Positions 1 to 64,000 of a stretch of 64,000 nt of DNA are shown piece after piece (the stretch's first letter is position 1; each line of letters starts with the position of its first letter). The stretch lies in assembly GCA_945870025.1 (NCBI GenBank), contig CAMBQN010000002.1:1-64000 (forward strand). Direction: 5' to 3'. The stretch comes from Akkermansia muciniphila. GTDB taxonomy: Bacteria; Verrucomicrobiota; Kiritimatiellia; RFP12; JAAYNR01. A program made the translations under genes and the position numbers. The notes below the pieces were generated by a model that was given only the letters and a program-made list of their open reading frames with translations, ran no database searches and was not told where the DNA came from.

Positions 1-1
1 C

Positions 2-37
2 GTGAGCGGGTAGAGCGGGATCTACGAGACCGCTCAC
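2..37. repeat. nested inverted repeat
   Basis: An outer pair of perfect 8-base arms (GTGAGCGG at 2-9 and CCGCTCAC at 30-37) encloses a second pair (GTAGA at 10-14, TCTAC at 21-25). The stem is long and bulged with a 6-base loop. No gene was recognised in 1-267. The sequence could be a terminator or attenuator of something to the left of the window, but there is no T-tract. Confidence 0.5.
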
Positions 38-159
38 ACCGTCTGCGCGGTCCGATACGTCCCGCGCCACCGCTGCCGCGTCGGCCGGGGCGCTAGCCCA
101 CGTCACAGGGCTGTCCACAGGATCGCCCGCTTGACAGGTCAGTGAAACGGGGATGCGCC

Positions 160-255
160 CTATCGGGGTCGAATTCCTTGCTTTCTCGTCGATTTCGGTC
201 CCGATCCCGATTTGGATCCCGATAGCGGCTGTCATAATCAGAATTGCTGCCTGCA
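160..255. repeat. GGTCGG-type dispersed intergenic repeat, copy 1
   Basis: The segment contains iterated CCCGATC/ATCGGG units followed by a CATAATCAGAATTGCT block. The same arrangement, GGTCGG/CCGACC units followed by CATAATTAGAATGGCT, occurs at 55928-56064. Both copies begin within about 15 bases of the stop codon of a minus-strand gene (hydrogenase here, ligA there). This suggests a mobile or terminator-like intergenic element. Similarity was judged by eye. Confidence 0.5.
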
Positions 256-267
256 CTTCTGTCCCGC

Positions 268-2022
268 CTACTTCGCGTAGACCTTACGCGGCTTGTAGTG
301 GTTGTGCAGAAGCTGATGAGCCTTCTTGCTCAGGGGTTTGCCCAGGTACTCCGTGTAGAGCTGCTGCACGTACGGATTCTGGTGCGAGCAGCGGCGGGTC
401 GAGCGCTCATCGTCGGCGTAGATCCCGCGGGTGCGGGCAAGGCGAACCTCGTCGGTGGCACCGAGCGGCTGTCCGCCGCCGGAGATGCATCCGCCGCGGC
501 AGGCCATGACTTCCACGAAGTCGTAACGCGGCTTGCGGCCGGCCTGGCGATCTTCGCGAAGGGCTTTGAGCACCTGTTCGACGTTGCCCATCTGGTGGGC
601 CACGGCGATGCGCACCGGCGTCCCCTTGATGTCGATCACGGCCTCCTTGACGCCAACCATGCCGCGGACGGCCTCGAAGCGAACATCGGCCAGTTCCTCC
701 TGGGTGACGAGGTGGTAGGCGGTGCGCAGGGCGGCCTCCATCACGCCGCCGGTGACGCCGAAGATCGTGCCCGCGCCGCTGTAGTCGCCGAGGATGTTGT
801 CGGGATCGGACTTCGGCAGGTTCACGAAGTCGATGCCCGCGGCCTTGAGCATGTAGCCGAGTTCGCGGGTGGTCAGAACGACGTCGGTGTCCTGCTGGCC
901 GGTCGAGCGCATGTTCTCCGAGCGGCCGATCTCGTATTTCTTGGCCGTGCAGGGCATGACGGACACCATGAAGATCTTCTTGGGGTCGAGGCCCATCTTC
1001 TCGGCGTAGTAGCTCTTGGCCAGCGCGGAGAGCATCTGCTGCGGCGACTTGCACGAGGAGAAGTTCTCGATGAAATCAGCCGCGTACTTCTCCATGTAAT
1101 CGGTCCACGCCGGGCAGCACGAGGTGATCAAGGGGAGGGTGCCCTTGCCATGGACGAAGCGCTGCACGAACTCGGACCCCTCTTCCATGATGGTCACGTC
1201 GGCGGAGAAATTGGTGTCGAACACCGCCTTAAAGCCGAGGCGGCGCAATGCCGTGTAGGTCTCGCCGGTCATCAGCGTCCCGGGTGGCAGGCCGAACGCC
1301 TCGCCGATGGCGACGCGGACAGCCGGGGCGATCTGGACCACGCAGTGGAGGTCGGGGTTCTTCAGCGCGTCCCACGCCTTGGCCGTCTCGTCCTTCTCGT
1401 AGATGGCGCCGACCGGACAATGGGCCGAGCACTGGCCGCACTGGATACAGGGCGACTCGGCGAGGGTGCAGTCGGCGGCGGGCGCAATGCGGGTTTTCTC
1501 GCCGCGGCCGATGAATTCGAGCGCCCAGACGCCCTGCATCTCCTGGCAGACTAGGGCGCAGCGGCCGCACTTGATGCACTTCTCCGGGTTGAGGACGATC
1601 GACGGCGTCGAGGTGTCCTGGGGCAACGGCTCGACACGGGCCTCATACGGGTTCTCGCGGATGCCGAAGTCGGCGGCGATCTTCTGCAGCTCGCAGCGGC
1701 CGCTACGCGGACACTGCAGGCAGTCGTTGGGATGCGTGCTGAGGATCAGCTCCAGCACGGTGCGGCGGATCTTGACGAGGTCCGCATCGTGGGTGGTGAT
1801 CTTCATCCCCGGGGCGACCTCGGTGCAGCAGGCGCGCAGGAGCTTGGGCGAATTCGCATTGCGCACCACGCAGATGCCGCAGGCCGCCCACGCCTTCAGG
1901 TCGGGATGGTAGCACAGCGTGGGGATCTTGACGTTGGCGGACTTGGCGGCGTGCAGAATGGTGGCGCCGGCCGGAACGGTGACGGAGATCCCGTTGATTT
2001 CGAGTGTGACCGTGTGATCCAT
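268..2022 (-). CDS. hndD: [FeFe]-hydrogenase catalytic subunit, NAD(P)-linked (HydA/HndD type)
   Basis: This is the catalytic subunit of a cytoplasmic multimeric [FeFe]-hydrogenase that interconverts H2 with protons and electrons. The 584 residues show an N-terminal [2Fe-2S] domain (Cys37, 48, 51, 65), a His-Cys cluster region (about 97-113), two CxxCxxC [4Fe-4S] sites (149-159 and 192-202), and all three H-cluster signatures: TSCCPAW (300-306), MPCTAKK (356-362) and ACRGGC (507-512). Length matches HndD of Desulfovibrio. It is the last gene of a minus-strand trio after the NuoE-like and NuoF-like subunits, and starts 24 bases past the stop of hndC. The partners suggest an NAD(P)-dependent, possibly ferredoxin-bifurcating enzyme, but sequence alone does not settle bifurcation. 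Confidence 0.96.
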   Translation of the reverse strand: MDHTVTLEINGISVTVPAGATILHAAKSANVKIPTLCYHPDLKAWAACGICVVRNANSPKLLRACCTEVAPGMKITTHDADLVKIRRTVLELILSTHPNDCLQCPRSGRCELQKIAADFGIRENPYEARVEPLPQDTSTPSIVLNPEKCIKCGRCALVCQEMQGVWALEFIGRGEKTRIAPAADCTLAESPCIQCGQCSAHCPVGAIYEKDETAKAWDALKNPDLHCVVQIAPAVRVAIGEAFGLPPGTLMTGETYTALRRLGFKAVFDTNFSADVTIMEEGSEFVQRFVHGKGTLPLITSCCPAWTDYMEKYAADFIENFSSCKSPQQMLSALAKSYYAEKMGLDPKKIFMVSVMPCTAKKYEIGRSENMRSTGQQDTDVVLTTRELGYMLKAAGIDFVNLPKSDPDNILGDYSGAGTIFGVTGGVMEAALRTAYHLVTQEELADVRFEAVRGMVGVKEAVIDIKGTPVRIAVAHQMGNVEQVLKALREDRQAGRKPRYDFVEVMACRGGCISGGGQPLGATDEVRLARTRGIYADDERSTRRCSHQNPYVQQLYTEYLGKPLSKKAHQLLHNHYKPRKVYAK

Positions 2023-2046
2023 AATCGTCTCCAGAATGACGTGATC

Positions 2047-3918
2047 CTAACTGCGTGAAACCGCTTGAAATTTGCAGACAGTGAAGCATTGGCCGCATTT
2101 GATACAGGCGGCCGTGTCGATCACATGCGCGCGCTTGCGCTCGCCGCTGATGGCGTGGACCGGGCAGACGCGGGCGCAGGCCGTGCAGCCGACGCACTTT
2201 TCCGGGGTGATCGCATAGGCGAGCAGGCTCTTGCACTTCTTGGACGGACACTTCTTGTCCACGATATGCGCCCGGTACTCGTCGGGAAAATAGCGCAGGC
2301 TGGACACCACCGGATTGGACGCGGTCTGCCCCAGCCCGCAGAGCGACGCGCGCTGCATCGCTTCGGCGATCTCCCGCATGCGGTCGATGTCGGCCAGGAC
2401 CCCGTTGCCCTGGGTGATCTTGGTGAGCAGGTTGCAGAGCGAGCGCCCGCCGATCCGGCACGGCGCGCACTTGCCACACGACTCATCGACCGTGAAGTCG
2501 AGGTAGAACTTGGCCACATCCACGATGCAGTCTGTCTCGTCCATGACGATCAAGCCGCCCGATCCCATGATCGAGCCGATCTTGGCGAGGGTCTCGTAGT
2601 CGAGCGGCAGATCGAGAAACTGCTCGGGGATCACGCCCCCTGAGGGTCCGCCCGTCTGCGCCGCCTTGAAGGTGTGGCCCTCGCGGATGCCGCCGCCGAT
2701 CTCGAAGATGATTTCGCGAAGGGTTGTCCCCATCGGCACCTCGATGAGGCCCGATTTCACCACCTTGCCGGTCAGCGCAAAAACCTTGGTTCCCTTGGAG
2801 GTCGCGGTTCCGATCTTGGCAAACCAGGCGCCACCCTTGAGCAGGATGACCGGAATGTTCGCCAGGGTCTCGACGTTGTTGATGACGGTCGGTTTGCCCC
2901 AGAGTCCCTTGACGGCGGGGAACGGCGGCCGCGGCGAAGGCATGCCGCGCTTGCCCTCGATCGAGGCGAGCAGGGCGGTTTCCTCACCGCAGACGAATGC
3001 GCCGGCGCCGAGCCGCAGCTCGATGTCAAAGCTGAACGCCGAGCCGAGGATGTGACGACCGAGCAGGCCGTAGGCGCGGGCCTGGGCGATGGCCGTCTCG
3101 AGGGTGCTGATGGCCAGCGGGTATTCGGCGCGGATGTAGATGTAGCCCTTGGAGGCGCCGATCGTGTAGCCGGCGATGGCCATGGCCTCCAGGACCGAAT
3201 GGGGGTCGCCCTCCAGCGTCGAGCGATCCATGTAGGCTCCGGGATCGCCCTCGTCGGCGTTGCAGACCATGTACTTCTGGTCGGCCGTCTGGATCTTGGC
3301 AAAACCCCACTTCTTAGCGGCCGGGAAGCCCGCGCCGCCGCGGCCGCGCAGCCCCGAGGCGTCGAGTTCGGCGATCACCTGATCGGGGGTCATCTCAAAA
3401 AGCGCCTTCTCGAGCGCCGCATAGCCATCGCGGGCGATGTAATCGTCAATCTGATCGGGATCGATCACGCCGCAATTACGCAGGACGATGCGAAACTGCT
3501 TCGGGTAGGTTTCGAAGCCATCGAGGCCCACGCGGGACCGGCCCGCGTGGGTCGCGTAGACCAGGCTGGCGACGGTGCGGCCGTGGGTGATGTGCTCGGC
3601 GACGAGCGTGCGGGCATTCTCGGCGTTGACGTTGCCGTAAATCACGGCGGGGCCGCCCGGCACCGAAACCTCGACCGTCGGTTCGGAGTGACACAACCCC
3701 ATGCATCCGGCCTGCCGCACCGACACGTTATTGAATCCGCCCGCCGCGACCGCCTCGCGGATCGCCGCGAGCGTCTCCCGGGAGCCGGCAGCGATGCCGC
3801 ACGTTCCCATGCCGACGACGACTTGAATCGCGTCCTTCGAAAGGCCTCCCGCCGTGCGCTCCTTCTGTCTGCGGACGCGCAACGCGCGCAGAGCCTCCAT
3901 CGTCAATCTGTCACTCAT
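2047..3918 (-). CDS. hndC: NuoF-like diaphorase subunit of the [FeFe]-hydrogenase (HydB/HndC type)
   Basis: This flavoprotein passes electrons between NAD(P)H and the hydrogenase. Domain order is an N-terminal thioredoxin-like [2Fe-2S] domain (Cys40, 72, 76), an FMN/NAD-binding NuoF core with a GRGGAGFP loop and CNADEGDPGA motif, an ESCGKCAPCR [4Fe-4S] site, and a C-terminal 2x[4Fe-4S] ferredoxin domain. I place the start at 3918 (MSDRL, 623 residues) because GGAGG lies 8 bases upstream. An ATG two codons earlier is almost on top of that site, and the longer open frame to 4077 has no family similarity. It is nearly the same architecture as the paralogue at 5329-7158. Confidence 0.94.
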   Translation of the reverse strand: MSDRLTMEALRALRVRRQKERTAGGLSKDAIQVVVGMGTCGIAAGSRETLAAIREAVAAGGFNNVSVRQAGCMGLCHSEPTVEVSVPGGPAVIYGNVNAENARTLVAEHITHGRTVASLVYATHAGRSRVGLDGFETYPKQFRIVLRNCGVIDPDQIDDYIARDGYAALEKALFEMTPDQVIAELDASGLRGRGGAGFPAAKKWGFAKIQTADQKYMVCNADEGDPGAYMDRSTLEGDPHSVLEAMAIAGYTIGASKGYIYIRAEYPLAISTLETAIAQARAYGLLGRHILGSAFSFDIELRLGAGAFVCGEETALLASIEGKRGMPSPRPPFPAVKGLWGKPTVINNVETLANIPVILLKGGAWFAKIGTATSKGTKVFALTGKVVKSGLIEVPMGTTLREIIFEIGGGIREGHTFKAAQTGGPSGGVIPEQFLDLPLDYETLAKIGSIMGSGGLIVMDETDCIVDVAKFYLDFTVDESCGKCAPCRIGGRSLCNLLTKITQGNGVLADIDRMREIAEAMQRASLCGLGQTASNPVVSSLRYFPDEYRAHIVDKKCPSKKCKSLLAYAITPEKCVGCTACARVCPVHAISGERKRAHVIDTAACIKCGQCFTVCKFQAVSRS

Positions 3919-3965
3919 GCTCATCTCCTCCGGGCGGGCGGCGCCTGCGGCCACCGCGCGCCCTG

Positions 3966-4469
3966 TCAGCCTTGGGATGTTTTTTTGTACTGGGCGAGAA
4001 TGCCGGGCAGGGACTCCATCTTGACCTTGCCATACACCACCCCGTTGATGACCATCACCGGCGCAAGTCCGCAGCAACCGAGACAGCGAACCGCCTCAAT
4101 CGAAAATTCGCCGTCCGGCGTCACCGTGTTCAAGCCCACGCCCAGCATCTCCTCGACCTCGAGGATGATGTCCTCGCCGCCGCGGAGATAACAGGCCGTC
4201 CCCATGCAGACCTGGACGCGGTTCCGCCCCGGCCGGGTTAGCTTGAAGAAATTATAGAACGTGATCACGCCGTAGATGCGCGCCAACGGCACGCCTAGCA
4301 GGTCGGCGACTTCGAACGCCACCTTGCGCGGAATGTAGCCAAAGTGCTCCTGCACCTGGTGCAACACCATGATCAGATTGCCCGGCTTGCTTTTCCATTC
4401 GGCGATGAACGCCTTCAATTCGGGCGTCAACGCCTGGGACGCCGCCGCTTCAGTTTTCGCACTGCTCAC
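3966..4469 (-). CDS. hndA: NuoE-like [2Fe-2S] subunit of the [FeFe]-hydrogenase (HydC/HndA type)
   Basis: This small electron-transfer subunit pairs with the NuoF-like protein. It has the 24 kDa thioredoxin-like fold with four cluster ligands visible as CMGTAC and CLGCC about 40 residues apart. The chosen start is GTG at 4469 (167 residues), because GGAGG sits 9 bases upstream; an ATG at 4490 would place that site inside the gene. It is the first gene of the minus-strand hydrogenase operon and diverges from its own paralogue (4788) across an AT-rich spacer. Confidence 0.92.
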   Translation of the reverse strand: MSSAKTEAAASQALTPELKAFIAEWKSKPGNLIMVLHQVQEHFGYIPRKVAFEVADLLGVPLARIYGVITFYNFFKLTRPGRNRVQVCMGTACYLRGGEDIILEVEEMLGVGLNTVTPDGEFSIEAVRCLGCCGLAPVMVINGVVYGKVKMESLPGILAQYKKTSQG

Positions 4470-4787
4470 GATACTGCACCTCCCTGCCATCTACCCACCG
4501 GCTTCGACCGAAGACGGCGGAAATCGAAAAAGAATGCGATCATTATCTAAAATTATGCCACGTATTGCAATAATAAAATACTGCGTGTCATATTTTTAAT
4601 ATTCTGGCGTTTATACAGAAGTTATTTAGTATTATTTTAGTAGACGGGATGCGGATACATTTGATATTCTAAAAAAATTCTTGGCGTCATAGAGGTGTTG
4701 GCTTCGGCGGCTGGCGAGGTTGCACGCATCATGAGCCTGTTTTTTAGGTATGCGACTATTTACTGACTGATCAAAGCGAGGGACACC
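4470..4787. promoter_or_regulatory. AT-rich divergent control region between the hydrogenase and formate dehydrogenase operons
   Basis: This 318-base spacer separates two divergent operons and is far richer in A+T than its surroundings. It must carry promoters for both. It contains a perfect 10-base palindrome TATTGCAATA (4563-4572) and several TATAAT-like hexamers, including CATAAT on the minus strand near 4552. I found no convincing -35/-10 pair, no Rex-type TTGTGAA/TTCACAA operator and no clear FNR box. Shared regulation of the two operons from this region is an inference. Confidence 0.5.
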
Positions 4788-5315
4788 ATGGCATGTAGCG
4801 GATGCGGTTGCAAAGAGCGCGTCAATCTCTTGGAGGTGTATCCGGAGAAGCGGCGGGCGTTGGATGAATACATCGACCAGCTTCCCCTGTGCGAGGACAT
4901 GGAGCGGCAGAAGGGCTTCTTGATTGGATGCCTTCACAAGGCGCAGGAGATTTTTGGTTATTTGCCGCTGGAGGTGCAGGAGTGTGTGGGCAAGCGGCTT
5001 CGGCTGCAGCAGTCCGATATTTACGGCGTCATCAGTTTCTATTCGTTTTTCACCGATCAGCCGGTTGGCAAGTACAAGATCAATGTCTGCACAGGTACAG
5101 CGTGCTTCGTTCGGGGAGCCGACAAGATTCTCGACGGCTTCAAGAGCGCGCTCGGGCTGGAAGACGGTCAGAGCAGTGCAGACCTGAAGTTTACGCTGTC
5201 GACGATCCGTTGCGTGGGGGCCTGCAGTTTGGCTCCCGTCGTGATGGTCAATGATCGGGTTTACGGAAATGTGACCCCCAAGATGGTATCCGCGATTATC
5301 AAGGATTGCGAATAG
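4788..5315 (+). CDS. NuoE-like [2Fe-2S] subunit of the formate dehydrogenase operon
   Basis: This is a second 24 kDa-type thioredoxin-like subunit (175 residues) with ligands in CTGTAC and CVGAC motifs. The N-terminus begins with an unusual Cys-rich stretch (three Cys in the first nine residues) absent from the hydrogenase paralogue. A GAGGGA ribosome-binding site precedes the ATG. It leads a plus-strand operon with a NuoF-like protein and a formate dehydrogenase, so it most likely links formate oxidation to NAD(P). It could also be exchanged with, or bridge to, the adjacent hydrogenase. Confidence 0.9.
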   Translation: MACSGCGCKERVNLLEVYPEKRRALDEYIDQLPLCEDMERQKGFLIGCLHKAQEIFGYLPLEVQECVGKRLRLQQSDIYGVISFYSFFTDQPVGKYKINVCTGTACFVRGADKILDGFKSALGLEDGQSSADLKFTLSTIRCVGACSLAPVVMVNDRVYGNVTPKMVSAIIKDCE

Positions 5316-5328
5316 GAGTGCGATTCCG

Positions 5329-7158
5329 ATGTTGATCACCACACCGAAACAATTATCGACACTGACGCGCGAGTTGCAGAAGCAGGCCCGGAAAGCGGCT
5401 AAGACGCAGGTTCTCGTCTCCATGGGCACCTGCGGCATTGCGGCCGGCGCGACCCCCGTATTTGAGGCCCTCAAACGGGCCGTGACCGCACGCGGACTCA
5501 CGGATATCGATGTGCTCAGCGTGGGGTGCGTCGGTCTCTGCCACAGCGAACCGACCGTTGAGATTGTCGATGTGGCGACGGGTAGCAGCACCATTTACGG
5601 CGCCGTCACGCCGGAACAGGCGGCGGCGCTTCTGGACGGTCAGGGCCGCGAAGTCAAGAAATCGTGGTATTTTCCAGAGGACGAGGCCAACACCGAGAAC
5701 CGCATGCAGGCCCGGATTGTCTTGCGCAACAGCGGCCGTATCAATCCCGAGCGGATGGATGACTACATCGCGCGTGATGGCTATCAGGCGTTGGCGACCG
5801 CGCTCACCGGCATGAAGCCGGAAGAGGTGGTGGATCTCATCACGGCATCCGGTCTTCGCGGCCGAGGGGGCGGCGGCTTCCCCACGGGGACGAAATGGCG
5901 CATAGCGGCTGCGCAGCCATCGAAAGAGAAATACCTGATTTGCAATGCGGACGAAGGCGACCCCGGCGCCTTCATGGATCGGGCGGTGCTGGAAGGCGAC
6001 CCGCATGCCGTACTGGAAGCGATGGTCATCGCGGGTTACGCGATCGGGGCATCGCACGGGATCATCTATGTGCGCGCCGAATACCCGCTGGCGATCAAGC
6101 GACTTCAACTGGCGATTGGCCAGGCGCGCGAGCGCGGGCTGATCGGCGAGAATATCCTGGGCAGCGGTTTTGCCTTTGATCTTTCGATCAAATATGGAGC
6201 CGGCGCCTTTGTCTGCGGCGAGGAGACCGCGCTGATTCGATCCATCGCCGGCATGCGCGGCATGCCGACGTTCAAGCCACCGTTCCCGGCCGTCTCCGGA
6301 CTCTGGGGCAAGCCGACGATCGTCAACAACGTTGAGACCTTCGCGAACATACCGGCGATCCTGCGCAAGGGGGCCGCGTGGTTCAAGCGCATTGGTACGC
6401 CCGGGTCGCCGGGAACCAAGGTTTTTTGCATCACCGGCAAGATCAAGAAGGTCGGGCTCATTGAAGTTCCCATGGGAATCACGCTGCGCGACATCATCTT
6501 CGGCCTCGGCGAGGGCATCCGCAACGACCGGAAGTTTAAGGCCGTGCAGACGGGCGGTCCGTCGGGGGGATGCATCACAGAGAAGCATTTGGAGACGCCG
6601 ATCGATTACGACACGCTCAAGACGCTCGGCTCCATGATGGGGTCGGGCGGCATGATTGTCATGGATGAGGACGATTGCATGGTCGATGTGGCCAAGTTCT
6701 TCGTTCAATTCACCATGGACGAATCGTGCGGGAAATGCACGCCCTGCCGCGTGGGCGGTCGTCAAATGTACAGACTGCTCGAGAAGATCACGGAAGGGAA
6801 CGCCTCGCTTGCGGATCTGGATACCATCCGCGATCTGGCTCAAACGATCAAGACGGCATCGCTCTGTGGCCTGGGAATGACCGCTCCCAACCCGGTTCTG
6901 GCCACACTGGCCTGTTTTGAGGACGAGTACCGGGCGCACGTGGTGGACCGCAAATGTCCCGCAGGCAGATGCGCCAAGCTGATCACCTACACCATTGACC
7001 CGGAATTGTGTACCGGTTGCACGCTCTGCGCGCGCAAGTGTCCGACGGGCTGCATTTCCGGCAAAGTCAAAGATGCGCACGTCATCGACCAGACGACGTG
7101 CATCCATTGTGGCGCCTGCTTTGACGCCTGCAGGTTCAGCGCTGTTTGCAAGAAATAA
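5329..7158 (+). CDS. NuoF-like diaphorase subunit of the formate dehydrogenase operon
   Basis: This 609-residue NADH-binding flavoprotein has the HndC/HydB layout: an N-terminal [2Fe-2S] thioredoxin-like domain (MGTCGIAAG, VGCVGLC), an FMN/NAD core with GRGGGGFP and CNADEGDPGAFMDR, an ESCGKCTPCR cluster site and two C-terminal CxxCxxCxxxC ferredoxin sites. It lies 13 bases after the NuoE-like gene and 26 bases before the formate dehydrogenase start. Together these make a soluble three-subunit NAD(P)-dependent formate dehydrogenase, of the kind reported to bifurcate electrons in clostridia and methanotrophs. Bifurcation here is inferred only. Confidence 0.93.
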   Translation: MLITTPKQLSTLTRELQKQARKAAKTQVLVSMGTCGIAAGATPVFEALKRAVTARGLTDIDVLSVGCVGLCHSEPTVEIVDVATGSSTIYGAVTPEQAAALLDGQGREVKKSWYFPEDEANTENRMQARIVLRNSGRINPERMDDYIARDGYQALATALTGMKPEEVVDLITASGLRGRGGGGFPTGTKWRIAAAQPSKEKYLICNADEGDPGAFMDRAVLEGDPHAVLEAMVIAGYAIGASHGIIYVRAEYPLAIKRLQLAIGQARERGLIGENILGSGFAFDLSIKYGAGAFVCGEETALIRSIAGMRGMPTFKPPFPAVSGLWGKPTIVNNVETFANIPAILRKGAAWFKRIGTPGSPGTKVFCITGKIKKVGLIEVPMGITLRDIIFGLGEGIRNDRKFKAVQTGGPSGGCITEKHLETPIDYDTLKTLGSMMGSGGMIVMDEDDCMVDVAKFFVQFTMDESCGKCTPCRVGGRQMYRLLEKITEGNASLADLDTIRDLAQTIKTASLCGLGMTAPNPVLATLACFEDEYRAHVVDRKCPAGRCAKLITYTIDPELCTGCTLCARKCPTGCISGKVKDAHVIDQTTCIHCGACFDACRFSAVCKK

Positions 7159-7184
7159 ACCGCTTTTCAGGAGAACGTTCTGCC

Positions 7185-9929
7185 ATGAGCGACACCATCA
7201 CGTTATGGATTGATAAACAACCGATCACGGCCATCAAAGGGGAGACCATTCTGGAGGCGGCCCTGCGCAACGGTATCGAGATCCCCAACTTGTGCTACAA
7301 CAAGAAGGTTTCACATACCGCTTCCTGTCGGTTATGCATTGTAAACATTGCAGGCCGACCGGGTGCCATTCCGGCCTGCACGACCCCGGCCGAAGAAGGG
7401 ATGACTATCACCTGCTTCAGTCCCGCGCTGGAGAAGGTGCGGCGCACCACGCTTGATCTGGCGCTGTCCAATCACAACGACGACTGCATCTCTTGCGTCA
7501 AGGACGCATCCTGTCAGTTGCAGGATCTGGCTTTCCGCTACAACCTCGGTTTCAAGGATCGCCAATTCCCGCCCATTTGGGAGGAGCTGAATAAAACGTC
7601 GGATTTCAGCAGCCAGGTGTTGAATTACGATGCCTCCAAGTGCATCCAATGCAAGCGGTGCATCAAGGCCTGCTCCGAATTGCAAGGCAAAGGCGTGCTG
7701 ACCTTTGTGAACCGCGGCATCCGCACGACGGTGGGGACGGGTTACGCCGAGTGGAAAGATTCCAAATGCGACGGCTGCGGGGAATGCGCTCAGATCTGTC
7801 CCGTAGGCGCCATCACCGTCAAACAGTTCTATGGCCCGCGCACACGTATCCGCCAGAAAGATATTGAACGCGTCGTGCGCACCACGTGCCCGTATTGCGG
7901 CGTGGGGTGTCAACTGGATGTTGCCACGCGCCGGTGTTTCAGCGAGGGGGTGGGCAGCAAGGATCTCATGATCCAGGTCACGGGCGCAGACGTCGTTCCC
8001 AACTATGGAAGAACCTGCGTCAAGGGGCGTTTTGGACTCGATTTTGTCACCCGCCCGGATCGGCTCAAGCGCCCGATGATCCGCAAAGAGGGCAAACTGG
8101 TCGAGGTGGAGTGGCCGGAGGCGATCAGCTACACCGCTCATCGCCTGAGTGAGATCCGAGCGAAACACGGGCCTGCGGCGATTGCCGGCCTGTCGTCAGC
8201 CCGTTGCACCAATGAGGAAAATTACCTCTTCCAGAAATTCATCCGATCGAGCATCGGCAGCCCGCACATCGACCATTGCGCCCGTCTCTGCCATGCCTCG
8301 ACCGTTGCCGGACTGGCGATTACGCTGGGCTCCGGCGCCATGACCAACTCCATCGCGGAACTGGAACATGCCTCGGTGATCCTGGTGACCGGATCGAACA
8401 CCACCGAGACGCACCCGGTCATCGCCACCTACATCAAACGCGCGGTGCTCCACCACAAGGCCAAGCTGATCGTGGTCGACCCCCGTGAGATCGACCTCTG
8501 TCGCTTTGCAACGCTCTGGCTGCGCCAGCGCAATGGAACCGACATCGCCTGGATCAACGGCATGGTGCAGGCCATCATCGAGAACGGATGGGAAAACAAG
8601 GCCTTCATCGCGTCTCACACGGAGAACTTCGACGCCACGCGTGAGGTCATGAAGAAGTACGATGCGAAGACCGTTGAGCATCTGACCGGCATCCCAGCGG
8701 CGCAACTGGTGAAGGCGGCGAAGCTCTTTGCCCAGGCCAAGACCGCCTCCATCGTCTATTCTATGGGAATCACGCAGCATGCCCACGGCACGGACAATGT
8801 CAAGGCGATCTCCAACCTGGCGCTCGTTGCCGGCCAGATCGGCCGCGAAAGCACCGGCGTCAACCCCCTGCGCGGTCAAAATAACGTGCAGGGCGCCTGC
8901 GACATGGGCGCGCTTCCGAATGTCTTCCCGGGTTATCAGAAGGTGGACGACGCCACCGCGCACGACAAGTTTGCGACGGCGTGGCACAACAAGCACCTGC
9001 CCGAAAAGGTCGGCATGACGGTCACGGAGATCATGGGCGCCGCACACGATGGGACTGTCAAGGCGCTCTATATCATGGGCGAGAACCCGATGATCTCAGA
9101 CCCGGATATCACCCATGTCAAAGCATCGCTGGCCCATCTTGAATGCTTGATTGTCCAGGACATTTTCCTGACGGAAACGGCTGAATTGGCCGATGTGGTT
9201 CTGCCCGCCTCTTCGTTTGCCGAGAAGACCGGCACGTATACCAACACCGAGCGCCGCATCCTGCCGCTGGCCCGGATCGTCGATCCGCCGGGCGACGCAC
9301 GCGCCGATTGGGAGATCGTGCAGAGTCTGGCGCAAGCCCTCGGTCATGCGTGGAACTATGATGACACAAACGACATTCTTCGCGAGATCAATGCGCTCGT
9401 GCCACAGTACGCCGGCATCACGCCCGAGCGTCTGGCGGCGGGCGAGCGCCTGCAATGGCCATGCCCCTCCGTCACGCACCCGGGAACCCGCTTCTTGCAC
9501 AAGGACGGGGCGTTCTCGCGCGGCAAGGGTCTGTTCTCCGCAGTCGACCATATCGCGGCCAAGGAGCAGCCTTGTGCCGAGTATCCGTTCGTTCTCAATA
9601 CCGGTCGCATGCTTTATCATTACCATACCTGCTCCATGACCCGACGCACGGAAGCCCTTCCGCGCTACGTCAAGGATGCGTACATGGAGATGTGCAAAGC
9701 CGATTGCGATGCGCTGGGCGTTGCGCACGGCGAGATCGTCCGCGTCTCGTCCAGGCGGGGCGCGATCAACATCCCCGTGAAGCTGACGGAGATTGTGGCG
9801 GTGGGCAGCGTGTTCATCCCGTTCCACTTCGCCGAGGCTGCCGCGAACGTCCTCACCAACACGGCCATCGATCCCACGGCCAAAATTCCTGAATTGAAGG
9901 TTTGCGCCGTCAAGATCGAGAAACTCTAA
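7185..9929 (+). CDS. fdhA: formate dehydrogenase alpha subunit, cysteine type, with NuoG-like N-terminus
   Basis: This oxidises formate to CO2 (or reduces CO2) at a Mo- or W-bis-pyranopterin site. From the start at 7185 (914 residues, GGAG 12 bases upstream) the order is a [2Fe-2S] plant-ferredoxin domain, a Cys-rich cluster around DDCISC, two CxxCxxC [4Fe-4S] sites, a TTCPYCGVGC [4Fe-4S] site of the catalytic domain, and the molybdopterin oxidoreductase body with a C-terminal dinucleotide-binding domain. The metal ligand is Cys369 in the CARLCH motif where other FDHs carry selenocysteine, so no Sec machinery is needed. The open frame extends 13 codons further upstream into the preceding gene but lacks an RBS there. 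Confidence 0.94.
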   Translation: MSDTITLWIDKQPITAIKGETILEAALRNGIEIPNLCYNKKVSHTASCRLCIVNIAGRPGAIPACTTPAEEGMTITCFSPALEKVRRTTLDLALSNHNDDCISCVKDASCQLQDLAFRYNLGFKDRQFPPIWEELNKTSDFSSQVLNYDASKCIQCKRCIKACSELQGKGVLTFVNRGIRTTVGTGYAEWKDSKCDGCGECAQICPVGAITVKQFYGPRTRIRQKDIERVVRTTCPYCGVGCQLDVATRRCFSEGVGSKDLMIQVTGADVVPNYGRTCVKGRFGLDFVTRPDRLKRPMIRKEGKLVEVEWPEAISYTAHRLSEIRAKHGPAAIAGLSSARCTNEENYLFQKFIRSSIGSPHIDHCARLCHASTVAGLAITLGSGAMTNSIAELEHASVILVTGSNTTETHPVIATYIKRAVLHHKAKLIVVDPREIDLCRFATLWLRQRNGTDIAWINGMVQAIIENGWENKAFIASHTENFDATREVMKKYDAKTVEHLTGIPAAQLVKAAKLFAQAKTASIVYSMGITQHAHGTDNVKAISNLALVAGQIGRESTGVNPLRGQNNVQGACDMGALPNVFPGYQKVDDATAHDKFATAWHNKHLPEKVGMTVTEIMGAAHDGTVKALYIMGENPMISDPDITHVKASLAHLECLIVQDIFLTETAELADVVLPASSFAEKTGTYTNTERRILPLARIVDPPGDARADWEIVQSLAQALGHAWNYDDTNDILREINALVPQYAGITPERLAAGERLQWPCPSVTHPGTRFLHKDGAFSRGKGLFSAVDHIAAKEQPCAEYPFVLNTGRMLYHYHTCSMTRRTEALPRYVKDAYMEMCKADCDALGVAHGEIVRVSSRRGAINIPVKLTEIVAVGSVFIPFHFAEAAANVLTNTAIDPTAKIPELKVCAVKIEKL

Positions 9930-9963
9930 ACACGTTTTCACCCCCACACGAACAAGGATACGA

Positions 9964-11292
9964 ATGAACACGAAGAACCGCTCACTGAATGCGTCCGTCG
10001 CACAAGGCAAGGTCATGAACCGCTGGCTGATCGCCATCATGGGCACGCTGTTGCAGGTGTGTCTCGGGACGGTTTACGCATGGAGCTTTTTTCAGAAGCC
10101 GATCATGGCTGAATTCGGATGGAACAATGCTCAGGTGATGTGGATCTTCAGTCTGGCGATTTGTTTTCTCGGCCTTTCCGCCGCCTGGGGCGGCATCAAT
10201 CTGGCCAAGATCGGTCCCACCAAGCTGGCGATGGCTGGCGGCGTGCTCTATGGCCTCGGTTATCTGCTGGCGGCGCTGGCCATGCAGCAGAAGAGCCTGG
10301 TGCTGTTCTATCTCGCGTTTGGCGTGATCGGCGGCTGCGGCTTGGGGTTGGGCTATGTGACGCCCGTCGCGACTTCCGCCAAGTGGTTCCCTGACAAGAA
10401 GGGGTTCATCACCGGCATGGTTGTGATGGGCTTCGGACTCGGCGCGCTGTTCATGTCCAAAGTTCTGGCTCCCATCCTGATGAAGTCGTTTGACGGCAAT
10501 TTGGTCACTGTCTTTGGCTGCATCGGCATCACGATGTTGATTCTGGCCACCGCCGCCGGGTCTTTCATGCGCAACCCGCCCAAGGGCTACGTGCCCGCCG
10601 GCTACACCCCGCCCGCGACCTCGGCCGCCGCCCAAGCTGCCGGTGACGCCACCACGGCCAAGGACTGCGTCGTCTCGTTGCCGTTCATCACCGTCTGGCT
10701 GTTCTTCTTCGCCAATATCTGCGCAGGCATCATGTTCATCGGCATGCAGTCCCCCATGCTTCAGGATCTGCTCAAAGTCGGCGAAAAATACGCCAACCTG
10801 GATCCTGCCGCCGCCAAGGTCGCACTCGCTGGCGCTGGCGCCACGCTGATCGCTATCAGTTCGCTCTTCAACGGCGTCGGTCGCTTCTTCTGGGGCGGGC
10901 TGTCGGACAAGATCGGGCGCGTCAAAACCTTTCGGATCATTCTGGCATCCCAGATTTTTGTGTTTGCCGCCTTGACCCAAGTCACCAACCCCTGGCTCTT
11001 CGGCATTCTCGTCTGCTACGTGTTGCTCTGCTACGGCGGCGGCTTCGGAACCGCTCCGTCTACCGTCCTGACGATCTTCGGCGCGCGCCTGATGCCCGTC
11101 GTTTACGGCATCCTCCTGACCGCGTGGTCGACGGCCGGCATTGTCGGCCCCCAAATCGCCGCCATGATCAAGGACAAGTTCCCGGCGCATGCACCGCTCT
11201 ACACCTTCGTGACCGGTGCGATTGTTTTGACCTGCGGCTTCGCTCTCACCTTCCTCGTCAACGACAAGCCGTTCCATAAGAAATCCTTGTAA
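9964..11292 (+). CDS. MFS transporter, oxalate/formate antiporter (OFA) family
   Basis: This integral membrane protein of 442 residues shows about 12 hydrophobic segments and a typical OFA start: after a basic N-terminus, an RWLIAIMGTLLQ helix leads into the VYAWSFF motif. It follows fdhA by 34 bases and is closed by a strong hairpin, so it is probably the last gene of the formate dehydrogenase operon. By context the likely substrate is formate. OFA members also carry oxalate or other monocarboxylates, and no substrate-specific residue could be assigned. Confidence 0.85.
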   Translation: MNTKNRSLNASVAQGKVMNRWLIAIMGTLLQVCLGTVYAWSFFQKPIMAEFGWNNAQVMWIFSLAICFLGLSAAWGGINLAKIGPTKLAMAGGVLYGLGYLLAALAMQQKSLVLFYLAFGVIGGCGLGLGYVTPVATSAKWFPDKKGFITGMVVMGFGLGALFMSKVLAPILMKSFDGNLVTVFGCIGITMLILATAAGSFMRNPPKGYVPAGYTPPATSAAAQAAGDATTAKDCVVSLPFITVWLFFFANICAGIMFIGMQSPMLQDLLKVGEKYANLDPAAAKVALAGAGATLIAISSLFNGVGRFFWGGLSDKIGRVKTFRIILASQIFVFAALTQVTNPWLFGILVCYVLLCYGGGFGTAPSTVLTIFGARLMPVVYGILLTAWSTAGIVGPQIAAMIKDKFPAHAPLYTFVTGAIVLTCGFALTFLVNDKPFHKKSL

Positions 11293-11294
11293 GA

Positions 11295-11330
11295 CAAAGA
11301 ATGGGGAGCTTTCCGGCTCCCCATTCTTTG
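11295..11330. terminator. 15-bp hairpin after the formate operon
   Basis: Perfect 15-base arms (11295-11309 and 11316-11330) flank a 6-base loop, 3 bases after the transporter stop codon. No long T-tract follows, though the right arm ends in CTTTG. It separates the formate operon from the molybdate/tungstate operon and is the strongest intrinsic-terminator candidate here. Confidence 0.7.
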
Positions 11331-11350
11331 GCCATTCGATATGTTACGCC

Positions 11351-11737
11351 ATGCATAACGCATCTCCACACCTTCCGGATCCAGCCGCCGATCTCCAGCC
11401 CAACTTCCGGCTCTGGATTTATTCCCCCATGCGTCAGGGAGTCTTCGGTGACGGCAAGGTTCGGCTGTTGGAGACCATCGCGCGCACCGGCTCGCTCCAA
11501 CTCGCTGCCCGGGACCTCGGCATCAGCTACCGCAAGGCGTGGGGCGACTTGAAGAAGGCCGAATCCTGTCTGGCCAAGCCTCTGATCCTGCGCGTAAGGG
11601 GGGGCAAAGGCGGCGGCCGGACAACCCTCACCCCGCAGGGAGACCGGATCATCCAGGCTTTCCAGCAGTTCCGTATGACTGTCGAGCGGCACACGCTCAC
11701 CGCCTTCAATACACTCAAAGGAGAACTCAACCCATGA
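11351..11737 (+). CDS. ModE-like N-terminal winged-helix regulator
   Basis: This 128-residue protein matches the LysR-like DNA-binding domain of ModE (VRLLETIARTGSLQ, then a helix containing LGISYRKAW, then GGxxGGRTTLTPQG) and lacks the C-terminal molybdate-binding domains. It is therefore either a regulator that depends on a partner or a stand-alone DNA binder. It begins the molybdate/tungstate operon and overlaps the binding-protein start by ATGA. No Shine-Dalgarno precedes its ATG; a TATGTT hexamer ends 5 bases before it, which would fit a leaderless start, although no -35 box was found. It probably controls this operon. Confidence 0.85.
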   Translation: MHNASPHLPDPAADLQPNFRLWIYSPMRQGVFGDGKVRLLETIARTGSLQLAARDLGISYRKAWGDLKKAESCLAKPLILRVRGGKGGGRTTLTPQGDRIIQAFQQFRMTVERHTLTAFNTLKGELNP

Positions 11738-12690
11738 TCCAGAAACTCGTGGCCCTGTCCCTCATACTTGGAATGATCGGGTCCGCCCGCTGCGAAGAAG
11801 CGCCCGGCGGCAAGTTGATCGTCTTTCATGCTGGCAGCCTCTCCGTGCCGTTCAAGCAGATCGGCCAGGCCTTCAACAAGCAATACCCAGACGTCGAAAT
11901 TCTGTTCGAAAGTGCCGGGTCCCTCGATTGCGCACGCAAAATCAGCGACCTGAACCGCCCTTGCGACGTCTTCGCCTCGGCCGACTATCTCGTGATCGAT
12001 AAGCTCCTGATCCCGGCCCATGCGGAGTGGAACATCAAGTTCGCGGCCAATGAAATGACCCTCGTCTATCACGACACGTCGCGACGGAGCGCCGAGCTGA
12101 CCGCAACGAACTGGTTCACGATCCTGCAGGATCCGGCGGTGGCATTCGGCCGCGCCAATCCCAACGCCGACCCCTGCGGCTATCGCGCCGTATTATCCAT
12201 GCAATTGGCTGAAAAGCACTACCAAAAGCCCGGGCTGGCCGATGCCCTGCTCAAGAAGGACGCGAACTATATCCGCCCCAAGGAAGTCGACCTGCTGGCC
12301 CTGCTTGAATCCGGCACCATCGACTATATTTTTCTTTACCGTTCCGTGGCGGTGCAGCATGGCCTGAACTACCTGCTCCTGCCCGATCCGATCAACCTGA
12401 AGAAGGCGGAACTGGCGGAGCACTACGCTCAGGCATCGGTCCAGCTCTCCGGAAAAAAGCCAGGCGAATATGTTACTCAGAAGGGCGAGCCCATGGTCTA
12501 CGGCATCACCATACCGACCCGCGCGCCCAACCCGGTGGCCGCGCGGGCCTTCGTGAAGTTCGTGCTGACTCGGGATCACGGCATGAAGATCATTGAGACC
12601 CTCGGCCAGCCGTCCGTCGTCCCCTCCCCCTGCAGCGCGTGGGAAAAACTGCCGGTCGATCTGCAGCCGTTCGCGACGCCCCGCAAATAG
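11734..12690 (+). CDS. wtpA: tungstate/molybdate ABC transporter substrate-binding protein
   Basis: This exported oxyanion-binding protein (318 residues) has an N-terminal hydrophobic signal of about 20 residues followed by the LIVFHAGSLSVPF motif typical of the WtpA/ModA group. ATG at 11734 overlaps the ModE-like stop. It delivers molybdate or tungstate to the permease and ATPase encoded next. WtpA-type proteins often prefer tungstate, which would suit a W-dependent formate dehydrogenase, but metal preference cannot be read from the sequence. A long out-of-frame-looking extension upstream (11539-11733) is a shadow of the regulator gene. Confidence 0.88.
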   Translation: MIQKLVALSLILGMIGSARCEEAPGGKLIVFHAGSLSVPFKQIGQAFNKQYPDVEILFESAGSLDCARKISDLNRPCDVFASADYLVIDKLLIPAHAEWNIKFAANEMTLVYHDTSRRSAELTATNWFTILQDPAVAFGRANPNADPCGYRAVLSMQLAEKHYQKPGLADALLKKDANYIRPKEVDLLALLESGTIDYIFLYRSVAVQHGLNYLLLPDPINLKKAELAEHYAQASVQLSGKKPGEYVTQKGEPMVYGITIPTRAPNPVAARAFVKFVLTRDHGMKIIETLGQPSVVPSPCSAWEKLPVDLQPFATPRK

Positions 12691-12701
12691 GAACCCTGTT
12701 C

Positions 12702-13499
12702 ATGCGTTCCTCTCACCAACCCTCCTATTTCGAACTCGCGCTCTGGTTCTGCGGCGCGCTGGTTCTGCTGTTTGTCGTGGCACCGCTGGCGGGCATGGCG
12801 CTGCACAGCTCCTGGCCGTCGCTTCGCGAGACGGCAGCGGATGCGGAGGTGCAGCGCAGCATCCGCCTCACCCTGCTGACCTCGCTGGCCGGCACGCTGG
12901 TGTTCTCGCTCATCGCCATCCCCTTTGCCTGGCTTCTCGCGCGCCACACCTTTCCCGGTAAGCGGTTCCTTCTCGGTTTGATCGATCTGCCGATCGTCAT
13001 TCCCCACTCCACGGCGGGCATCGCACTCCTCGGTGTGCTCAACCGCGACTCACCCGCGGGCCGCATCGCGGAAAGCCTGGGCTTTTCCTTCATCGGGCAC
13101 CCGGCCGGCATTGCGGTGGCCATGGCCTTCGTCAGCAGCCCCTTTCTCATCAATGCCGCCCGGGACGGGTTTGCCGCCGTTCCCGAGCGCCTGGAAAAGA
13201 GCGCACTGACGCTCGGAGCCTCGCCGGGGCGTGTCTTTTTCACCATCTCGCTGCCGCTCGCCAGCCGCTCGCTCCTGACCGGTTTCGTCATGATGTTCGC
13301 CCGGGGGCTCAGCGAGTTTGGCGCGGTGCTCATCGTGGCCTATCATCCGATGATCACGCCCATCCTGATTTACGAGCGATTCACCTCCTTCGGGCTCTCC
13401 TACGCCCGCAGCGTGGCCGTCCTGTTCCTGGCGATCTGCCTGCTGGTGTTCATCGTGCTTCGCCTCGTGTCAGGAGGGCCACGCCATGCTGACCGTTGA
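12702..13499 (+). CDS. wtpB: tungstate/molybdate ABC transporter permease
   Basis: This 265-residue inner-membrane permease has about six hydrophobic segments, a binding-protein-dependent transport fold (IDLPIVIPHSTAGIALL) and an EAA-type loop (LEKSALTLGASPGRVFF) that contacts the ATPase. I start it at ATG 12702, 11 bases after the binding-protein stop. Its 3' end overlaps the ATPase start by 14 bases, indicating translational coupling. Confidence 0.92.
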   Translation: MRSSHQPSYFELALWFCGALVLLFVVAPLAGMALHSSWPSLRETAADAEVQRSIRLTLLTSLAGTLVFSLIAIPFAWLLARHTFPGKRFLLGLIDLPIVIPHSTAGIALLGVLNRDSPAGRIAESLGFSFIGHPAGIAVAMAFVSSPFLINAARDGFAAVPERLEKSALTLGASPGRVFFTISLPLASRSLLTGFVMMFARGLSEFGAVLIVAYHPMITPILIYERFTSFGLSYARSVAVLFLAICLLVFIVLRLVSGGPRHADR

Positions 13500-14547
13500 C
13501 GCACTCGCCTGCCATCTCGGCGGCTTTGAGCTGCACGACGCCACCTTCCGCGTGGATGCCGGCGATTATTTCGTCCTGCTGGGCGCGTCCGGCGCCGGCA
13601 AGACCGTGCTGCTGGAACTGTTGGCCGGACTTCTCGTTCCGGATCGCGGACAGCTCACGTTCGACGGCCGCGACATCACCCGCTGCCCCATCCAAAAACG
13701 CCCCTTCGGCCTGGTCTATCAGGATCACGTCCTGTTTCCCCACCTGACCGTGCGCCGGAATATCGCCTACGCCCTTCCCCGGTCCAGCCATTCCGAGGTC
13801 GAACGCCTGGCCGATCAGGTCGGAGCCGGAGCCCTGCTGGACCGCGCACCCGGCACCTTGTCTCTGGGCGAGGCCCAACGTGTCGCCATCGCCCGCACCC
13901 TTGCCCACCGTCCGCGCGTCTTGATGCTCGACGAGCCGCTGGCCTCGTTGGACGTTCAGGCGCGTACCGGCATCCGCGCGCTCCTCCGCCGTCTCCATGC
14001 GGCCGGACAAACCATCATCCACGTCACGCATGATTACGAGGAGGCGCTGGCGCTGGCCTCTCGCGTGGCGGTGCTCGAAGCAGGCCGCATCGTCCAAGTC
14101 GGCACGCCGGAGGAGGTCTTCCACCACCCCCGCTCTCAATTCATCGCCCGCTTCGTGGGAATCAAGAACTTCTTCCGCGGCCGGCTCGTGACAACGGGCG
14201 GCCGCGCGCAGTTCGAGACCGCCGGCGTCCGCTTCGCCGTTGCGGCTGAGGCGTCGGACGGCTCCGGTTGCGCCGTGTTCGAGAGCAACGCCGTCACCGT
14301 CTCGCTGGCCGAACCCTGCGGGAGCGCGCGCAACGTCTTTTTCGGAACGGTCACCGATCTCGAACCCGCCCCCCTCGGCATCGAGCTGACCCTCGCCTGT
14401 GGCGTCACCCTCCAGGCCCTGATTACGCGGCAGTCGCGCGACGAGATGGGGCTTGCGATCGGCACGCCGGTGTGGGCAAGCTTCAAGTCCACAAACGTCC
14501 GGTTCATTCCTGATGAGTGCCGTGAACACACCGGAGTCGCCCCATGA
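13486..14547 (+). CDS. wtpC: tungstate/molybdate ABC transporter ATPase
   Basis: This 353-residue ABC ATPase energises the WtpAB importer. It has Walker A GASGAGKT (33-40), a Q-loop region (VYQDHVLFPHLT), a degenerate signature LSLGEAQR in place of LSGGQ, Walker B VLMLDEPLASLD and the switch HVTHD. The C-terminal 120 residues form a TOBE-type oxyanion-sensing domain as in ModC. The stop overlaps the next start by ATGA. Confidence 0.93.
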   Translation: MLTVDALACHLGGFELHDATFRVDAGDYFVLLGASGAGKTVLLELLAGLLVPDRGQLTFDGRDITRCPIQKRPFGLVYQDHVLFPHLTVRRNIAYALPRSSHSEVERLADQVGAGALLDRAPGTLSLGEAQRVAIARTLAHRPRVLMLDEPLASLDVQARTGIRALLRRLHAAGQTIIHVTHDYEEALALASRVAVLEAGRIVQVGTPEEVFHHPRSQFIARFVGIKNFFRGRLVTTGGRAQFETAGVRFAVAAEASDGSGCAVFESNAVTVSLAEPCGSARNVFFGTVTDLEPAPLGIELTLACGVTLQALITRQSRDEMGLAIGTPVWASFKSTNVRFIPDECREHTGVAP

Positions 14548-15674
14548 CCGTTGTTCCGAACCTGTTGACTCTGGGCGCCGCCAGCCGCAATGTCGGCAAG
14601 ACGGAGTTCGCCTGCGCGCTGATCCGCCGTTTTGCTCAGACGCAGCCCGTGTTCGCCGTCAAAATCACCACCGTGCAGGAGCGCGACGGGCTCTGTCCGC
14701 GAGGAGGCAAGGGATGCGGCGTCTGCTCCTCGCTGTGCGACACCTTTGACATCTCCGAGGACGACCCCGCCCACACCGATCCTAGCAAGGACACGGCACG
14801 CATGAGGGCCGCGGGTGCCCGTCAAGTCTTCTGGCTGCGCGTGCTGCGCGATCACCTCGAAGAGGGCGTGACGGCCCTGCTCGCCCGGATTCCGCCGGGC
14901 GCCTGCACGGTGTGTGAGTCCAACTCGGTGCGTCAGGTCATCGAACCCGGCGCCTTTCTCATCATTCGCGACCCCGAAACAACGGCCATCAAGGCGTCGT
15001 GCGCGGCCGTTCTGCCCCTGGCCGACCGGATAGTAGGCTTTCACGGCGACGGCTGGGACTTCTCCCCTGATCGCTGCGCCTTCTCCAACGGCCGTTGGTC
15101 TGTTCCGCTGGCGGCAACGGTCGCGGTGCTGGCGGGAGGTCGCAGTCGGCGCATGGGCCAGGACAAGAGCCTGATGCCGTTTCGCGGGCGTCCGTTGCTG
15201 GGGCACATCCTCGATCAGCTTCGTCCACTGGCGGACGAGTTGCTGGTCGGAGCCAATGATCCAGACCGTTTTGCTTTCGCCGGGTGTCCGATCATCCCGG
15301 ACGAAGAGCCTGATCAGGGACCGCTGATGGGGATACTCTCCTGTCTGACGGCCGCGAGCCATGACCGCGTCCTGGTCACCGCGTGCGACATTCCTGAACG
15401 GCCGCTCGATTTTCTGCGCGACCTGCTGCGGCGCGCCTCCCACGCGGATATCGTCATGCCCCGCAACGCCGATGGCCGCTGCGAGCCGCTGCTCGCCGTT
15501 TACACGCGGCGGATCATCCCCGTCGTGCGCGCCGTGCTCGCACGCGGCGAGCGCCGCATCACCGCCCTTTGTGATGAACCCGGCATACGCACCGACCCCG
15601 TTCCGATGCCCCCCGGAGACTGGTACCACAATCTCAACACGCCCGAAGATTACCGGAGGATCCTGCACCCATGA
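14544..15674 (+). CDS. mobA: MobB-like P-loop / MobA (molybdenum cofactor guanylyltransferase) fusion
   Basis: One 376-residue chain combines two steps of guanylyl cofactor formation. Residues 1-185 form a MobB-like GTPase domain with P-loop GAASRNVGKT (11-20) and an unusual cysteine group C51, C58, C61, C65 (CX6CX2CX3C) that could bind zinc or an Fe-S cluster. Residues from about 190 form MobA: LAGGRSRRMGQDKS (197-210), which transfers GMP from GTP to Mo-molybdopterin to give the MGD that FDH needs. The domain order is B then A. ATGA overlaps link it to wtpC before it and moeA after it. The MobB assignment is less certain than MobA. Confidence 0.87.
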   Translation: MTVVPNLLTLGAASRNVGKTEFACALIRRFAQTQPVFAVKITTVQERDGLCPRGGKGCGVCSSLCDTFDISEDDPAHTDPSKDTARMRAAGARQVFWLRVLRDHLEEGVTALLARIPPGACTVCESNSVRQVIEPGAFLIIRDPETTAIKASCAAVLPLADRIVGFHGDGWDFSPDRCAFSNGRWSVPLAATVAVLAGGRSRRMGQDKSLMPFRGRPLLGHILDQLRPLADELLVGANDPDRFAFAGCPIIPDEEPDQGPLMGILSCLTAASHDRVLVTACDIPERPLDFLRDLLRRASHADIVMPRNADGRCEPLLAVYTRRIIPVVRAVLARGERRITALCDEPGIRTDPVPMPPGDWYHNLNTPEDYRRILHP

Positions 15675-16846
15675 TCACCTACGAAGAAGCCTTGTCGCGG
15701 ATGCTGGCGGCCGCTCCGCGAATGCCAGCCGAAGCCGTTGCCCTCGCCGAGGCCGACGGCCGCATCCTCGCCCAGGACGTGGTTGCCGACATGGACATGC
15801 CGCCGTTTGACAAATCGGCCATGGATGGCTACGCCTGCCGGCGTGCCGACCTCGGGCTGGGCGAATTGACCGTGATTGAGGATATTGCCGCCGGTGCCTG
15901 GCCCGCCCGAACCGTCGTCTCCGGAACCTGCGCGCGCATCTTCACCGGCGCGCCCCTGCCGCTCGGCGCCGATTGCGTCCTCATGCAGGAGCAGTCCGAA
16001 CGGCGGGGCGACCGCATCCGCATTCACAACCCCGACACCGCCGACAACATCTGCCGGCGTGCCGAGGATATCCGCACGGGAGATCGCGTGCTCGCCTGCG
16101 GCGAGCGGCTCACCCCGGCCCACATCGCCGTTCTCGCGTCGGTCGGCGTCGCCCGCCCGCTCGTCGCCCGCCGTCCGCGTGTGGCCATCCTCGCCACCGG
16201 CAATGAACTCGTTCCGGTGGACGTCACGCCCGGTCCCGCCGGCATTCACAACAGCAACAGTCCGCAACTCGCGGCGCAAACTCGCGCCATGGGTGTCTGC
16301 GTGACGGATCGCGGCATTGTCGGGGACGACACCGCCACCCTCACGGCGGCCATCCACGACGCCCTAAGCGATCACGATGTACTCCTCCTCTCGGGCGGCG
16401 TCTCCACGGGCGATTACGATCTCGTTCCCGGCATACTCCGGCAGCTCGGCTTCGCCTTCGCGTTTGAGAGCGTGGCCATGCAGCCCGGTCGGCCAACCGT
16501 CTTTGCCCAGAAGGACGCGCACTTCTGCTGCGGACTTCCGGGCAATCCGGTATCGACCTTTGTGGTCTTCGAGCTTCTGGTCAAACCCTTTCTTTTTCAA
16601 ATGATGGGGCACACCGTCGAGCCGCGCATCGCCACCGGCCGTCTCACGCGCCCCGTGCGTCGCCGTGCGACCGACCGGCAGGCCGCTTTTCCGGTTCGGT
16701 TCACCGCGCCCGGCGACGTGGAACCCATGACCTACCATGGCTCGGCGCACATCAACGCCCTGACACGTGCCGACGGCATCATCACGCTGCCCATTGGAAA
16801 AGGCTGTTTTGAGGCGGGAGAACACGTCCATGTTCGATGCTTTTAA
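15671..16846 (+). CDS. moeA: molybdopterin molybdenumtransferase
   Basis: This 391-residue protein inserts Mo (or W) into adenylylated molybdopterin. It has the full MoeA architecture: an N-terminal segment with PPFDKSAMDGYA, a central MoCF-binding domain with LLLSGGVSTGDYD and GLPGNPVS, and a C-terminal beta domain. An RBS (GGAGG) sits inside the end of mobA. It overlaps moaA by 17 bases, part of the tightly packed cofactor operon. Confidence 0.94.
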   Translation: MITYEEALSRMLAAAPRMPAEAVALAEADGRILAQDVVADMDMPPFDKSAMDGYACRRADLGLGELTVIEDIAAGAWPARTVVSGTCARIFTGAPLPLGADCVLMQEQSERRGDRIRIHNPDTADNICRRAEDIRTGDRVLACGERLTPAHIAVLASVGVARPLVARRPRVAILATGNELVPVDVTPGPAGIHNSNSPQLAAQTRAMGVCVTDRGIVGDDTATLTAAIHDALSDHDVLLLSGGVSTGDYDLVPGILRQLGFAFAFESVAMQPGRPTVFAQKDAHFCCGLPGNPVSTFVVFELLVKPFLFQMMGHTVEPRIATGRLTRPVRRRATDRQAAFPVRFTAPGDVEPMTYHGSAHINALTRADGIITLPIGKGCFEAGEHVHVRCF

Positions 16847-17627
16847 TCGCGCCATCACCTACCTGCGCATCTCGGTCACGGATCGATGCAATTTACGCTG
16901 CACCTACTGCATGCCGGATGAGGGCATCACGCTCAAACGCCATGCCGATATTCTCTCTTTTGAAGAGATTGAAGCCTTGACTCGGGTGGCTGTGGAACTC
17001 GGCATCACCAAAGTCCGCATCACCGGCGGAGAACCCCTCGTCCGCACGGGCATCATCGACCTGGTGCAACGACTGGCCGGGATTCAGGGAATCGTTGATC
17101 TTGCCCTCACCACCAACGGCACGCTGCTGCCGCGCTTTGCGGACTCCTTGCGCGACGCCGGTCTCCATCGCATCAACATCAGCCTCGACTGCGTGGACCC
17201 TCAGCGCTTTGCCGCCATCACCCGCGGAGGCTCCGTCGCGGATGTGCTAAGAGGCATTGAGGCCGCCCGGGACGCCGGGTTCCAAAAGGTCAAGCTCAAC
17301 TGCGTCATCGCGTCGTCACCCGACGAACCTGATGCTCAGGCCGTGGCTGCCTATGGCGCGGCACGAGGCCTGGAGGTGCGCTTCATCCGGCGCATGAACA
17401 CCGGCGCGGGCGAGTTCTGGCGCGTCATCGGAGGCGACGGCGGTCACTGCGAACGGTGCAACCGTCTGCGCGTCTCCAGCGACGGGCTTGTCTTTCCCTG
17501 TCTTTTCAGCGATATTAGTTACGGCGTGCGTGAACTGGGAGCCCGGCAGGCCCTTCTGGCAGCCGTGGCGAACAAGCCCGCCGCCGGTTGCCACAGTGAT
17601 AACCGCTTTTACGCTTTGGGAGGATGA
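16830..17627 (+). CDS. moaA: short-form GTP 3',8-cyclase (radical SAM)
   Basis: This carries out the first step of molybdopterin synthesis, converting GTP to the cyclic 3',8-dihydro intermediate. The radical-SAM CNLRCTYC motif lies near the N-terminus, and the C-terminal cluster motif CERCNRLR with a third Cys in FPCLF is present. At 265 residues it is about 60 shorter than classical MoaA (about 325-330): the stretch between the TIM-barrel strand RFIRRMNTG and the second cluster is almost entirely missing. The reading frame is intact and the GTP-binding cluster is retained, so I call it a compact functional form, not a pseudogene. Start chosen at ATG 16830 inside moeA. Confidence 0.88.
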   Translation: MFDAFNRAITYLRISVTDRCNLRCTYCMPDEGITLKRHADILSFEEIEALTRVAVELGITKVRITGGEPLVRTGIIDLVQRLAGIQGIVDLALTTNGTLLPRFADSLRDAGLHRINISLDCVDPQRFAAITRGGSVADVLRGIEAARDAGFQKVKLNCVIASSPDEPDAQAVAAYGAARGLEVRFIRRMNTGAGEFWRVIGGDGGHCERCNRLRVSSDGLVFPCLFSDISYGVRELGARQALLAAVANKPAAGCHSDNRFYALGG

Positions 17628-17632
17628 GTGCC

Positions 17633-18082
17633 ATGAGTTTGAGTCATCTCGATGAACACGGCCGGCCGCGCATGGTGGACGTCGGCGGCAAGGCCGTCAG
17701 CCGTCGGACCGCGCGCGCCACGGGCTTTATCCAATTACAACACGCCACGATCGACTTGATTGCTTCCTGCCGAATCCAGAAAGGCAATGTGCTGGTCACG
17801 GCCGAGTTGGCGGGCGTCCAAGCCGCCAAGCAAACGGCGGCGCTCATTCCACTGTGCCACACCCTGATGCTCACTCAGGTGCAGGTCGCAGCCACCCTCG
17901 AAGATGCGGGCGTGCGCGTCGTCAGCGAGGTGAGGTGTACCGGACAAACCGGTGTGGAGATGGAGGCGCTCACCGCCGTCAGCGTGGCGTTGCTGACGAT
18001 CTACGACATGTGCAAGGCCGTTGACACGACCATGACGCTCGGCGAAATCAGGCTGGTCAAGAAAACCAAGGAACGCGTATGA
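17633..18082 (+). CDS. moaC: cyclic pyranopterin monophosphate synthase
   Basis: This 149-residue hexameric-type enzyme completes conversion of the MoaA product to cPMP. Conserved MoaC motifs are visible: MVDVGGK near the N-terminus, ALIPLCHTL, and EALTAVSVALLTIYDMCKA. I prefer ATG 17633 because GGAGG lies 9 bases upstream; an ATG at 17624 abuts that site. The end overlaps the next gene by ATGA. No moaD or moaE was seen in the window, so molybdopterin synthase must be encoded elsewhere. Confidence 0.93.
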   Translation: MSLSHLDEHGRPRMVDVGGKAVSRRTARATGFIQLQHATIDLIASCRIQKGNVLVTAELAGVQAAKQTAALIPLCHTLMLTQVQVAATLEDAGVRVVSEVRCTGQTGVEMEALTAVSVALLTIYDMCKAVDTTMTLGEIRLVKKTKERV

Positions 18083-19011
18083 GCGCAACCATCGTGTCCA
18101 TCAATATCTCCGTCGAAAAGGGAACGACCAAGACGCCCGTTCCCGAGGCCGAAATCACCGCCTGCGGCATGGTCGGCGATGCGCATGCCGGCGCGTGGCA
18201 TCGCCAGATCAGCCTGTTATCCCAGGAATGCGTGGCCTTCTTTGGCAGGCAGTCTGGGACGGTCTACCGCGCCGGTGATTTTGCCGAGAATCTCACGACC
18301 GAGGGGGTGGACTTGAGTCAGGTCGCGATTCGCGATACGTTCACCAGTGGCGACGTCGAGCTGGAGGTCACCCAAATCGGCAAGGCGTGCCACGGTGGCG
18401 GGTGCGCGATTTTCCGTAGCGTCGGCGCGTGCGTCATGCCGAAAGAGGGAATCTTCTGCCGCGTGCTTCACGGCGGTCGTCTCAGACCCGGCGATGCGAT
18501 TACGCACCACCCACGCCCCCTCCGGGTGCGGGTCATCACCGTCAGTGATCGCGCCAGTCGCGGTGTGTATGAGGACCGCAGCGGGCCTGCGGTCGAAGCG
18601 GCTGTCGCCGCGCACTTTGTCGGCATGCGTTGGCATCTGGAGATCTCGCGGAGCTTGGTTCCCGATGAGGCCGAGCCGTTGCGCAACCGGCTGGCCGAAG
18701 CCATTGCAGGCGGCGTGGACCTCATCATCACCACGGGCGGAACCGGGATCGGTCCGCGCGACATCACCCCCGACGTGGTCACGCCCCTACTGAACAAGGA
18801 ACTGCCGGGGATCATGGACTTTGTCCGGATGAAACACGGGGAGCGTCTTCCGTCTGCGCTACTCAGCCGGTCTCTCGCTGGAGTCGCCGGGCAATCACTG
18901 ATCTATACCCTGCCCGGCAGCGTCAAGGCTGTGGCGGAGTATCTCGCCGTCATTCTGCCAACGGTTGAACACAGTCTGCTGATGCTAAGCGGGATTGACG
19001 CACATGGTTAA
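18079..19011 (+). CDS. mogA: MOSC domain / MogA (molybdopterin adenylyltransferase) fusion
   Basis: Residues 1 to about 150 form a MOSC domain (VGDAHAGAWHRQISLLS, ending CRVLHGGRLRPGD), a beta fold used in Mo-sulfur and cofactor carrier proteins. Residues from about 155 form a complete MogA/MoaB-type domain (VITVSDRAS, then TTGGTGIGPRD and LPGSVKA) that adenylylates molybdopterin before MoeA acts. Such fusions are known in other anaerobes. It ends the cofactor operon. Its TAA at 19009 is followed without any frame change by a Rex C-terminal fragment. Confidence 0.9.
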   Translation: MSATIVSINISVEKGTTKTPVPEAEITACGMVGDAHAGAWHRQISLLSQECVAFFGRQSGTVYRAGDFAENLTTEGVDLSQVAIRDTFTSGDVELEVTQIGKACHGGGCAIFRSVGACVMPKEGIFCRVLHGGRLRPGDAITHHPRPLRVRVITVSDRASRGVYEDRSGPAVEAAVAAHFVGMRWHLEISRSLVPDEAEPLRNRLAEAIAGGVDLIITTGGTGIGPRDITPDVVTPLLNKELPGIMDFVRMKHGERLPSALLSRSLAGVAGQSLIYTLPGSVKAVAEYLAVILPTVEHSLLMLSGIDAHG

Positions 19012-19275
19012 CGCATCGAAGTGGCGATCCTCTGCACGCCCGAGCAGTCTGTGCCGAACCTGCTGGAGCAGCTCCGCAGCACCGGCGTCATCCGCGGCGT
19101 GCTCAATTTCACCCCCACGCCGCTGCGCAGCGACGAGCAGTTCTGCGTGCAGAACATCGATATTCGCATGGAATTGGAAAAGCTCTTCTGCCTGATTCAC
19201 TTTGACAAGCACAGGCGCGGCACGAATGACGTTCACAAGAAGTGCTGCGCACTGAAGACGGCGGAAGTAACCTAA
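19012..19275 (+). pseudogene. rex: remnant of redox-sensing repressor Rex (C-terminal part)
   Basis: The frame directly after the mogA stop encodes about 85 residues resembling the end of Rex: an IEVAILCTP strand, a GVLNFTPTPL motif and a VQNIDIRMELEKL helix, which in Rex close the NADH-binding Rossmann domain. The DNA-binding half and the NADH GxGxxG motif are absent. A GTG at 19021 could start an 84-residue product, but it has no Shine-Dalgarno. The last 20 residues do not look like Rex. Rex normally represses fermentation and hydrogenase genes at low NADH, so a relic next to this island is telling. Confidence 0.6.
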
Positions 19276-19314
19276 AATACAAGGCATCCTGCAACCACTC
19301 GTGGGTCCGTTTTC

Positions 19315-20334
19315 TCAAGGGCCAACAGGATCCGATAGGTCGGCTGGCGATGCTATTTCCGCGCACCAGCGATTCATGGCCAGGCACATCGTACGCGTGA
19401 GCGTTACGGCTGTAGGTGACGGGGGGCGGCAGGAGAGGATCAGGAGCCTGCCCTGCACACAGAGGTCGAAGTAATGACCATGCGGTTTGAAGTAGCGGTC
19501 GAAGCCGTCCGGCTTCAATAGGATGACCGACCCGCCAGCATCCAGTGCGCTCCGCGCGGTCTCCTTCTCTCCCGGTGAGATAAACGGCGAGACGAGCACG
19601 CCGCCCGATCTCACCCACTCGACAGTGTCTCGGCGCAACGCATCGAGCGCGTCCGCCGCCAGGCTTCTGGACACCTGCAGCGCGTGGAGTTCCGGCTTGT
19701 CGAGGAGGAAGAGGTTGCCGTATCCGCTCCAGGTCTGGTCAGGCGGCAGGCGGGAGTGGCGGAGGTCGTTGGCGCGAGTGAAGAGATTGGGATGGGCTTT
19801 TTTGAGGCAATAGCGCCTGGGATTGTCCTTCATGTAGCGGATATAGGCATCAAGCGCGCCGCGACGCCAGACGGCAAGATCGTGATATCCCGGAGTCCAG
19901 ATGCTTAGGTCGGGATTGCCGTAGCGCTTGCGCAACGCGGATGTGACCTGCGACTTGAAGGCGCGGAGCGGCACGCCGACAGGCTGCTCCAGTTGCTCTT
20001 TTACGCGCACCAGACCGTGAAGGTGGTCGGGCATGATGACAAGCGTAGAGGTGTCGATCCGCGGGTAGTCTTTGGCGATGCGGTGCCAGAGGTCGTATAC
20101 GAGCCAACCGTCGTCGTTCAGAGTGGATCGATCATTTTCGCAAGTGGCAAAGAGGGGCTTGCGGTCAAGCGCCGTCATCGTGATCATGTAGAAGGCCGGG
20201 ATGCGGTAATCCCGGCCGGGGAAGCGGATGCCTTGCAGCCGGTGAACCGGCTGGGCAGGACGCGATGGCGTATGGCCGCCTCTTTCAGGATGCGACGGCG
20301 TATTGCCGCCTGTGTTTACACAGGGCGTCATCAT
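19315..20334 (-). mobile_element. REP-associated (Y1/IS200-like) transposase with extra C-terminal domain
   Basis: The 339-residue reading frame contains a Y1 HUH transposase domain: an N-terminal FPGRDYRIPAFYMIT strand, the metal-binding HLH in MPDHLHGL, and a Y1 region with YIRYMKDNPRRY. Residues after about 220 add a Rossmann-like module (GGVLVSPFISPGEKE and KPHGHYFDLC) that is not part of the transposase fold and recalls DprA/Smf-like proteins. ATG 20334 overlaps the stop of the upstream fragment; the first 30 residues are low-similarity, so the true start may be nearer LQGIRFPG. No flanking REP palindromes were identified. Confidence 0.75.
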
Positions 20335-20667
20335 CCCGCCTCCACCATCGTGATCTCTTCCGGCGTGAGCCCATAGAGGCGGTAGATGAGGACGTTGAGG
20401 GCGGACTCGCGGTCGACGAGCGTCTGATCGAGGGCGGTGATTTCGGCGTCGAGGGCGAGAAGGCGGTCACGTAGCGGCGCGTCGGCGGTTGTGCGAAGAT
20501 CAAGCAACAGCCGCTGGAGGCGTTTGGCGTCGAAGGCCTCGGTGACCCGCTGGTCACGCAAGGCGTGCCAGCAGGGCTCCGGCCTCCGGGCTGTCGCGAA
20601 AGGCGAGGAATTCAGCCTCCCATTGGGCGCGCAGAAACGGTTCGTCAAAAAGCGACAAGGTGGGCAT
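20331..20667 (-). pseudogene. frameshifted C-terminal tail of a type II/IIG restriction-modification methyltransferase
   Basis: Two frames on the minus strand join to one protein-like sequence. The first runs from ATG 20667 (MPTLSLFDEP, QWEAEFLAF) to a stop at 20554. The second continues as DQRVTEAFDAKRL and ends with LNVLIYRLYGLTPEEI, a tail typical of Eco57I/TaqI-type DNA methyltransferases. The frames meet between about 20554 and 20575, so a one-base indel is likely. The methyltransferase catalytic motifs are absent, so this is a relic. Its stop overlaps the transposase start. Confidence 0.55.
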
Positions 20668-20831
20668 GGCATTCTTTTCCGGAACGGTCCGCCGCGTGTC
20701 TCGGCGGGAGGTGTCGGTCAGCTTTCGATGCGGTCGGCCCCTGACGGCCCTGAGGCATGATGCCAAATCGCATAGGGGGGTGTCAATCGCGGTGATGCGC
20801 GGATCCGATGATTTGCCGCGATAATTGCGAA

Positions 20832-20861
20832 TTGCACGAAGCAGTGAGAATCCGTTAAACT
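20832..20861 (+). promoter_or_regulatory. sigma70-like promoter, probably leaderless
   Basis: TTGCAC (20832-20837), an 18-base spacer and TAAACT (20856-20861) lie directly before the zinc-ribbon gene. Only 10 bases separate the -10 box from the ATG and no Shine-Dalgarno is present, so the transcript should begin within a few bases of the start codon. Confidence 0.5.
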
Positions 20862-20871
20862 ATCCGCCGTT

Positions 20872-21234
20872 ATGAGCAGTTCACGCGAAATCGAATGTAC
20901 GGCGTGCGGACAGACCGCGTTGGCGCGGATCGAGCCGCTTTACGAGGGTTTTAAGCGGGTCGGCGAGGAGGTGGTCTGCACGGCGTGCGGCCACCGCTAT
21001 GCCGACGCCGCGCCGTTTGCCGCAGCAGCCGGGCGGCCGCAGGTCTTCACGGCGGCGGACAAGCCGTGCCCGCTGAATATCTTTGCCGACGATGAGCGCC
21101 GCAAAAGCTGCGGCTGGTGCGCGCATTTTGTGGTTAACCCGTTCAACCAGCGGTGCGGGATTACCAATCGCGAGACCCAAGCGACCGATTTGTGCATGCG
21201 TTTTGAATCCCAACCCGCCGCTGACGCGGAATAG
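20872..21234 (+). CDS. small cysteine-rich zinc-ribbon protein of unknown function
   Basis: This 120-residue soluble protein has nine cysteines. Two CTACG CxxC knuckles (around residues 10-13 and 37-40) look like one zinc ribbon. A second half has SCGWC, RCGI and DLCMRF, suggesting another metal site. No enzyme motif was recognised. It lies 8 bases ahead of carB and is probably cotranscribed with carB and carA, which hints at a role near nucleotide or arginine synthesis, but it may merely share the promoter. Confidence 0.75.
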
Positions 21235-21242
21235 ATATCTCT

Positions 21243-24200
21243 ATGCCAAAAAGAACAGACCTTCACAAGGTGATGCTGATCGGATCGGGTCCCATCGTGA
21301 TTGGGCAGGCTTGCGAGTTTGACTATTCGGGGGTTCAAGCCTGCAAGTCCCTTCGCGAGGAGGGATACGAGGTGGTGCTGGTGAACAGCAACCCGGCCAC
21401 GATCATGACCGACCCCGAATTCGCCGACCGCACCTATATCGAGCCTTTGAGCGCCGACTTCCTCTCGGCCGTGATTCGGCGCGAACGGCCTGACGCGCTC
21501 CTGCCGACCGTGGGCGGCCAGACCGCGCTGAATCTGGCGATGGAACTGGACAAGGCCGGCGTTCTTGAAAAATACGGCGTCGAAATGATCGGCGCCACCG
21601 CGGAGGTGATCGAACGGGCCGAAGACCGCTCGCTGTTCAAGCAGGCCATGCTGAAGATCGGCCTGGACATGCCCCGCAGCGGATCGGCGCGCACGATCGA
21701 CGAGGCGCGCAAGGTCCGTGACACGCTCGGGTATCCGCTGGTCATCCGCCCGGGCTTCACCCTGGGCGGCGCGGGCGGCGGCATCGCCCGTGACGAGGCC
21801 GCGTTCGAGCGGATTGTTCAGCAGGGCCTGTTTCTCAGTCCGACCCACGAAGTGCTGGTCGAGGAATCGATTGAGGGATGGAAGGAATTTGAGCTGGAGG
21901 TCATGCGGGACCGGAAGGACAACTGCGTCATCGTCTGCTCGATCGAGAACCTCGATCCGATGGGCGTGCACACGGGCGATTCGATCACCGTGGCCCCGGC
22001 CCAGACGCTGACCGACCGCGAATACCAGAACATGCGCGACGCGGCGCTGGCGGTGATGCGGGTGATCGGCGTGGAGACGGGCGGGTCGAACGTCCAGTTT
22101 GCGCTGAACCCGGCCAACGGACGAATGGTGGTGATCGAGATGAACCCGCGCGTCTCGCGTTCGAGCGCGCTGGCCTCCAAGGCAACGGGCTTCCCGATCG
22201 CCAAGATCGCGGCCAAACTGGCCGTGGGCTATACGCTGGACGAGCTGCGCAACGACATCACCCGCCAGACGCCCGCCTGCTTTGAACCGTCGATCGACTA
22301 CGTGGTGACCAAGATTCCGCGCTTCGCCTTTGAAAAGTTCCCCAGCGCCGACCCCGTGCTCGGCACGCAAATGAAGTCGGTCGGCGAAACCATGAGCATC
22401 GGACGCACGTTTAAAGAGAGCCTGCAGAAGGCGCTGCGCTCGCTGGAGACCGGCCGGGCCGGGTTCGGGGCGGACGGCAAGGACGACCCCTTCGAAGCTC
22501 GCGACGACGCTTCGCTGGAGGCCGCTCTGCGCACCCCGCACAGCAACCGGCTGTTCGACATCCGCGCTGCTTTCCGCCGCGGCTGGAGCGTCGCGCGCAT
22601 TCACGGCATCTGCAAGGTCGACCCGTGGTTTCTCCGTCATCTCGAGGAGCTGGCCGCCTACGAGGACGAGATCCGTGCGGCTGGCTCACTCGCGGAACTG
22701 GAGCGCGATGCCGCCCGGTTCATGCAGGCCAAGCAGTTCGGTTTCTCCGACCGGCAGATCGCCTGGATCCTGCAGGCGACCGAAGACGCGGTCCGCGCGG
22801 CGCGGCAACGGCTCGGCCTAGTGCCCGCCTATGGGCTGGTCGACACCTGCGCGGCGGAGTTCGCTGCCCTGACGCCGTACTTTTATTCGACCTACGGTTC
22901 GGGCGGTCTGCCCGAGGCCTCGCCCACCGCCCAATCGGGCGCGCCCCGCCGGAAGATCATGATCATCGGCGGCGGCCCCAACCGCATTGGCCAGGGGATC
23001 GAGTTTGACTATTGCTGCGTCCACGCCTGCTTCGCCCTGCGCGACGCCGGGTATGAAACCGTCATGGTGAACAGCAACCCCGAAACCGTCAGTACCGACT
23101 ACGACACCAGCGACATGCTCTATTTCGAGCCGCTGACGCTCGAGGACGTGCTGCACGTCTACCGCCACGAGGGGTGCGCGGGCGCGATCGTGCAGTTCGG
23201 GGGTCAGACGCCGCTGAACCTCGCGCGGGCGCTCGAAGCCAATGGCGTGACGATCATCGGCACCAGCCCGTACAGCATCGATCAGGCCGAAGACCGCAAG
23301 CAGTTTCAGGAACTGGCCGCGCGACTGGGGTTGCGCCAGCCGGAAAACGGGCTGGCGACCGGCGCCGACGAGGCCGAGGCGGTGGCGGCGCGCGTCGGCT
23401 TCCCGGTGCTGATGCGGCCGAGCTTCGTGCTGGGCGGCCGGGCGATGGTGATCGTCTTTGACCGCGAGACGCTCCGGACGTACATGCGCGAGGCGGTCGA
23501 GGTGTCGGAAGATCGCCCCGTGCTGATTGACCGGTTTCTGGCCAATGCGTGCGAGGTGGACGTCGACTGCATCTCCGACGGCGAGACGCACGTGATCGGC
23601 GCGATCATGGAGCACGTCGAGCTGGCGGGCATTCACTCCGGCGACAGCGCGTGCATCATTCCGGCGCCGAATCTGAGCAAGTCGGTCAAGGCGGTCATCC
23701 GCAAACAGACGTTCGCTTTGGCCGAGGCGCTGAAGGTCAAGGGGCTGATGAACATCCAGTTCGCCGTCCAGGGGGAGGACGTGTATATCCTCGAAGTCAA
23801 CCCGCGGGCGTCGCGAACCGTCCCCTTCGTCAGCAAGACGACGGGCGTGCCGCTGGCCAAGCTGGCGGCGCTGGTGATGGTGGGCGAGAAGCTGGTCGAC
23901 CTGGGCTTCACCCAGGAATTCATCCCGCAACATTACGCAGTTAAAGAGGCGGTGTTCCCCTTCACCCGCTTCCCCGGGATCGACGTGGTGCTCTCGCCGG
24001 AGATGAAGTCGACGGGCGAGGTGATGGGCATTGACGGCAACTGCGGGCTGGCCTATCTGAAAAGCCAGATTGCTGCGGGCAACCGCCTGCCCAAGGGAGG
24101 CGGCGTCTTCCTGAGCGTTCGAGACGAGGACAAGGGCGATGCGGTCGAGCTGGCTCGCAAGCTCAAGCAGCTCGGCTTTACGCTCTACGCGACGCTCGGG

Positions 24201-24554
24201 ACCAGCACCGCGCTGTGGAAGGCGGGCATCCGAGACCGGGCGGTCTTCCGCATCTCGAGCGGCCACCCGAATGCCATCGACTTGATTGAAAGCGATGAGA
24301 TCAACTGGATCATCAGCACCCCCACGGTGGGCACGGAACCGGCGTGGGACGAGGTGAAGATGCGCGCCCATGCGGTGACGCGCAACATACCGATCACGAC
24401 CACGATCAACGGCCTGCGCTGGTCGATCATGGGGCTGAAGTCGTATCAGACGGCGCACGGACATGTCAAGGTGCGCTCCATTCAAGAATACCATGAGCGG
24501 TCGCCGCCGGTGCGGCTGCCCACGCGCGTCTCCGGGAAAGGCTTACAGGCATGA
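21243..24554 (+). CDS. carB: carbamoyl-phosphate synthase large subunit
   Basis: This makes carbamoyl phosphate from bicarbonate, ammonia and two ATP for pyrimidine and arginine synthesis. The 1103 residues comprise two homologous ATP-grasp halves (each opening with an IGSGP/IGGGP nucleotide motif and an IGQ(A/G) signature), the oligomerisation domain between them, and a C-terminal MGS-like allosteric domain. It is slightly longer than the usual 1070-1080 because of insertions in the middle linker. It overlaps carA by ATGA. The order carB then carA is opposite to the common carAB. Confidence 0.96.
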
Positions 24555-25720
24555 CCACATTTCATTGGGCGGAGCAGCGGAAAAAGCCGGCCTATCTGGC
24601 GTTGGAAGACGGCACGATCTTTCGCGGCTGGTCGGTTGGCGCCGCGGTTGACCGCGTCGGCGAGGTGGTGTTCAACACCGGCCTGACGGGCTATCAGGAG
24701 ATCATCAGCGACCCTTCGTATGCGGGGCAGTTCGTGACGTTCACCTGTCCTGAGATCGGCAATGTCGGCATGAACGCGGCCGACCGGGAGTCGTTGTCGA
24801 TTCACGCCAGTGGACTGGTGATGCATGCCTGCAACGCGGCGAGCAACTGGCGGAGCGAATCGGAACTCGGACGGGCGCTGAAGGACGCGGGCGTGCCGGC
24901 GCTCGCGGGGATCGACACGCGGCGGCTGACGCGGCTCCTGCGCGACCAGGGGACGATGAAGGGCTTTATGTGCGTGACGGGCGCCGCGGACGAGGCGGAC
25001 GGCGTCGCGCAAGCCCGCGCGTGGCAGGGCCTCGACGGCCAGGACTACGCAGCGCGGGTCTCGTGTGCCCAACCCTACGCCTGGGACGCCGATGGCCGCG
25101 AAACCTGTTCGTGGGGAATGGCCGCCCGCCTGCCGCCCGCCGACCTAAAGATCGTGGCGTATGATTTCGGCATCAAGTGGAACATCCTGCGCGGCTTGCG
25201 GCGGCAGGGGATGCAGGTGACGGTCGTGCCGGCCAAGACCACCGCAGCCGCGGTGCTGGCGATGAAACCGGATGGCGTCCTGCTGTCCAACGGACCAGCC
25301 GATCCTGCGGCACTGCCATACGCGGTGGCGGCCATCCGCGAGCTGCTGGGAAAGGTGCCGATGATGGGCATCTGCCTGGGGCACCAACTGCTCGGACTGG
25401 CGTTGGGTGGACGGACGTACCGCCTGAAATTCGGCCACCACGGCTGCAACCATCCGGTGATGGATCTGGCGGCGGGAACCGTGGCGATCACCTCGCAGAA
25501 TCACAACTTTGCGGTCGCCGCCGAGACGATCGACACCGCCCGTGTCGACGTGACCCACATCAACCTCAACGACCAGACGGTCGAGGGGATTCGATGCAAG
25601 GCCTTCCCCGCCTTCTCGGTGCAGTATCATCCCGAGGCGTGCCCCGGCCCGCACGATGCGGCGCCGCTGTTCCAGCAGTTCAGGACATCCATAACTGTCT
25701 CTGGGTGCGCGGCTCGCTGA
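24551..25720 (+). CDS. carA: carbamoyl-phosphate synthase small (glutaminase) subunit
   Basis: This 389-residue subunit hydrolyses glutamine and channels ammonia to CarB. It has an N-terminal CPSase small-chain domain ([30 protein letters not shown]) and a class I amidotransferase domain with the nucleophile in [10 protein letters not shown] and the His/Glu pair in YHPEACPGP. Translational coupling to carB is shown by the ATGA overlap. The C-terminal dozen residues are unremarkable. Confidence 0.95.
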
Positions 25721-25822
25721 CTCATGGGCTGCGGCGCGGTCGATTTCGTTTGCCGGCCCCCATCGCGTGCCTGCCTAACATCGAGTAGACAACTCGTTCG
25801 CTCTTGTCCTACGCTCTTCGTC

Positions 25823-25869
25823 TTGCTTTCCGTCCATCCGATGCGTATAGTGTTTGGCGTTTGAAACGC
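25823..25869 (+). promoter_or_regulatory. sigma70-like promoter with overlapping palindromic operator
   Basis: TTGCTT (25823-25828), a 17-base spacer and TATAGT (25846-25851) are followed, over the expected transcription start, by the perfect palindrome GCGTTTGAAACGC (25857-25869). The position and the AAACG half-sites suit a LacI/GntR-type sugar repressor. It would drive the glycoside hydrolase cluster with an mRNA leader of roughly 85 bases. Confidence 0.6.
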
Positions 25870-25944
25870 TGCCCGCCCGTGTGCCTACGACTGCTAGTCT
25901 CAGCCGGCGCTGGGTCGACCCCGTGGCGTGATGAGGAAACTGAA

Positions 25945-27618
25945 ATGACCACAGCCGCATCTTGTACAGAAAACACCCACACCGGCAACTCCGGTGATCA
26001 GGGCGATGGGACCTTTCGCAACCCGGTGCTCGCTTTTGATTACAGCGATCCCTGCCCCATCCGCGTCGGCCAGGACTACTACCTGGCGAGTTCCACTTTC
26101 CAGATGTCGCCCGGCGTGCCGATTCTGCATTCGCGGGATCTGGTGAACTGGACGACCATCGGCGCAGCCATCCCCGACATCTCCGTGCTGGCGCCGGAAT
26201 TCAACTGGGACCGCATGGACCGCTATGGCGGCGGCGTCTTTGCCCCCAGCCTACGCTACCACGACGGCAAGTTCTGGGTCTTCGTGAACTGTTACACCGG
26301 CGAAGGTTTCTACGTCTGCACAGCCACGAACCCGGCTGGCCCGTGGCAGGTGCGGCAGATCAAGGACAAGAACGGCAAGCCGCTGCGCACCACGGCCTGG
26401 ACTGATCCATGTCCGTTCTGGGACGACGACGGCAAGGCGTACCTGATCAGCAGCCACGTCGGCAGCCAGTGGTTCGGGTATCTGTTCGAGATGGCCCCGG
26501 ACGGCTCGCAACTGTTCGATGCGGATGTGGATCACATGAACGACGGTGATGGCCCCCATGTCTACCCGCGCGGCGGCACGATGGTCTCGCCCTTCCAATC
26601 CACCGAGGGGAACAAGATCCTCAAGCGCAACGGCTACTACTACCTCGTGCATATCGAGTTCCTCGACTCCGGACAGGGGCGTGGAACCTATGTCTTCCGG
26701 TCCAAGCACATCTACGGCGTCAAACCCGATGGGACGCCGGGCAAACCCGGCGATCCGGGCAAATACGAAGTCTTCAAGTTCGGACCGGTCAGCGCCGAGG
26801 CCTACGCGCAGAATCGGGAACTCCCCGGGCAGGGCGGTTTTGTGGACACCCCGGACGGCCGCTGGTTCTGGATCGGCCAGTTCAATTACCACTCTGCGGA
26901 CGGTCGGCTGCCAGAATTGGTGCCGGTGACCTGGATTGACGACTGGCCTGTCCCCGGTGTGGACATTCAGGATGGCCACGGCCGCATGGCCTGGCACTTA
27001 CCCAACCCCATCGCGGGATCTCCGGCCAGCACGCCACAGGGGAGCGATGATTTCAAGAAGCCGGTACTCGATCCGCGCTGGCACTGGAACCACCAGCCGC
27101 GTGCGGATAAGTGGTCGTTGACCGAGCGTCCGGGCTTCCTCCGGATGCATGCCTTCCCGCAACTCGAACCGGGGAAATTCTTTAAGACCCGCAACGTGAT
27201 TTGTCAGCGCCACACCCGTCGTGTCCTGACTCAGGTAACGATCAAGCTCGATCTGGTCGGCATGACCGACGGACAGGAGGCCGGGCTGGTACACTTCGGC
27301 CCCGGCAACACCTCGGCATCCATTGCCGTGCGCAAGACTGGCACCACGCTGGCCATGCGTTTCAACAAGGCCGCTACGCCCACTGATGGCCCCGCGCTGC
27401 CCGCGGGCACAACCGCCCTCTGGCTGCGCTCAGCCGCGGGCTTTGACGACCAATGCGTCTTCTCCTTTAGCACGGACGGCCAGACGTTCTCCCCGCTGGG
27501 CGAAGCCTATACCCTTGTTGGCGGCGGGTGGCGCGGCGATATCGTTGGCATCTACACCTTCAACAATCAGGCCGAACGCGGCTATATTGATGTCGATCGG
27601 TTCGAATACCAGTTCTGA
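25945..27618 (+). CDS. glycoside hydrolase family 43 (beta-xylosidase / arabinofuranosidase type)
   Basis: This 557-residue enzyme has a five-bladed propeller with the catalytic base in FDYSDPCPI, the auxiliary Asp in TTAWTDPCPFWDDDG and a plausible general acid Glu in YYYLVHIEF. The last 190 residues form the beta-sandwich (GH43 C2) found in xylosidases. ATG 25945 (GAGGAAA upstream) replaces a longer frame that runs through the promoter. No signal peptide is seen, so it acts on oligosaccharides in the cytoplasm. Exact substrate is not resolvable. Confidence 0.9.
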   Translation: MTTAASCTENTHTGNSGDQGDGTFRNPVLAFDYSDPCPIRVGQDYYLASSTFQMSPGVPILHSRDLVNWTTIGAAIPDISVLAPEFNWDRMDRYGGGVFAPSLRYHDGKFWVFVNCYTGEGFYVCTATNPAGPWQVRQIKDKNGKPLRTTAWTDPCPFWDDDGKAYLISSHVGSQWFGYLFEMAPDGSQLFDADVDHMNDGDGPHVYPRGGTMVSPFQSTEGNKILKRNGYYYLVHIEFLDSGQGRGTYVFRSKHIYGVKPDGTPGKPGDPGKYEVFKFGPVSAEAYAQNRELPGQGGFVDTPDGRWFWIGQFNYHSADGRLPELVPVTWIDDWPVPGVDIQDGHGRMAWHLPNPIAGSPASTPQGSDDFKKPVLDPRWHWNHQPRADKWSLTERPGFLRMHAFPQLEPGKFFKTRNVICQRHTRRVLTQVTIKLDLVGMTDGQEAGLVHFGPGNTSASIAVRKTGTTLAMRFNKAATPTDGPALPAGTTALWLRSAAGFDDQCVFSFSTDGQTFSPLGEAYTLVGGGWRGDIVGIYTFNNQAERGYIDVDRFEYQF

Positions 27619-27679
27619 GCGGGAGCCGGACGAATCGATTTCGAATGTCTTTTTGTGAATCAAGAGAGGATCAGCGAGT

Positions 27680-29413
27680 ATGGATCTACGCACGCACGCA
27701 CGACTCTCGCTCCGTTTTCTGGAGAACTCTACGAACCCGAAGATGGGGGACCTGCCCTATTTCTGGATCGATTTCGTGCGGAATCCGCCCGAATTCGTCC
27801 ACTGCATGGTGTTCGACGATGTGGAGAACTTCGGCCGGTGGCTCTATGCCATTTCCGCCGCTCAGGCCGTGAGCGGCACGGACGGCGCCGAGGAAACCCG
27901 CCGCGCCATGCTCCGCGAAATTGACCGCCGTCGGAACGGGCCCTACGGACTGCTTTACACATCCGACTACAGTCCACAGTATTGCCGCGGATTCACCGAG
28001 CATCATTCCTGGCTTTGGGGTGACCGGTCGGTTTTGCAGGGATGGGTGCTCAGCTATCGCTTCGCCACTGACGCGCGTCAGCGCGACGAACTCAAGCAAC
28101 GCATCGATGCCATGGTGCAGGGGCTGAACGAGTTTTCGGTGAAACTGGGCCCCTGCGCTTTCTTCCCGACGTACACGCCCACGCGATCCTTCCGCAAGCG
28201 TGATGACATGATTCCGCCTCAGACCTCCGGGCCCCGGACCTGGGACGCGCTGTACAGTTCGGGCGTACCCTCCGACCCGCGCCAGTTGCCTTACATCTCG
28301 GACAGCACCGGCGGCATGATTGCGCCGCTCGTGCAGTGGTATGAACTGACCGGCAATGCGGCGGCCCTGGAGCTGGCCGTCGGGCTGAGCCATACCATGG
28401 TCACCTACCACACTGTCGAAGGCAGCGTGACGAATCCGATCGGCTGCTTCTCCAACAACCACGGGGTCCTCAATGCCGTGGCAGGCGTGCTCGCGGCCAA
28501 CCGCCACGCCTTCGAACGCCGGCATTTGATCTGGGCAAAGACGCTGTGGGAGTATTACGTTGCCCGCTGCGCTTCGTCGTTCGGGTGGGCGCCGGAGAAT
28601 GAATCCGTGGACTACAGCAACCCGCTGGAGCGTCCTTCGTGCGAAGGGTGTGCCACGGTGGACATGGTGCGCGTGGGCGTGGAACTGGCGAAGGCGGGCT
28701 TCGTCGAATCCTGGGACATGATCGAGCGTTTTGTCCGAAACTACATGACTCAGGCCCAGATTCAACACGAAGTTCAACCTTTCACGCTGGATGGAGTGGC
28801 CGTGAACGATGTCTCGCGCCCTGGGATTGAATGCGAGCCGGAAGCGCTGCGGGACCGCAACGACGTGGGGCGTCGTTGCGTCGGCGCCCTGGCCGGTTGG
28901 GGCGCGCCGAACGACGTGCTCGATCCCCGCGGCCGTTTCGCGATGTGCGTGCAGAACTGTTGCAGCGGGCACCTGCCGTTGGGGTTGCTCAACGTCTGGG
29001 AGCAGGTGGTCACACGGGAGCCAGACGGGGTCCGGGTCAACCTGCTGTTCGACCACGACAACGCGGACTGCACGGTTTCCGATTCGCAACCCGCAGAGGG
29101 ACGGCTGGAGGTGCGGATGAAACGGAAGGGAATGGTCCGCGTGCGAATTCCGGACTGGGTTCCGGACGGATCGGTGCGTCTGGAGGTGGATGGCCGCGCC
29201 ATCGACACGGCCTGGGAACCGCGGCCAAGCCGCTACGTCTGCGCGAACGACGTCCCCGCTGGCTGCACGGCCACGATCCTCTACCCGCTGCGCGAGCGCA
29301 CGCTCACCGAGCGTCTTGGCGGCGAACTGTACACCACCCAGTGGAAGGGCGATACCGTGGTCGGGATCGATCCCGGCGGACGATTCATCCCGGTGTTCGG
29401 CGGGGGCGCGTAA
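27680..29413 (+). CDS. GH127/DUF1680-like glycosidase family protein
   Basis: The 577 residues look like an alpha/alpha-barrel glycosidase with a C-terminal beta-sandwich. The CEGCATVDMVR stretch and a downstream NCCSGHLP resemble the cysteine-based active site of GH127 beta-L-arabinofuranosidases, and the end (RVRIPDWV, then LYPLRER) resembles the beta domain of that group. No signal peptide. The leader GAGAGGATCAGC is nearly identical to that of the alpha-mannosidase at 33263. It probably removes a rare side-chain sugar released by the cluster. Confidence 0.62.
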   Translation: MDLRTHARLSLRFLENSTNPKMGDLPYFWIDFVRNPPEFVHCMVFDDVENFGRWLYAISAAQAVSGTDGAEETRRAMLREIDRRRNGPYGLLYTSDYSPQYCRGFTEHHSWLWGDRSVLQGWVLSYRFATDARQRDELKQRIDAMVQGLNEFSVKLGPCAFFPTYTPTRSFRKRDDMIPPQTSGPRTWDALYSSGVPSDPRQLPYISDSTGGMIAPLVQWYELTGNAAALELAVGLSHTMVTYHTVEGSVTNPIGCFSNNHGVLNAVAGVLAANRHAFERRHLIWAKTLWEYYVARCASSFGWAPENESVDYSNPLERPSCEGCATVDMVRVGVELAKAGFVESWDMIERFVRNYMTQAQIQHEVQPFTLDGVAVNDVSRPGIECEPEALRDRNDVGRRCVGALAGWGAPNDVLDPRGRFAMCVQNCCSGHLPLGLLNVWEQVVTREPDGVRVNLLFDHDNADCTVSDSQPAEGRLEVRMKRKGMVRVRIPDWVPDGSVRLEVDGRAIDTAWEPRPSRYVCANDVPAGCTATILYPLRERTLTERLGGELYTTQWKGDTVVGIDPGGRFIPVFGGGA

Positions 29414-29415
29414 CT

Positions 29416-30426
29416 ATGAATTCAAGGCAGAGAGTGATGGCCGCGGTTGCGCGGCGGGAAGTGGATCGTGTTCCGGCGCGTTTTAACGGCTGGGGCGAGA
29501 TTTCCATGAAGATCGCCCGTCATCTTGGGCTTGACGTTAGCCGCCCGGACTGGGAGATCGTCATGTACGAGCGGCTGGGCATCGACATGGTCAATGGAAG
29601 CGCCTGGACGCCGCCGGGCGTTGAACCGCCGGACTTGGGTCCGGCGACGGCGCCCTGGAAGGATGCCGCCAGTGTGGCCGATCTGAATCCCGCCTGGGCG
29701 GAGTTCCATGCCAACCCCGCCAACGTCTCCTTTCAGCACATGGTGGAGTGGATGCGCGAGCGCGATCAGCGCGGCAATCCGCCGGCCCTCTTGATCAAGG
29801 CCGGGATGATGTTTGGCACGATGCGCCGTTTGCGAGGGTGTGAGCAGGCGATGATGGACTTGGCCGACGGCAACGACATTCTCAACTACATCCTCGACGC
29901 CACCGAACAGCAGAATGTCGTGCTCCTCGACAAGGCGCACGCGGACCTGGGCGACCGTATCGACCTCTTCTATTTCGTCGAAGAGCTTGGCATGCAGGAT
30001 GGGTTGATGTATCCGCCGGGCATGATCCGCGAGCATTTCTTCCCGCGCCTGAAGCGGCTGTTTGCGCGGGCGCACGGCTACAGATACAAGGTGTTCTTTC
30101 ACAGTTGCGGGGCGATTCGCGAACTGATTCCCGAGCTCATCGAACTGGGCGTGGACGTGCTTAATCCGATACAACCGGGCGGACAGGGCATGGCACCGGA
30201 GGAGCTGGCGCGGGATTTCGGCGGCAAGGTCTGCTTCTGCGGCGGGATGGACATGCAGCGGCTGATGCCGATGGGGAAGCCGGACGAGGTTCGCAAGGAG
30301 GCGGAGCGGTACATGCGCGTGCTGGCGCCGGGCTACATTCTCGACTACGCCAACATCCTTCACGAAGATATCCCGCCCGAGAACTCCCTGGCCATGTATG
30401 CGGCCGACCGGATGTGCGGCGGGTGA
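29416..30426 (+). CDS. URO-D superfamily protein with corrinoid-methyltransferase-type zinc motif
   Basis: This 336-residue TIM barrel is related to uroporphyrinogen decarboxylase and to MtaA/MtbA methyltransferases. It carries His229-Ser-Cys231 and Cys275, matching the HxC...C zinc site of methylcobamide-dependent methyltransferases. That site does not occur in true HemE. It starts 2 bases after the GH127-like gene, inside a carbohydrate cluster, so heme synthesis is unlikely. Demethylation of an O-methyl sugar is a plausible role (inference). No corrinoid-binding protein is encoded nearby. Confidence 0.8.
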   Translation: MNSRQRVMAAVARREVDRVPARFNGWGEISMKIARHLGLDVSRPDWEIVMYERLGIDMVNGSAWTPPGVEPPDLGPATAPWKDAASVADLNPAWAEFHANPANVSFQHMVEWMRERDQRGNPPALLIKAGMMFGTMRRLRGCEQAMMDLADGNDILNYILDATEQQNVVLLDKAHADLGDRIDLFYFVEELGMQDGLMYPPGMIREHFFPRLKRLFARAHGYRYKVFFHSCGAIRELIPELIELGVDVLNPIQPGGQGMAPEELARDFGGKVCFCGGMDMQRLMPMGKPDEVRKEAERYMRVLAPGYILDYANILHEDIPPENSLAMYAADRMCGG

Positions 30427-30464
30427 GAAAGGCTTAATAACGGCAACATAATCGGAAAAAACAC

Positions 30465-31472
30465 GTGAAAAAAGATCCCACAACGCCTGCCGGCACCATC
30501 CATCGCCTGTCGCTTGACAGCCAGGTGCTAGTCGGCAATCGGCTCGGTGATCCGGCCCGCCGCGAAATCGCCGTTTACGTGCCCCATGGGCATGACGGCG
30601 GCGGTTTGCCGCTGCTCGTGAACGTCGTTGGCTTTACCTCCGGTGGCCCGGCCGAAACGAACTGGCAGAACTTCGGCGAGAACATGCCGGAACGGCTCGA
30701 TCGCCTGATTGCCACCGGCGCAATGGCGCCGTGCGTGGTGGCTTTTCCTGACTGCTTCACCCGCCTGGGCGGCAACCAGTATGTGAACTCGGCGGCGATG
30801 GGGCGTTGGGACGATTTTCTTTTGCAGGAGGCTGTCCCGTTTGTCGAACGCACGTTCGGTTGCGGCGGCACGGGCAAGCGCGGCATTTTCGGTCATTCCA
30901 GCGGCGGCTACGGCGCGATCGTGCATGCTCTGCTGCACGCTGATTTTTGGAGCGCGGCCGCCGTGCATTCCGGAGACATGGGGTTTGAGCTGCTCTACCG
31001 GCACGAATTTGCGGGGGTGCTGCGCGAGCTGGCTCGGTTCGGATTTGATTGCGGCAAATGGGTGGACACGTTCTGGGAATCGAAGAAATTCAAGGGCGCC
31101 GACATCAACGTCATCATGATTCTGGCGCAGGCCGCGAGTTTTGATCCTGACCTTTCTGCGCCCTACGGGATTCGCCTGCCGGTGACGCACGACACCTGCG
31201 AACTGATTTCGGAGCGCTGGAACAACTGGCTGCAGTGGGATCCGCTGACGCTGGTCGAGAAGCACGGCGCTGGTCTGAAACGGCTCAAGGCGCTCTACAT
31301 CGACTGCGGCGACATCGATCAATACAATCTGGTTTATGGCGCGCGGCGTTTGCACCGCCGACTGGAGTCCCTCGGCGTGCCGCACCTGTATGAGGAATTT
31401 CCCGACGACCATTCATCGGTGGATTACCGGCTGGATGTCAGCCTGCCGGTGTTGGCCAAGGCGTTGAGGTAG
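30465..31472 (+). CDS. alpha/beta-hydrolase carbohydrate esterase (esterase D / feruloyl esterase type)
   Basis: The 335-residue protein has the GHSSGG nucleophile elbow (Ser145), with a plausible acid near YIDCGDIDQYN and the His in DDHSSVDYR. It belongs to the putative esterase family that includes acetyl- and feruloyl-esterases. It starts with GTG at 30465 behind a weak A-rich site. There is no signal peptide. In this cluster it most likely deacylates xylan- or mannan-derived oligosaccharides. Confidence 0.78.
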   Translation: MKKDPTTPAGTIHRLSLDSQVLVGNRLGDPARREIAVYVPHGHDGGGLPLLVNVVGFTSGGPAETNWQNFGENMPERLDRLIATGAMAPCVVAFPDCFTRLGGNQYVNSAAMGRWDDFLLQEAVPFVERTFGCGGTGKRGIFGHSSGGYGAIVHALLHADFWSAAAVHSGDMGFELLYRHEFAGVLRELARFGFDCGKWVDTFWESKKFKGADINVIMILAQAASFDPDLSAPYGIRLPVTHDTCELISERWNNWLQWDPLTLVEKHGAGLKRLKALYIDCGDIDQYNLVYGARRLHRRLESLGVPHLYEEFPDDHSSVDYRLDVSLPVLAKALR

Positions 31473-31483
31473 TAGTGGGGTGT

Positions 31484-31508
31484 AGGTTTCAGGTGTCAGG
31501 TGTCAGGA
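31484..31508 (+). repeat. TCAGGTGTCAGG microrepeat, copy 1
   Basis: The short gap between the esterase and SGNH genes contains GTTTCAGGTGTCAGGTGTCAGG. The same unit occurs in both orientations at 63227-63313. It lies just upstream of, and partly includes, the AGGAG ribosome-binding site of the SGNH gene. Confidence 0.5.
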
Positions 31509-31517
31509 GATCACAAC

Positions 31518-33200
31518 ATGTCAAACAACTTTGTCTTGCGCCAAAATGATCGCATTGTTTTTCTTGGCGATTCCATCACCGAGCAGCAACTCTATACGAA
31601 TTACGTCGAGGCCTATTTGGCATCGCGTTATCCGGAACTGAAGCTGACGTTCTTCAACGCCGGCTGGGGCGGCGACACGGCACCCGGCGGCTGCGCGCGT
31701 TTGGAGCGTGATGTGCTGGCGCTCAAGCCGGACGTGGTCACGATCTGCTACGGCATGAACGACGGCGGCTACTGCCCCATGAAGCCAGAGATCCGCGATG
31801 CGTTTGTGGGTGGCATGCGGCAGTTGGTGAGTCGGTTGAAGGCGGCGGAGGTGCGGGTGGTGCTGCTGACTCCGGGGATGGTGGATGTGACCGTGAATTC
31901 GGATCTCAGCAAGGTCGAGTACAACACCCGGTCGTTGCGCGCGCTGGCCGATGAGGTGCTGGCGTTGGCGGCAGCCGAGCAGTTGCCGGTCGCCGACCTG
32001 CACCGATTGATGAATGACGTGGAGGCTGCGGCCAAGGCGGCGGATCCAGCCTTCTGCATGGTCCCAGACAGCGTGCATCCGGATCCGGCCGGACATCTGG
32101 TCATGGCATTCGGCCTGCTTCAGGCGCTGGGCGTGCCGCCGCGCCACGAGGAGGTGACGGTTGATCTGACCACACGGCAAGCGACAGGAACGTCTGAGAT
32201 CGGCATCAAGCACGTGCGTCATACTCGAAAAGGTGACACGGTGGACGTGCGACTGGACAAGCTTCCCTTCTTTGTTGAGCCGGCCGCGCGCAAGGTGCTG
32301 CCGTTTCTGCCGTTTCAAGAAACATACAATGAGGTCAAACTGCGCGTGACAGGGATCGCACAAGAGCGGGCGTACGTCCGCACGGGTGCCACCCGCACGG
32401 CGTCCATGCCGCGCGCGTTCTTCGCGCAGGGGATCAACCTGCTCGATCTGCGCGGCGGTGCCGCGATGAAAGCCGCGGCGACGCTGCACGCTTATACACG
32501 GGAGAAGGATCAGATCTATTTCCGCCTGTGGCGGGTGGTGGCGCTCAATAATAGCAATGCCACTGGCTATAGCGCAGCCGTGCACAAAGAGGCGATCCGG
32601 CTGGGTCCGGGTCTCGACCGCGCGCGGGACCGCATGCTGAGCAAGTCCGCGCTGACCCTGCGTCTGGTCGTGTCGCCCACGGAGCAGACGGGCGAGAGGG
32701 TGGACAACGGCGATTTCATTGGCCGCTGGAGTGTTCTCGGTCCGTTTGGCAAACCCTTTGCCGATGACAAGGTGGGTGGCGAGGCGGCCCTCACGGCGAC
32801 AGTCCCTGCGCTGGCGAGCAACTGGTTGGCCGTTGATCTGGATTTGGATGGTTTGGCGAACAACCTGACGTCGGTATTCGGCGTGCGCACCGACTCGTTC
32901 GTGTATGCGCTCACCACGCTCGACTCGCCCGTGGAACAGGATGCGGAACTGTTGCTGGGATCGGACGACGGCTTTGCCGTCTGGCTCAACGGCGAAACGA
33001 TCGGCGCCAACCTCGGGATCGGCCGCTGGGCGCAGCCGGATTCCGACCGGTTCCCGGTGCGACTCAAAAAAGGGCGCAATGTGCTGCTGGTGAAGATCAC
33101 GCAAATGAGCGGCGAGTGGGGGTTCTGCGTGCGCTTTGGCGGGTTGCGGTCGCCGATCTGGGCCGTTCGCCACGACGAATGCCCAACGCTCAACGTTTAA
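31518..33200 (+). CDS. SGNH/GDSL hydrolase with C-terminal beta-sandwich region
   Basis: Residues 1-215 form an SGNH esterase: block I FLGDSIT (Ser19), Gly in GWGGDT, block III YGMND (Asn81) and the Asp184-x-x-His187 pair in DSVHPD. About 345 further residues include a segment (around VLGPFGKPF to the end, GLRSPIWA) resembling the beta-sandwich accessory domains of PVC carbohydrate enzymes. ATG 31518 has AGGAG upstream. It is likely a sugar deacetylase. The C-terminal region could bind glycans. Confidence 0.82.
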   Translation: MSNNFVLRQNDRIVFLGDSITEQQLYTNYVEAYLASRYPELKLTFFNAGWGGDTAPGGCARLERDVLALKPDVVTICYGMNDGGYCPMKPEIRDAFVGGMRQLVSRLKAAEVRVVLLTPGMVDVTVNSDLSKVEYNTRSLRALADEVLALAAAEQLPVADLHRLMNDVEAAAKAADPAFCMVPDSVHPDPAGHLVMAFGLLQALGVPPRHEEVTVDLTTRQATGTSEIGIKHVRHTRKGDTVDVRLDKLPFFVEPAARKVLPFLPFQETYNEVKLRVTGIAQERAYVRTGATRTASMPRAFFAQGINLLDLRGGAAMKAAATLHAYTREKDQIYFRLWRVVALNNSNATGYSAAVHKEAIRLGPGLDRARDRMLSKSALTLRLVVSPTEQTGERVDNGDFIGRWSVLGPFGKPFADDKVGGEAALTATVPALASNWLAVDLDLDGLANNLTSVFGVRTDSFVYALTTLDSPVEQDAELLLGSDDGFAVWLNGETIGANLGIGRWAQPDSDRFPVRLKKGRNVLLVKITQMSGEWGFCVRFGGLRSPIWAVRHDECPTLNV

Positions 33201-33250
33201 CAATCAACTTCCAACTTCCAACAACCAACAACCAAGAATAAGAGGCGAGA
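33200..33250 (+). repeat. pyrimidine-rich short tandem repeats
   Basis: Tandem AACTTCC (two copies) and CAACAAC/CAACC units fill the 62-base gap before the alpha-mannosidase. This looks like low-complexity expansion. I see no hairpin or operator in it. Confidence 0.4.
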
Positions 33251-33262
33251 GGATCAGCACTT

Positions 33263-36200
33263 ATGATGAATCAAGATTGGCAGCGTCGGGTAGGTCGGTG
33301 GCGTGAGACCATGCCTCGCCTTTTTTATCGCGAACTCGGGACCCTTGACCTGCAAGGGTTCTGCACGATGGAGCACATCACTTTGGAGCAGGCAAAAAAA
33401 CAGAAGTTCCGTCCGATGCCGGCGGGCACGGAGTGGGGTGCCAAGTGGGAATACGCCTGGTTCCGGGGCGAGGTGGTCGTGCCCAAGACCGCGAAGGGCG
33501 AACGCATCGCGCTACGCATCGAGACGGGTGGCGAATCGGCGATCTTTGTCAATGGCGTCGCTACCGGCGCGAAAGGGTGGTCGGATCGCGAGATCACGCT
33601 GACACGCAAAGCCAAGGGCGGCGAGAAGTTCAGTATCCTTGTGGAAAGTTATGGCGGACACGGGCCAATGGAATGCGGTGGCGGCCCTTATGAATACGGA
33701 CGGGAGGCCGTCCCGGAGCCGCCCGCGAAGCAGACCAAGGTGGGTGTGACCACCTTCGGCATCTGGGAGGAGGAACTGTTCCAACTCCGGATGGACACCG
33801 AGACGCTGGCGCAATTTGTCGAGCACACGCAGGAGAAGGAGTCGTTGCGGGTCGCGGAAGTGACCGAGGCGCTCAATGAGATGTCGCTGGTCGTGGACTT
33901 GGAGTTGCCCCGCGCCGAGATGATGAAGACCGTGCGCGCCGGCCGGAAGATCCTGCAGCCGCTGCTGGCGGCGCGCAATGGCACCAGCGCCGCGACGCTG
34001 CACACCTTTGGTCATTCGCACATCGACGTGGCCTGGCTCTGGCCGCTTCAGGAAACGGAGCGGAAGTGCTGCCGCACCTTTGCCTCGCAACTGGCGCTGA
34101 TGGCGGAATACCCGGAATACCGCTTCCTGCAGAGTCAGACGCACCTCTATCAAATGGCCAAGACGCTCTACCCGGCGCTTTACGAGCGTATCAAGAAGGC
34201 TGTGCGCGCCGGGCAATGGATTCCCGATGGCGGCATGTGGGTGGAGCCGGACACCAACGTCACCGGCGGCGAGTCGCTGATCCGCCAGTTCCTCCATGGC
34301 AAGCGTTTCTTCCGCGAAGAATTCGGCGTGGACAGTCGGCTGATGTGGCTGCCGGATGTGTTCGGCTACTCCGCCGCGCTGCCGCAGATCATGGCCGGGT
34401 GCGGCATTGATTACTTCTCCACGCAAAAGCTTGCCTGGACCTACAGCGGCGGCTACCAGTTCCCACACAACTGGTTCTGGTGGGAGGGGCTGGATGGCTC
34501 GCGTGTGCTCTCCTATCTCCACAACGACTACAACTCTACGACCAATCCCGAAAAGACGCTGACACGCTGGCATGAACGGGTTCAAAAGGAGGGCTGGCAC
34601 AAGACCCGGCTCGTGCCGTTTGGGCATGGCGATGGCGGTGGCGGACCGACCCGCGAGCACCTCGAGTACCTGCGACGTCAGCAGGACTTCCAAGGGTTGC
34701 CGAAGTGCCGGCAGGAAGCACCCGTGGCATTTTTCGACGAAATGGTGCGCTCGCCAGACCGCGAGAAGGTGCCGACCTGGGTGGGCGAGCTCTATCTGCA
34801 GGTGCATCGGGGTACCTACACCACGCAGGCGAAGACCAAGAAGGGGAACCGTCTGTCGGAGTTCGGTTTGCGCGAAGCCGAGCTCTGGGGCGCCGCCGCC
34901 GCCTGGCTGGCGGAGGCCGCCTATCCGCTGGCCCGTGCGGATCAACTCTGGAAGGATGTGCTCCTCTGCCAGTTCCATGACATCATTCCCGGCTCCTCCA
35001 TCCATCGCGTGTACGAGGAAGCGGAGGCCATGCATGCCGCTGTCATTCGTGACGCACGTGCGATTGCGGACAAGGCTAGGCAGGCGTTGGTGCAGAAATC
35101 CGCCAGCGCCATCACCGTGTTCAACTCCCTCTCCTGGGAGCGGGAGGCCCTGATCGAACTTCCGGCCGGTTTCGCGGGCGCGCAGGATGCCGCGGGCAAC
35201 TCGCTGCCTGTTCAGGTGGTGGACGGTCGCACGCAGGCGCTCACGCCCAAGCTGCCGCCCTGCGGCTGGCTGACGTTGCGCAAGGCCGCTCCGGCTGCGT
35301 CGGCCAGGAGCGCGGTGCGCGCGACCAAGCTGTCGCTGGAGAATGAGCTCGTCAAGCTGACGCTCAATGCCGACGGCGAGATCACGAGCATCCGGGACCT
35401 GACCTGCGATCGCGAGATGGCCGCCGGTCCTTGCAACGCGTTCAAGCTCTACAAGGACGTGCCGAGCTGGTTCGACGCCTGGGACATCGACAGCCCTTAC
35501 AAGTTCCAGCCCGTGGCGCTCGACGCCAGGGCCAGGATCGAAGTCGTGGCCAATGGCCCGCTCGTGGCGACGCTGCGCGTCACCCGGCAGATCAACGAGT
35601 CCGAGCTGATGCAGGAGATCTCGGTGCGAGCCGATTCGCCGCGCGTGGAGTTCCGCACCCGAATCAACTGGCAGGAGAAGCACAAGCTCCTGAAGGTTAA
35701 CTTCCCGGTCACCGTGCACAGCGAGGACGCCCTGCACGAGATCCAGTTCGGTCATGTGCGACGCCCCACGCACGACTCGATGGAGTACGATGCCTCACGC
35801 TTCGAGGTCTGCAACCAGAAGTGGACCGCGCTGACGGAAGAAGGGCGCGGCGCGGCGGTGCTGAACAACTGCAAGTACGGCGTGAGTGTGGAAGGCAACA
35901 GCATCAACCTGACCCTGCTGCGCGCCCCGATGTCGCCGGACATGACGGCGGATCGCGGTGTGCAGGAGTTCGCCTATGCGTTTCAGTGCTGGAACAATGC
36001 CGCCTTCCGTGACGCCGGCATTGTGCAGAGCGGCTACGACTTCAACGTGCCGGTCACGGTTCAGTCGGGCGACGCGGGCACGGCCAGCCTCTTCGCACTG
36101 GATGCGCCCAACGTCATCATCGAGACGGTCAAGCTGGCCGAGGATGGCTCTGGCGATGTGATCGTGCGGCTTTATGAAGCGATGCGCACCGCCACCACCT

Positions 36201-36349
36201 GCACGCTCACCTTCGCACTGCCGGCGAAGCGGGTGGCAACGGTCAACATGCTGGAGGAGAAACAGGGCGTCGCGAAAATCAAGAACGGCAAGGTCGCACT
36301 GGACCTGCGCCCCTTTGAGATCCGCACGCTGAGGTTCAGTCGGGGGTAG
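33263..36349 (+). CDS. alpha-mannosidase, glycoside hydrolase family 38
   Basis: This 1028-residue cytoplasmic GH38 enzyme has the zinc site HSHIDVAW (His253, Asp255) and the catalytic nucleophile Asp365 in WLPDVFGYS. N-terminal beta-sandwich, catalytic barrel, mid three-helix and C-terminal beta domains are present at typical length for the bacterial/Ams1-like type. A GAGAGG site lies 14 bases upstream. It removes alpha-linked mannose and works beside the GH5-like enzyme that follows. Confidence 0.95.
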   Translation: MMNQDWQRRVGRWRETMPRLFYRELGTLDLQGFCTMEHITLEQAKKQKFRPMPAGTEWGAKWEYAWFRGEVVVPKTAKGERIALRIETGGESAIFVNGVATGAKGWSDREITLTRKAKGGEKFSILVESYGGHGPMECGGGPYEYGREAVPEPPAKQTKVGVTTFGIWEEELFQLRMDTETLAQFVEHTQEKESLRVAEVTEALNEMSLVVDLELPRAEMMKTVRAGRKILQPLLAARNGTSAATLHTFGHSHIDVAWLWPLQETERKCCRTFASQLALMAEYPEYRFLQSQTHLYQMAKTLYPALYERIKKAVRAGQWIPDGGMWVEPDTNVTGGESLIRQFLHGKRFFREEFGVDSRLMWLPDVFGYSAALPQIMAGCGIDYFSTQKLAWTYSGGYQFPHNWFWWEGLDGSRVLSYLHNDYNSTTNPEKTLTRWHERVQKEGWHKTRLVPFGHGDGGGGPTREHLEYLRRQQDFQGLPKCRQEAPVAFFDEMVRSPDREKVPTWVGELYLQVHRGTYTTQAKTKKGNRLSEFGLREAELWGAAAAWLAEAAYPLARADQLWKDVLLCQFHDIIPGSSIHRVYEEAEAMHAAVIRDARAIADKARQALVQKSASAITVFNSLSWEREALIELPAGFAGAQDAAGNSLPVQVVDGRTQALTPKLPPCGWLTLRKAAPAASARSAVRATKLSLENELVKLTLNADGEITSIRDLTCDREMAAGPCNAFKLYKDVPSWFDAWDIDSPYKFQPVALDARARIEVVANGPLVATLRVTRQINESELMQEISVRADSPRVEFRTRINWQEKHKLLKVNFPVTVHSEDALHEIQFGHVRRPTHDSMEYDASRFEVCNQKWTALTEEGRGAAVLNNCKYGVSVEGNSINLTLLRAPMSPDMTADRGVQEFAYAFQCWNNAAFRDAGIVQSGYDFNVPVTVQSGDAGTASLFALDAPNVIIETVKLAEDGSGDVIVRLYEAMRTATTCTLTFALPAKRVATVNMLEEKQGVAKIKNGKVALDLRPFEIRTLRFSRG

Positions 36350-36361
36350 GAGCGGAGGCGA

Positions 36362-36441
36362 GGCCCGTCGAAACCCGTCGCATCCCATCGAGACCCATCG
36401 ACAGGATGCGACAGGATTCGACGGGTTTCGATGGGTTTCGA
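36362..36441. repeat. imperfect palindromic repeat before the GH5-like gene
   Basis: Iterated CGAAACCCGTCG / CGACGGGTTTCG and GTCGCATCC / GGATGCGAC units give two competing hairpins. One joins TCGAAACCCGTCG near 36367 with CGACGGGTTTCGA near 36418; a shorter one uses the GCATCC/GGATGC arms. The repeat ends 7 bases before the ATG of the next gene and could mask translation initiation. Confidence 0.6.
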
Positions 36442-36447
36442 AAAGAA

Positions 36448-37827
36448 ATGAACACGATGAAAATCATCCAGGTCGATCCTTCAGGTTGGGGGTTCCGGGA
36501 ACGGAATTCCGGCGCCTCGTTCACACCGTGGGGGTGCAACTACTATGATCCTGCGACGGGATGGGCCCCTCGTATCTGGGAGCAGTTCGATCCGGTTCGG
36601 GTCGGAGAGCACCTGGATCACATCCGGACCATTGGCGCGAATACCATCCGCGTCTTCAGCACCATTCAGAATCTTCTCGAGAGCCCCCATCGCGTGCGCG
36701 CGGCGGGTATCGCCAAGATGATGAAGATGCTCGCGCTGGCCGAAGCCAGGGGGCTGCGGGTGATCTGGTCCGGACCCAGCCGGTGGGAGGGAAGGCCGGA
36801 CTGGTGGCGCGAAGACGCACCCTACGAAGTTTGCGCCCGTGACGATCTCATGGCCGCACTGGAGACTGCATGGCGTGGTATGGGGAATGCCTTTCGTGGC
36901 CACCCGGCGCTGTTCGCGTACGACTTGCAGAACGAGCCTTATGCCCCCTCCTTGCCCACGCCAGCCATGAATCAGTGCTGGGCCCGGTGGCGTGCCGCGC
37001 ACGTTCCTGATGCACCGGAGAGTCTGCCCACGCCGCCGGTCCGGGAGGGCGAACGGTGGCTGACGGCGGTGCACCGTTTCCGCGAGGATCTGGCGACGGA
37101 GTACGTCCGGCGCATGGCTACCGCCGTCCGTGAAACCGACGACACGCATCTGGTCACCATTGGCATGCACCAGAAAAGCGTTCCGTTCGACTGGTATCCG
37201 CCGGATTCCTATATCGCCTTCAACCCGCATCGCATGGCCGCGTATCTGGACTACACCTCGATCCACTTCTATCCGCACCACAACTGGCATCCGAATCTGT
37301 ACCGTGATCCTTGTGAGACGCCCGACGGGATGCAGGAAACCCTCTGGCATGCCCGCGCCATTTGCCGCTATATGCACATCCCGGGCAAGCCGCTGGTCAT
37401 GGAGGAGTGCGGCTGGTACTCGGGCGGCAATGTGCCGATCGGCGGTCGTGAGCAGCCCTGGCGCTCGGAGGAGCAGCAGACCGACTGGTGCGTCAGGCTG
37501 GTCAAGGCGACCCGCGGCGACGTCTGCGGCTGGCTGTTCTGGCCCTACCAGGACACGCCGACGGCCTCGGATTTCAGCCGTGGCAGCGGGCTCTACACGG
37601 CCGACGGAAAACTCAAGGATTGGGGGCGGGCCTTTGCGCGCCTGGCACCCCGGATCACTGCCGGCAGACCTGTCCGGACTACGGCTTCACGCACTTTGGC
37701 CTTGCCCTGGGCAGAGCTTGTCACGGAGCCTGACGCCGTCAAATTTTTTCGGGCGCAATATCTGGATTTGTTCCGGCGCGGCAAGGTGATGGACTTCGCG
37801 ATAGGAAAGAAAGGACCGATGATATGA
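36448..37827 (+). CDS. GH5-like glycoside hydrolase (TIM barrel)
   Basis: This 459-residue clan-A type barrel has the acid/base Glu163 in AYDLQNEP and the nucleophile Glu320 in PLVMEECGW, the usual 4th- and 7th-strand positions. Mannanases and related GH5/GH113-like enzymes share this layout. No signal peptide is present. An in-frame ATG at 36457 is an alternative start. The stop overlaps the following URO-D-like gene by ATGA, so the two are co-translated. Adjacent GH38 suggests a mannose-containing substrate. Confidence 0.78.
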   Translation: MNTMKIIQVDPSGWGFRERNSGASFTPWGCNYYDPATGWAPRIWEQFDPVRVGEHLDHIRTIGANTIRVFSTIQNLLESPHRVRAAGIAKMMKMLALAEARGLRVIWSGPSRWEGRPDWWREDAPYEVCARDDLMAALETAWRGMGNAFRGHPALFAYDLQNEPYAPSLPTPAMNQCWARWRAAHVPDAPESLPTPPVREGERWLTAVHRFREDLATEYVRRMATAVRETDDTHLVTIGMHQKSVPFDWYPPDSYIAFNPHRMAAYLDYTSIHFYPHHNWHPNLYRDPCETPDGMQETLWHARAICRYMHIPGKPLVMEECGWYSGGNVPIGGREQPWRSEEQQTDWCVRLVKATRGDVCGWLFWPYQDTPTASDFSRGSGLYTADGKLKDWGRAFARLAPRITAGRPVRTTASRTLALPWAELVTEPDAVKFFRAQYLDLFRRGKVMDFAIGKKGPMI

Positions 37828-38930
37828 GATCTCAAATGGACGAACCGTTCTGCACCTGGAAGCCGAACTGGGCCGAGAGCCGGCAGCACTATGTGGATTG
37901 GTGGAACCACACGGGTCTGGTTATTGGCGGATGGGGCACGCCGCCGCTGCCGGTGCCGAATGACCCAACGCCAGTCCCCCCACCGCCGCCGGGCGGAGAC
38001 CGCGCGCGCTTTGATGACGTTGAATGGCGTGCTCAGCAGGCGTTCGCCTGGCTGGGGAAGTGCCATTTCGGTGCTGACCATTTGGCCATGGCCGAAACCC
38101 AGCTCGGGGCGAACACCCTGGCGTTGCTGCTTGGCGCGGAACCCCGCTTCACGCCGGAGACCGTCTGGATTGATCCGACCCTTAACACGGTGCCGGATGT
38201 CCTTTCGCTGCCGCCATTCCGGCTCGATCGGGATTCCCACTGGTTGCGGCTTATCGAGGCGCAGGGACGCCGGCACAAGGAACTCAGCGCCGGCCGCTAC
38301 CTCGTCGGCATGCCGCTCCTGGTCTCCAATTTCGACATTCTGGGCACACTCCGCGATCCCCAACTGCTGCTGATGGACATGGTGGATAATCCCGAGTGGG
38401 TGATCCGGGCCATGCAGGAGATCAACCAGGCGTATTTTGAAGCCTATGACCGGATCTACAATGTCTGCAAGGATCCGGACGGCGGCGTGGGGTCCTGGGG
38501 CTACTCGCAATGGGCGCCCGGCAAGACCGATCTGGTGACCTGCGATATCGCCGCCATGATCTCGCCGGAAATGTTCCGCGATTTCGTCAAACCGGCCCTG
38601 GCCGAGCAGTGCGCCTGGCTGGACTATCCCATCTTGCACCTGGACGGCACGCAGTGCCTCTGCCACCTCGACCACATTCTCGACATCGAGCCGTTGAAGG
38701 CGGTGGAGTGGACGCCGAATACCGATGAGCCGGGTAGGCACGAACGGTGGTTCCCGATCTACAAACGCATCCTGGATGCCGGCAAGTCGGTGCAGATCCT
38801 GGGCGGCAGCACGGACGACATTGAGCCGATCCTCAAGGCGATCGGATCAAAGGGTGTTTACATCTACGGGTCAAACAACACGATCGAGGAGATCGAAGCC
38901 TCCGCCCGCATCGGCGACCGGTGGCGATAG
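37824..38930 (+). CDS. URO-D superfamily protein lacking the zinc motif
   Basis: This 368-residue TIM-barrel protein is related to uroporphyrinogen decarboxylase. In the place of the HxC...C zinc ligands of its two neighbours it has HLDGTQ and ILGG, so the methyltransferase-type metal site is lost or different. A proline-rich insert occurs near residue 50. It is translationally coupled to the GH5-like gene. Heme synthesis is unlikely from context; I cannot assign a reaction. Confidence 0.7.
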   Translation: MRSQMDEPFCTWKPNWAESRQHYVDWWNHTGLVIGGWGTPPLPVPNDPTPVPPPPPGGDRARFDDVEWRAQQAFAWLGKCHFGADHLAMAETQLGANTLALLLGAEPRFTPETVWIDPTLNTVPDVLSLPPFRLDRDSHWLRLIEAQGRRHKELSAGRYLVGMPLLVSNFDILGTLRDPQLLLMDMVDNPEWVIRAMQEINQAYFEAYDRIYNVCKDPDGGVGSWGYSQWAPGKTDLVTCDIAAMISPEMFRDFVKPALAEQCAWLDYPILHLDGTQCLCHLDHILDIEPLKAVEWTPNTDEPGRHERWFPIYKRILDAGKSVQILGGSTDDIEPILKAIGSKGVYIYGSNNTIEEIEASARIGDRWR

Positions 38931-38975
38931 CGCTAGGTAGACGACGCTCAAAAGGCGGAAATAGGAGAAGTTGTT

Positions 38976-40739
38976 ATGAGTCGTGTGAAGTCATCGAAAC
39001 ATTTGCATGCCGCGGACTGGCTCAGCGAGGCGCGCATCGGCGCGTTCATGCACTTCCTGCCCGGGATTGGCTCGGGGCCGGCGGCAGTCGCCGGATTCGA
39101 TGTCGAGGCATTGGCACAGCAACTGGAAGGGATAGGCGCGCGATATTTTGTGCTCACGCTGAGCCAGAACGCCGGCTGGGTCAATTCGCCCAATGCCGCC
39201 TACGACCGGATGGCCGGGTTTAGGTCTGGGGAGCGGTGCGCGACACGCGACCTGCCGCTCGATCTCCATCGCGCCCTGAGCACCCGTGGGATCCGGCTGA
39301 TGCTCTATCTGCCGTGCCAAACGCCCAATCGCGATCCGCGCGCACAGCATGGCTTCGGCTTCCCCCCGGGCCATGTGGACCAACCCATTGACGTGGCAGC
39401 CGCGCGGAAATGGGCCGAGGCCATTTATGAATGGTCCGCGCGGTATGGCGAGAAGGTCAGTGGGTGGTGGTTTGACGCCGGCTATCCGCACATCGGTTTC
39501 AACGAGGAGATCGCCGGGATCTATGCGGATGCCGTCAAACGCGGAAACCCCAAGGCCATCGTCACCTTCAACCCCGGCATCATGCTCATCCGCCATACGC
39601 AGGCCGAGGACTACACCGCGGGAGAGTTGAACGAGCCGTTGGACGTCGTGCCGACGTCCCGCCGGGTGGACGGTTCGCAGTGGCATTGCCTGACTTACAT
39701 GGGCTCGGACTGGGGGAAACGGAATGTCCGGTATTCGACCGGGCAATGGCAGGCGTGGCTCAAGAAAGTCTTTGCCCAAGGCGGCGCGGTGACGTTCGAC
39801 ATGGGCCCCAACATGAACCCGGAGGCTGGCTTCATCGGCGAGATCGCGCCGGACCAGGCAGCCCAGTTCCGCACCCTTGCGCAACAGGCCGCGGAGAAAG
39901 CGGAAGATGCGGAAGGCGGCAAGGCGCCGGCCCGACGGACTTGCTTGCGAATCCGATCCGCTTCACGAAGCCGCGGCGCGCCGACGCTGCCCACGGCTTG
40001 GCCGTTCAATGCGAAGGAAGCCCGGCAACGACAGATGACGTATGCCAAGCTCACGGGCCTGCCGATCGAACATAGCGTGGACTTGGGCCGCGGGATGAAG
40101 CTGGAGCTGGTTCTGATTCCGCCGGGGCAGTTCCAGATGGGCAGCCCAGCCGACGAGCACGGCCGCGACAGCGACGAGGTGCAACACCTGACCACCTTGT
40201 GCAAAGGGTTCTACCTCGGCAAGTACCCGGTCACCCAGGCGCAGTGGGATGCCGTGCTGGGGAGCAATCCCAGCAAGTTCAAGGGACGCAACAGCCCGGT
40301 GGATCAAGCACGCTGGGAAGATTGTCAGGCTCTATGCCGGGCGCTGGGAACAGGCTTCCGCCTGCCCACGGAAGCGGAGTGGGAATACGCTTGCCGTGCG
40401 GGAACTGGTGGCGCGTATGCCGGGATTCTGGATGAGATGGCCTGGCATGATGGAAACAGTGGAGCGATCACCCATGCCGTGGGACAGAAGAAGCCGAATG
40501 CCTGGGGGTTGTGCGACATGCACGGCAACGTCTGGGAGTGGTGCGCGGACGGGTATCGCAACTATCCCGCCTCCGCGGTGACGGATCCCGTGGGCAGTGA
40601 GTCTGGCCGGCACCGCGTAATCCGCGGCGGTAGTTGGATCAGCGACGCCCGGGACTGCCGTTCCGCGGAACGCAACTGGCGCATCGCCGAAAACCGTAAC
40701 GACGACATCGGCTGCCGGCTGGTTCTTTTCCCCCTCTGA
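38976..40739 (+). CDS. GH29 (alpha-L-fucosidase)-like / FGE-like fusion
   Basis: Residues 1-305 resemble an alpha-L-fucosidase barrel, with Asp167 of SGWWFDAGY at the nucleophile position. Residues from about 340 form a formylglycine-generating-enzyme (SUMF1) type domain: LELVLIPPGQFQMGSP, FRLPTEAEWEYACR, NVWEWCADGY and RGGSW. The FGE domain keeps Cys561 but lacks the first copper-binding Cys of the canonical CxxxxC pair, so it is probably not an active sulfatase activator. The linker (311-340) is Arg/Ser-rich and looks like out-of-frame translation, hinting at a recent fusion of two genes. Confidence 0.75.
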   Translation: MSRVKSSKHLHAADWLSEARIGAFMHFLPGIGSGPAAVAGFDVEALAQQLEGIGARYFVLTLSQNAGWVNSPNAAYDRMAGFRSGERCATRDLPLDLHRALSTRGIRLMLYLPCQTPNRDPRAQHGFGFPPGHVDQPIDVAAARKWAEAIYEWSARYGEKVSGWWFDAGYPHIGFNEEIAGIYADAVKRGNPKAIVTFNPGIMLIRHTQAEDYTAGELNEPLDVVPTSRRVDGSQWHCLTYMGSDWGKRNVRYSTGQWQAWLKKVFAQGGAVTFDMGPNMNPEAGFIGEIAPDQAAQFRTLAQQAAEKAEDAEGGKAPARRTCLRIRSASRSRGAPTLPTAWPFNAKEARQRQMTYAKLTGLPIEHSVDLGRGMKLELVLIPPGQFQMGSPADEHGRDSDEVQHLTTLCKGFYLGKYPVTQAQWDAVLGSNPSKFKGRNSPVDQARWEDCQALCRALGTGFRLPTEAEWEYACRAGTGGAYAGILDEMAWHDGNSGAITHAVGQKKPNAWGLCDMHGNVWEWCADGYRNYPASAVTDPVGSESGRHRVIRGGSWISDARDCRSAERNWRIAENRNDDIGCRLVLFPL

Positions 40740-41102
40740 TCACAAACCACCAAAGGGAGACACGCTGAGCAGGAAAGAAGGCACCTAAAAGTCGGCAAGC
40801 GGCTCACCCTCTCGGTCCAGCGCAGCCAGAAGCAGGTGAATGTCGATGTGACCGTGAAAACTGAGTGAACCTAGGGAAACTGGCCTTCGACGCGGCGGGA
40901 CGCCGCTGCGCGATCCGTTTTCGCGCTTTTTCTTCTCCTGAACCTTATACCCAATCCCTTCCAGAAACGTCCATTTTTTTTCGTGTTATTTTTTGGGTTG
41001 ACGAATCACCGACGGCGTGACAAACTACCCAATGACGATGGTTTGGAAATGGGTATTATTCGTGTTTAACCGCGACGCAAGTCGCACAGAAGGAAGGTAA
41101 TT
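40740..41102. other. intergenic gap with a possible PDZ-protein remnant
   Basis: This 363-base stretch has no intact gene. At 40791-40868 one plus frame reads VGKRLTLSVQ through VDVTVKTE and a stop, resembling the last strands of a PDZ domain, possibly the relic of a protease gene. T-rich runs near 40974-40994 could serve as a terminator but lack a clear stem. The right end holds the prepilin promoter. Confidence 0.35.
41032..41059 (+). promoter_or_regulatory. promoter candidate for the prepilin-like gene
   Basis: ATGACG (41032-41037), a 16-base spacer and TATTAT (41054-41059) precede the gene. The leader of about 37 bases ends with an AAGGAAGG ribosome-binding site. Confidence 0.45.
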
Positions 41103-41759
41103 ATGACGTTTCGCAAAGCTAAAGGGTTCACCCTCGTTGAAATGTTGGTGGTGATCGCGATCATCGCCATTCTGGCGGCCGCATTGTTCCCGCAGATTCA
41201 GAACGCGATAGACCAAGCCCGCGCAACGGCTATGAAGAACAAGGGCCGCGGCATCTGGATTGGTCTTGTTTCCGCAAATAATGAGCGCACTGTGCTCTCA
41301 AAGGATTCGGCATGGCCGACTGAGCTGGGGAAAACCACGGGCACGGCGTATTTTCAAGCTATGTTTGGTGGTGACGACGGAGTTTTTTCAACGGAACCCG
41401 ACGGCCAGTTGGTCAGCGATGTGAAGACCGACATGTTATCAGCCCGGGGCTTTCCGCCTGCGGCAAAAGGCACGTCACCGGCCAAAGAGAACATCGCGTG
41501 GCGAGTTTTTGGCACGAGCGATGATTCCGGGGGTGGTGACGCCTTCATGGCGAGCAAAGACCTTGGCGACGGCACGGCCGTTACCGTCGTTTCAAACACG
41601 ACGACCGTTGCTTTGAGTTCAAAAGGCCCTTTCGGCGGACGCAGGGTGACATATGTTACTGTGGGAGGTGGCTGTTTAGACGCCCGCAAAATTTATTTGA
41701 AGAATCTCGACCTGTTAATGGGCGGAACCACCAACACGATCTATCTTCTCGCCGACTAG
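41103..41759 (+). CDS. type II secretion / type IV prepilin-like protein
   Basis: The 218-residue protein has a class III (prepilin) signal: a short basic leader, cleavage at KG/FTLVEM with Phe +1 and Glu +5, and a hydrophobic alpha1 helix with VVIAIIAILAA. The soluble domain contains a cysteine only in GGGCLDA and many small polar residues. It is solitary, with no secretion ATPase or secretin nearby. PVC bacteria often encode many such pseudopilin-like proteins; its role is unknown. Confidence 0.85.
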   Translation: MTFRKAKGFTLVEMLVVIAIIAILAAALFPQIQNAIDQARATAMKNKGRGIWIGLVSANNERTVLSKDSAWPTELGKTTGTAYFQAMFGGDDGVFSTEPDGQLVSDVKTDMLSARGFPPAAKGTSPAKENIAWRVFGTSDDSGGGDAFMASKDLGDGTAVTVVSNTTTVALSSKGPFGGRRVTYVTVGGGCLDARKIYLKNLDLLMGGTTNTIYLLAD

Positions 41760-41787
41760 TTCGTATTGTGTGTGTGTGGGTGATGTG

Positions 41788-44097
41788 ATGGTCGCACGGG
41801 TGGCTTTGGACGCGGCGCTGGACCGGCTGTTCGACTACGCCGTGCCCGAGGAATGGGTTGAGCGCATCCGCACCGGCGTGCGGGTGCGCGTTCCTTTTGG
41901 TTCGCGCGTCTGTTCGGGATACGTCATCGAATGTTCCGATCAGCCCGAGCCGCGCGTGGCGGCCGCGGGTGTGGCGGTGCAGCGAGGCCTGTTCAGCGAG
42001 GATGACGCGCCGACGGCTGGAGGCGGTCGGCTCCGCTTGATCGCCGGAATTGACGATGACCGCCCGTTCTTCTCCGAGACTCTGATCCGCCTGATCCGCT
42101 GGATCGCCGACTATTACTTTGCCCCGCTGGAAGTGTCGCTCCGCTGCGCCCTCCCCGCGCCGGTCCGGGACGGCGGCTCGAAGCCGAAGGAACAGGTGTT
42201 TGTGGGCCTGCCGGCGGCGAAAGCACAAACGTCATCAACCGATCTCAAGCCGCCGCTGACCGCCCGCCAGCAGGCCCTCATCGCCGAAATCCGCGTTCGC
42301 GGCGGTGGGTTGCTCCAGATCCTCTGCCGTGAGCTGAAATGCGCCCCCGAGACGATCAAGCGCCTAGCCGCCGCAGGCTGGCTGACGCTGGAGGCGCGCC
42401 AGATCCGGCGCGACCCGCTCGCCAACCGCACCATCCTCCCAACCGGTCCGCTCGCCCTGATGCCCCAGCAGGCGGCCGCCTTGCAACTGATTTGCGCCGA
42501 TTGCGACGCCGCACTCGCCGCCCGCGCTGCCGCTACCGTCAAGCCACCGCCGCCGGTGCTGCTCTACGGAGTGACCGGCTCGGGCAAGACCGAGGTCTAC
42601 CTGCAGGCCATCGCGCACGTGCTGGAGCGCGGCGGCGGGGCGATCGTGCTGGTCCCCGAAATCGCGCTCACCCCCCAGACGGTGCAGCGGTTCGCCGGGC
42701 GGTTCGGCGGGCGGATCGCCGTCCTGCACAGCGCCCTGAGCGAGGGCGAGCGGTTCGACGAGTGGCATCGGATCCGCGATGGCGACGCTCGCGTGGTGAT
42801 CGGGCCGCGTTCAGCCGTGTTCGCGCCCGTGGCCAATCTGGGGCTGATCGTGGTGGACGAGGAGCACGAACCGAGCTACAAGCAGGACGAGGCACCGCGT
42901 TACAACGCCCGCGACACGGCGGTGATGCGCGGCTGGCTCGAGGGCTGCGGCGTGGTGCTCGGCTCGGCCACGCCCGCCATGGAGTCGTGGATCAACGTCC
43001 GGCGCGGCAAGTACGCGCTGGCGCAGATCGAGAACCGCGTCGAGGATCGCTCCATGCCGACGGTCGAGGTTGTCGACATGCGCCTCGAAACGGCGCGCAG
43101 CGGTCATGCGCAAGTCTTTTCGCAACGGCTGATTGAGACCATTCAGGGACGGCTGACCGTCGGCGAGCAGGTGATCCTGTTTCTCAACCGCCGGGGCTTT
43201 GCCACGTCGCTGGTCTGCACCCACTGCGGTTTTGTGGCGGAGTGCGACGCGTGCAGCACCGCCTATACCTACCATCAGACCGACAATCGCCTCCGGTGCC
43301 ACATCTGCGGCGCGTGCGCCACCGTGCCGGCCGCATGCCCCGGCTGCGGCGACCCGGCGTTCCGCTACGCCGGTTTCGGGACGCAGCGGATCGAAACGAT
43401 CGCACAGACGTGCTTTCCCCAGGCGCGGATCGCCCGGCTCGACGCCGATGCAGCCGCGCGCAAGCACGGGCCTGACGAAATTCTGGGCGCCTTCCGATCC
43501 GGCAAGACCGACATTCTGATCGGCACGCAGATGATCGCCAAGGGCCACCACTTTCCCAATGTCACCCTCGTCGGCGTGCTGCTGGCCGATTCGAGCCTGC
43601 ACATGCCCGACTACCGGGCGGGTGAGCGCACGTTCCAGCTCCTGGCGCAGGTCTCAGGCCGGTCCGGCCGCGGCGAGATCCCCGGCCACGTGATCGTTCA
43701 GACCTACACCCCGGACCATCCGGCGATCGAGGCCGCGCGCACCGCGGATTTTCCGCGCTTCGCCGAAAGCGAGCTTGTTTTGCGCCGCGACGGGGGACTC
43801 CCGCCGTACAGCCACGTGGTCTGCCTGACGTTCAAGGGTCGCGATGAGGGCAACGTCGCCTTTGCGGCCGCCGCGCTGCACAAGGCGCTCGCGCCCCTGC
43901 TGCCGCCTGGCGCGGAATGCCCCGAACCGATGCCCGCGCCGCTCGCCCGCGCCAAGGGCGACTACCGGTATCAGATGCTCCTGCGCGCGGCCTCGGTGCG
44001 GCTGCTCACCGGGCCGCTGCGCCGGGCGGTCAAGGCCGCGCCGCCGCCCGCCGACGTCTCGCTGGCGGTGGACGTCGACGCGCTATCCGTGATGTGA
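41788..44097 (+). CDS. priA: primosomal protein N' (replication restart helicase)
   Basis: This 769-residue DExH helicase restarts stalled replication forks. It has an N-terminal 3'BD (MVARVALDAALDRLFDYAVP), Walker A GVTGSGKTEVY, Walker B VVDEEHE, then two zinc-binding cysteine clusters (CTHCGF...CDAC, CHIC...CPGC) inside the helicase core, and the conserved KGHHFPN and SGRSGRG motifs. ATG 41788 is chosen over GTG 41770 because the family N-terminus starts there, although no clear Shine-Dalgarno precedes it. Confidence 0.95.
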   Translation: MVARVALDAALDRLFDYAVPEEWVERIRTGVRVRVPFGSRVCSGYVIECSDQPEPRVAAAGVAVQRGLFSEDDAPTAGGGRLRLIAGIDDDRPFFSETLIRLIRWIADYYFAPLEVSLRCALPAPVRDGGSKPKEQVFVGLPAAKAQTSSTDLKPPLTARQQALIAEIRVRGGGLLQILCRELKCAPETIKRLAAAGWLTLEARQIRRDPLANRTILPTGPLALMPQQAAALQLICADCDAALAARAAATVKPPPPVLLYGVTGSGKTEVYLQAIAHVLERGGGAIVLVPEIALTPQTVQRFAGRFGGRIAVLHSALSEGERFDEWHRIRDGDARVVIGPRSAVFAPVANLGLIVVDEEHEPSYKQDEAPRYNARDTAVMRGWLEGCGVVLGSATPAMESWINVRRGKYALAQIENRVEDRSMPTVEVVDMRLETARSGHAQVFSQRLIETIQGRLTVGEQVILFLNRRGFATSLVCTHCGFVAECDACSTAYTYHQTDNRLRCHICGACATVPAACPGCGDPAFRYAGFGTQRIETIAQTCFPQARIARLDADAAARKHGPDEILGAFRSGKTDILIGTQMIAKGHHFPNVTLVGVLLADSSLHMPDYRAGERTFQLLAQVSGRSGRGEIPGHVIVQTYTPDHPAIEAARTADFPRFAESELVLRRDGGLPPYSHVVCLTFKGRDEGNVAFAAAALHKALAPLLPPGAECPEPMPAPLARAKGDYRYQMLLRAASVRLLTGPLRRAVKAAPPPADVSLAVDVDALSVM

Positions 44098-44103
44098 TCG
44101 CTC

Positions 44104-44138
44104 AAAAAAACGAGGCCGTCCCTTGCGGAACGACCTCG
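44104..44138 (-). terminator. intrinsic terminator of the small secreted-protein gene
   Basis: Read on the minus strand, a 12-bp stem (two G-U pairs) closed by a GCAA tetraloop is followed at once by seven T residues (44110-44104). It lies 23 bases past the stop codon of the small gene and 7 bases from the convergent priA stop. Confidence 0.88.
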
Positions 44139-44161
44139 CACGACACAGAAAGCAAATAGAA

Positions 44162-44368
44162 CTATTGGCCCATCGGCTTGGGGGCGTCCTTCTTGATTTC
44201 GGTGACCTTGACCGCGTTGGTCGTCACGACGCCCGTGACCGCATTGGTCGTCACAACAACTGCCGCAGGGGCCTTCGGTGCGACCTTCACAGGAGCAGCA
44301 GCCTCTTCCGCGATGGCTGCGAATCCCATAGCCGCAACACAAACCGCGATCAGAACTGAATACTTCAT
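44162..44368 (-). CDS. small secreted Ala/Val-rich protein of unknown function
   Basis: A 68-residue product starts at ATG 44368 with AGAGGAGA upstream. It has a clear signal peptide (MKYSVLIAVCVAAMGFAAIA, probable cleavage near residue 20) and a short mature chain rich in Ala, Val and Thr with a repeated VVTTNAV unit (residues 38-44 and 47-53) and a Lys-rich end. The longer open frame upstream is its untranslated leader. It has its own promoter and strong terminator, so it is a genuine monocistronic gene. I do not recognise a family. Confidence 0.75.
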   Translation of the reverse strand: MKYSVLIAVCVAAMGFAAIAEEAAAPVKVAPKAPAAVVVTTNAVTGVVTTNAVKVTEIKKDAPKPMGQ

Positions 44369-44552
44369 GGTATCTCTTCTCCTCTGAGAAATCCATGTGC
44401 TCCCTCGCAAAGATGTGCCTATCGGCCCTTTCCCGCGAGACAACCCATGAACTGAAGGAGCTTGGCATCCACCATGGACGCTTACTTCCAACAGTCTTTC
44501 CCAGTTACAGTTTTTTGCGTAACGACATGCTACGCCGAAAAACATGTAAGAG

Positions 44553-44581
44553 ATGTTATCAATCTTGGACGCCCGCGTCAA
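44553..44581 (-). promoter_or_regulatory. sigma70 promoter for the small secreted-protein gene
   Basis: On the minus strand TTGACG (44581-44576), a 17-base spacer and TAACAT (44558-44553) form a near-consensus promoter. Transcription would start near 44546, giving a leader of about 175 bases. Confidence 0.7.
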
Positions 44582-44610
44582 GTGGAAGCTGGAAAATGCC
44601 GTCCTACGCG

Positions 44611-44639
44611 TTGACATTGTAATTCGGAAATGCAAAACT
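44611..44639 (+). promoter_or_regulatory. promoter candidate for dtd and the decarboxylase genes
   Basis: A perfect TTGACA (44611-44616) and 17-base spacer lead to a weak AAAACT (44634-44639), about 40 bases before dtd. Confidence 0.45.
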
Positions 44640-44679
44640 TACATTTTGTCTATTGTTCGGGGCTGAGGCGGGGTAACGC

Positions 44680-45129
44680 ATGAAGGCGTTGATACAACGG
44701 GTGACGGAGGCGTCGGTCACGGTCGACGGTGAGGCGGTCGCCACGATCGGCCGGGGGCTGCTGGTGCTGCTCGGCATCTGCCACGAGGATGGCGAAAAGG
44801 ATGTGCTGTGGCTGGCGCGAAAATTGCCCCAGTTGCGGATCTTCGAGGACGATGCGGGCGCGATGAACCGCTCGCTCGAGGATGTTGGCGGCGCCGTGAT
44901 CGTGGTCTCGCAATTCACGCTCTACGCCGACGCCAGCCACGGGAACCGGCCGGGCTTTTCGGCGGCGGCGCGCCCCGAGCAAGCGGAACCGCTCTACGAC
45001 TCGCTCGTTGCGCATCTACGCGCCCGACTCGGCCCGCAACGGGTCGGCACCGGACGCTTTGGCGCCGACATGCAGGTGCGGCTGGTCAACGACGGCCCCG
45101 TGACGATCGAGCTGGAAAGCGGAACCTGA
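44680..45129 (+). CDS. dtd: D-aminoacyl-tRNA deacylase
   Basis: This 149-residue dimeric proofreading enzyme hydrolyses D-amino acids from mischarged tRNA. The two active-site signatures are intact: SQFTLYAD (77-84, the strand that forms the pocket) and the GP motif near the C-terminus ([11 protein letters not shown]). NRPGFS is also present. Length is standard. It stands alone before the sodium-pump genes, 59 bases upstream of oadG. Confidence 0.96.
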
Positions 45130-45188
45130 TTTTGTGGTTGTATCCGGGCCGCTCACATGAAATAATGCCCCGTTAAAGGAGCCTGAAT

Positions 45189-45323
45189 ATGGACACACTG
45201 ACATTTGGCCTCACCCTGCTCGTCGTCGGCATGGGCGGCACGCTGGTGGCACTGGCCACACTCGCCTTATTGATGGAACTCTTGAAAAAGATATTTCCTC
45301 ATCACAACTCCGAAGCCAAATAA
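45189..45323 (+). CDS. oadG: oxaloacetate decarboxylase gamma chain-like small membrane protein
   Basis: A 44-residue protein with one transmembrane helix (GLTLLVVGMGGTLVALATLALLM segment, residues 6-28) followed by a basic/His-containing tail (KKIFPHH). An AAAGGAG site precedes the ATG. Position directly before oadB and topology match the gamma subunit of Na+-translocating decarboxylases, which anchors the complex and may bind zinc through the C-terminal tail. It is at the short end of the family. Confidence 0.78.
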   Translation: MDTLTFGLTLLVVGMGGTLVALATLALLMELLKKIFPHHNSEAK

Positions 45324-45347
45324 GACGCCGGACAACAGGAGATCACC

Positions 45348-46499
45348 ATGTTCGAAGCAATCATGAATGGGTTGAGCGGTCTGGGTGCGGGCGTGGCCCA
45401 TTTGCAAGGGTCCAATCTCGTGATGATCGCGGTTGGCGGCGTGCTGCTCTACCTCGCGATCAAGAAGGATGTCGAACCGCTGCTGCTGGTGCCGATCGGC
45501 TTCGGCGCCATTCTGGTCAACATTCCCCTAGCCAACCTGATGGGCGAGGGCGGCTTTCTGCGCACCATTTACAACATGGGCATCGCCAACGAGCTTTTTC
45601 CCCTCCTGATCTTCATCGGCATCGGCGCCATGACTGACTTCGGTCCGTTGCTGGAGAATCCGAAGATCTTTCTACTGGGTGCCGCCGGCCAGTTCGGCAT
45701 CTTCCTGACGATCGGGCTGGCCCTGCTCTTCGGTTTCGACAAGCTGGACGCCGTGACGATCGGCGTCATTGGCGCCTGCGACGGGCCGACGGCCATCTTT
45801 GTGGCTTCGCGCTACGCCCCCCATCTGCTCGCGGCCGTCTCCGTCGCGGCCTACTCCTACATGTCGCTGGTGCCGATCATCCAGCCCCCCATCATGCGGC
45901 TGCTGACCACCGAGAAGGAGCGCGCCATCAACATGACCGAGCGGGCCAAAAAGACGGCGCCGGTATCGAAAAACGCCCGGATCATCTTTCCGATCATGGT
46001 GACCATTTTCGGCGGCCTGGTCGCCCCTCAGGGGCTTCCCCTGATCGCCACGATCATGCTCGGCAACCTGATGCGGGAATGCGGCGTGGTGAGCCGCCTG
46101 ACCAAGGCCACCGAGAACGAGATCGCCAACGTGGTGACGCTCTTCCTGGGCATCTCCATCGGCGCCACGATGGACGGCGTCGCGTTCCTAACTACGCAGA
46201 CCCTGATGATCCTGATGTTCGGCTTCGTGGCCATCTGCCTGGACACCGTGTGCGGCGTTCTCTTCGGCAAGCTCATGTGCTTCCTGACTGGAGGCCGGAT
46301 CAACCCCCTGATCGGGGCGGCGGGCATTTCGGCGTATCCCATGGCCGCGCGGGTCGTGCAGAAGGAGGGTCTGAAACACAACCCGTCCAACTACCTGCTG
46401 ATGCATGCCGTGGGAGCCAACACCGGCGGGCAGATCGGCTCGGTCATGGCTGCGGCCATCATGCTGTCGGTGCTCAAAGGCATGGGCATCATTCCGTAA
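45348..46499 (+). CDS. oadB: sodium ion-translocating decarboxylase beta subunit
   Basis: This 383-residue polytopic membrane protein couples decarboxylation of biotin-bound carboxylate to Na+ export. Conserved features of OadB/MmdB/GcdB are seen: KKDVEPLLLVPIGFGAILVN spread over the first helices, GAMTDFGPLL, the CDGPTAIF motif with the key Asp, and the SLVPIIQPP loop. No alpha (carboxyltransferase) or biotin-carrier subunit is in the window, so substrate is unresolved. Its last 11 bases overlap the convergent hydF end. Confidence 0.95.
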   Translation: MFEAIMNGLSGLGAGVAHLQGSNLVMIAVGGVLLYLAIKKDVEPLLLVPIGFGAILVNIPLANLMGEGGFLRTIYNMGIANELFPLLIFIGIGAMTDFGPLLENPKIFLLGAAGQFGIFLTIGLALLFGFDKLDAVTIGVIGACDGPTAIFVASRYAPHLLAAVSVAAYSYMSLVPIIQPPIMRLLTTEKERAINMTERAKKTAPVSKNARIIFPIMVTIFGGLVAPQGLPLIATIMLGNLMRECGVVSRLTKATENEIANVVTLFLGISIGATMDGVAFLTTQTLMILMFGFVAICLDTVCGVLFGKLMCFLTGGRINPLIGAAGISAYPMAARVVQKEGLKHNPSNYLLMHAVGANTGGQIGSVMAAAIMLSVLKGMGIIP

Positions 46500-47760
46500 C
46501 GGCCGTGATTCGGCTAAACGGCTTGAGCACGCGTTCCAACGTTGCAGGCCCCTGGAGATACGAGAGCAGAACACCGTAGTTGGTGATGGGCACGCCCACG
46601 GTTTCCAAGTCGCGCAAACGGGCCTGGAGTTTCTGTGCGCTGATCATGCAGCCCCCGCAGTGGATGATCAATGTGTACTGCTCCAACTGCTTGTTGTCTT
46701 GAAACTCGCGGCCGAAGTTGTGCTCGATCGTGACGCCTGGATAGTGTTTTGCAAAATGGTTCGGGATCTGCACCGTGCCGATATCTTCGCCAATCCGTGA
46801 ATGATTGCACGCCTCCACGATGAGGACCTTGTCCCCGGATTTCACGGTCTCGAGCGCTTTCACGCCGGCGGCAAAGGTGTGGAGCCTGCCGCGGCTGAAA
46901 TAATTGATCATCACAATCGAGAAGGTGGTTAATCCGATGTCCGGGGGGCACCAGTCTTTCATGATGTCCATGGCTTGAGAGTCGGTAATCATCGTGTGCG
47001 GGCGTTTCTTGAAATTCTTCAGAAAGCGCTGAAACCGCGTGTTCTCTTCTTCCGCCTGTTCGCGCGCACCGCGGGCTTTGCCTAAATCCAAGCGGAACGA
47101 GACCGGATAGGCCCAGTGCCTGGTGATGTATTCTTCGACCATGGCCTGGGGGCGCAAGAAACGGCCCGGCGGCGTCTCGACATCCATGGGAATGATCAAA
47201 ACGTAGTATTCGTCTTTTCGGACAAAGGGGAGCAGCTCGGTGGTGTCTTGTTTCGGGGTATAGTTCTTTAGAATGAAATCAATGAGTCCGGCGCGGTATT
47301 TGACATTGTTTGCCTCGATATGAATCTTCTTGTAGAACCGAAGCAGGTCCAGCGCTTCCTCGATCGGCGCCGTCGGGGTCGGGTCAAAGTGATTATAGAC
47401 AATGAGAATTTGCTTGTCTAAATCGCGCGCTTTCTCGATGACGTCCTGTTCGGTGCGGATATCCCGTGTCGCCGGATCAATGACCAGAAGCACCAGGTCG
47501 CATTCTTTCAAGTCGTTCAATGTCTTGTGGCGCTTCTTCTCGCCGAGTTTCCCGGTTTCGTCCAATCCCGCCGTATCGAAGAGCTTCACCGGGCCAATGC
47601 CGTGGATTTCCTGCAAAGCGATTTGGGTGTCGGCCGTGGTGCCGGGTGTCGGGTCGACAATCGAGGTTTCCTGCTGGGTCAGCAAATTCATCACCGAGCT
47701 CTTGCCCGAGTTCATTTTGCCAAAAATCCCGATGTGATCTCTTTCCACGAGTACAGACAT
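46489..47760 (-). CDS. hydF: [FeFe]-hydrogenase H-cluster maturation GTPase
   Basis: This 423-residue scaffold builds the di-iron centre and delivers it to the hydrogenase encoded at 268-2022. It has an Era-like GTPase domain (G1 GKMNSGKSS, G3 DTAG), a dimerisation domain and a C-terminal [4Fe-4S] domain with the ligands CNHSR and HCGGC about 50 residues apart. ATG 47760 has no Shine-Dalgarno but sits 7 bases behind a strong -10 box, so the mRNA is probably leaderless. HydE and HydG are not in the window. Confidence 0.95.
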   Translation of the reverse strand: MSVLVERDHIGIFGKMNSGKSSVMNLLTQQETSIVDPTPGTTADTQIALQEIHGIGPVKLFDTAGLDETGKLGEKKRHKTLNDLKECDLVLLVIDPATRDIRTEQDVIEKARDLDKQILIVYNHFDPTPTAPIEEALDLLRFYKKIHIEANNVKYRAGLIDFILKNYTPKQDTTELLPFVRKDEYYVLIIPMDVETPPGRFLRPQAMVEEYITRHWAYPVSFRLDLGKARGAREQAEEENTRFQRFLKNFKKRPHTMITDSQAMDIMKDWCPPDIGLTTFSIVMINYFSRGRLHTFAAGVKALETVKSGDKVLIVEACNHSRIGEDIGTVQIPNHFAKHYPGVTIEHNFGREFQDNKQLEQYTLIIHCGGCMISAQKLQARLRDLETVGVPITNYGVLLSYLQGPATLERVLKPFSRITAVTE

Positions 47761-47767
47761 GGGGGAA

Positions 47768-47796
47768 AGTGTACGCCTCGCGCTGCGAGGTGTCAA
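47768..47796 (-). promoter_or_regulatory. consensus promoter for a leaderless hydF transcript, with palindrome in the spacer
   Basis: On the minus strand, perfect TTGACA (47796-47791), a 17-base spacer and TACACT (47773-47768) are followed after 7 bases by the hydF ATG. The spacer contains the palindrome CCTCGCGCTGCGAGG (47776-47790), well placed to be an operator. Confidence 0.75.
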
Positions 47797-47823
47797 GGGA
47801 AGCGCCATTCTCACTATGGCCTC

Positions 47824-49470
47824 TCAGCCCAGTCCGAGTCCCGCAACCTCCAGACGATGAACCCCTTTCGGACGGTAATGCAGACGGTTGCTGATTCCCA
47901 TGAGTTCGGAACAGAGATAGATGATGCTCAGCCACATTTCTGTGCCCTGCAGTCCCGGCGTGAAACCTGGTCGTGAGGCATCCTGCTCCAGCTCAAAACT
48001 GAACCCCTGATGCTCCACCCATTTTGAGATCGCCCGCTTCAGATGACGGGAAGCGACCTCCTGGATTTCAGCGCTTCTGTAGTCCGTCTGCTTGCCGATG
48101 AGCCAGAGGGGGTGAATGATGTCGAGCGTCATGCACGCGTTGCCGCAGTCTTCACGGAAGATCGTGGTATTCCGTGTATGCGCCAACACCGAATCAACGG
48201 CCTCCTTCACGCACGGCAGCGGTTTTCCAAATTGGGCATAGGTGCCCCGAGTCAGCCGATAAAAGCCATTGACGGGCTGAACCCATTTTTCTTCCGGTGT
48301 GGGTTTGCCCCAAAGGCCCAGAATAGGGTCCACATGCGTCGCGAGCCAGCCCCAGAGCGGCTCGAGCCTTTTTCGGGAATGAAAATATTTTGCATTGAAA
48401 TAGGCGCCCGTTCCAAAAGCATCCAACCAGTCACCGGCCCCCCAGGCGTTCGTCTCCCAGTTCAGGGCGTCAAGGGCCTGGAGCAGGCTATCGGTATCCA
48501 TGTTCTCAACCGCGCTCACCGGATAGCGCAGATGGGATCCGAGCGTTTCCAGTGCATACCCGACAGCCAGAATCGGATAGCGGAAGGCCTGGTGTTCAAA
48601 CGTGGGGCGCCTGTCGGAAGGGAGACCGGGCCCCATGAAAAGACCGCTGTTTTTGTCCTGCGTGTCCTGCAAGGTTTCGATCAGCCGTTCCCGGGGCTGC
48701 ACCGGCGGGAGCATTCCGAACATAGCCATGATCTCAACGGCATCACAGAGCGGACGGAGTTCGGCTTTTCCGCCAGGCGTGTCGACGTAATTCTTCCCGT
48801 CCGACGATTCGCATCGCTTCAGCACGGCCGGAAGCTGGGTTCTTACCGTCTCTTCAAACTGTTCCAGGATTCCTTCCCAGCCGGAACCGCTGTTCTTCTG
48901 TTTCCTGGAAGCCCGGCGGTCACGGATGACCCGAGCAGGATTGCCTCCCACAATGGCGTATTCCGGAACATCGCGAGTCACCACCGCCCCGGCCGCCAGA
49001 ATGGCGTGGCTGCCGACGGTCACACCGTCGAGCACCACCACATGCGCGCCCACCCAGACATCGTCGCCAATCGTGATTCCTTCTATCGTGACCCGTTGTT
49101 TGTGAACCGGAATGGAAAGGTCATCAAAGGAGTGATTCGCTCCGGCCAGTGTTACCAGAGAGGCCACGCGAACGCCATTTCCAAGAATTACTTTTCCATG
49201 GATGCTGGTAAACGGATTGATGGAGCAGTCTTCGCCGATGGAAAGCTCACCGCGAACCAAGGCATGGGCCGCAATATAACTGCGCGCCCCGATCTTCAGC
49301 TTTTCCGCAAAGACCCGTGCCTTCGGTGAAATAAAGGCTTCAGGGCTGATTTCAGCTTCGTATTCCGATGCCAATCGTGCGTGTAGCGCGTTCTGTTCCT
49401 GCTGTACTTCAGGGGAAAAAGGGAACCCCGTCCAGGGGAGATAATCGAGCTCTCGAGATTCGGTGCTCAT
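47824..49470 (-). CDS. hexapeptide-repeat acetyltransferase fused to an unknown helical domain
   Basis: Residues 1-190 form a left-handed beta-helix O-acetyltransferase of the maltose/galactoside type, with the catalytic His113 in GANHSFDD and the coil IGDDVWVGAHVVVLDG. Residues 195-548 are a separate domain, probably helical: repeated aromatic-rich segments (WGAGDWLDAFGTG, WGWLATHVDPILGLWG, CGNACMTLDIIHPLWL) recall alpha/alpha-toroid glycosidases, but I recognise no catalytic motif. It ends the sugar operon, 20 bases after the URO-D-like gene. The domain pairing looks unusual. Confidence 0.75.
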   Translation of the reverse strand: MSTESRELDYLPWTGFPFSPEVQQEQNALHARLASEYEAEISPEAFISPKARVFAEKLKIGARSYIAAHALVRGELSIGEDCSINPFTSIHGKVILGNGVRVASLVTLAGANHSFDDLSIPVHKQRVTIEGITIGDDVWVGAHVVVLDGVTVGSHAILAAGAVVTRDVPEYAIVGGNPARVIRDRRASRKQKNSGSGWEGILEQFEETVRTQLPAVLKRCESSDGKNYVDTPGGKAELRPLCDAVEIMAMFGMLPPVQPRERLIETLQDTQDKNSGLFMGPGLPSDRRPTFEHQAFRYPILAVGYALETLGSHLRYPVSAVENMDTDSLLQALDALNWETNAWGAGDWLDAFGTGAYFNAKYFHSRKRLEPLWGWLATHVDPILGLWGKPTPEEKWVQPVNGFYRLTRGTYAQFGKPLPCVKEAVDSVLAHTRNTTIFREDCGNACMTLDIIHPLWLIGKQTDYRSAEIQEVASRHLKRAISKWVEHQGFSFELEQDASRPGFTPGLQGTEMWLSIIYLCSELMGISNRLHYRPKGVHRLEVAGLGLG

Positions 49471-49490
49471 GCGGGATTCCCATGCCGATT

Positions 49491-50576
49491 CTATAAGCGG
49501 CTGACGATGGAACTGGCTCGTTCGAAGAACCAGGTGAGCGTATCGTGCTCCACTTCCGGCGGGATCGAATGGTCGGAGTGGACGATGTACCCGCTGCCGG
49601 CTTTCAGGACCGGGATGATCTTGCGGTTGATTTCTTCCTCGATCTGCGCCCGGTCATTGCTTCCGATGATGCGGATGTCGATGCCGCCGCAGAAAGCAAT
49701 CTTGTCGCCGAACATGGCCGCCAGCCGCGGCAAGTCCATGCCGGCTTTGACCTCCATGGCCTGCAGGCAGTCCATGCCGGCCCGGATCAGGCCCGGCACC
49801 AGCGGCTCCACAAAGCCGCAAGAATGCACGAGCACCTTCATGCCCCGTGCATGCGCGTCGTCAAAGAGGAGCTTGTGGCCAGGCTCGACCAGTTCCTGAT
49901 ACATGGCCGGAGACATGAAGGGCTTGTCCTTGAACCCCATGTCCTCGTAGTACCACATGAAATCGGGCGCCCCTTCCTCGGCGAAGAGCACGGCCTGATG
50001 CATGAGTGTCATCTTGGCGAAGGTCATCACCATGTCCAGAACCCATTCGGGGTCGAGCGCCATGCCCATGAGCATGTACTCATGGCCGCAGACGGGGTGC
50101 ATCTGTTCGAAGGGCGCCACGCCGGACCAGCAGAACGCGCGCCCCTCGGCCGCCGCCCGCGCCTTCTCGTGGCGATACCCCTCGAAGTTGATGCGGCGCC
50201 GGTCCACCGTGAGCAGGTGCGGCTTGATCAAATCCTCCCATGCGGGCCGTTCCTTGACCTTGAAATCCACATGCTCCGGCGTTCCGCTTTTTGCCTTAAA
50301 CCAACGCAACGTGGCGCCGTTGCCATTGATGACCAGCTTGGTCTCTTCTGTTTCCTCCAGTAGCTGATCCTGGAAGTCCAGATCGGCCGTGCTGTTGAGC
50401 CAGCCGCCCCCGCGCCAGCTCATGTCAAAGTGCGTGCAGACATCCTCGTCCTTCTGCAGCTTGCCTTGCTCGAGGTATTTCTGATGGGTTTCGCCCCACA
50501 GGCCATCCCCATGCGGGAGTTCATCTACGGATTTGCGACTCAAGGCGTTCAGCATGCGTTCTTTGTGTGTCATCAT
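49491..50576 (-). CDS. URO-D superfamily protein with corrinoid-methyltransferase-type zinc motif
   Basis: This 361-residue TIM barrel has His251-Ser-Cys253 and Cys296, the HxC...C zinc site of MtaA/MtbA-type methyltransferases, and opens with the family's NALSRKSVDELPHGDGLWGE region. It is the sixth gene of a sugar operon with three Gfo/Idh/MocA dehydrogenases. This repeats the association seen at 29416-30426. A role in methyl-group removal from methylated sugars is an inference; true HemE is unlikely. Confidence 0.8.
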   Translation of the reverse strand: MMTHKERMLNALSRKSVDELPHGDGLWGETHQKYLEQGKLQKDEDVCTHFDMSWRGGGWLNSTADLDFQDQLLEETEETKLVINGNGATLRWFKAKSGTPEHVDFKVKERPAWEDLIKPHLLTVDRRRINFEGYRHEKARAAAEGRAFCWSGVAPFEQMHPVCGHEYMLMGMALDPEWVLDMVMTFAKMTLMHQAVLFAEEGAPDFMWYYEDMGFKDKPFMSPAMYQELVEPGHKLLFDDAHARGMKVLVHSCGFVEPLVPGLIRAGMDCLQAMEVKAGMDLPRLAAMFGDKIAFCGGIDIRIIGSNDRAQIEEEINRKIIPVLKAGSGYIVHSDHSIPPEVEHDTLTWFFERASSIVSRL

Positions 50577-50619
50577 GTGGGTACTCTCCTATTTCAGCTT
50601 TCCGTTTTCCGTGTTCTCT

Positions 50620-51528
50620 TCACGCCTGGGGGTTCGGCACAAAGACACCGCCTCTGCATTGCTTGAGGTAGTTCAGCGCGTGGACCTGACCCGTCATTTC
50701 CAGATCGTCGCGATAGACGGGGTCGTGCCATCCCTCGATGTCGATCGATCCCTTGAATCCGGCCCGGCGGAGATCGCTGATGATGTCGGTCCAGTTGCTG
50801 TCGCCAAATCCCGGCGTGCGGTGGAAGGCGAACGGATCCTTCCCGTAGACGCCGTGCTTCTGCACCACGTCGCGCAGGATCGTGGCATCCTTGCCATGCA
50901 CGTGGAAGATCCGGCTGGCCCACTGGCGCAGTTGTGGCATGGGGTCAATCAATGCGACCATCTGATGACAGGGCTCCCACTCCAGGCCGACGTTGGCAGC
51001 CGGCACGGCATCGAACATCAGTTGCCAGGCATCGGGATTGTGCGCGATGTTCCAGTCTCCACTGGCCCACGTGCCGCCCATGCTGCAGTTTTCAAAGGCC
51101 AGCCGGACGCCCTTATCCGCCGCACGCCGGGCCAGTTCCCCGAAGACCTGCTTGAAGCGCGGAATAGAATCCTGGATGGGCTTGCCGCGGATCCGGCCTG
51201 TGAATCCGGCCACAACGTCGGTGCCGAACAGGTGCGCGTGGTTGATCAGCGCCGTCCATCCCTTGCGGCTTTCCTTGTCCTTCTCGTCGTTCTCCAGCGG
51301 ATTGCCAAAGATGCCGAGGGAGCTGATGACCACATCCCGGTTGCCGATGGCTTCCTTCACGTTCCGGGCAAGCTGCTTCAAGTCGGTGTCACCGAGTGTT
51401 TGCCAGAAGGTCAGCGAGAGGCTCTCAAAGCCGTGCGGCAGGATCTGCCGGATGTATTCCCCTGTATTCTTCCCTCCGCCGACCAGCGTTCCGATCCGTA
51501 TGTCGTGATGATTCTCGTGCGGTGTCAT
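50620..51528 (-). CDS. sugar phosphate isomerase/epimerase-type TIM barrel
   Basis: The 302-residue protein belongs to the AP-endonuclease 2 / xylose-isomerase-like superfamily. Metal-binding residues are visible as RLAFENCS (Glu), LEWEPCH (Glu, His), FHVHGKDA (His) and DIEGWHDP (Glu), the usual strand-end positions. ATG 51528 (AGGGAT upstream) is preferred; the longer frame overlaps the preceding oxidoreductase gene. It is likely to epimerise or isomerise a keto-sugar made by the adjacent dehydrogenases. Confidence 0.82.
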   Translation of the reverse strand: MTPHENHHDIRIGTLVGGGKNTGEYIRQILPHGFESLSLTFWQTLGDTDLKQLARNVKEAIGNRDVVISSLGIFGNPLENDEKDKESRKGWTALINHAHLFGTDVVAGFTGRIRGKPIQDSIPRFKQVFGELARRAADKGVRLAFENCSMGGTWASGDWNIAHNPDAWQLMFDAVPAANVGLEWEPCHQMVALIDPMPQLRQWASRIFHVHGKDATILRDVVQKHGVYGKDPFAFHRTPGFGDSNWTDIISDLRRAGFKGSIDIEGWHDPVYRDDLEMTGQVHALNYLKQCRGGVFVPNPQA

Positions 51529-51544
51529 ATCCCTGTTCCCTTTT

Positions 51545-52582
51545 CTATCCTTTGACCTTGACCTCGCGGCCCTTTTCCGCGCTTTCGATGGCCGCAAAGA
51601 CCATGGACAGACTCTTGATGTTGTCACTGGAGGTGGTCTCAGGCGTGACGCCTTCCCGCAGACAGCGAACGAACTCCGCGATCTGGCCGCCGTGTCCGAT
51701 CGGCTTCGTTGCGTCCGCAAAAGGCAAAGGGGCGATGTCCTCCACCTGGCTGAAAGGCGTTGCGCCCTTTGTGACCGCCTGCGCCTGGAAGCCACGGTAG
51801 CCGTCCCATCTCAAGCTACCGCGCGTTCCGATGCCATGCCAGACGCTTTCCCATGAGGTGGCCAATCCTTCCGAGCACCAACTGCCCCGGTAGGTATAGA
51901 TCACCCCGTTGCTCATCGTGAACACGGCAATCGCCGAGGCGCCATGGGCATACCACGAGCCGGCCGGGTTCCACTCCTTGCAGTAGACCGACACCGGGTC
52001 TCCGCCGCACAGCAGGCGCGCGGCATCGAAGGTGTGGATGGCCATGTCGAGCAAGAGCACATGCTGCATCTGCTCCCGGAAGCCGCCGAAGTGGGCGCCA
52101 ATGAAGAAATCGGAACTCAGCGTGGTTAGCGGCCCCAGCCGCTCGGAGGCGATCAGATCGCGCACGACCCGGATCTCCGGAAGGTAGCGGCGATTCTGCA
52201 TCACCGCATGCGTGCGACCGGCCTTGGCCGCCGCCCGCACCATGCGCCGGGCAGCGGTCATCGAGTCGGCCAACGGTTTTTCCCCGAGCACCTGGCAGCC
52301 GTGCCGGAACGACTCCAGCGCAACCGCGGCATGCGCTTCGGGCACGGTGCAATCGAAGACGATGTCCGGCTTGGTCTTCTTCAATACTTTCCGGAGATCC
52401 GTCCCGACCACGGCCGATTCCAGATGGAATTGCTCGGCCCGCTTACGGGCGCTCTCCTCCACCCGGTCAACCAGACCCACGATCTGAAGTTCGGGCATGG
52501 ACGCCACCGGCTTGAGCCAGGCTTCGCTGATGCCGCCGCAACCAACAAGAACCACACGAAAGGGATGATTCATATTCCTCAT
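51545..52582 (-). CDS. Gfo/Idh/MocA family oxidoreductase
   Basis: An NAD(P)-dependent sugar or inositol-type dehydrogenase of 345 residues: an N-terminal Rossmann fold with [13 protein letters not shown], the GEKPLADS strand with the conserved Lys in EKP, and a C-terminal alpha/beta domain carrying DMAIHTFD (catalytic Asp/His). The start at 52582 overlaps the upstream stop by ATGA; an in-frame ATG at 52573 behind GAGGAA is an alternative. Substrate unknown. Confidence 0.88.
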
Positions 52583-53574
52583 TTTTTTTCGAAGGCGGCA
52601 TCAAAGGCCGCCCGGGACGGCATGAAGTCGAGCTGCTTGACAAACGCGCAGGCTTCGCGGGCGCCATCCTCGCGGTCCATCCCGCTGTCTTCCCACTCCA
52701 CGGAAAGCGGGCCGCTGTAGCCGATCGCATTCAGCGCGCGGATGATCCGCTCGAAGTCCACGTTGCCGCGGCCCAGTGACCGAAAATCCCAGAACCGCCG
52801 CGCATCGCCGAAGGTCAGATGTCCGCCGAACACGCCGGACAGGCCCGGCGTCTGGCGCCATGCCACGTCCTTCATGTGGACATGGAAGATGCGGTCGCGG
52901 AACCGTTCGATGAACGCCACGTAGTCCACGCCCTGATAGCCGAGGTGACTCGGGTCGTAGTTAAACCCGAAGGCCGGATGGCCGTCGACCGCCTCAAGGG
53001 CGCGCTCGGCCGAGACGATGTCGAAAGCGATTTCCGTGGGATGGACCTCCAGCGCGAACTTCACGCCGAGTTTCTGGTACTCGTCCAGAATCGGTTTCCA
53101 CCGCTTGCCAAAGTCTTGGTAGCCCGCATCGATCATCGCCGGCGAGACCGGCGGGAAGGCATAGAGCAGGGGCCAGATCGAACTTCCGGTAAAGCCGTTG
53201 ACCACGCTCACGCCCAGCCGCTTCGCGGCCTTCGCCGTCTGGATCACGTCTTTGGCCGCGCGCCGGCGCACCCCTTCCGGATTGCCGTCACCCCAGATGT
53301 GCGGCGGGAGAATGGTCTTGTGCCGTTCGTCGATCCGGTCGCAGACCGCCTGGCTCACGAGGTGCGTGCTGATCGAGAACAGCTTGAGTCCGTGCTGTTC
53401 CAGCAGTGCGCGCTTGGCCTTGCAATAGGCGGCATCCGCTTTCTCGACCTCAAAATGGTCGCCCCAGCAGGCCAACTCAAGGCCATCGTAGCCGAGCGCC
53501 TTTGCCTTTTGGCAAAGCGTCTCCAGTTTCAAATCCGCCCATTGCCCTGTAAATAACGTAACCGGTCTAGCCAT
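52579..53574 (-). CDS. sugar phosphate isomerase/epimerase-type TIM barrel
   Basis: This 331-residue metal-dependent TIM barrel has candidate ligands in [10 protein letters not shown] (Glu), FNYDPSHLG (Asp, His), FHVHMKDV (His) and LSVEWEDS (Glu). [10 protein letters not shown] near the N-terminus is typical of the IolE/IolI-like group. It lies 27 bases after one Gfo/Idh/MocA gene and overlaps the next, a pairing common in inositol- and keto-sugar pathways, where a dehydrogenase-made ketone is epimerised or dehydrated. Confidence 0.85.
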
Positions 53575-53601
53575 GACAGTATCCTCCTCTTTGAGCCGGG
53601 C

Positions 53602-54771
53602 TTACAGCGCCGGCATTTTTGTCCATTTCTGATTGCTCTTCGAACTCTTGACCACCGTTTCGATAAACGCCATGCCGCGCACGCCATCCTCCACGGTCGG
53701 GAAATCCAGAGCTGCGGCCGGCACCTTCTTCCCGGCCTGCGCCAGCGCCACGGCCGCTGCGAAGCTGCGGTAGAGATTCGCGAATGCCTCCAGGTACCCT
53801 TCCGGGTGACCGGCCGGCAGGCGTGTAGCCTTGAGCGCGGGGGCCGAGAGGAAGCCATAGCCGCCACCCGTGCGCAGGATCTGCCGTGGACGGTCCGGCC
53901 ACTTGAGGATCAGCGTGTTGGGATCCTCCTGATGCCATTCGAGGCCGCCTTTCTCGCCATAGATTCGGATCGCCAACGCGTTCTCCTCGTCAATCGAAAT
54001 CTGGCTGGTGCTGAGAATGCCACGGGCGCCGCCCGTGAAGCGCAGCAGCACGTTGCCGTCGTCTTCCAGCTTCCGCCCCGTGACGAAGGTGGTCAGCTCG
54101 GCGCAGACGGACTCGATCTGCAGCCCGGTGATGTACTCTGCCAGGTTTTCCGCGTGCGAACCAATGTCGCCGATGCAGCAACTCGCGCCAGCGCGCGTGG
54201 GATCGGTCCGCCAGTCGGCCTGCTTCTGGCCGGTCGCCTCCAGCAGCGAAGCCAGCCACCCTTGCGGGTATTCGGCCACGATCTTGCGGATCTTTCCCAG
54301 TTGGCCGGAGCGCACCCGTTCGCGGGCTTCCTTGACCATGGGGTAGCCGGTGTAGTTGTGGGTCAGCGCGAAGATCAGTCCGGTTTTACGCACCAGAGCC
54401 GCCAGGGCGCGGGCCTCCTTGAGGTTGAACGCCAGCGGCTTGTCGCAGATCACATGGACGCCGTGCTCCAGCGCCAGCTTCGCCACGGGATAGTGCATGT
54501 GGTTGGGCGTGACGATGCTCACGCAATCCATGCGTTCACCTTCCGGCAGTTCCTTCTCCCGCTTGAACATCTCGGCGTATGAACCGTAGACCCGGTTGGC
54601 CGGCAGGAACAGATCCGCGCCCGACGCCTGGGACTTGGCCGGATCGGCGCTGAACGCACCGCAGACCAGCTCAATCTGTCCATCCAACTGAGCGGCCATG
54701 CGGTGTACCGCGCCGATAAACGCCCCGCGTCCGCCGCCGACCATACCCATTCGTATCTTGCGAACTGCCAT
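53602..54771 (-). CDS. Gfo/Idh/MocA family oxidoreductase
   Basis: This 389-residue NAD(P)-dependent dehydrogenase starts at ATG 54771 behind GGGAGATAGG. The Rossmann loop GMVGGGRGAFIG differs from the two sister proteins, and CDKPLAFN contributes the conserved Lys-Pro. The catalytic region reads CCIGDIGSHAEN (Asp, His). The longer open frame to 55053 is a shadow. It is second in the seven-gene operon. Confidence 0.88.
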   Translation of the reverse strand: MAVRKIRMGMVGGGRGAFIGAVHRMAAQLDGQIELVCGAFSADPAKSQASGADLFLPANRVYGSYAEMFKREKELPEGERMDCVSIVTPNHMHYPVAKLALEHGVHVICDKPLAFNLKEARALAALVRKTGLIFALTHNYTGYPMVKEARERVRSGQLGKIRKIVAEYPQGWLASLLEATGQKQADWRTDPTRAGASCCIGDIGSHAENLAEYITGLQIESVCAELTTFVTGRKLEDDGNVLLRFTGGARGILSTSQISIDEENALAIRIYGEKGGLEWHQEDPNTLILKWPDRPRQILRTGGGYGFLSAPALKATRLPAGHPEGYLEAFANLYRSFAAAVALAQAGKKVPAAALDFPTVEDGVRGMAFIETVVKSSKSNQKWTKMPAL

Positions 54772-54782
54772 ACCTATCTCCC

Positions 54783-55814
54783 TTACTTGTACTTCGCCTT
54801 CATGGCTTTCCCTGCCTTGGCGCTCTGGCAGGCCAGATCGATGATATGGATCGGCCGGCGCGACCACTCCGGCGTGATTACCAGTTTGGCCCCCTTGACC
54901 AGATGATTCGCGATGTTCTGGTAAAAAAGGTGTCCCTTCGACGGAGGCGTGGGGATCTGCGTGGTGACCCGTTTGTCGCCATCCAGCGTCGTGATCTCGG
55001 TATTCCACCAGTCCGGCGTCAGGGTTCCTTGGGTGCCGACCACCTTGAACCACGGCTGGTTGGGGCGGGCATCCAGCGAGGTGATTTGGATCGTCGCCCA
55101 GGCGCCGCTCGTGAAGCGGATCACGATCTGCCCGTCGTCCTCAATAGTGTCCTTCTTCCACTGCGTCTGTCCGGCCCAGACGCCGTTCCAGGTGAAGCCG
55201 CTGACCTCGGCGATATCGGAGTCGACCATCTGCAGGATGTATTCGCAGAGGTGCACGCCCCAGTCGTACAGGATCCCGCCGGAGATGGACTTGCTGGAGC
55301 GCCACCAGTCGCCCGGCTTGGCGAGCCGCCCCATCTCCATCTCGATGCGCACCACGTCGCCAATGGCGCCGGAGCGGATTTGTTCCAGAGCGCCGAGGAT
55401 GATGCCGTCCCAGTGCCGGTTGTGGTAGGTCGAGAGGACCACCTTTGACTTTTTGGCGGCCGCGATCATCGCGTCACACTCCGCCGTGGTCACGGCCATG
55501 GGCTTCTCCGCCACGACATGTCGGCCGGCCTTCAGGCACTTCATCGCCAGCGGCGCATGCGTGTTGTGCGGCGTAATCAGCGTCACGAGGTTCACGGACG
55601 ACTTTCGCAGCATCTCGTCCACGGTCCGGTAGGTCTCGATTCCGGGGAACTCCTTCGCCGCCACGGCCAGACGCTCCGGGTCGATTTCCGCCACGGCCCG
55701 CGGCGTCATGCCGGCCGCCTGCATCTCGTTGAAATGGGCGCGTCCCATGTTGAACGCCCCGCCGTATCCGACCACACCGACCTGGATTTCACCGGCCTTC
55801 GAAAACGATTTCAT
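54783..55814 (-). CDS. Gfo/Idh/MocA family oxidoreductase
   Basis: This 343-residue dehydrogenase is the first gene of the operon that runs leftwards to 47824. It has a Rossmann loop VVGYGGAFNMGR, the AEKPMAV strand, and a catalytic ILYDWGVHLCEY (Asp, His). A GAAGGAGT ribosome-binding site and a promoter with palindromic spacer lie just upstream. Three paralogous dehydrogenases in one operon suggest stepwise oxidation/reduction of one sugar, as in known keto-sugar cycles. Confidence 0.88.
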   Translation of the reverse strand: MKSFSKAGEIQVGVVGYGGAFNMGRAHFNEMQAAGMTPRAVAEIDPERLAVAAKEFPGIETYRTVDEMLRKSSVNLVTLITPHNTHAPLAMKCLKAGRHVVAEKPMAVTTAECDAMIAAAKKSKVVLSTYHNRHWDGIILGALEQIRSGAIGDVVRIEMEMGRLAKPGDWWRSSKSISGGILYDWGVHLCEYILQMVDSDIAEVSGFTWNGVWAGQTQWKKDTIEDDGQIVIRFTSGAWATIQITSLDARPNQPWFKVVGTQGTLTPDWWNTEITTLDGDKRVTTQIPTPPSKGHLFYQNIANHLVKGAKLVITPEWSRRPIHIIDLACQSAKAGKAMKAKYK

Positions 55815-55866
55815 TCGTCACTCCTTCGCGTGTTGCTGGCACATGCCGACCCGAACAGTGGCGTAC

Positions 55867-55895
55867 ATGATAAACCGGAAACGCGCGTTCGTCCA
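55867..55895 (-). promoter_or_regulatory. promoter with palindromic spacer for the sugar operon
   Basis: On the minus strand, TGGACG (55895-55890), a 17-base spacer and TATCAT (55872-55867) precede the first operon gene by about 52 bases. The spacer contains the palindrome AACGCGCGTT (55880-55889), a plausible sugar-repressor operator. Confidence 0.55.
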
Positions 55896-55927
55896 TGCGA
55901 ATCGGCTCCTATCAGCGATTCCGAATT

Positions 55928-56064
55928 ATGGAGAGGGGACCATCGGCGTCGGGGTCGGGGTCGGTATCGGTATCGATAAAACCAACGGACATTCGACCCC
56001 GATTCCGATACCGACCCCGACCCCGACCCCGATGACTCAATCGCCTCATAATTAGAATGGCTGG
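55928..56064. repeat. GGTCGG-type dispersed intergenic repeat, copy 2 (long hairpin)
   Basis: Left arm units GGCGTCGGGGTCGGGG followed by GTCGGTATCGG mirror right arm units CCGATACCGACCCCG and GACCCCGACCCC, giving arms of about 30 bases around a loop of about 25. After the right arm comes CTCATAATTAGAATGGCT, matching a block at 228-246. It lies 2 bases past the ligA stop, so it may act as a terminator as well as being a mobile repeat. Confidence 0.7.
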
Positions 56065-56065
56065 C

Positions 56066-58399
<2,334 letters not shown>

Positions 58400-60163
58400 T
58401 CAATCGGCTGATCCCGGTTCATCGGCGGCGAGGAGGGTCAGGACAGGGGCGAGGGATCCGGCGGCGGCAGCAAGCCGACGGGCATCCTCGCGGTTGCCGG
58501 TTTCCAGCAGGCGAAAACAGACCGAAGCCGCCTGTTGGGGTGCCAGACGGGGTCCGAGGAGGCGAATCTTCTCGGCGTCGGGAATGCCAGCGATCTTGAC
58601 CGTGACGTGGCGCTTCTGATCGGTAACAAAGAAGAGCACCTCCCCATTGGCGATCGTCTTCGGAACCACCTGGCGGGTTTTGCCCTGATAATTCAGAACC
58701 ATCTCGGTATCGATCACCTGTTCGAGGGCGTGAACCACGAGGCGGTCGAAGGGTTCGACGGCGGCGAGAGCCTCCTGCAAGGCTTTGAATCCAAAGTGCG
58801 TGTGGCCTGCGGCGAGCCGGGCGGTGACGAGGGTCTGCATCGCGGCGATGCCCCCGGTTTTATAGGCATCGGCCAGCGCACGTTGGAGTGCGGCGTCGGG
58901 CGGCGCGTCGGTCGAGCGCGTCTCAAAGATGCGGATCGTCGGCGGAGGGGGTGTGACCGGCTGTGGTTTGGGCCGGGGCGTGACTTCGGGCAGGCGCGCG
59001 ACGGGCGGCGCGACGGGCGGCGCGACGCGGGCTTCGGGTTTCGGGTCCGCCGGCTTGCGTCCTGAGATAAATGGGGTGGAGGGGACAAGCCCGGTGATCA
59101 CACTCTGCAGACGCGGAACAAGCCCGGCCGGGTCGCCGAGCCGATCGTTGCCCAGCGCGACGAACCAGAGCGCCAGAAGCATCCAGAGAATCAAGCGGGA
59201 GAAACCGCCGCGGCCGTTGCGACTGTCATGACGATCGGACTTTAGAAAGGCCCGATCTTCAGAAGTCGATGCAACTTTCGAAGACGTGAGGGTTGAAATC
59301 CCCGTGCCCAGCAGCGGGCTGCGCCGGATGGGCTTTCCGGCCAACAGCCGGGTGATGTCGGCGATGACATCGCCCCAGGACGGATAGCGGTTATCCGGAT
59401 CCTTCATGAGCAGCCGTTCGACCAGCGCGCATACGGAGAGCGGGGTGTCCGGCCGACTCTCCCGCAAACTGGGCAATTGGGCCTCAAGCTGGCTATGCAT
59501 CACCTGGTCGGGCGGCTGGTCGCCAAAAGGAATGCGGCCGGTGATTCCAAAATAGAGAATCATGCCCAACGCGTACATGTCGGCACGGCAGTCGATCGGA
59601 CGGGAACGGGTAATCTGTTCGGGTGCGATGAAATTGGGCGTGCCGACGACCGTGTCCTCGTCGAACGACTCGGTCTCGCTGCCGAGCGTCATGAGCGTGG
59701 CCATGCCGAAGTCGGTCAGCTTGGCCGTGCCGGCCGGGGTGATGCGTATCGCCGTCGGTTTGAGGTTGCGGTGCACGAGCCGGTCATGGGTCCACGCTTT
59801 GTCGAGCGCGTCTGCCAGATCAAGCGCATACCGAAGCATCTGACTCATCGAACTGCGTTGCGTGGCCTGAATGCGATCCGAAAGGACCTGCCCGGCCACA
59901 TCTTCCATGACCACATAATGAACGTCATGCGCGCTGGACACGTCGAAAATCTGGCAAAATGCATCCGCCTTGATACGGGCGATGGCGCGGAAGACCGAAA
60001 CAAACTGCTCGACCTGCCGGGGATCTGCGGCGGCTTCGGGCAACAGCGCCTTGACCATCACATGACGATCGAGCGAACGCTGATAGGCGCGCCAGGTCGT
60101 GGTGTTGCTGGACTCCGAAATCGTTTCAAACGACTCCAGTCCGGGTATATCGGGGAGATACAT
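58400..60163 (-). CDS. Hanks-type serine/threonine kinase homologue, probable pseudokinase, membrane-anchored
   Basis: The 587-residue protein has a kinase domain (1-280), then a single membrane helix (about 321-338) and a Pro-rich external C-terminal region with a distinct domain (around 400-587). The VxK lysine is Lys38 and DFG is intact (151-153), but the catalytic loop reads His-Arg-Asn133-Leu-Lys-Pro in place of HRD, the second loop Asn is Ala138, and the glycine-rich loop is replaced by ESSNTTTW. Catalysis is therefore doubtful; a sensor or scaffold role fits. Start at 60163 is probably leaderless. Confidence 0.82.
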   Translation of the reverse strand: MYLPDIPGLESFETISESSNTTTWRAYQRSLDRHVMVKALLPEAAADPRQVEQFVSVFRAIARIKADAFCQIFDVSSAHDVHYVVMEDVAGQVLSDRIQATQRSSMSQMLRYALDLADALDKAWTHDRLVHRNLKPTAIRITPAGTAKLTDFGMATLMTLGSETESFDEDTVVGTPNFIAPEQITRSRPIDCRADMYALGMILYFGITGRIPFGDQPPDQVMHSQLEAQLPSLRESRPDTPLSVCALVERLLMKDPDNRYPSWGDVIADITRLLAGKPIRRSPLLGTGISTLTSSKVASTSEDRAFLKSDRHDSRNGRGGFSRLILWMLLALWFVALGNDRLGDPAGLVPRLQSVITGLVPSTPFISGRKPADPKPEARVAPPVAPPVARLPEVTPRPKPQPVTPPPPTIRIFETRSTDAPPDAALQRALADAYKTGGIAAMQTLVTARLAAGHTHFGFKALQEALAAVEPFDRLVVHALEQVIDTEMVLNYQGKTRQVVPKTIANGEVLFFVTDQKRHVTVKIAGIPDAEKIRLLGPRLAPQQAASVCFRLLETGNREDARRLAAAAGSLAPVLTLLAADEPGSAD

Positions 60164-60169
60164 GGTGAT

Positions 60170-60199
60170 AAGATAGCATAAAACCGGATCGGGCGACAA
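60170..60199 (-). promoter_or_regulatory. promoter for a probably leaderless kinase-like transcript
   Basis: On the minus strand, TTGTCG (60199-60194), an 18-base spacer and TATCTT (60175-60170) are followed after 6 bases by ATG 60163. No Shine-Dalgarno is present. Confidence 0.5.
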
Positions 60200-60290
60200 T
60201 GGGTAAGGAAGGTAATCGGTTAGAATTGCTGTTGTGTGCCGGCGCGCGACATGCTAACGTAATTCAATGACGTGTGGGGGAGAAACGGGG

Positions 60291-62321
60291 ATGGATTTCA
60301 AACGGATAGGCGAGCCGCTTTTTGCGCAGGACCCCACGGGGCGGCCGCTGTCGCGCGTGGGGACGGTTTTTCTGCGCACGCCGGGGCTGGTCACCCTGCC
60401 GGGCGTGCATGCCATGCAACGGCTGGCTTGGGTCGACGGTCTCAACGCCGATCGGGCCGCCGCCGGCGCGCCGCCGCTCTCCGAGACGGAGCAAGACGCC
60501 GAATTCGACGCCTCCGTGGATCTGCTCCTGGAGGGAAGCACCGTCCTGATCCGCCCCGATCCTTCACGCATGGATCTTGCCTTTCTGGCCGACGATTTTC
60601 TGCAGACGTTTGTCTCCAAGCGACGCATCCGTTTTCTCAACACGGCCAACGAGACGATTCGGGAAGCTCTCCGCAGGCGTGGCGAAAACTGGCGCATGAG
60701 CCCCCTGCCGCAGACCCAGGAGGAAATCATCGCCCTGATTGCCGACGCCCGCACCGCCATTGAGAACGTCCCCGTCTACTACTACAACCGTGTCGCCGGC
60801 ACCCGTTACCTCACCTGCGAATCCTTCCGCTGGCTGGCCGCGCTGGATGACGCCACCTTCCGATCGCAGCTCGACGAGATCGCGCGCTTTAGCACCCGGC
60901 GCAATCGCCTCGGGCATTCTGAGATCGACGTCTTTCCGCCCGGCTGCCCGTTTGATCGCGCCGCCTTTGCGGCGCTCGCCCCGACGGGCGATGCGTCATC
61001 CGCCGAGCTGCGCCGCCGCCATGCGACGCTCGCGTCGGACTACGAGGCAGCCGTGCCGCCGATCCTCCGGGCGGACGCCCCCGGGGCGCCCGAGTGGCGC
61101 CGGGCGATGTGCGCCGCGTTGGTCAAACAGCCGAATGCAGCCGTTTCGGACGAGATCGTCAGCGGCCTCTCCGCCGAGTTCTACCTGCAGATCGAATGGC
61201 TCCCCGGCGCGCGCATCGAGGACGGCGAACTGATTTTTGATCCGCTCTTCGACGAATGCGCCGCCCGGCCGGACGACGCCGAGTTGCGCGCTCTGTGCGA
61301 TTTTCGCGCGCGCGGCATGATTTTCAATTACGTGCGCGAATTCCGCGAGATCGAATACATCAACATCGGCCGGATATCCCGTTCCCTGTCGCGCCGCGTC
61401 ACCACCTCCCGGCGACCCACGGTCTACATCGCCGAGGTTCAGCACGCCCACGCCGACAAGCCGGTCGTTCGCATCCTCCGTCTGCAGAAATGGGGCATCG
61501 CCGAACATCTGGACGAAGGAAAGGACCTGCTGCAGTCGATCATCGAGGCCGAAACCTACACCGACTACATCCTCGACCGCCGTCTCGGCTGTCAGCAACT
61601 CGGTATGAGCCTGCCGCCGCAGATTGTCGCCCGCCGCATCAACGAGACCTACACCGGGACGAATGCGCGCTACGTCGGCCAGACCTACTGGCTCACGTAC
61701 CTCGAGCGGCCCTACCTGTACGGGTGGACTTCGGCCAAGATTCCGCCGCACCACTATGCGAATACGGAATTTAATCGTCGGCTGGCGGCCCTTCTCGGTG
61801 CAGCGGCCGCGACCAATCTGATTCTCGGGCGCACTCGGGTTGACAGCGCCAACGTCCTGTTTGACGACGGCGACGAGATCGTTCTGTTTGATGCCGATGG
61901 GCTGCCTCAGAGCTTGGTGGTTGCCGACCACACCGGGACGTTTTCGCACTACCTGGGGCCCCTGGCGGATCTGGCGTCCGCCTATGCTGCGCCGGTCAAC
62001 TGGCGTGCGGGACTCATGCCCAATGCGAGCGAGTTTGCCGTGTGTTATCTGGCCGCCTTCGTCGAACGTTTCGATTACACACGCGGGGAATACCTCCGGC
62101 GCAAACGGGCGTTTGACACACTCTTCATCCACCGCGCCCGCGACGTGGCCGGCAGTTTCGCTTACCGCTGGGAATGCGTCCTCAACCGCCTCGCGGCCAC
62201 CCCTTCCGGGCCGCTCGCGGCGGTGATCCGAAATCAAATCACGGCCGTTGACCACACCCTTTTGAATTCTCTTTCACCCCCACCCCAGGAGCATCCATCA
62301 TGCAAAGCATCCCCGTCCTGA
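60291..62321 (+). CDS. unknown 676-residue protein, possibly with an atypical kinase-like fold
   Basis: I do not recognise the family. The start at 60291 has GGGGGAG 7-8 bases upstream. The C-terminal third has features of a protein/small-molecule kinase fold: a strand with Lys (VRILRLQKWG), a helix with Glu (IIEAETYTDYILDRRLG), and Asn521 in ANVLFDDGD followed by a VLFDADG strand (Asp534, Asp536) where kinases place their metal-binding residues. The N-terminal two thirds are novel to me. No signal peptide or membrane segment. Its last 22 bases overlap the thymidylate-synthase-like gene, so the two are coupled. Confidence 0.7.
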   Translation: MDFKRIGEPLFAQDPTGRPLSRVGTVFLRTPGLVTLPGVHAMQRLAWVDGLNADRAAAGAPPLSETEQDAEFDASVDLLLEGSTVLIRPDPSRMDLAFLADDFLQTFVSKRRIRFLNTANETIREALRRRGENWRMSPLPQTQEEIIALIADARTAIENVPVYYYNRVAGTRYLTCESFRWLAALDDATFRSQLDEIARFSTRRNRLGHSEIDVFPPGCPFDRAAFAALAPTGDASSAELRRRHATLASDYEAAVPPILRADAPGAPEWRRAMCAALVKQPNAAVSDEIVSGLSAEFYLQIEWLPGARIEDGELIFDPLFDECAARPDDAELRALCDFRARGMIFNYVREFREIEYINIGRISRSLSRRVTTSRRPTVYIAEVQHAHADKPVVRILRLQKWGIAEHLDEGKDLLQSIIEAETYTDYILDRRLGCQQLGMSLPPQIVARRINETYTGTNARYVGQTYWLTYLERPYLYGWTSAKIPPHHYANTEFNRRLAALLGAAAATNLILGRTRVDSANVLFDDGDEIVLFDADGLPQSLVVADHTGTFSHYLGPLADLASAYAAPVNWRAGLMPNASEFAVCYLAAFVERFDYTRGEYLRRKRAFDTLFIHRARDVAGSFAYRWECVLNRLAATPSGPLAAVIRNQITAVDHTLLNSLSPPPQEHPSCKASPS

Positions 62322-63193
62322 CTGTCCGCGGCGGTTCGCTCGCCGAAGCCTACGAGCGCGCCCTGATTGCCCTGTACCACGGCGGCATCCGTCTCCGCAC
62401 GCAGTACGACAAACCTGGCGCCCCGTTGAGCCTTGATGCCACGATGAACATCACCATCGACGACCCGCTGGCCGATCCCATGATTCACAAGGCCTTCCCC
62501 GGCGGACTTCCCGACCTGCGCGAATATGTCTACGAGCTGGAAGGACGCAAGGATCACTGGGTCAAGGCGATCAACGATCCCGCCGACACCCGTTGGGAGT
62601 ACACCTATCACGGCCGCCTGCAGAACTATGGCCAATGGAAAGAGCGCGGCGCCGACGGGAAAAACCAGTTTGTCGGCCCTTTTCAGGTCGACCAGATCGC
62701 CTACGTCATCGACAAGCTCGTCGCGCAGCCCTTCACCCGGCAGGCGCAGATGATCACCTGGATGCCGAATCATGACCTCGCCTGCTACGACCCGCCGTGC
62801 CTGCAGTCGCTCTGGTATCGCATTCTGGAGGACGACACCGGCGTACAGTGGCTCAACGCCAACGTTCGTTTCCGTTCCAACGACGCTTGGGGCGCGAACT
62901 TCATGAACATGTTTGGCTTCATCCAGTTCAATCAGACCCTCATCGCCGCCGAGATCGCGCGCCGCACCGGCAAGCCGGTGCGCCTCGCGCGCATGAACTG
63001 GCAGGCCGATTCCTATCACATCTACGGCAAGGATATCGAACAGGCCGAGCAGAGGCTCTTCAGCCGTCTGGAAACGACCGCGTTCGACGACCGGATCTAC
63101 CATTTCCACGACCCGGCCATCACCGAGATGTACCACGAGGAGGAGGCCGCCATCCTGCGCAAGATCGACGAGATGTCGCAGCGGATGGGCTGA
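62300..63193 (+). CDS. thymidylate synthase-fold protein
   Basis: This 297-residue protein belongs to the thymidylate synthase superfamily, which methylates or hydroxymethylates pyrimidine nucleotides. Visible parallels are the nucleophile Cys167 in DPPC, Arg192-Ser193-x-Asp195 (the RSxD phosphate/substrate motif), Asn203 at the position that selects uracil in ThyA, and His240/Tyr242 in the HIY motif. The usual PCH is PCL, so the His beside the nucleophile is lost. It may be the cell's ThyA or a specialised pyrimidine C5-modifying enzyme. CCAGGAG precedes the start within the upstream gene. Confidence 0.85.
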   Translation: MQSIPVLTVRGGSLAEAYERALIALYHGGIRLRTQYDKPGAPLSLDATMNITIDDPLADPMIHKAFPGGLPDLREYVYELEGRKDHWVKAINDPADTRWEYTYHGRLQNYGQWKERGADGKNQFVGPFQVDQIAYVIDKLVAQPFTRQAQMITWMPNHDLACYDPPCLQSLWYRILEDDTGVQWLNANVRFRSNDAWGANFMNMFGFIQFNQTLIAAEIARRTGKPVRLARMNWQADSYHIYGKDIEQAEQRLFSRLETTAFDDRIYHFHDPAITEMYHEEEAAILRKIDEMSQRMG

Positions 63194-63226
63194 CCTCAGA
63201 GGCGCATGCAAAACCCTTGCAAGCGC

Positions 63227-63313
63227 CGGTTTCAGGTTTCAGTGTTCAGGTTTCAGAAAACGCGCAACTCACTGTGGTTGAGCGAGCGACTACCTGACAC
63301 CTGACACCTGAAC
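63227..63313. repeat. TCAGGTGTCAGG microrepeats, inverted pair
   Basis: Forward GGTTTCAGG/GTTCAGGTTTCAG units (63227-63255) face CCTGACACCTGACACCTGAAC units (63294-63313) in opposite orientation across about 40 bases. The unit also occurs once at 31484-31508. The segment lies between convergent genes. Confidence 0.5.
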
Positions 63314-63316
63314 ACT

Positions 63317-63345
63317 CCGCCTGCAAAACAGGGTTTTGCAGGCGG
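63317..63345. terminator. bidirectional hairpin between convergent genes
   Basis: A perfect 13-bp stem (63317-63329 and 63333-63345) closes on a 3-base loop and contains A4/T4 runs. It ends 4 bases before the rhamnulokinase stop codon, and 123 bases after the TS-like gene. A partial copy of its left arm (TGCAAAACC) occurs at 63208. Confidence 0.7.
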
Positions 63346-63349
63346 CTCC

Positions 63350-64000
63350 TCACCCCTGTGCGCGGGCGATGAGCGCCAGGAAACGGGCGGAAGCGGCGTT
63401 CCAGACGGCGGTGTCGCCGGGCTGGAAGGTCTTGATCGGGAAGGCGGCGCGGATGAGCGGCTGCGCCTCGGCCATGGAACGGATGACCCCCAGTGCCATG
63501 GCCTGAACCATGAGGTTGCCCACGGCGGTTCCCTCCTGCGGGCCGGCGTGGACCGGCACGCCGATGGCGTCGGCGGTGAATTGGTTGAGCATCGCGTTGC
63601 CGCTGCCGCCGCCCACGATGTGGACCGCTCGCGTCGGCGTGCCGCAGATCGCGCAGATCTGGTCGTTCACCAACCGGTACTTCAACGCCAAACTCTCGTA
63701 GACGATGCGAAGCGTCGTGCCGCGATCGGCCGGCTGCCGCTGGCCGGTCTCGGCTAGAAAGGCGCGGATGGCATCCTCCATGTTGGCCGGATTGTAGAAG
63801 CGGGCATTGTCGGGGTCAATGAAGGCGCTGAAGGCGGGCGCGGTGGGGGTGATCGCGTCGACCTCGGACCATCCCAGTCGGCGGCCGTCGGCGGCTTCCC
63901 AACCCCGGAGCAATTCCTGAACGATCCAGGTGCCCATGCAATTCTTGAGGAACCGGGTGTTGCCAATGCCCCCCTCGTTGCTGATGTTCGCGGCCATCGC
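63350..64000 (-). CDS. rhaB: rhamnulokinase-type FGGY sugar kinase, C-terminal part (runs off the window)
   Basis: The visible 216 codons are the C-terminal half of an FGGY carbohydrate kinase. Motifs match rhamnulokinase: a GGIGNTRFLKNCMGTWIVQE segment near the visible N-terminus, HIVGGGSGN (ATP-binding adenosine motif) and AVGNLMVQAMALG. The protein would phosphorylate L-rhamnulose, or a related deoxy-ketose such as fuculose, in the cytoplasm. The N-terminal domain lies beyond base 64000. The frame remains open to the edge. Confidence 0.88.
   Translation of the reverse strand, partial: AMAANISNEGGIGNTRFLKNCMGTWIVQELLRGWEAADGRRLGWSEVDAITPTAPAFSAFIDPDNARFYNPANMEDAIRAFLAETGQRQPADRGTTLRIVYESLALKYRLVNDQICAICGTPTRAVHIVGGGSGNAMLNQFTADAIGVPVHAGPQEGTAVGNLMVQAMALGVIRSMAEAQPLIRAAFPIKTFQPGDTAVWNAASARFLALIARAQG

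Follow-up and report, generated by a model that had tools for sequence, protein, structure and literature searches.

A thymidylate-synthase-family protein of methanogen-like signature and a predicted kinase-like protein, encoded by two genes apparently joined through a recent deletion

Two overlapping genes, designated P1 and P2, were analysed in a window of 64,000 nucleotides (assembly GCA_945870025.1, contig CAMBQN010000002.1, positions 1 to 64,000; source genome 81% complete). On balance they are probably separate genes joined by a recent deletion, P2 being related to the thymidylate synthase (TS) of methanogens and a likely producer of dTMP, and P1 being a two-domain protein with a predicted kinase-like fold in its C-terminal part. 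The features of the locus (window positions) and of P1 (residues) are:

60291–62321, forward strand: P1, 676 aa (open reading frame, homologues, alignment, AF2 model, Foldseek)
62300–63193, forward strand: P2, 297-aa TS-family enzyme (methanogen-like subgroup), Cys167 as nucleophile
62300–62321, forward strand: 22-bp overlap of the P1 3' end and the P2 5' end
62230–62245, no strand: putative deletion junction; the sister genome instead has ca. 1.3 kb (L088, 4085–5381) with a DegP/HtrA-like protease gene
62231–62318, forward strand: aberrant C-terminal tail of P1 (residues ca. 647–676), apparently junction remnant plus former 5' leader of P2; not in homologues
P1 residues 1–290: N-terminal domain, no solved structural match
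P1 residues ca. 300–650: predicted kinase-like (PKL) domain (AF2 and Foldseek)

Both frames are preceded by a plausible signal for translation (Shine-Dalgarno sequence GGGGGAG upstream of P1; ribosome-binding site AGGAG upstream of P2), and they are not chance ORFs, because both have many homologues. The 22-base overlap noted in an earlier, sequence-only reading of this DNA was confirmed, both frames being open throughout it. A Ser/Thr protein kinase gene (58400–60199) and a gene for an NAD-dependent DNA ligase with a Pro-Ala repeat tail (56066–58366) lie divergent to P1.

The same reading took the two genes for a coupled unit, and comparison with the other genome of the genus did not bear this out: there, a gene for a 385-aa trypsin/PDZ protease sits between P1 and P2 (DegP/HtrA-like by profile match; Trypsin_2, E 5.5e-35; PDZ_2, E 5.9e-11). 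In the alignment, DNA identity between window and sister ends at 62230 and restarts at 62245. Past P1 position 634 the window protein has 42 residues, the homologues compared ca. 18–32. The overlap and the extra C-terminus of P1 are best read as the scar of a recent deletion. Judged from the length of P1, a deletion in the window genome appears the likelier direction: it would explain both the overlap and the tail, and an insertion in the sister would need the further step of giving P1 back its normal end, which makes it the less simple account. P2 was found near P1 in none of the 45 fetched contig loci, only in the window genome and its sister; the adjacency is confined to one genus, as had been foreseen for an incidental pair, and the two genes do not form a conserved unit. 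No P1/P2 adjacency outside the genus was found in the loci examined; in one genome (G029) a second P1 copy is encoded on the strand opposite to P2, ca. 6 kb away and in no operon.

P2 was assigned to the TS family by Pfam (PF00303: E 7.7e-10, 38.8 bits, above the gathering cut-off of 24.3; PF02511, ThyX, was absent from its Pfam matches). Among NCBIfam models the methanogen TS model TIGR03283 came first (E 4.7e-27, 94.8 bits; the match spans nearly the whole model and is below the equivalog cut-off of 174.55), and the best bacterial TS model was far below its cut-off (E 8.6e-9, 35.3 bits vs 327). The same ranking was obtained for five P2 relatives and for a methanogen-virus TS; relatives of P2 scored 88–106 bits against TIGR03283. 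Relatives with 65–96% identity occur across Verrucomicrobiota, a remoter group being near 50%, and were also found in viral contigs of 68–416 kb. One of these contigs (L131, IMGVR_UViG_3300019850_000189, 6001–8151) carries a P2-like TS gene in which a ca. 410-aa insert with Hint and LAGLIDADG domains sits directly in front of the catalytic Cys, i.e., an intein in a TS-family gene.

In 26 aligned members of the P2 family the following residues were invariant: Glu75, Trp99, Arg147-Gln148, Cys167, Leu168, Arg192-Ser193-Asn194-Asp195, Asn203, His240 and Tyr242. The assignment to the TS family with Cys167, Asn203 and Leu for the His of PCH, made earlier from this one sequence, thus holds for the family. 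P2 lacks both the PCH motif and the Arg-Arg phosphate pair and has PCL and Arg-Gln instead, both invariant; PCLQ at the nucleophile is common to P2 and the methanogen-virus TS. In E. coli TS, the His after the Cys is dispensable for substrate binding, and activity drops without it (PMC7962005). Arg, Ser and Asn at the P2 positions are the mark of deoxyuridylate enzymes; Asp at the Asn203 position is the rule for cytosine substrates, and Asn203 fits a dUMP hydroxymethylase too (PMC5175136).

ThyA yields dihydrofolate and is thereby coupled to FolA; ThyX is not so coupled (PMC9931769). Dihydrofolate reductase (DHFR, scored as PF00186 only) was therefore counted in 384 genomes of the phylum of at least 90% completeness, the window genome (81%) being included. 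PF00186 DHFR was present in: genomes with classical ThyA – 140 of 152; with strong ThyX alone – 0 of 106; with the P2 family and no classical ThyA – 2 of 36, both exceptions being members of family f44, where DHFR is common anyway. (Genomes of family f44 contain weak, long ThyX-like frames, ca. 480 aa, E ca. 1e-7 to 1e-13, and often DHFR as well.) The control methanogens M. jannaschii and M. acetivorans have PF00303 and lack PF00186. P2 was the sole TS in ten genomes including that of the window, and DHFR was found in none of the ten; strong ThyX accompanied P2 in 22 of 37 genomes, so P2 is not always the only TS of the cell. No TS of any type was recognisable in 42 of the 384 genomes, for which reason P2 as sole TS is not proof of dTMP synthesis.

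In the 81% complete window genome no PF02511 and no TS besides P2 were found. It had been reasoned that a genome with no other TS would make P2 the plain ThyA; the first part stood, within that assembly, and the second did not, because genomes relying on P2 lack DHFR. The description of P2 as atypical is upheld by PCL and Arg-Gln and by the missing DHFR. Of 50 genomes drawn from the order of the window (at least 90% complete; e.g., G045, 100%), 34 gave no recognisable match to ThyA, ThyX, P2 or DHFR; the literature on thymidine auxotrophy of Kiritimatiellae yielded nothing useful.

Seven genomes from three families have a DFP gene next after P2 or one gene further on, and six of these seven loci also encode an HD_3/YfbR-like 5'-deoxynucleotidase, fused or adjacent; such neighbours fit a place for P2 in dUMP/dTMP (deoxyuridylate) metabolism. 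CoaBC was considered for the neighbour and rejected in favour of the fusion of DFP with the HD_3 5'-deoxynucleotidase.

In the proposed mechanism P2 would bind a deoxyuridylate substrate via the usual TS residues, Cys167 would attack C6 of the uracil, a methylene-pterin such as 5,10-methylene-THF would serve as carbon donor, and the product would most likely be dTMP. As DHFR is missing from the host genomes, the reducing step would leave no dihydrofolate, or else an unrecognised reductase would recycle it. The chemistry expected is that of folate and not of methanopterin, because some relatives of the host bacteria carry FolD. The DHFR-sparing route to dTMP is preferred because, of the named families, the one closest to P2 is a thymidylate synthase; judged from profiles and gene content, P2 is most likely a DHFR-independent, methanogen-like dUMP methylase.

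Two other activities were weighed against this one. A dUMP hydroxymethyltransferase of the kind found in SPO1-type phages, whose 5-hydroxymethyl-dUMP would go into a modified DNA base or another product, would regenerate THF and so not need DHFR; this agrees with the DHFR independence of the P2 genomes, with the coexistence of ThyX in most P2 hosts and with the presence of the family in large viral contigs. The dUMP/dCMP hydroxymethylases (SPO1 dUH, T4 gp42, MilA) share the TS fold with P2 and likewise do without DHFR, one phage pyrimidine hydroxymethylase has also lost the His after the Cys and has Arg-Gln for Arg-Arg, and Asn203 is compatible with a dUMP enzyme (PMC5175136). However, the top profile of P2 is methanogen TS and no hydroxymethylase, P2 is the only TS-family gene in ten genomes, the aligned hydroxymethylase has at position 203 the Asp of the cytosine enzymes where P2 has Asn, and no base-modification genes were seen beside P2 within the window, so that this activity is rather unlikely. 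Evidence was found neither for modified thymine nor for nucleotide signalling, the two functions first imagined for the locus. The remaining activity, that of a divergent ordinary ThyA whose dihydrofolate is reduced by an enzyme outside PF00186, draws on the single TS found in the window genome, on the mostly retained substrate-binding residues and on the inessential role of the His in substrate binding in E. coli TS (PMC7962005); it is distinctly unlikely given scores far under the NCBIfam ThyA cut-offs and a systematic absence of DHFR (34 of 36 genomes vs 12 of 152 for classical ThyA).

Compared with classical bacterial ThyA (PF00303), P2 shares the fold, the Cys nucleophile and the Arg/Ser/Asp/Asn/His/Tyr substrate residues, and differs in the absent His after the Cys, in Arg-Gln for Arg-Arg and in having no DHFR partner. 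With methanogen-type TS it shares its best curated profile, PCLQ (as in the methanogen-virus TS) and, as in the control methanogens, PF00303 without PF00186; unlike that type, it scores 94.8 bits against a cut-off of 174.6 and resides in bacteria, the Verrucomicrobiota. The biochemistry of methanogen ThyA is much less known (PMC9012536); a bacterial subgroup with a methanogen-like signature, systematically DHFR-less and sometimes the sole TS, would open the making of dTMP by TS-fold enzymes in organisms without DHFR to study in E. coli thyA.

Full-length P1 homologues (ca. 40–57% identity; 89% within the genus) were found in Verrucomicrobiota, Kiritimatiellae and Planctomycetota. The initial impression that P1 belongs to no known family was borne out: searches of Pfam, NCBIfam, PHROG, PADLOC and PDB sequences, the last also with a P1 profile, were all empty. 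The AF2 model (31 sequences; pLDDT 89.4, pTM 0.82) divides P1 into two domains, the N-terminal one new and the C-terminal one predicted to be kinase-like. In Foldseek the 50 best PDB matches were without exception kinases or pseudokinases (FGFR1, Vps34, PINK1, PI4K, PknA, JAK2 JH2; weak matches, best E 8e-4, TM 0.14–0.26 by query length), and the viral library of Foldseek agreed. Residues 1–292 modelled alone (pLDDT 92.6) matched no solved fold in Foldseek; a metallo-β-lactamase hit to the N-terminal domain (E 0.11, probability 0.16) was rejected as noise.

The C-terminal part of P1 is predicted to be kinase-like at these weak scores, as the sequence-only reading had suspected, which tells somewhat against a large protein with no kinase fold; the residues on which the suspicion had been based, Asn521 and Asp534/Asp536, were rejected, their spacing being peculiar to one sequence (31 homologues: 521, mostly Glu or Gln; 534, mostly Gly, Asp or Asn; 536, variable). 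Canonical HRD and DFG motifs are absent from P1. Candidate ATP/metal catalytic residues, chosen from their position in the model, are Lys400 and Asp525, which all 31 sequences share, and Asp546, kept in 28 of the 31; Lys400 follows the third strand of the model. In its predicted C-terminal fold P1 resembles the PKL superfamily (Vps34, PI4K, PINK1, PknA); it differs in that it does not match the superfamily in sequence, lacks canonical HRD/DFG and has an N-terminal domain unrelated to it.

At nine loci a FolD gene lies immediately upstream of P1 on the same strand, often overlapping it or a few bases apart (two of these FolD genes were checked against Pfam); the loci represent 8 of 54 P1 clusters (90% identity) and have diverged to 40% (range 40–50% identity). 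This neighbour suggests a folate or one-carbon link, and P1 is probably an ATP-using enzyme of one-carbon or nucleotide metabolism. P1 merits attention as a conserved family lacking annotation: its model is of high confidence, one of its domains resembles no known fold, and a folate gene recurs beside it. A more ambitious proposal would make P2 a bacterial TS class that forms dTMP without dihydrofolate (DHFR-free, non-flavin) and P1 a novel enzyme that uses ATP, is linked to folate or nucleotides and has a new N-terminal fold, the two acting in one and the same one-carbon pathway; it is unlikely to be right.

Two closer ties of P1 to thymidylate synthesis were considered. P1 might act with P2, e.g., as a kinase-like regulator or nucleotide kinase: the genes lie near each other in either genome of the genus, FolD, a user of the same methylene-THF pool, adjoins P1 in eight lineages, and P1 and P2 co-occur outside the order above chance (11 of 15 vs 21 of 319 genomes, Fisher p 1e-9), in a test that ignores phylogeny and is confounded by shared ancestry. 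This partnership is nevertheless quite improbable, for the adjacency is not conserved and 30 of the 52 genomes with P1 lack every kind of TS. That P1 itself replaces TS was raised by the FolD-P1 operons and by the presence of P1 in 30 of the 42 genomes without recognisable TS; it was rejected as highly improbable, since outside the order ThyX, ThyA or P2 is present in most genomes with P1, some near-complete genomes (G045, 100% complete; G031; G048) lack both P1 and TS, and a kinase-like fold does not suggest such a role. Five of the six Planctomycetota genomes with P1 are without ThyX. A defence system was rejected (PADLOC empty), as was a phage origin of P1, which occurred in no phage record or viral contig.

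Most genomes of the order also contain a P1 paralogue of ca. 720–740 aa with no Pfam match (L089, 2063–4252; L093, 2331–4553); it adjoins a sugar-nucleotide-transferase-like gene, in L093 fused to an APH-like kinase. In gut lineages (L046, L054, L056, L061 and others) dipeptide-type ABC permease genes follow P1 at 15 loci.
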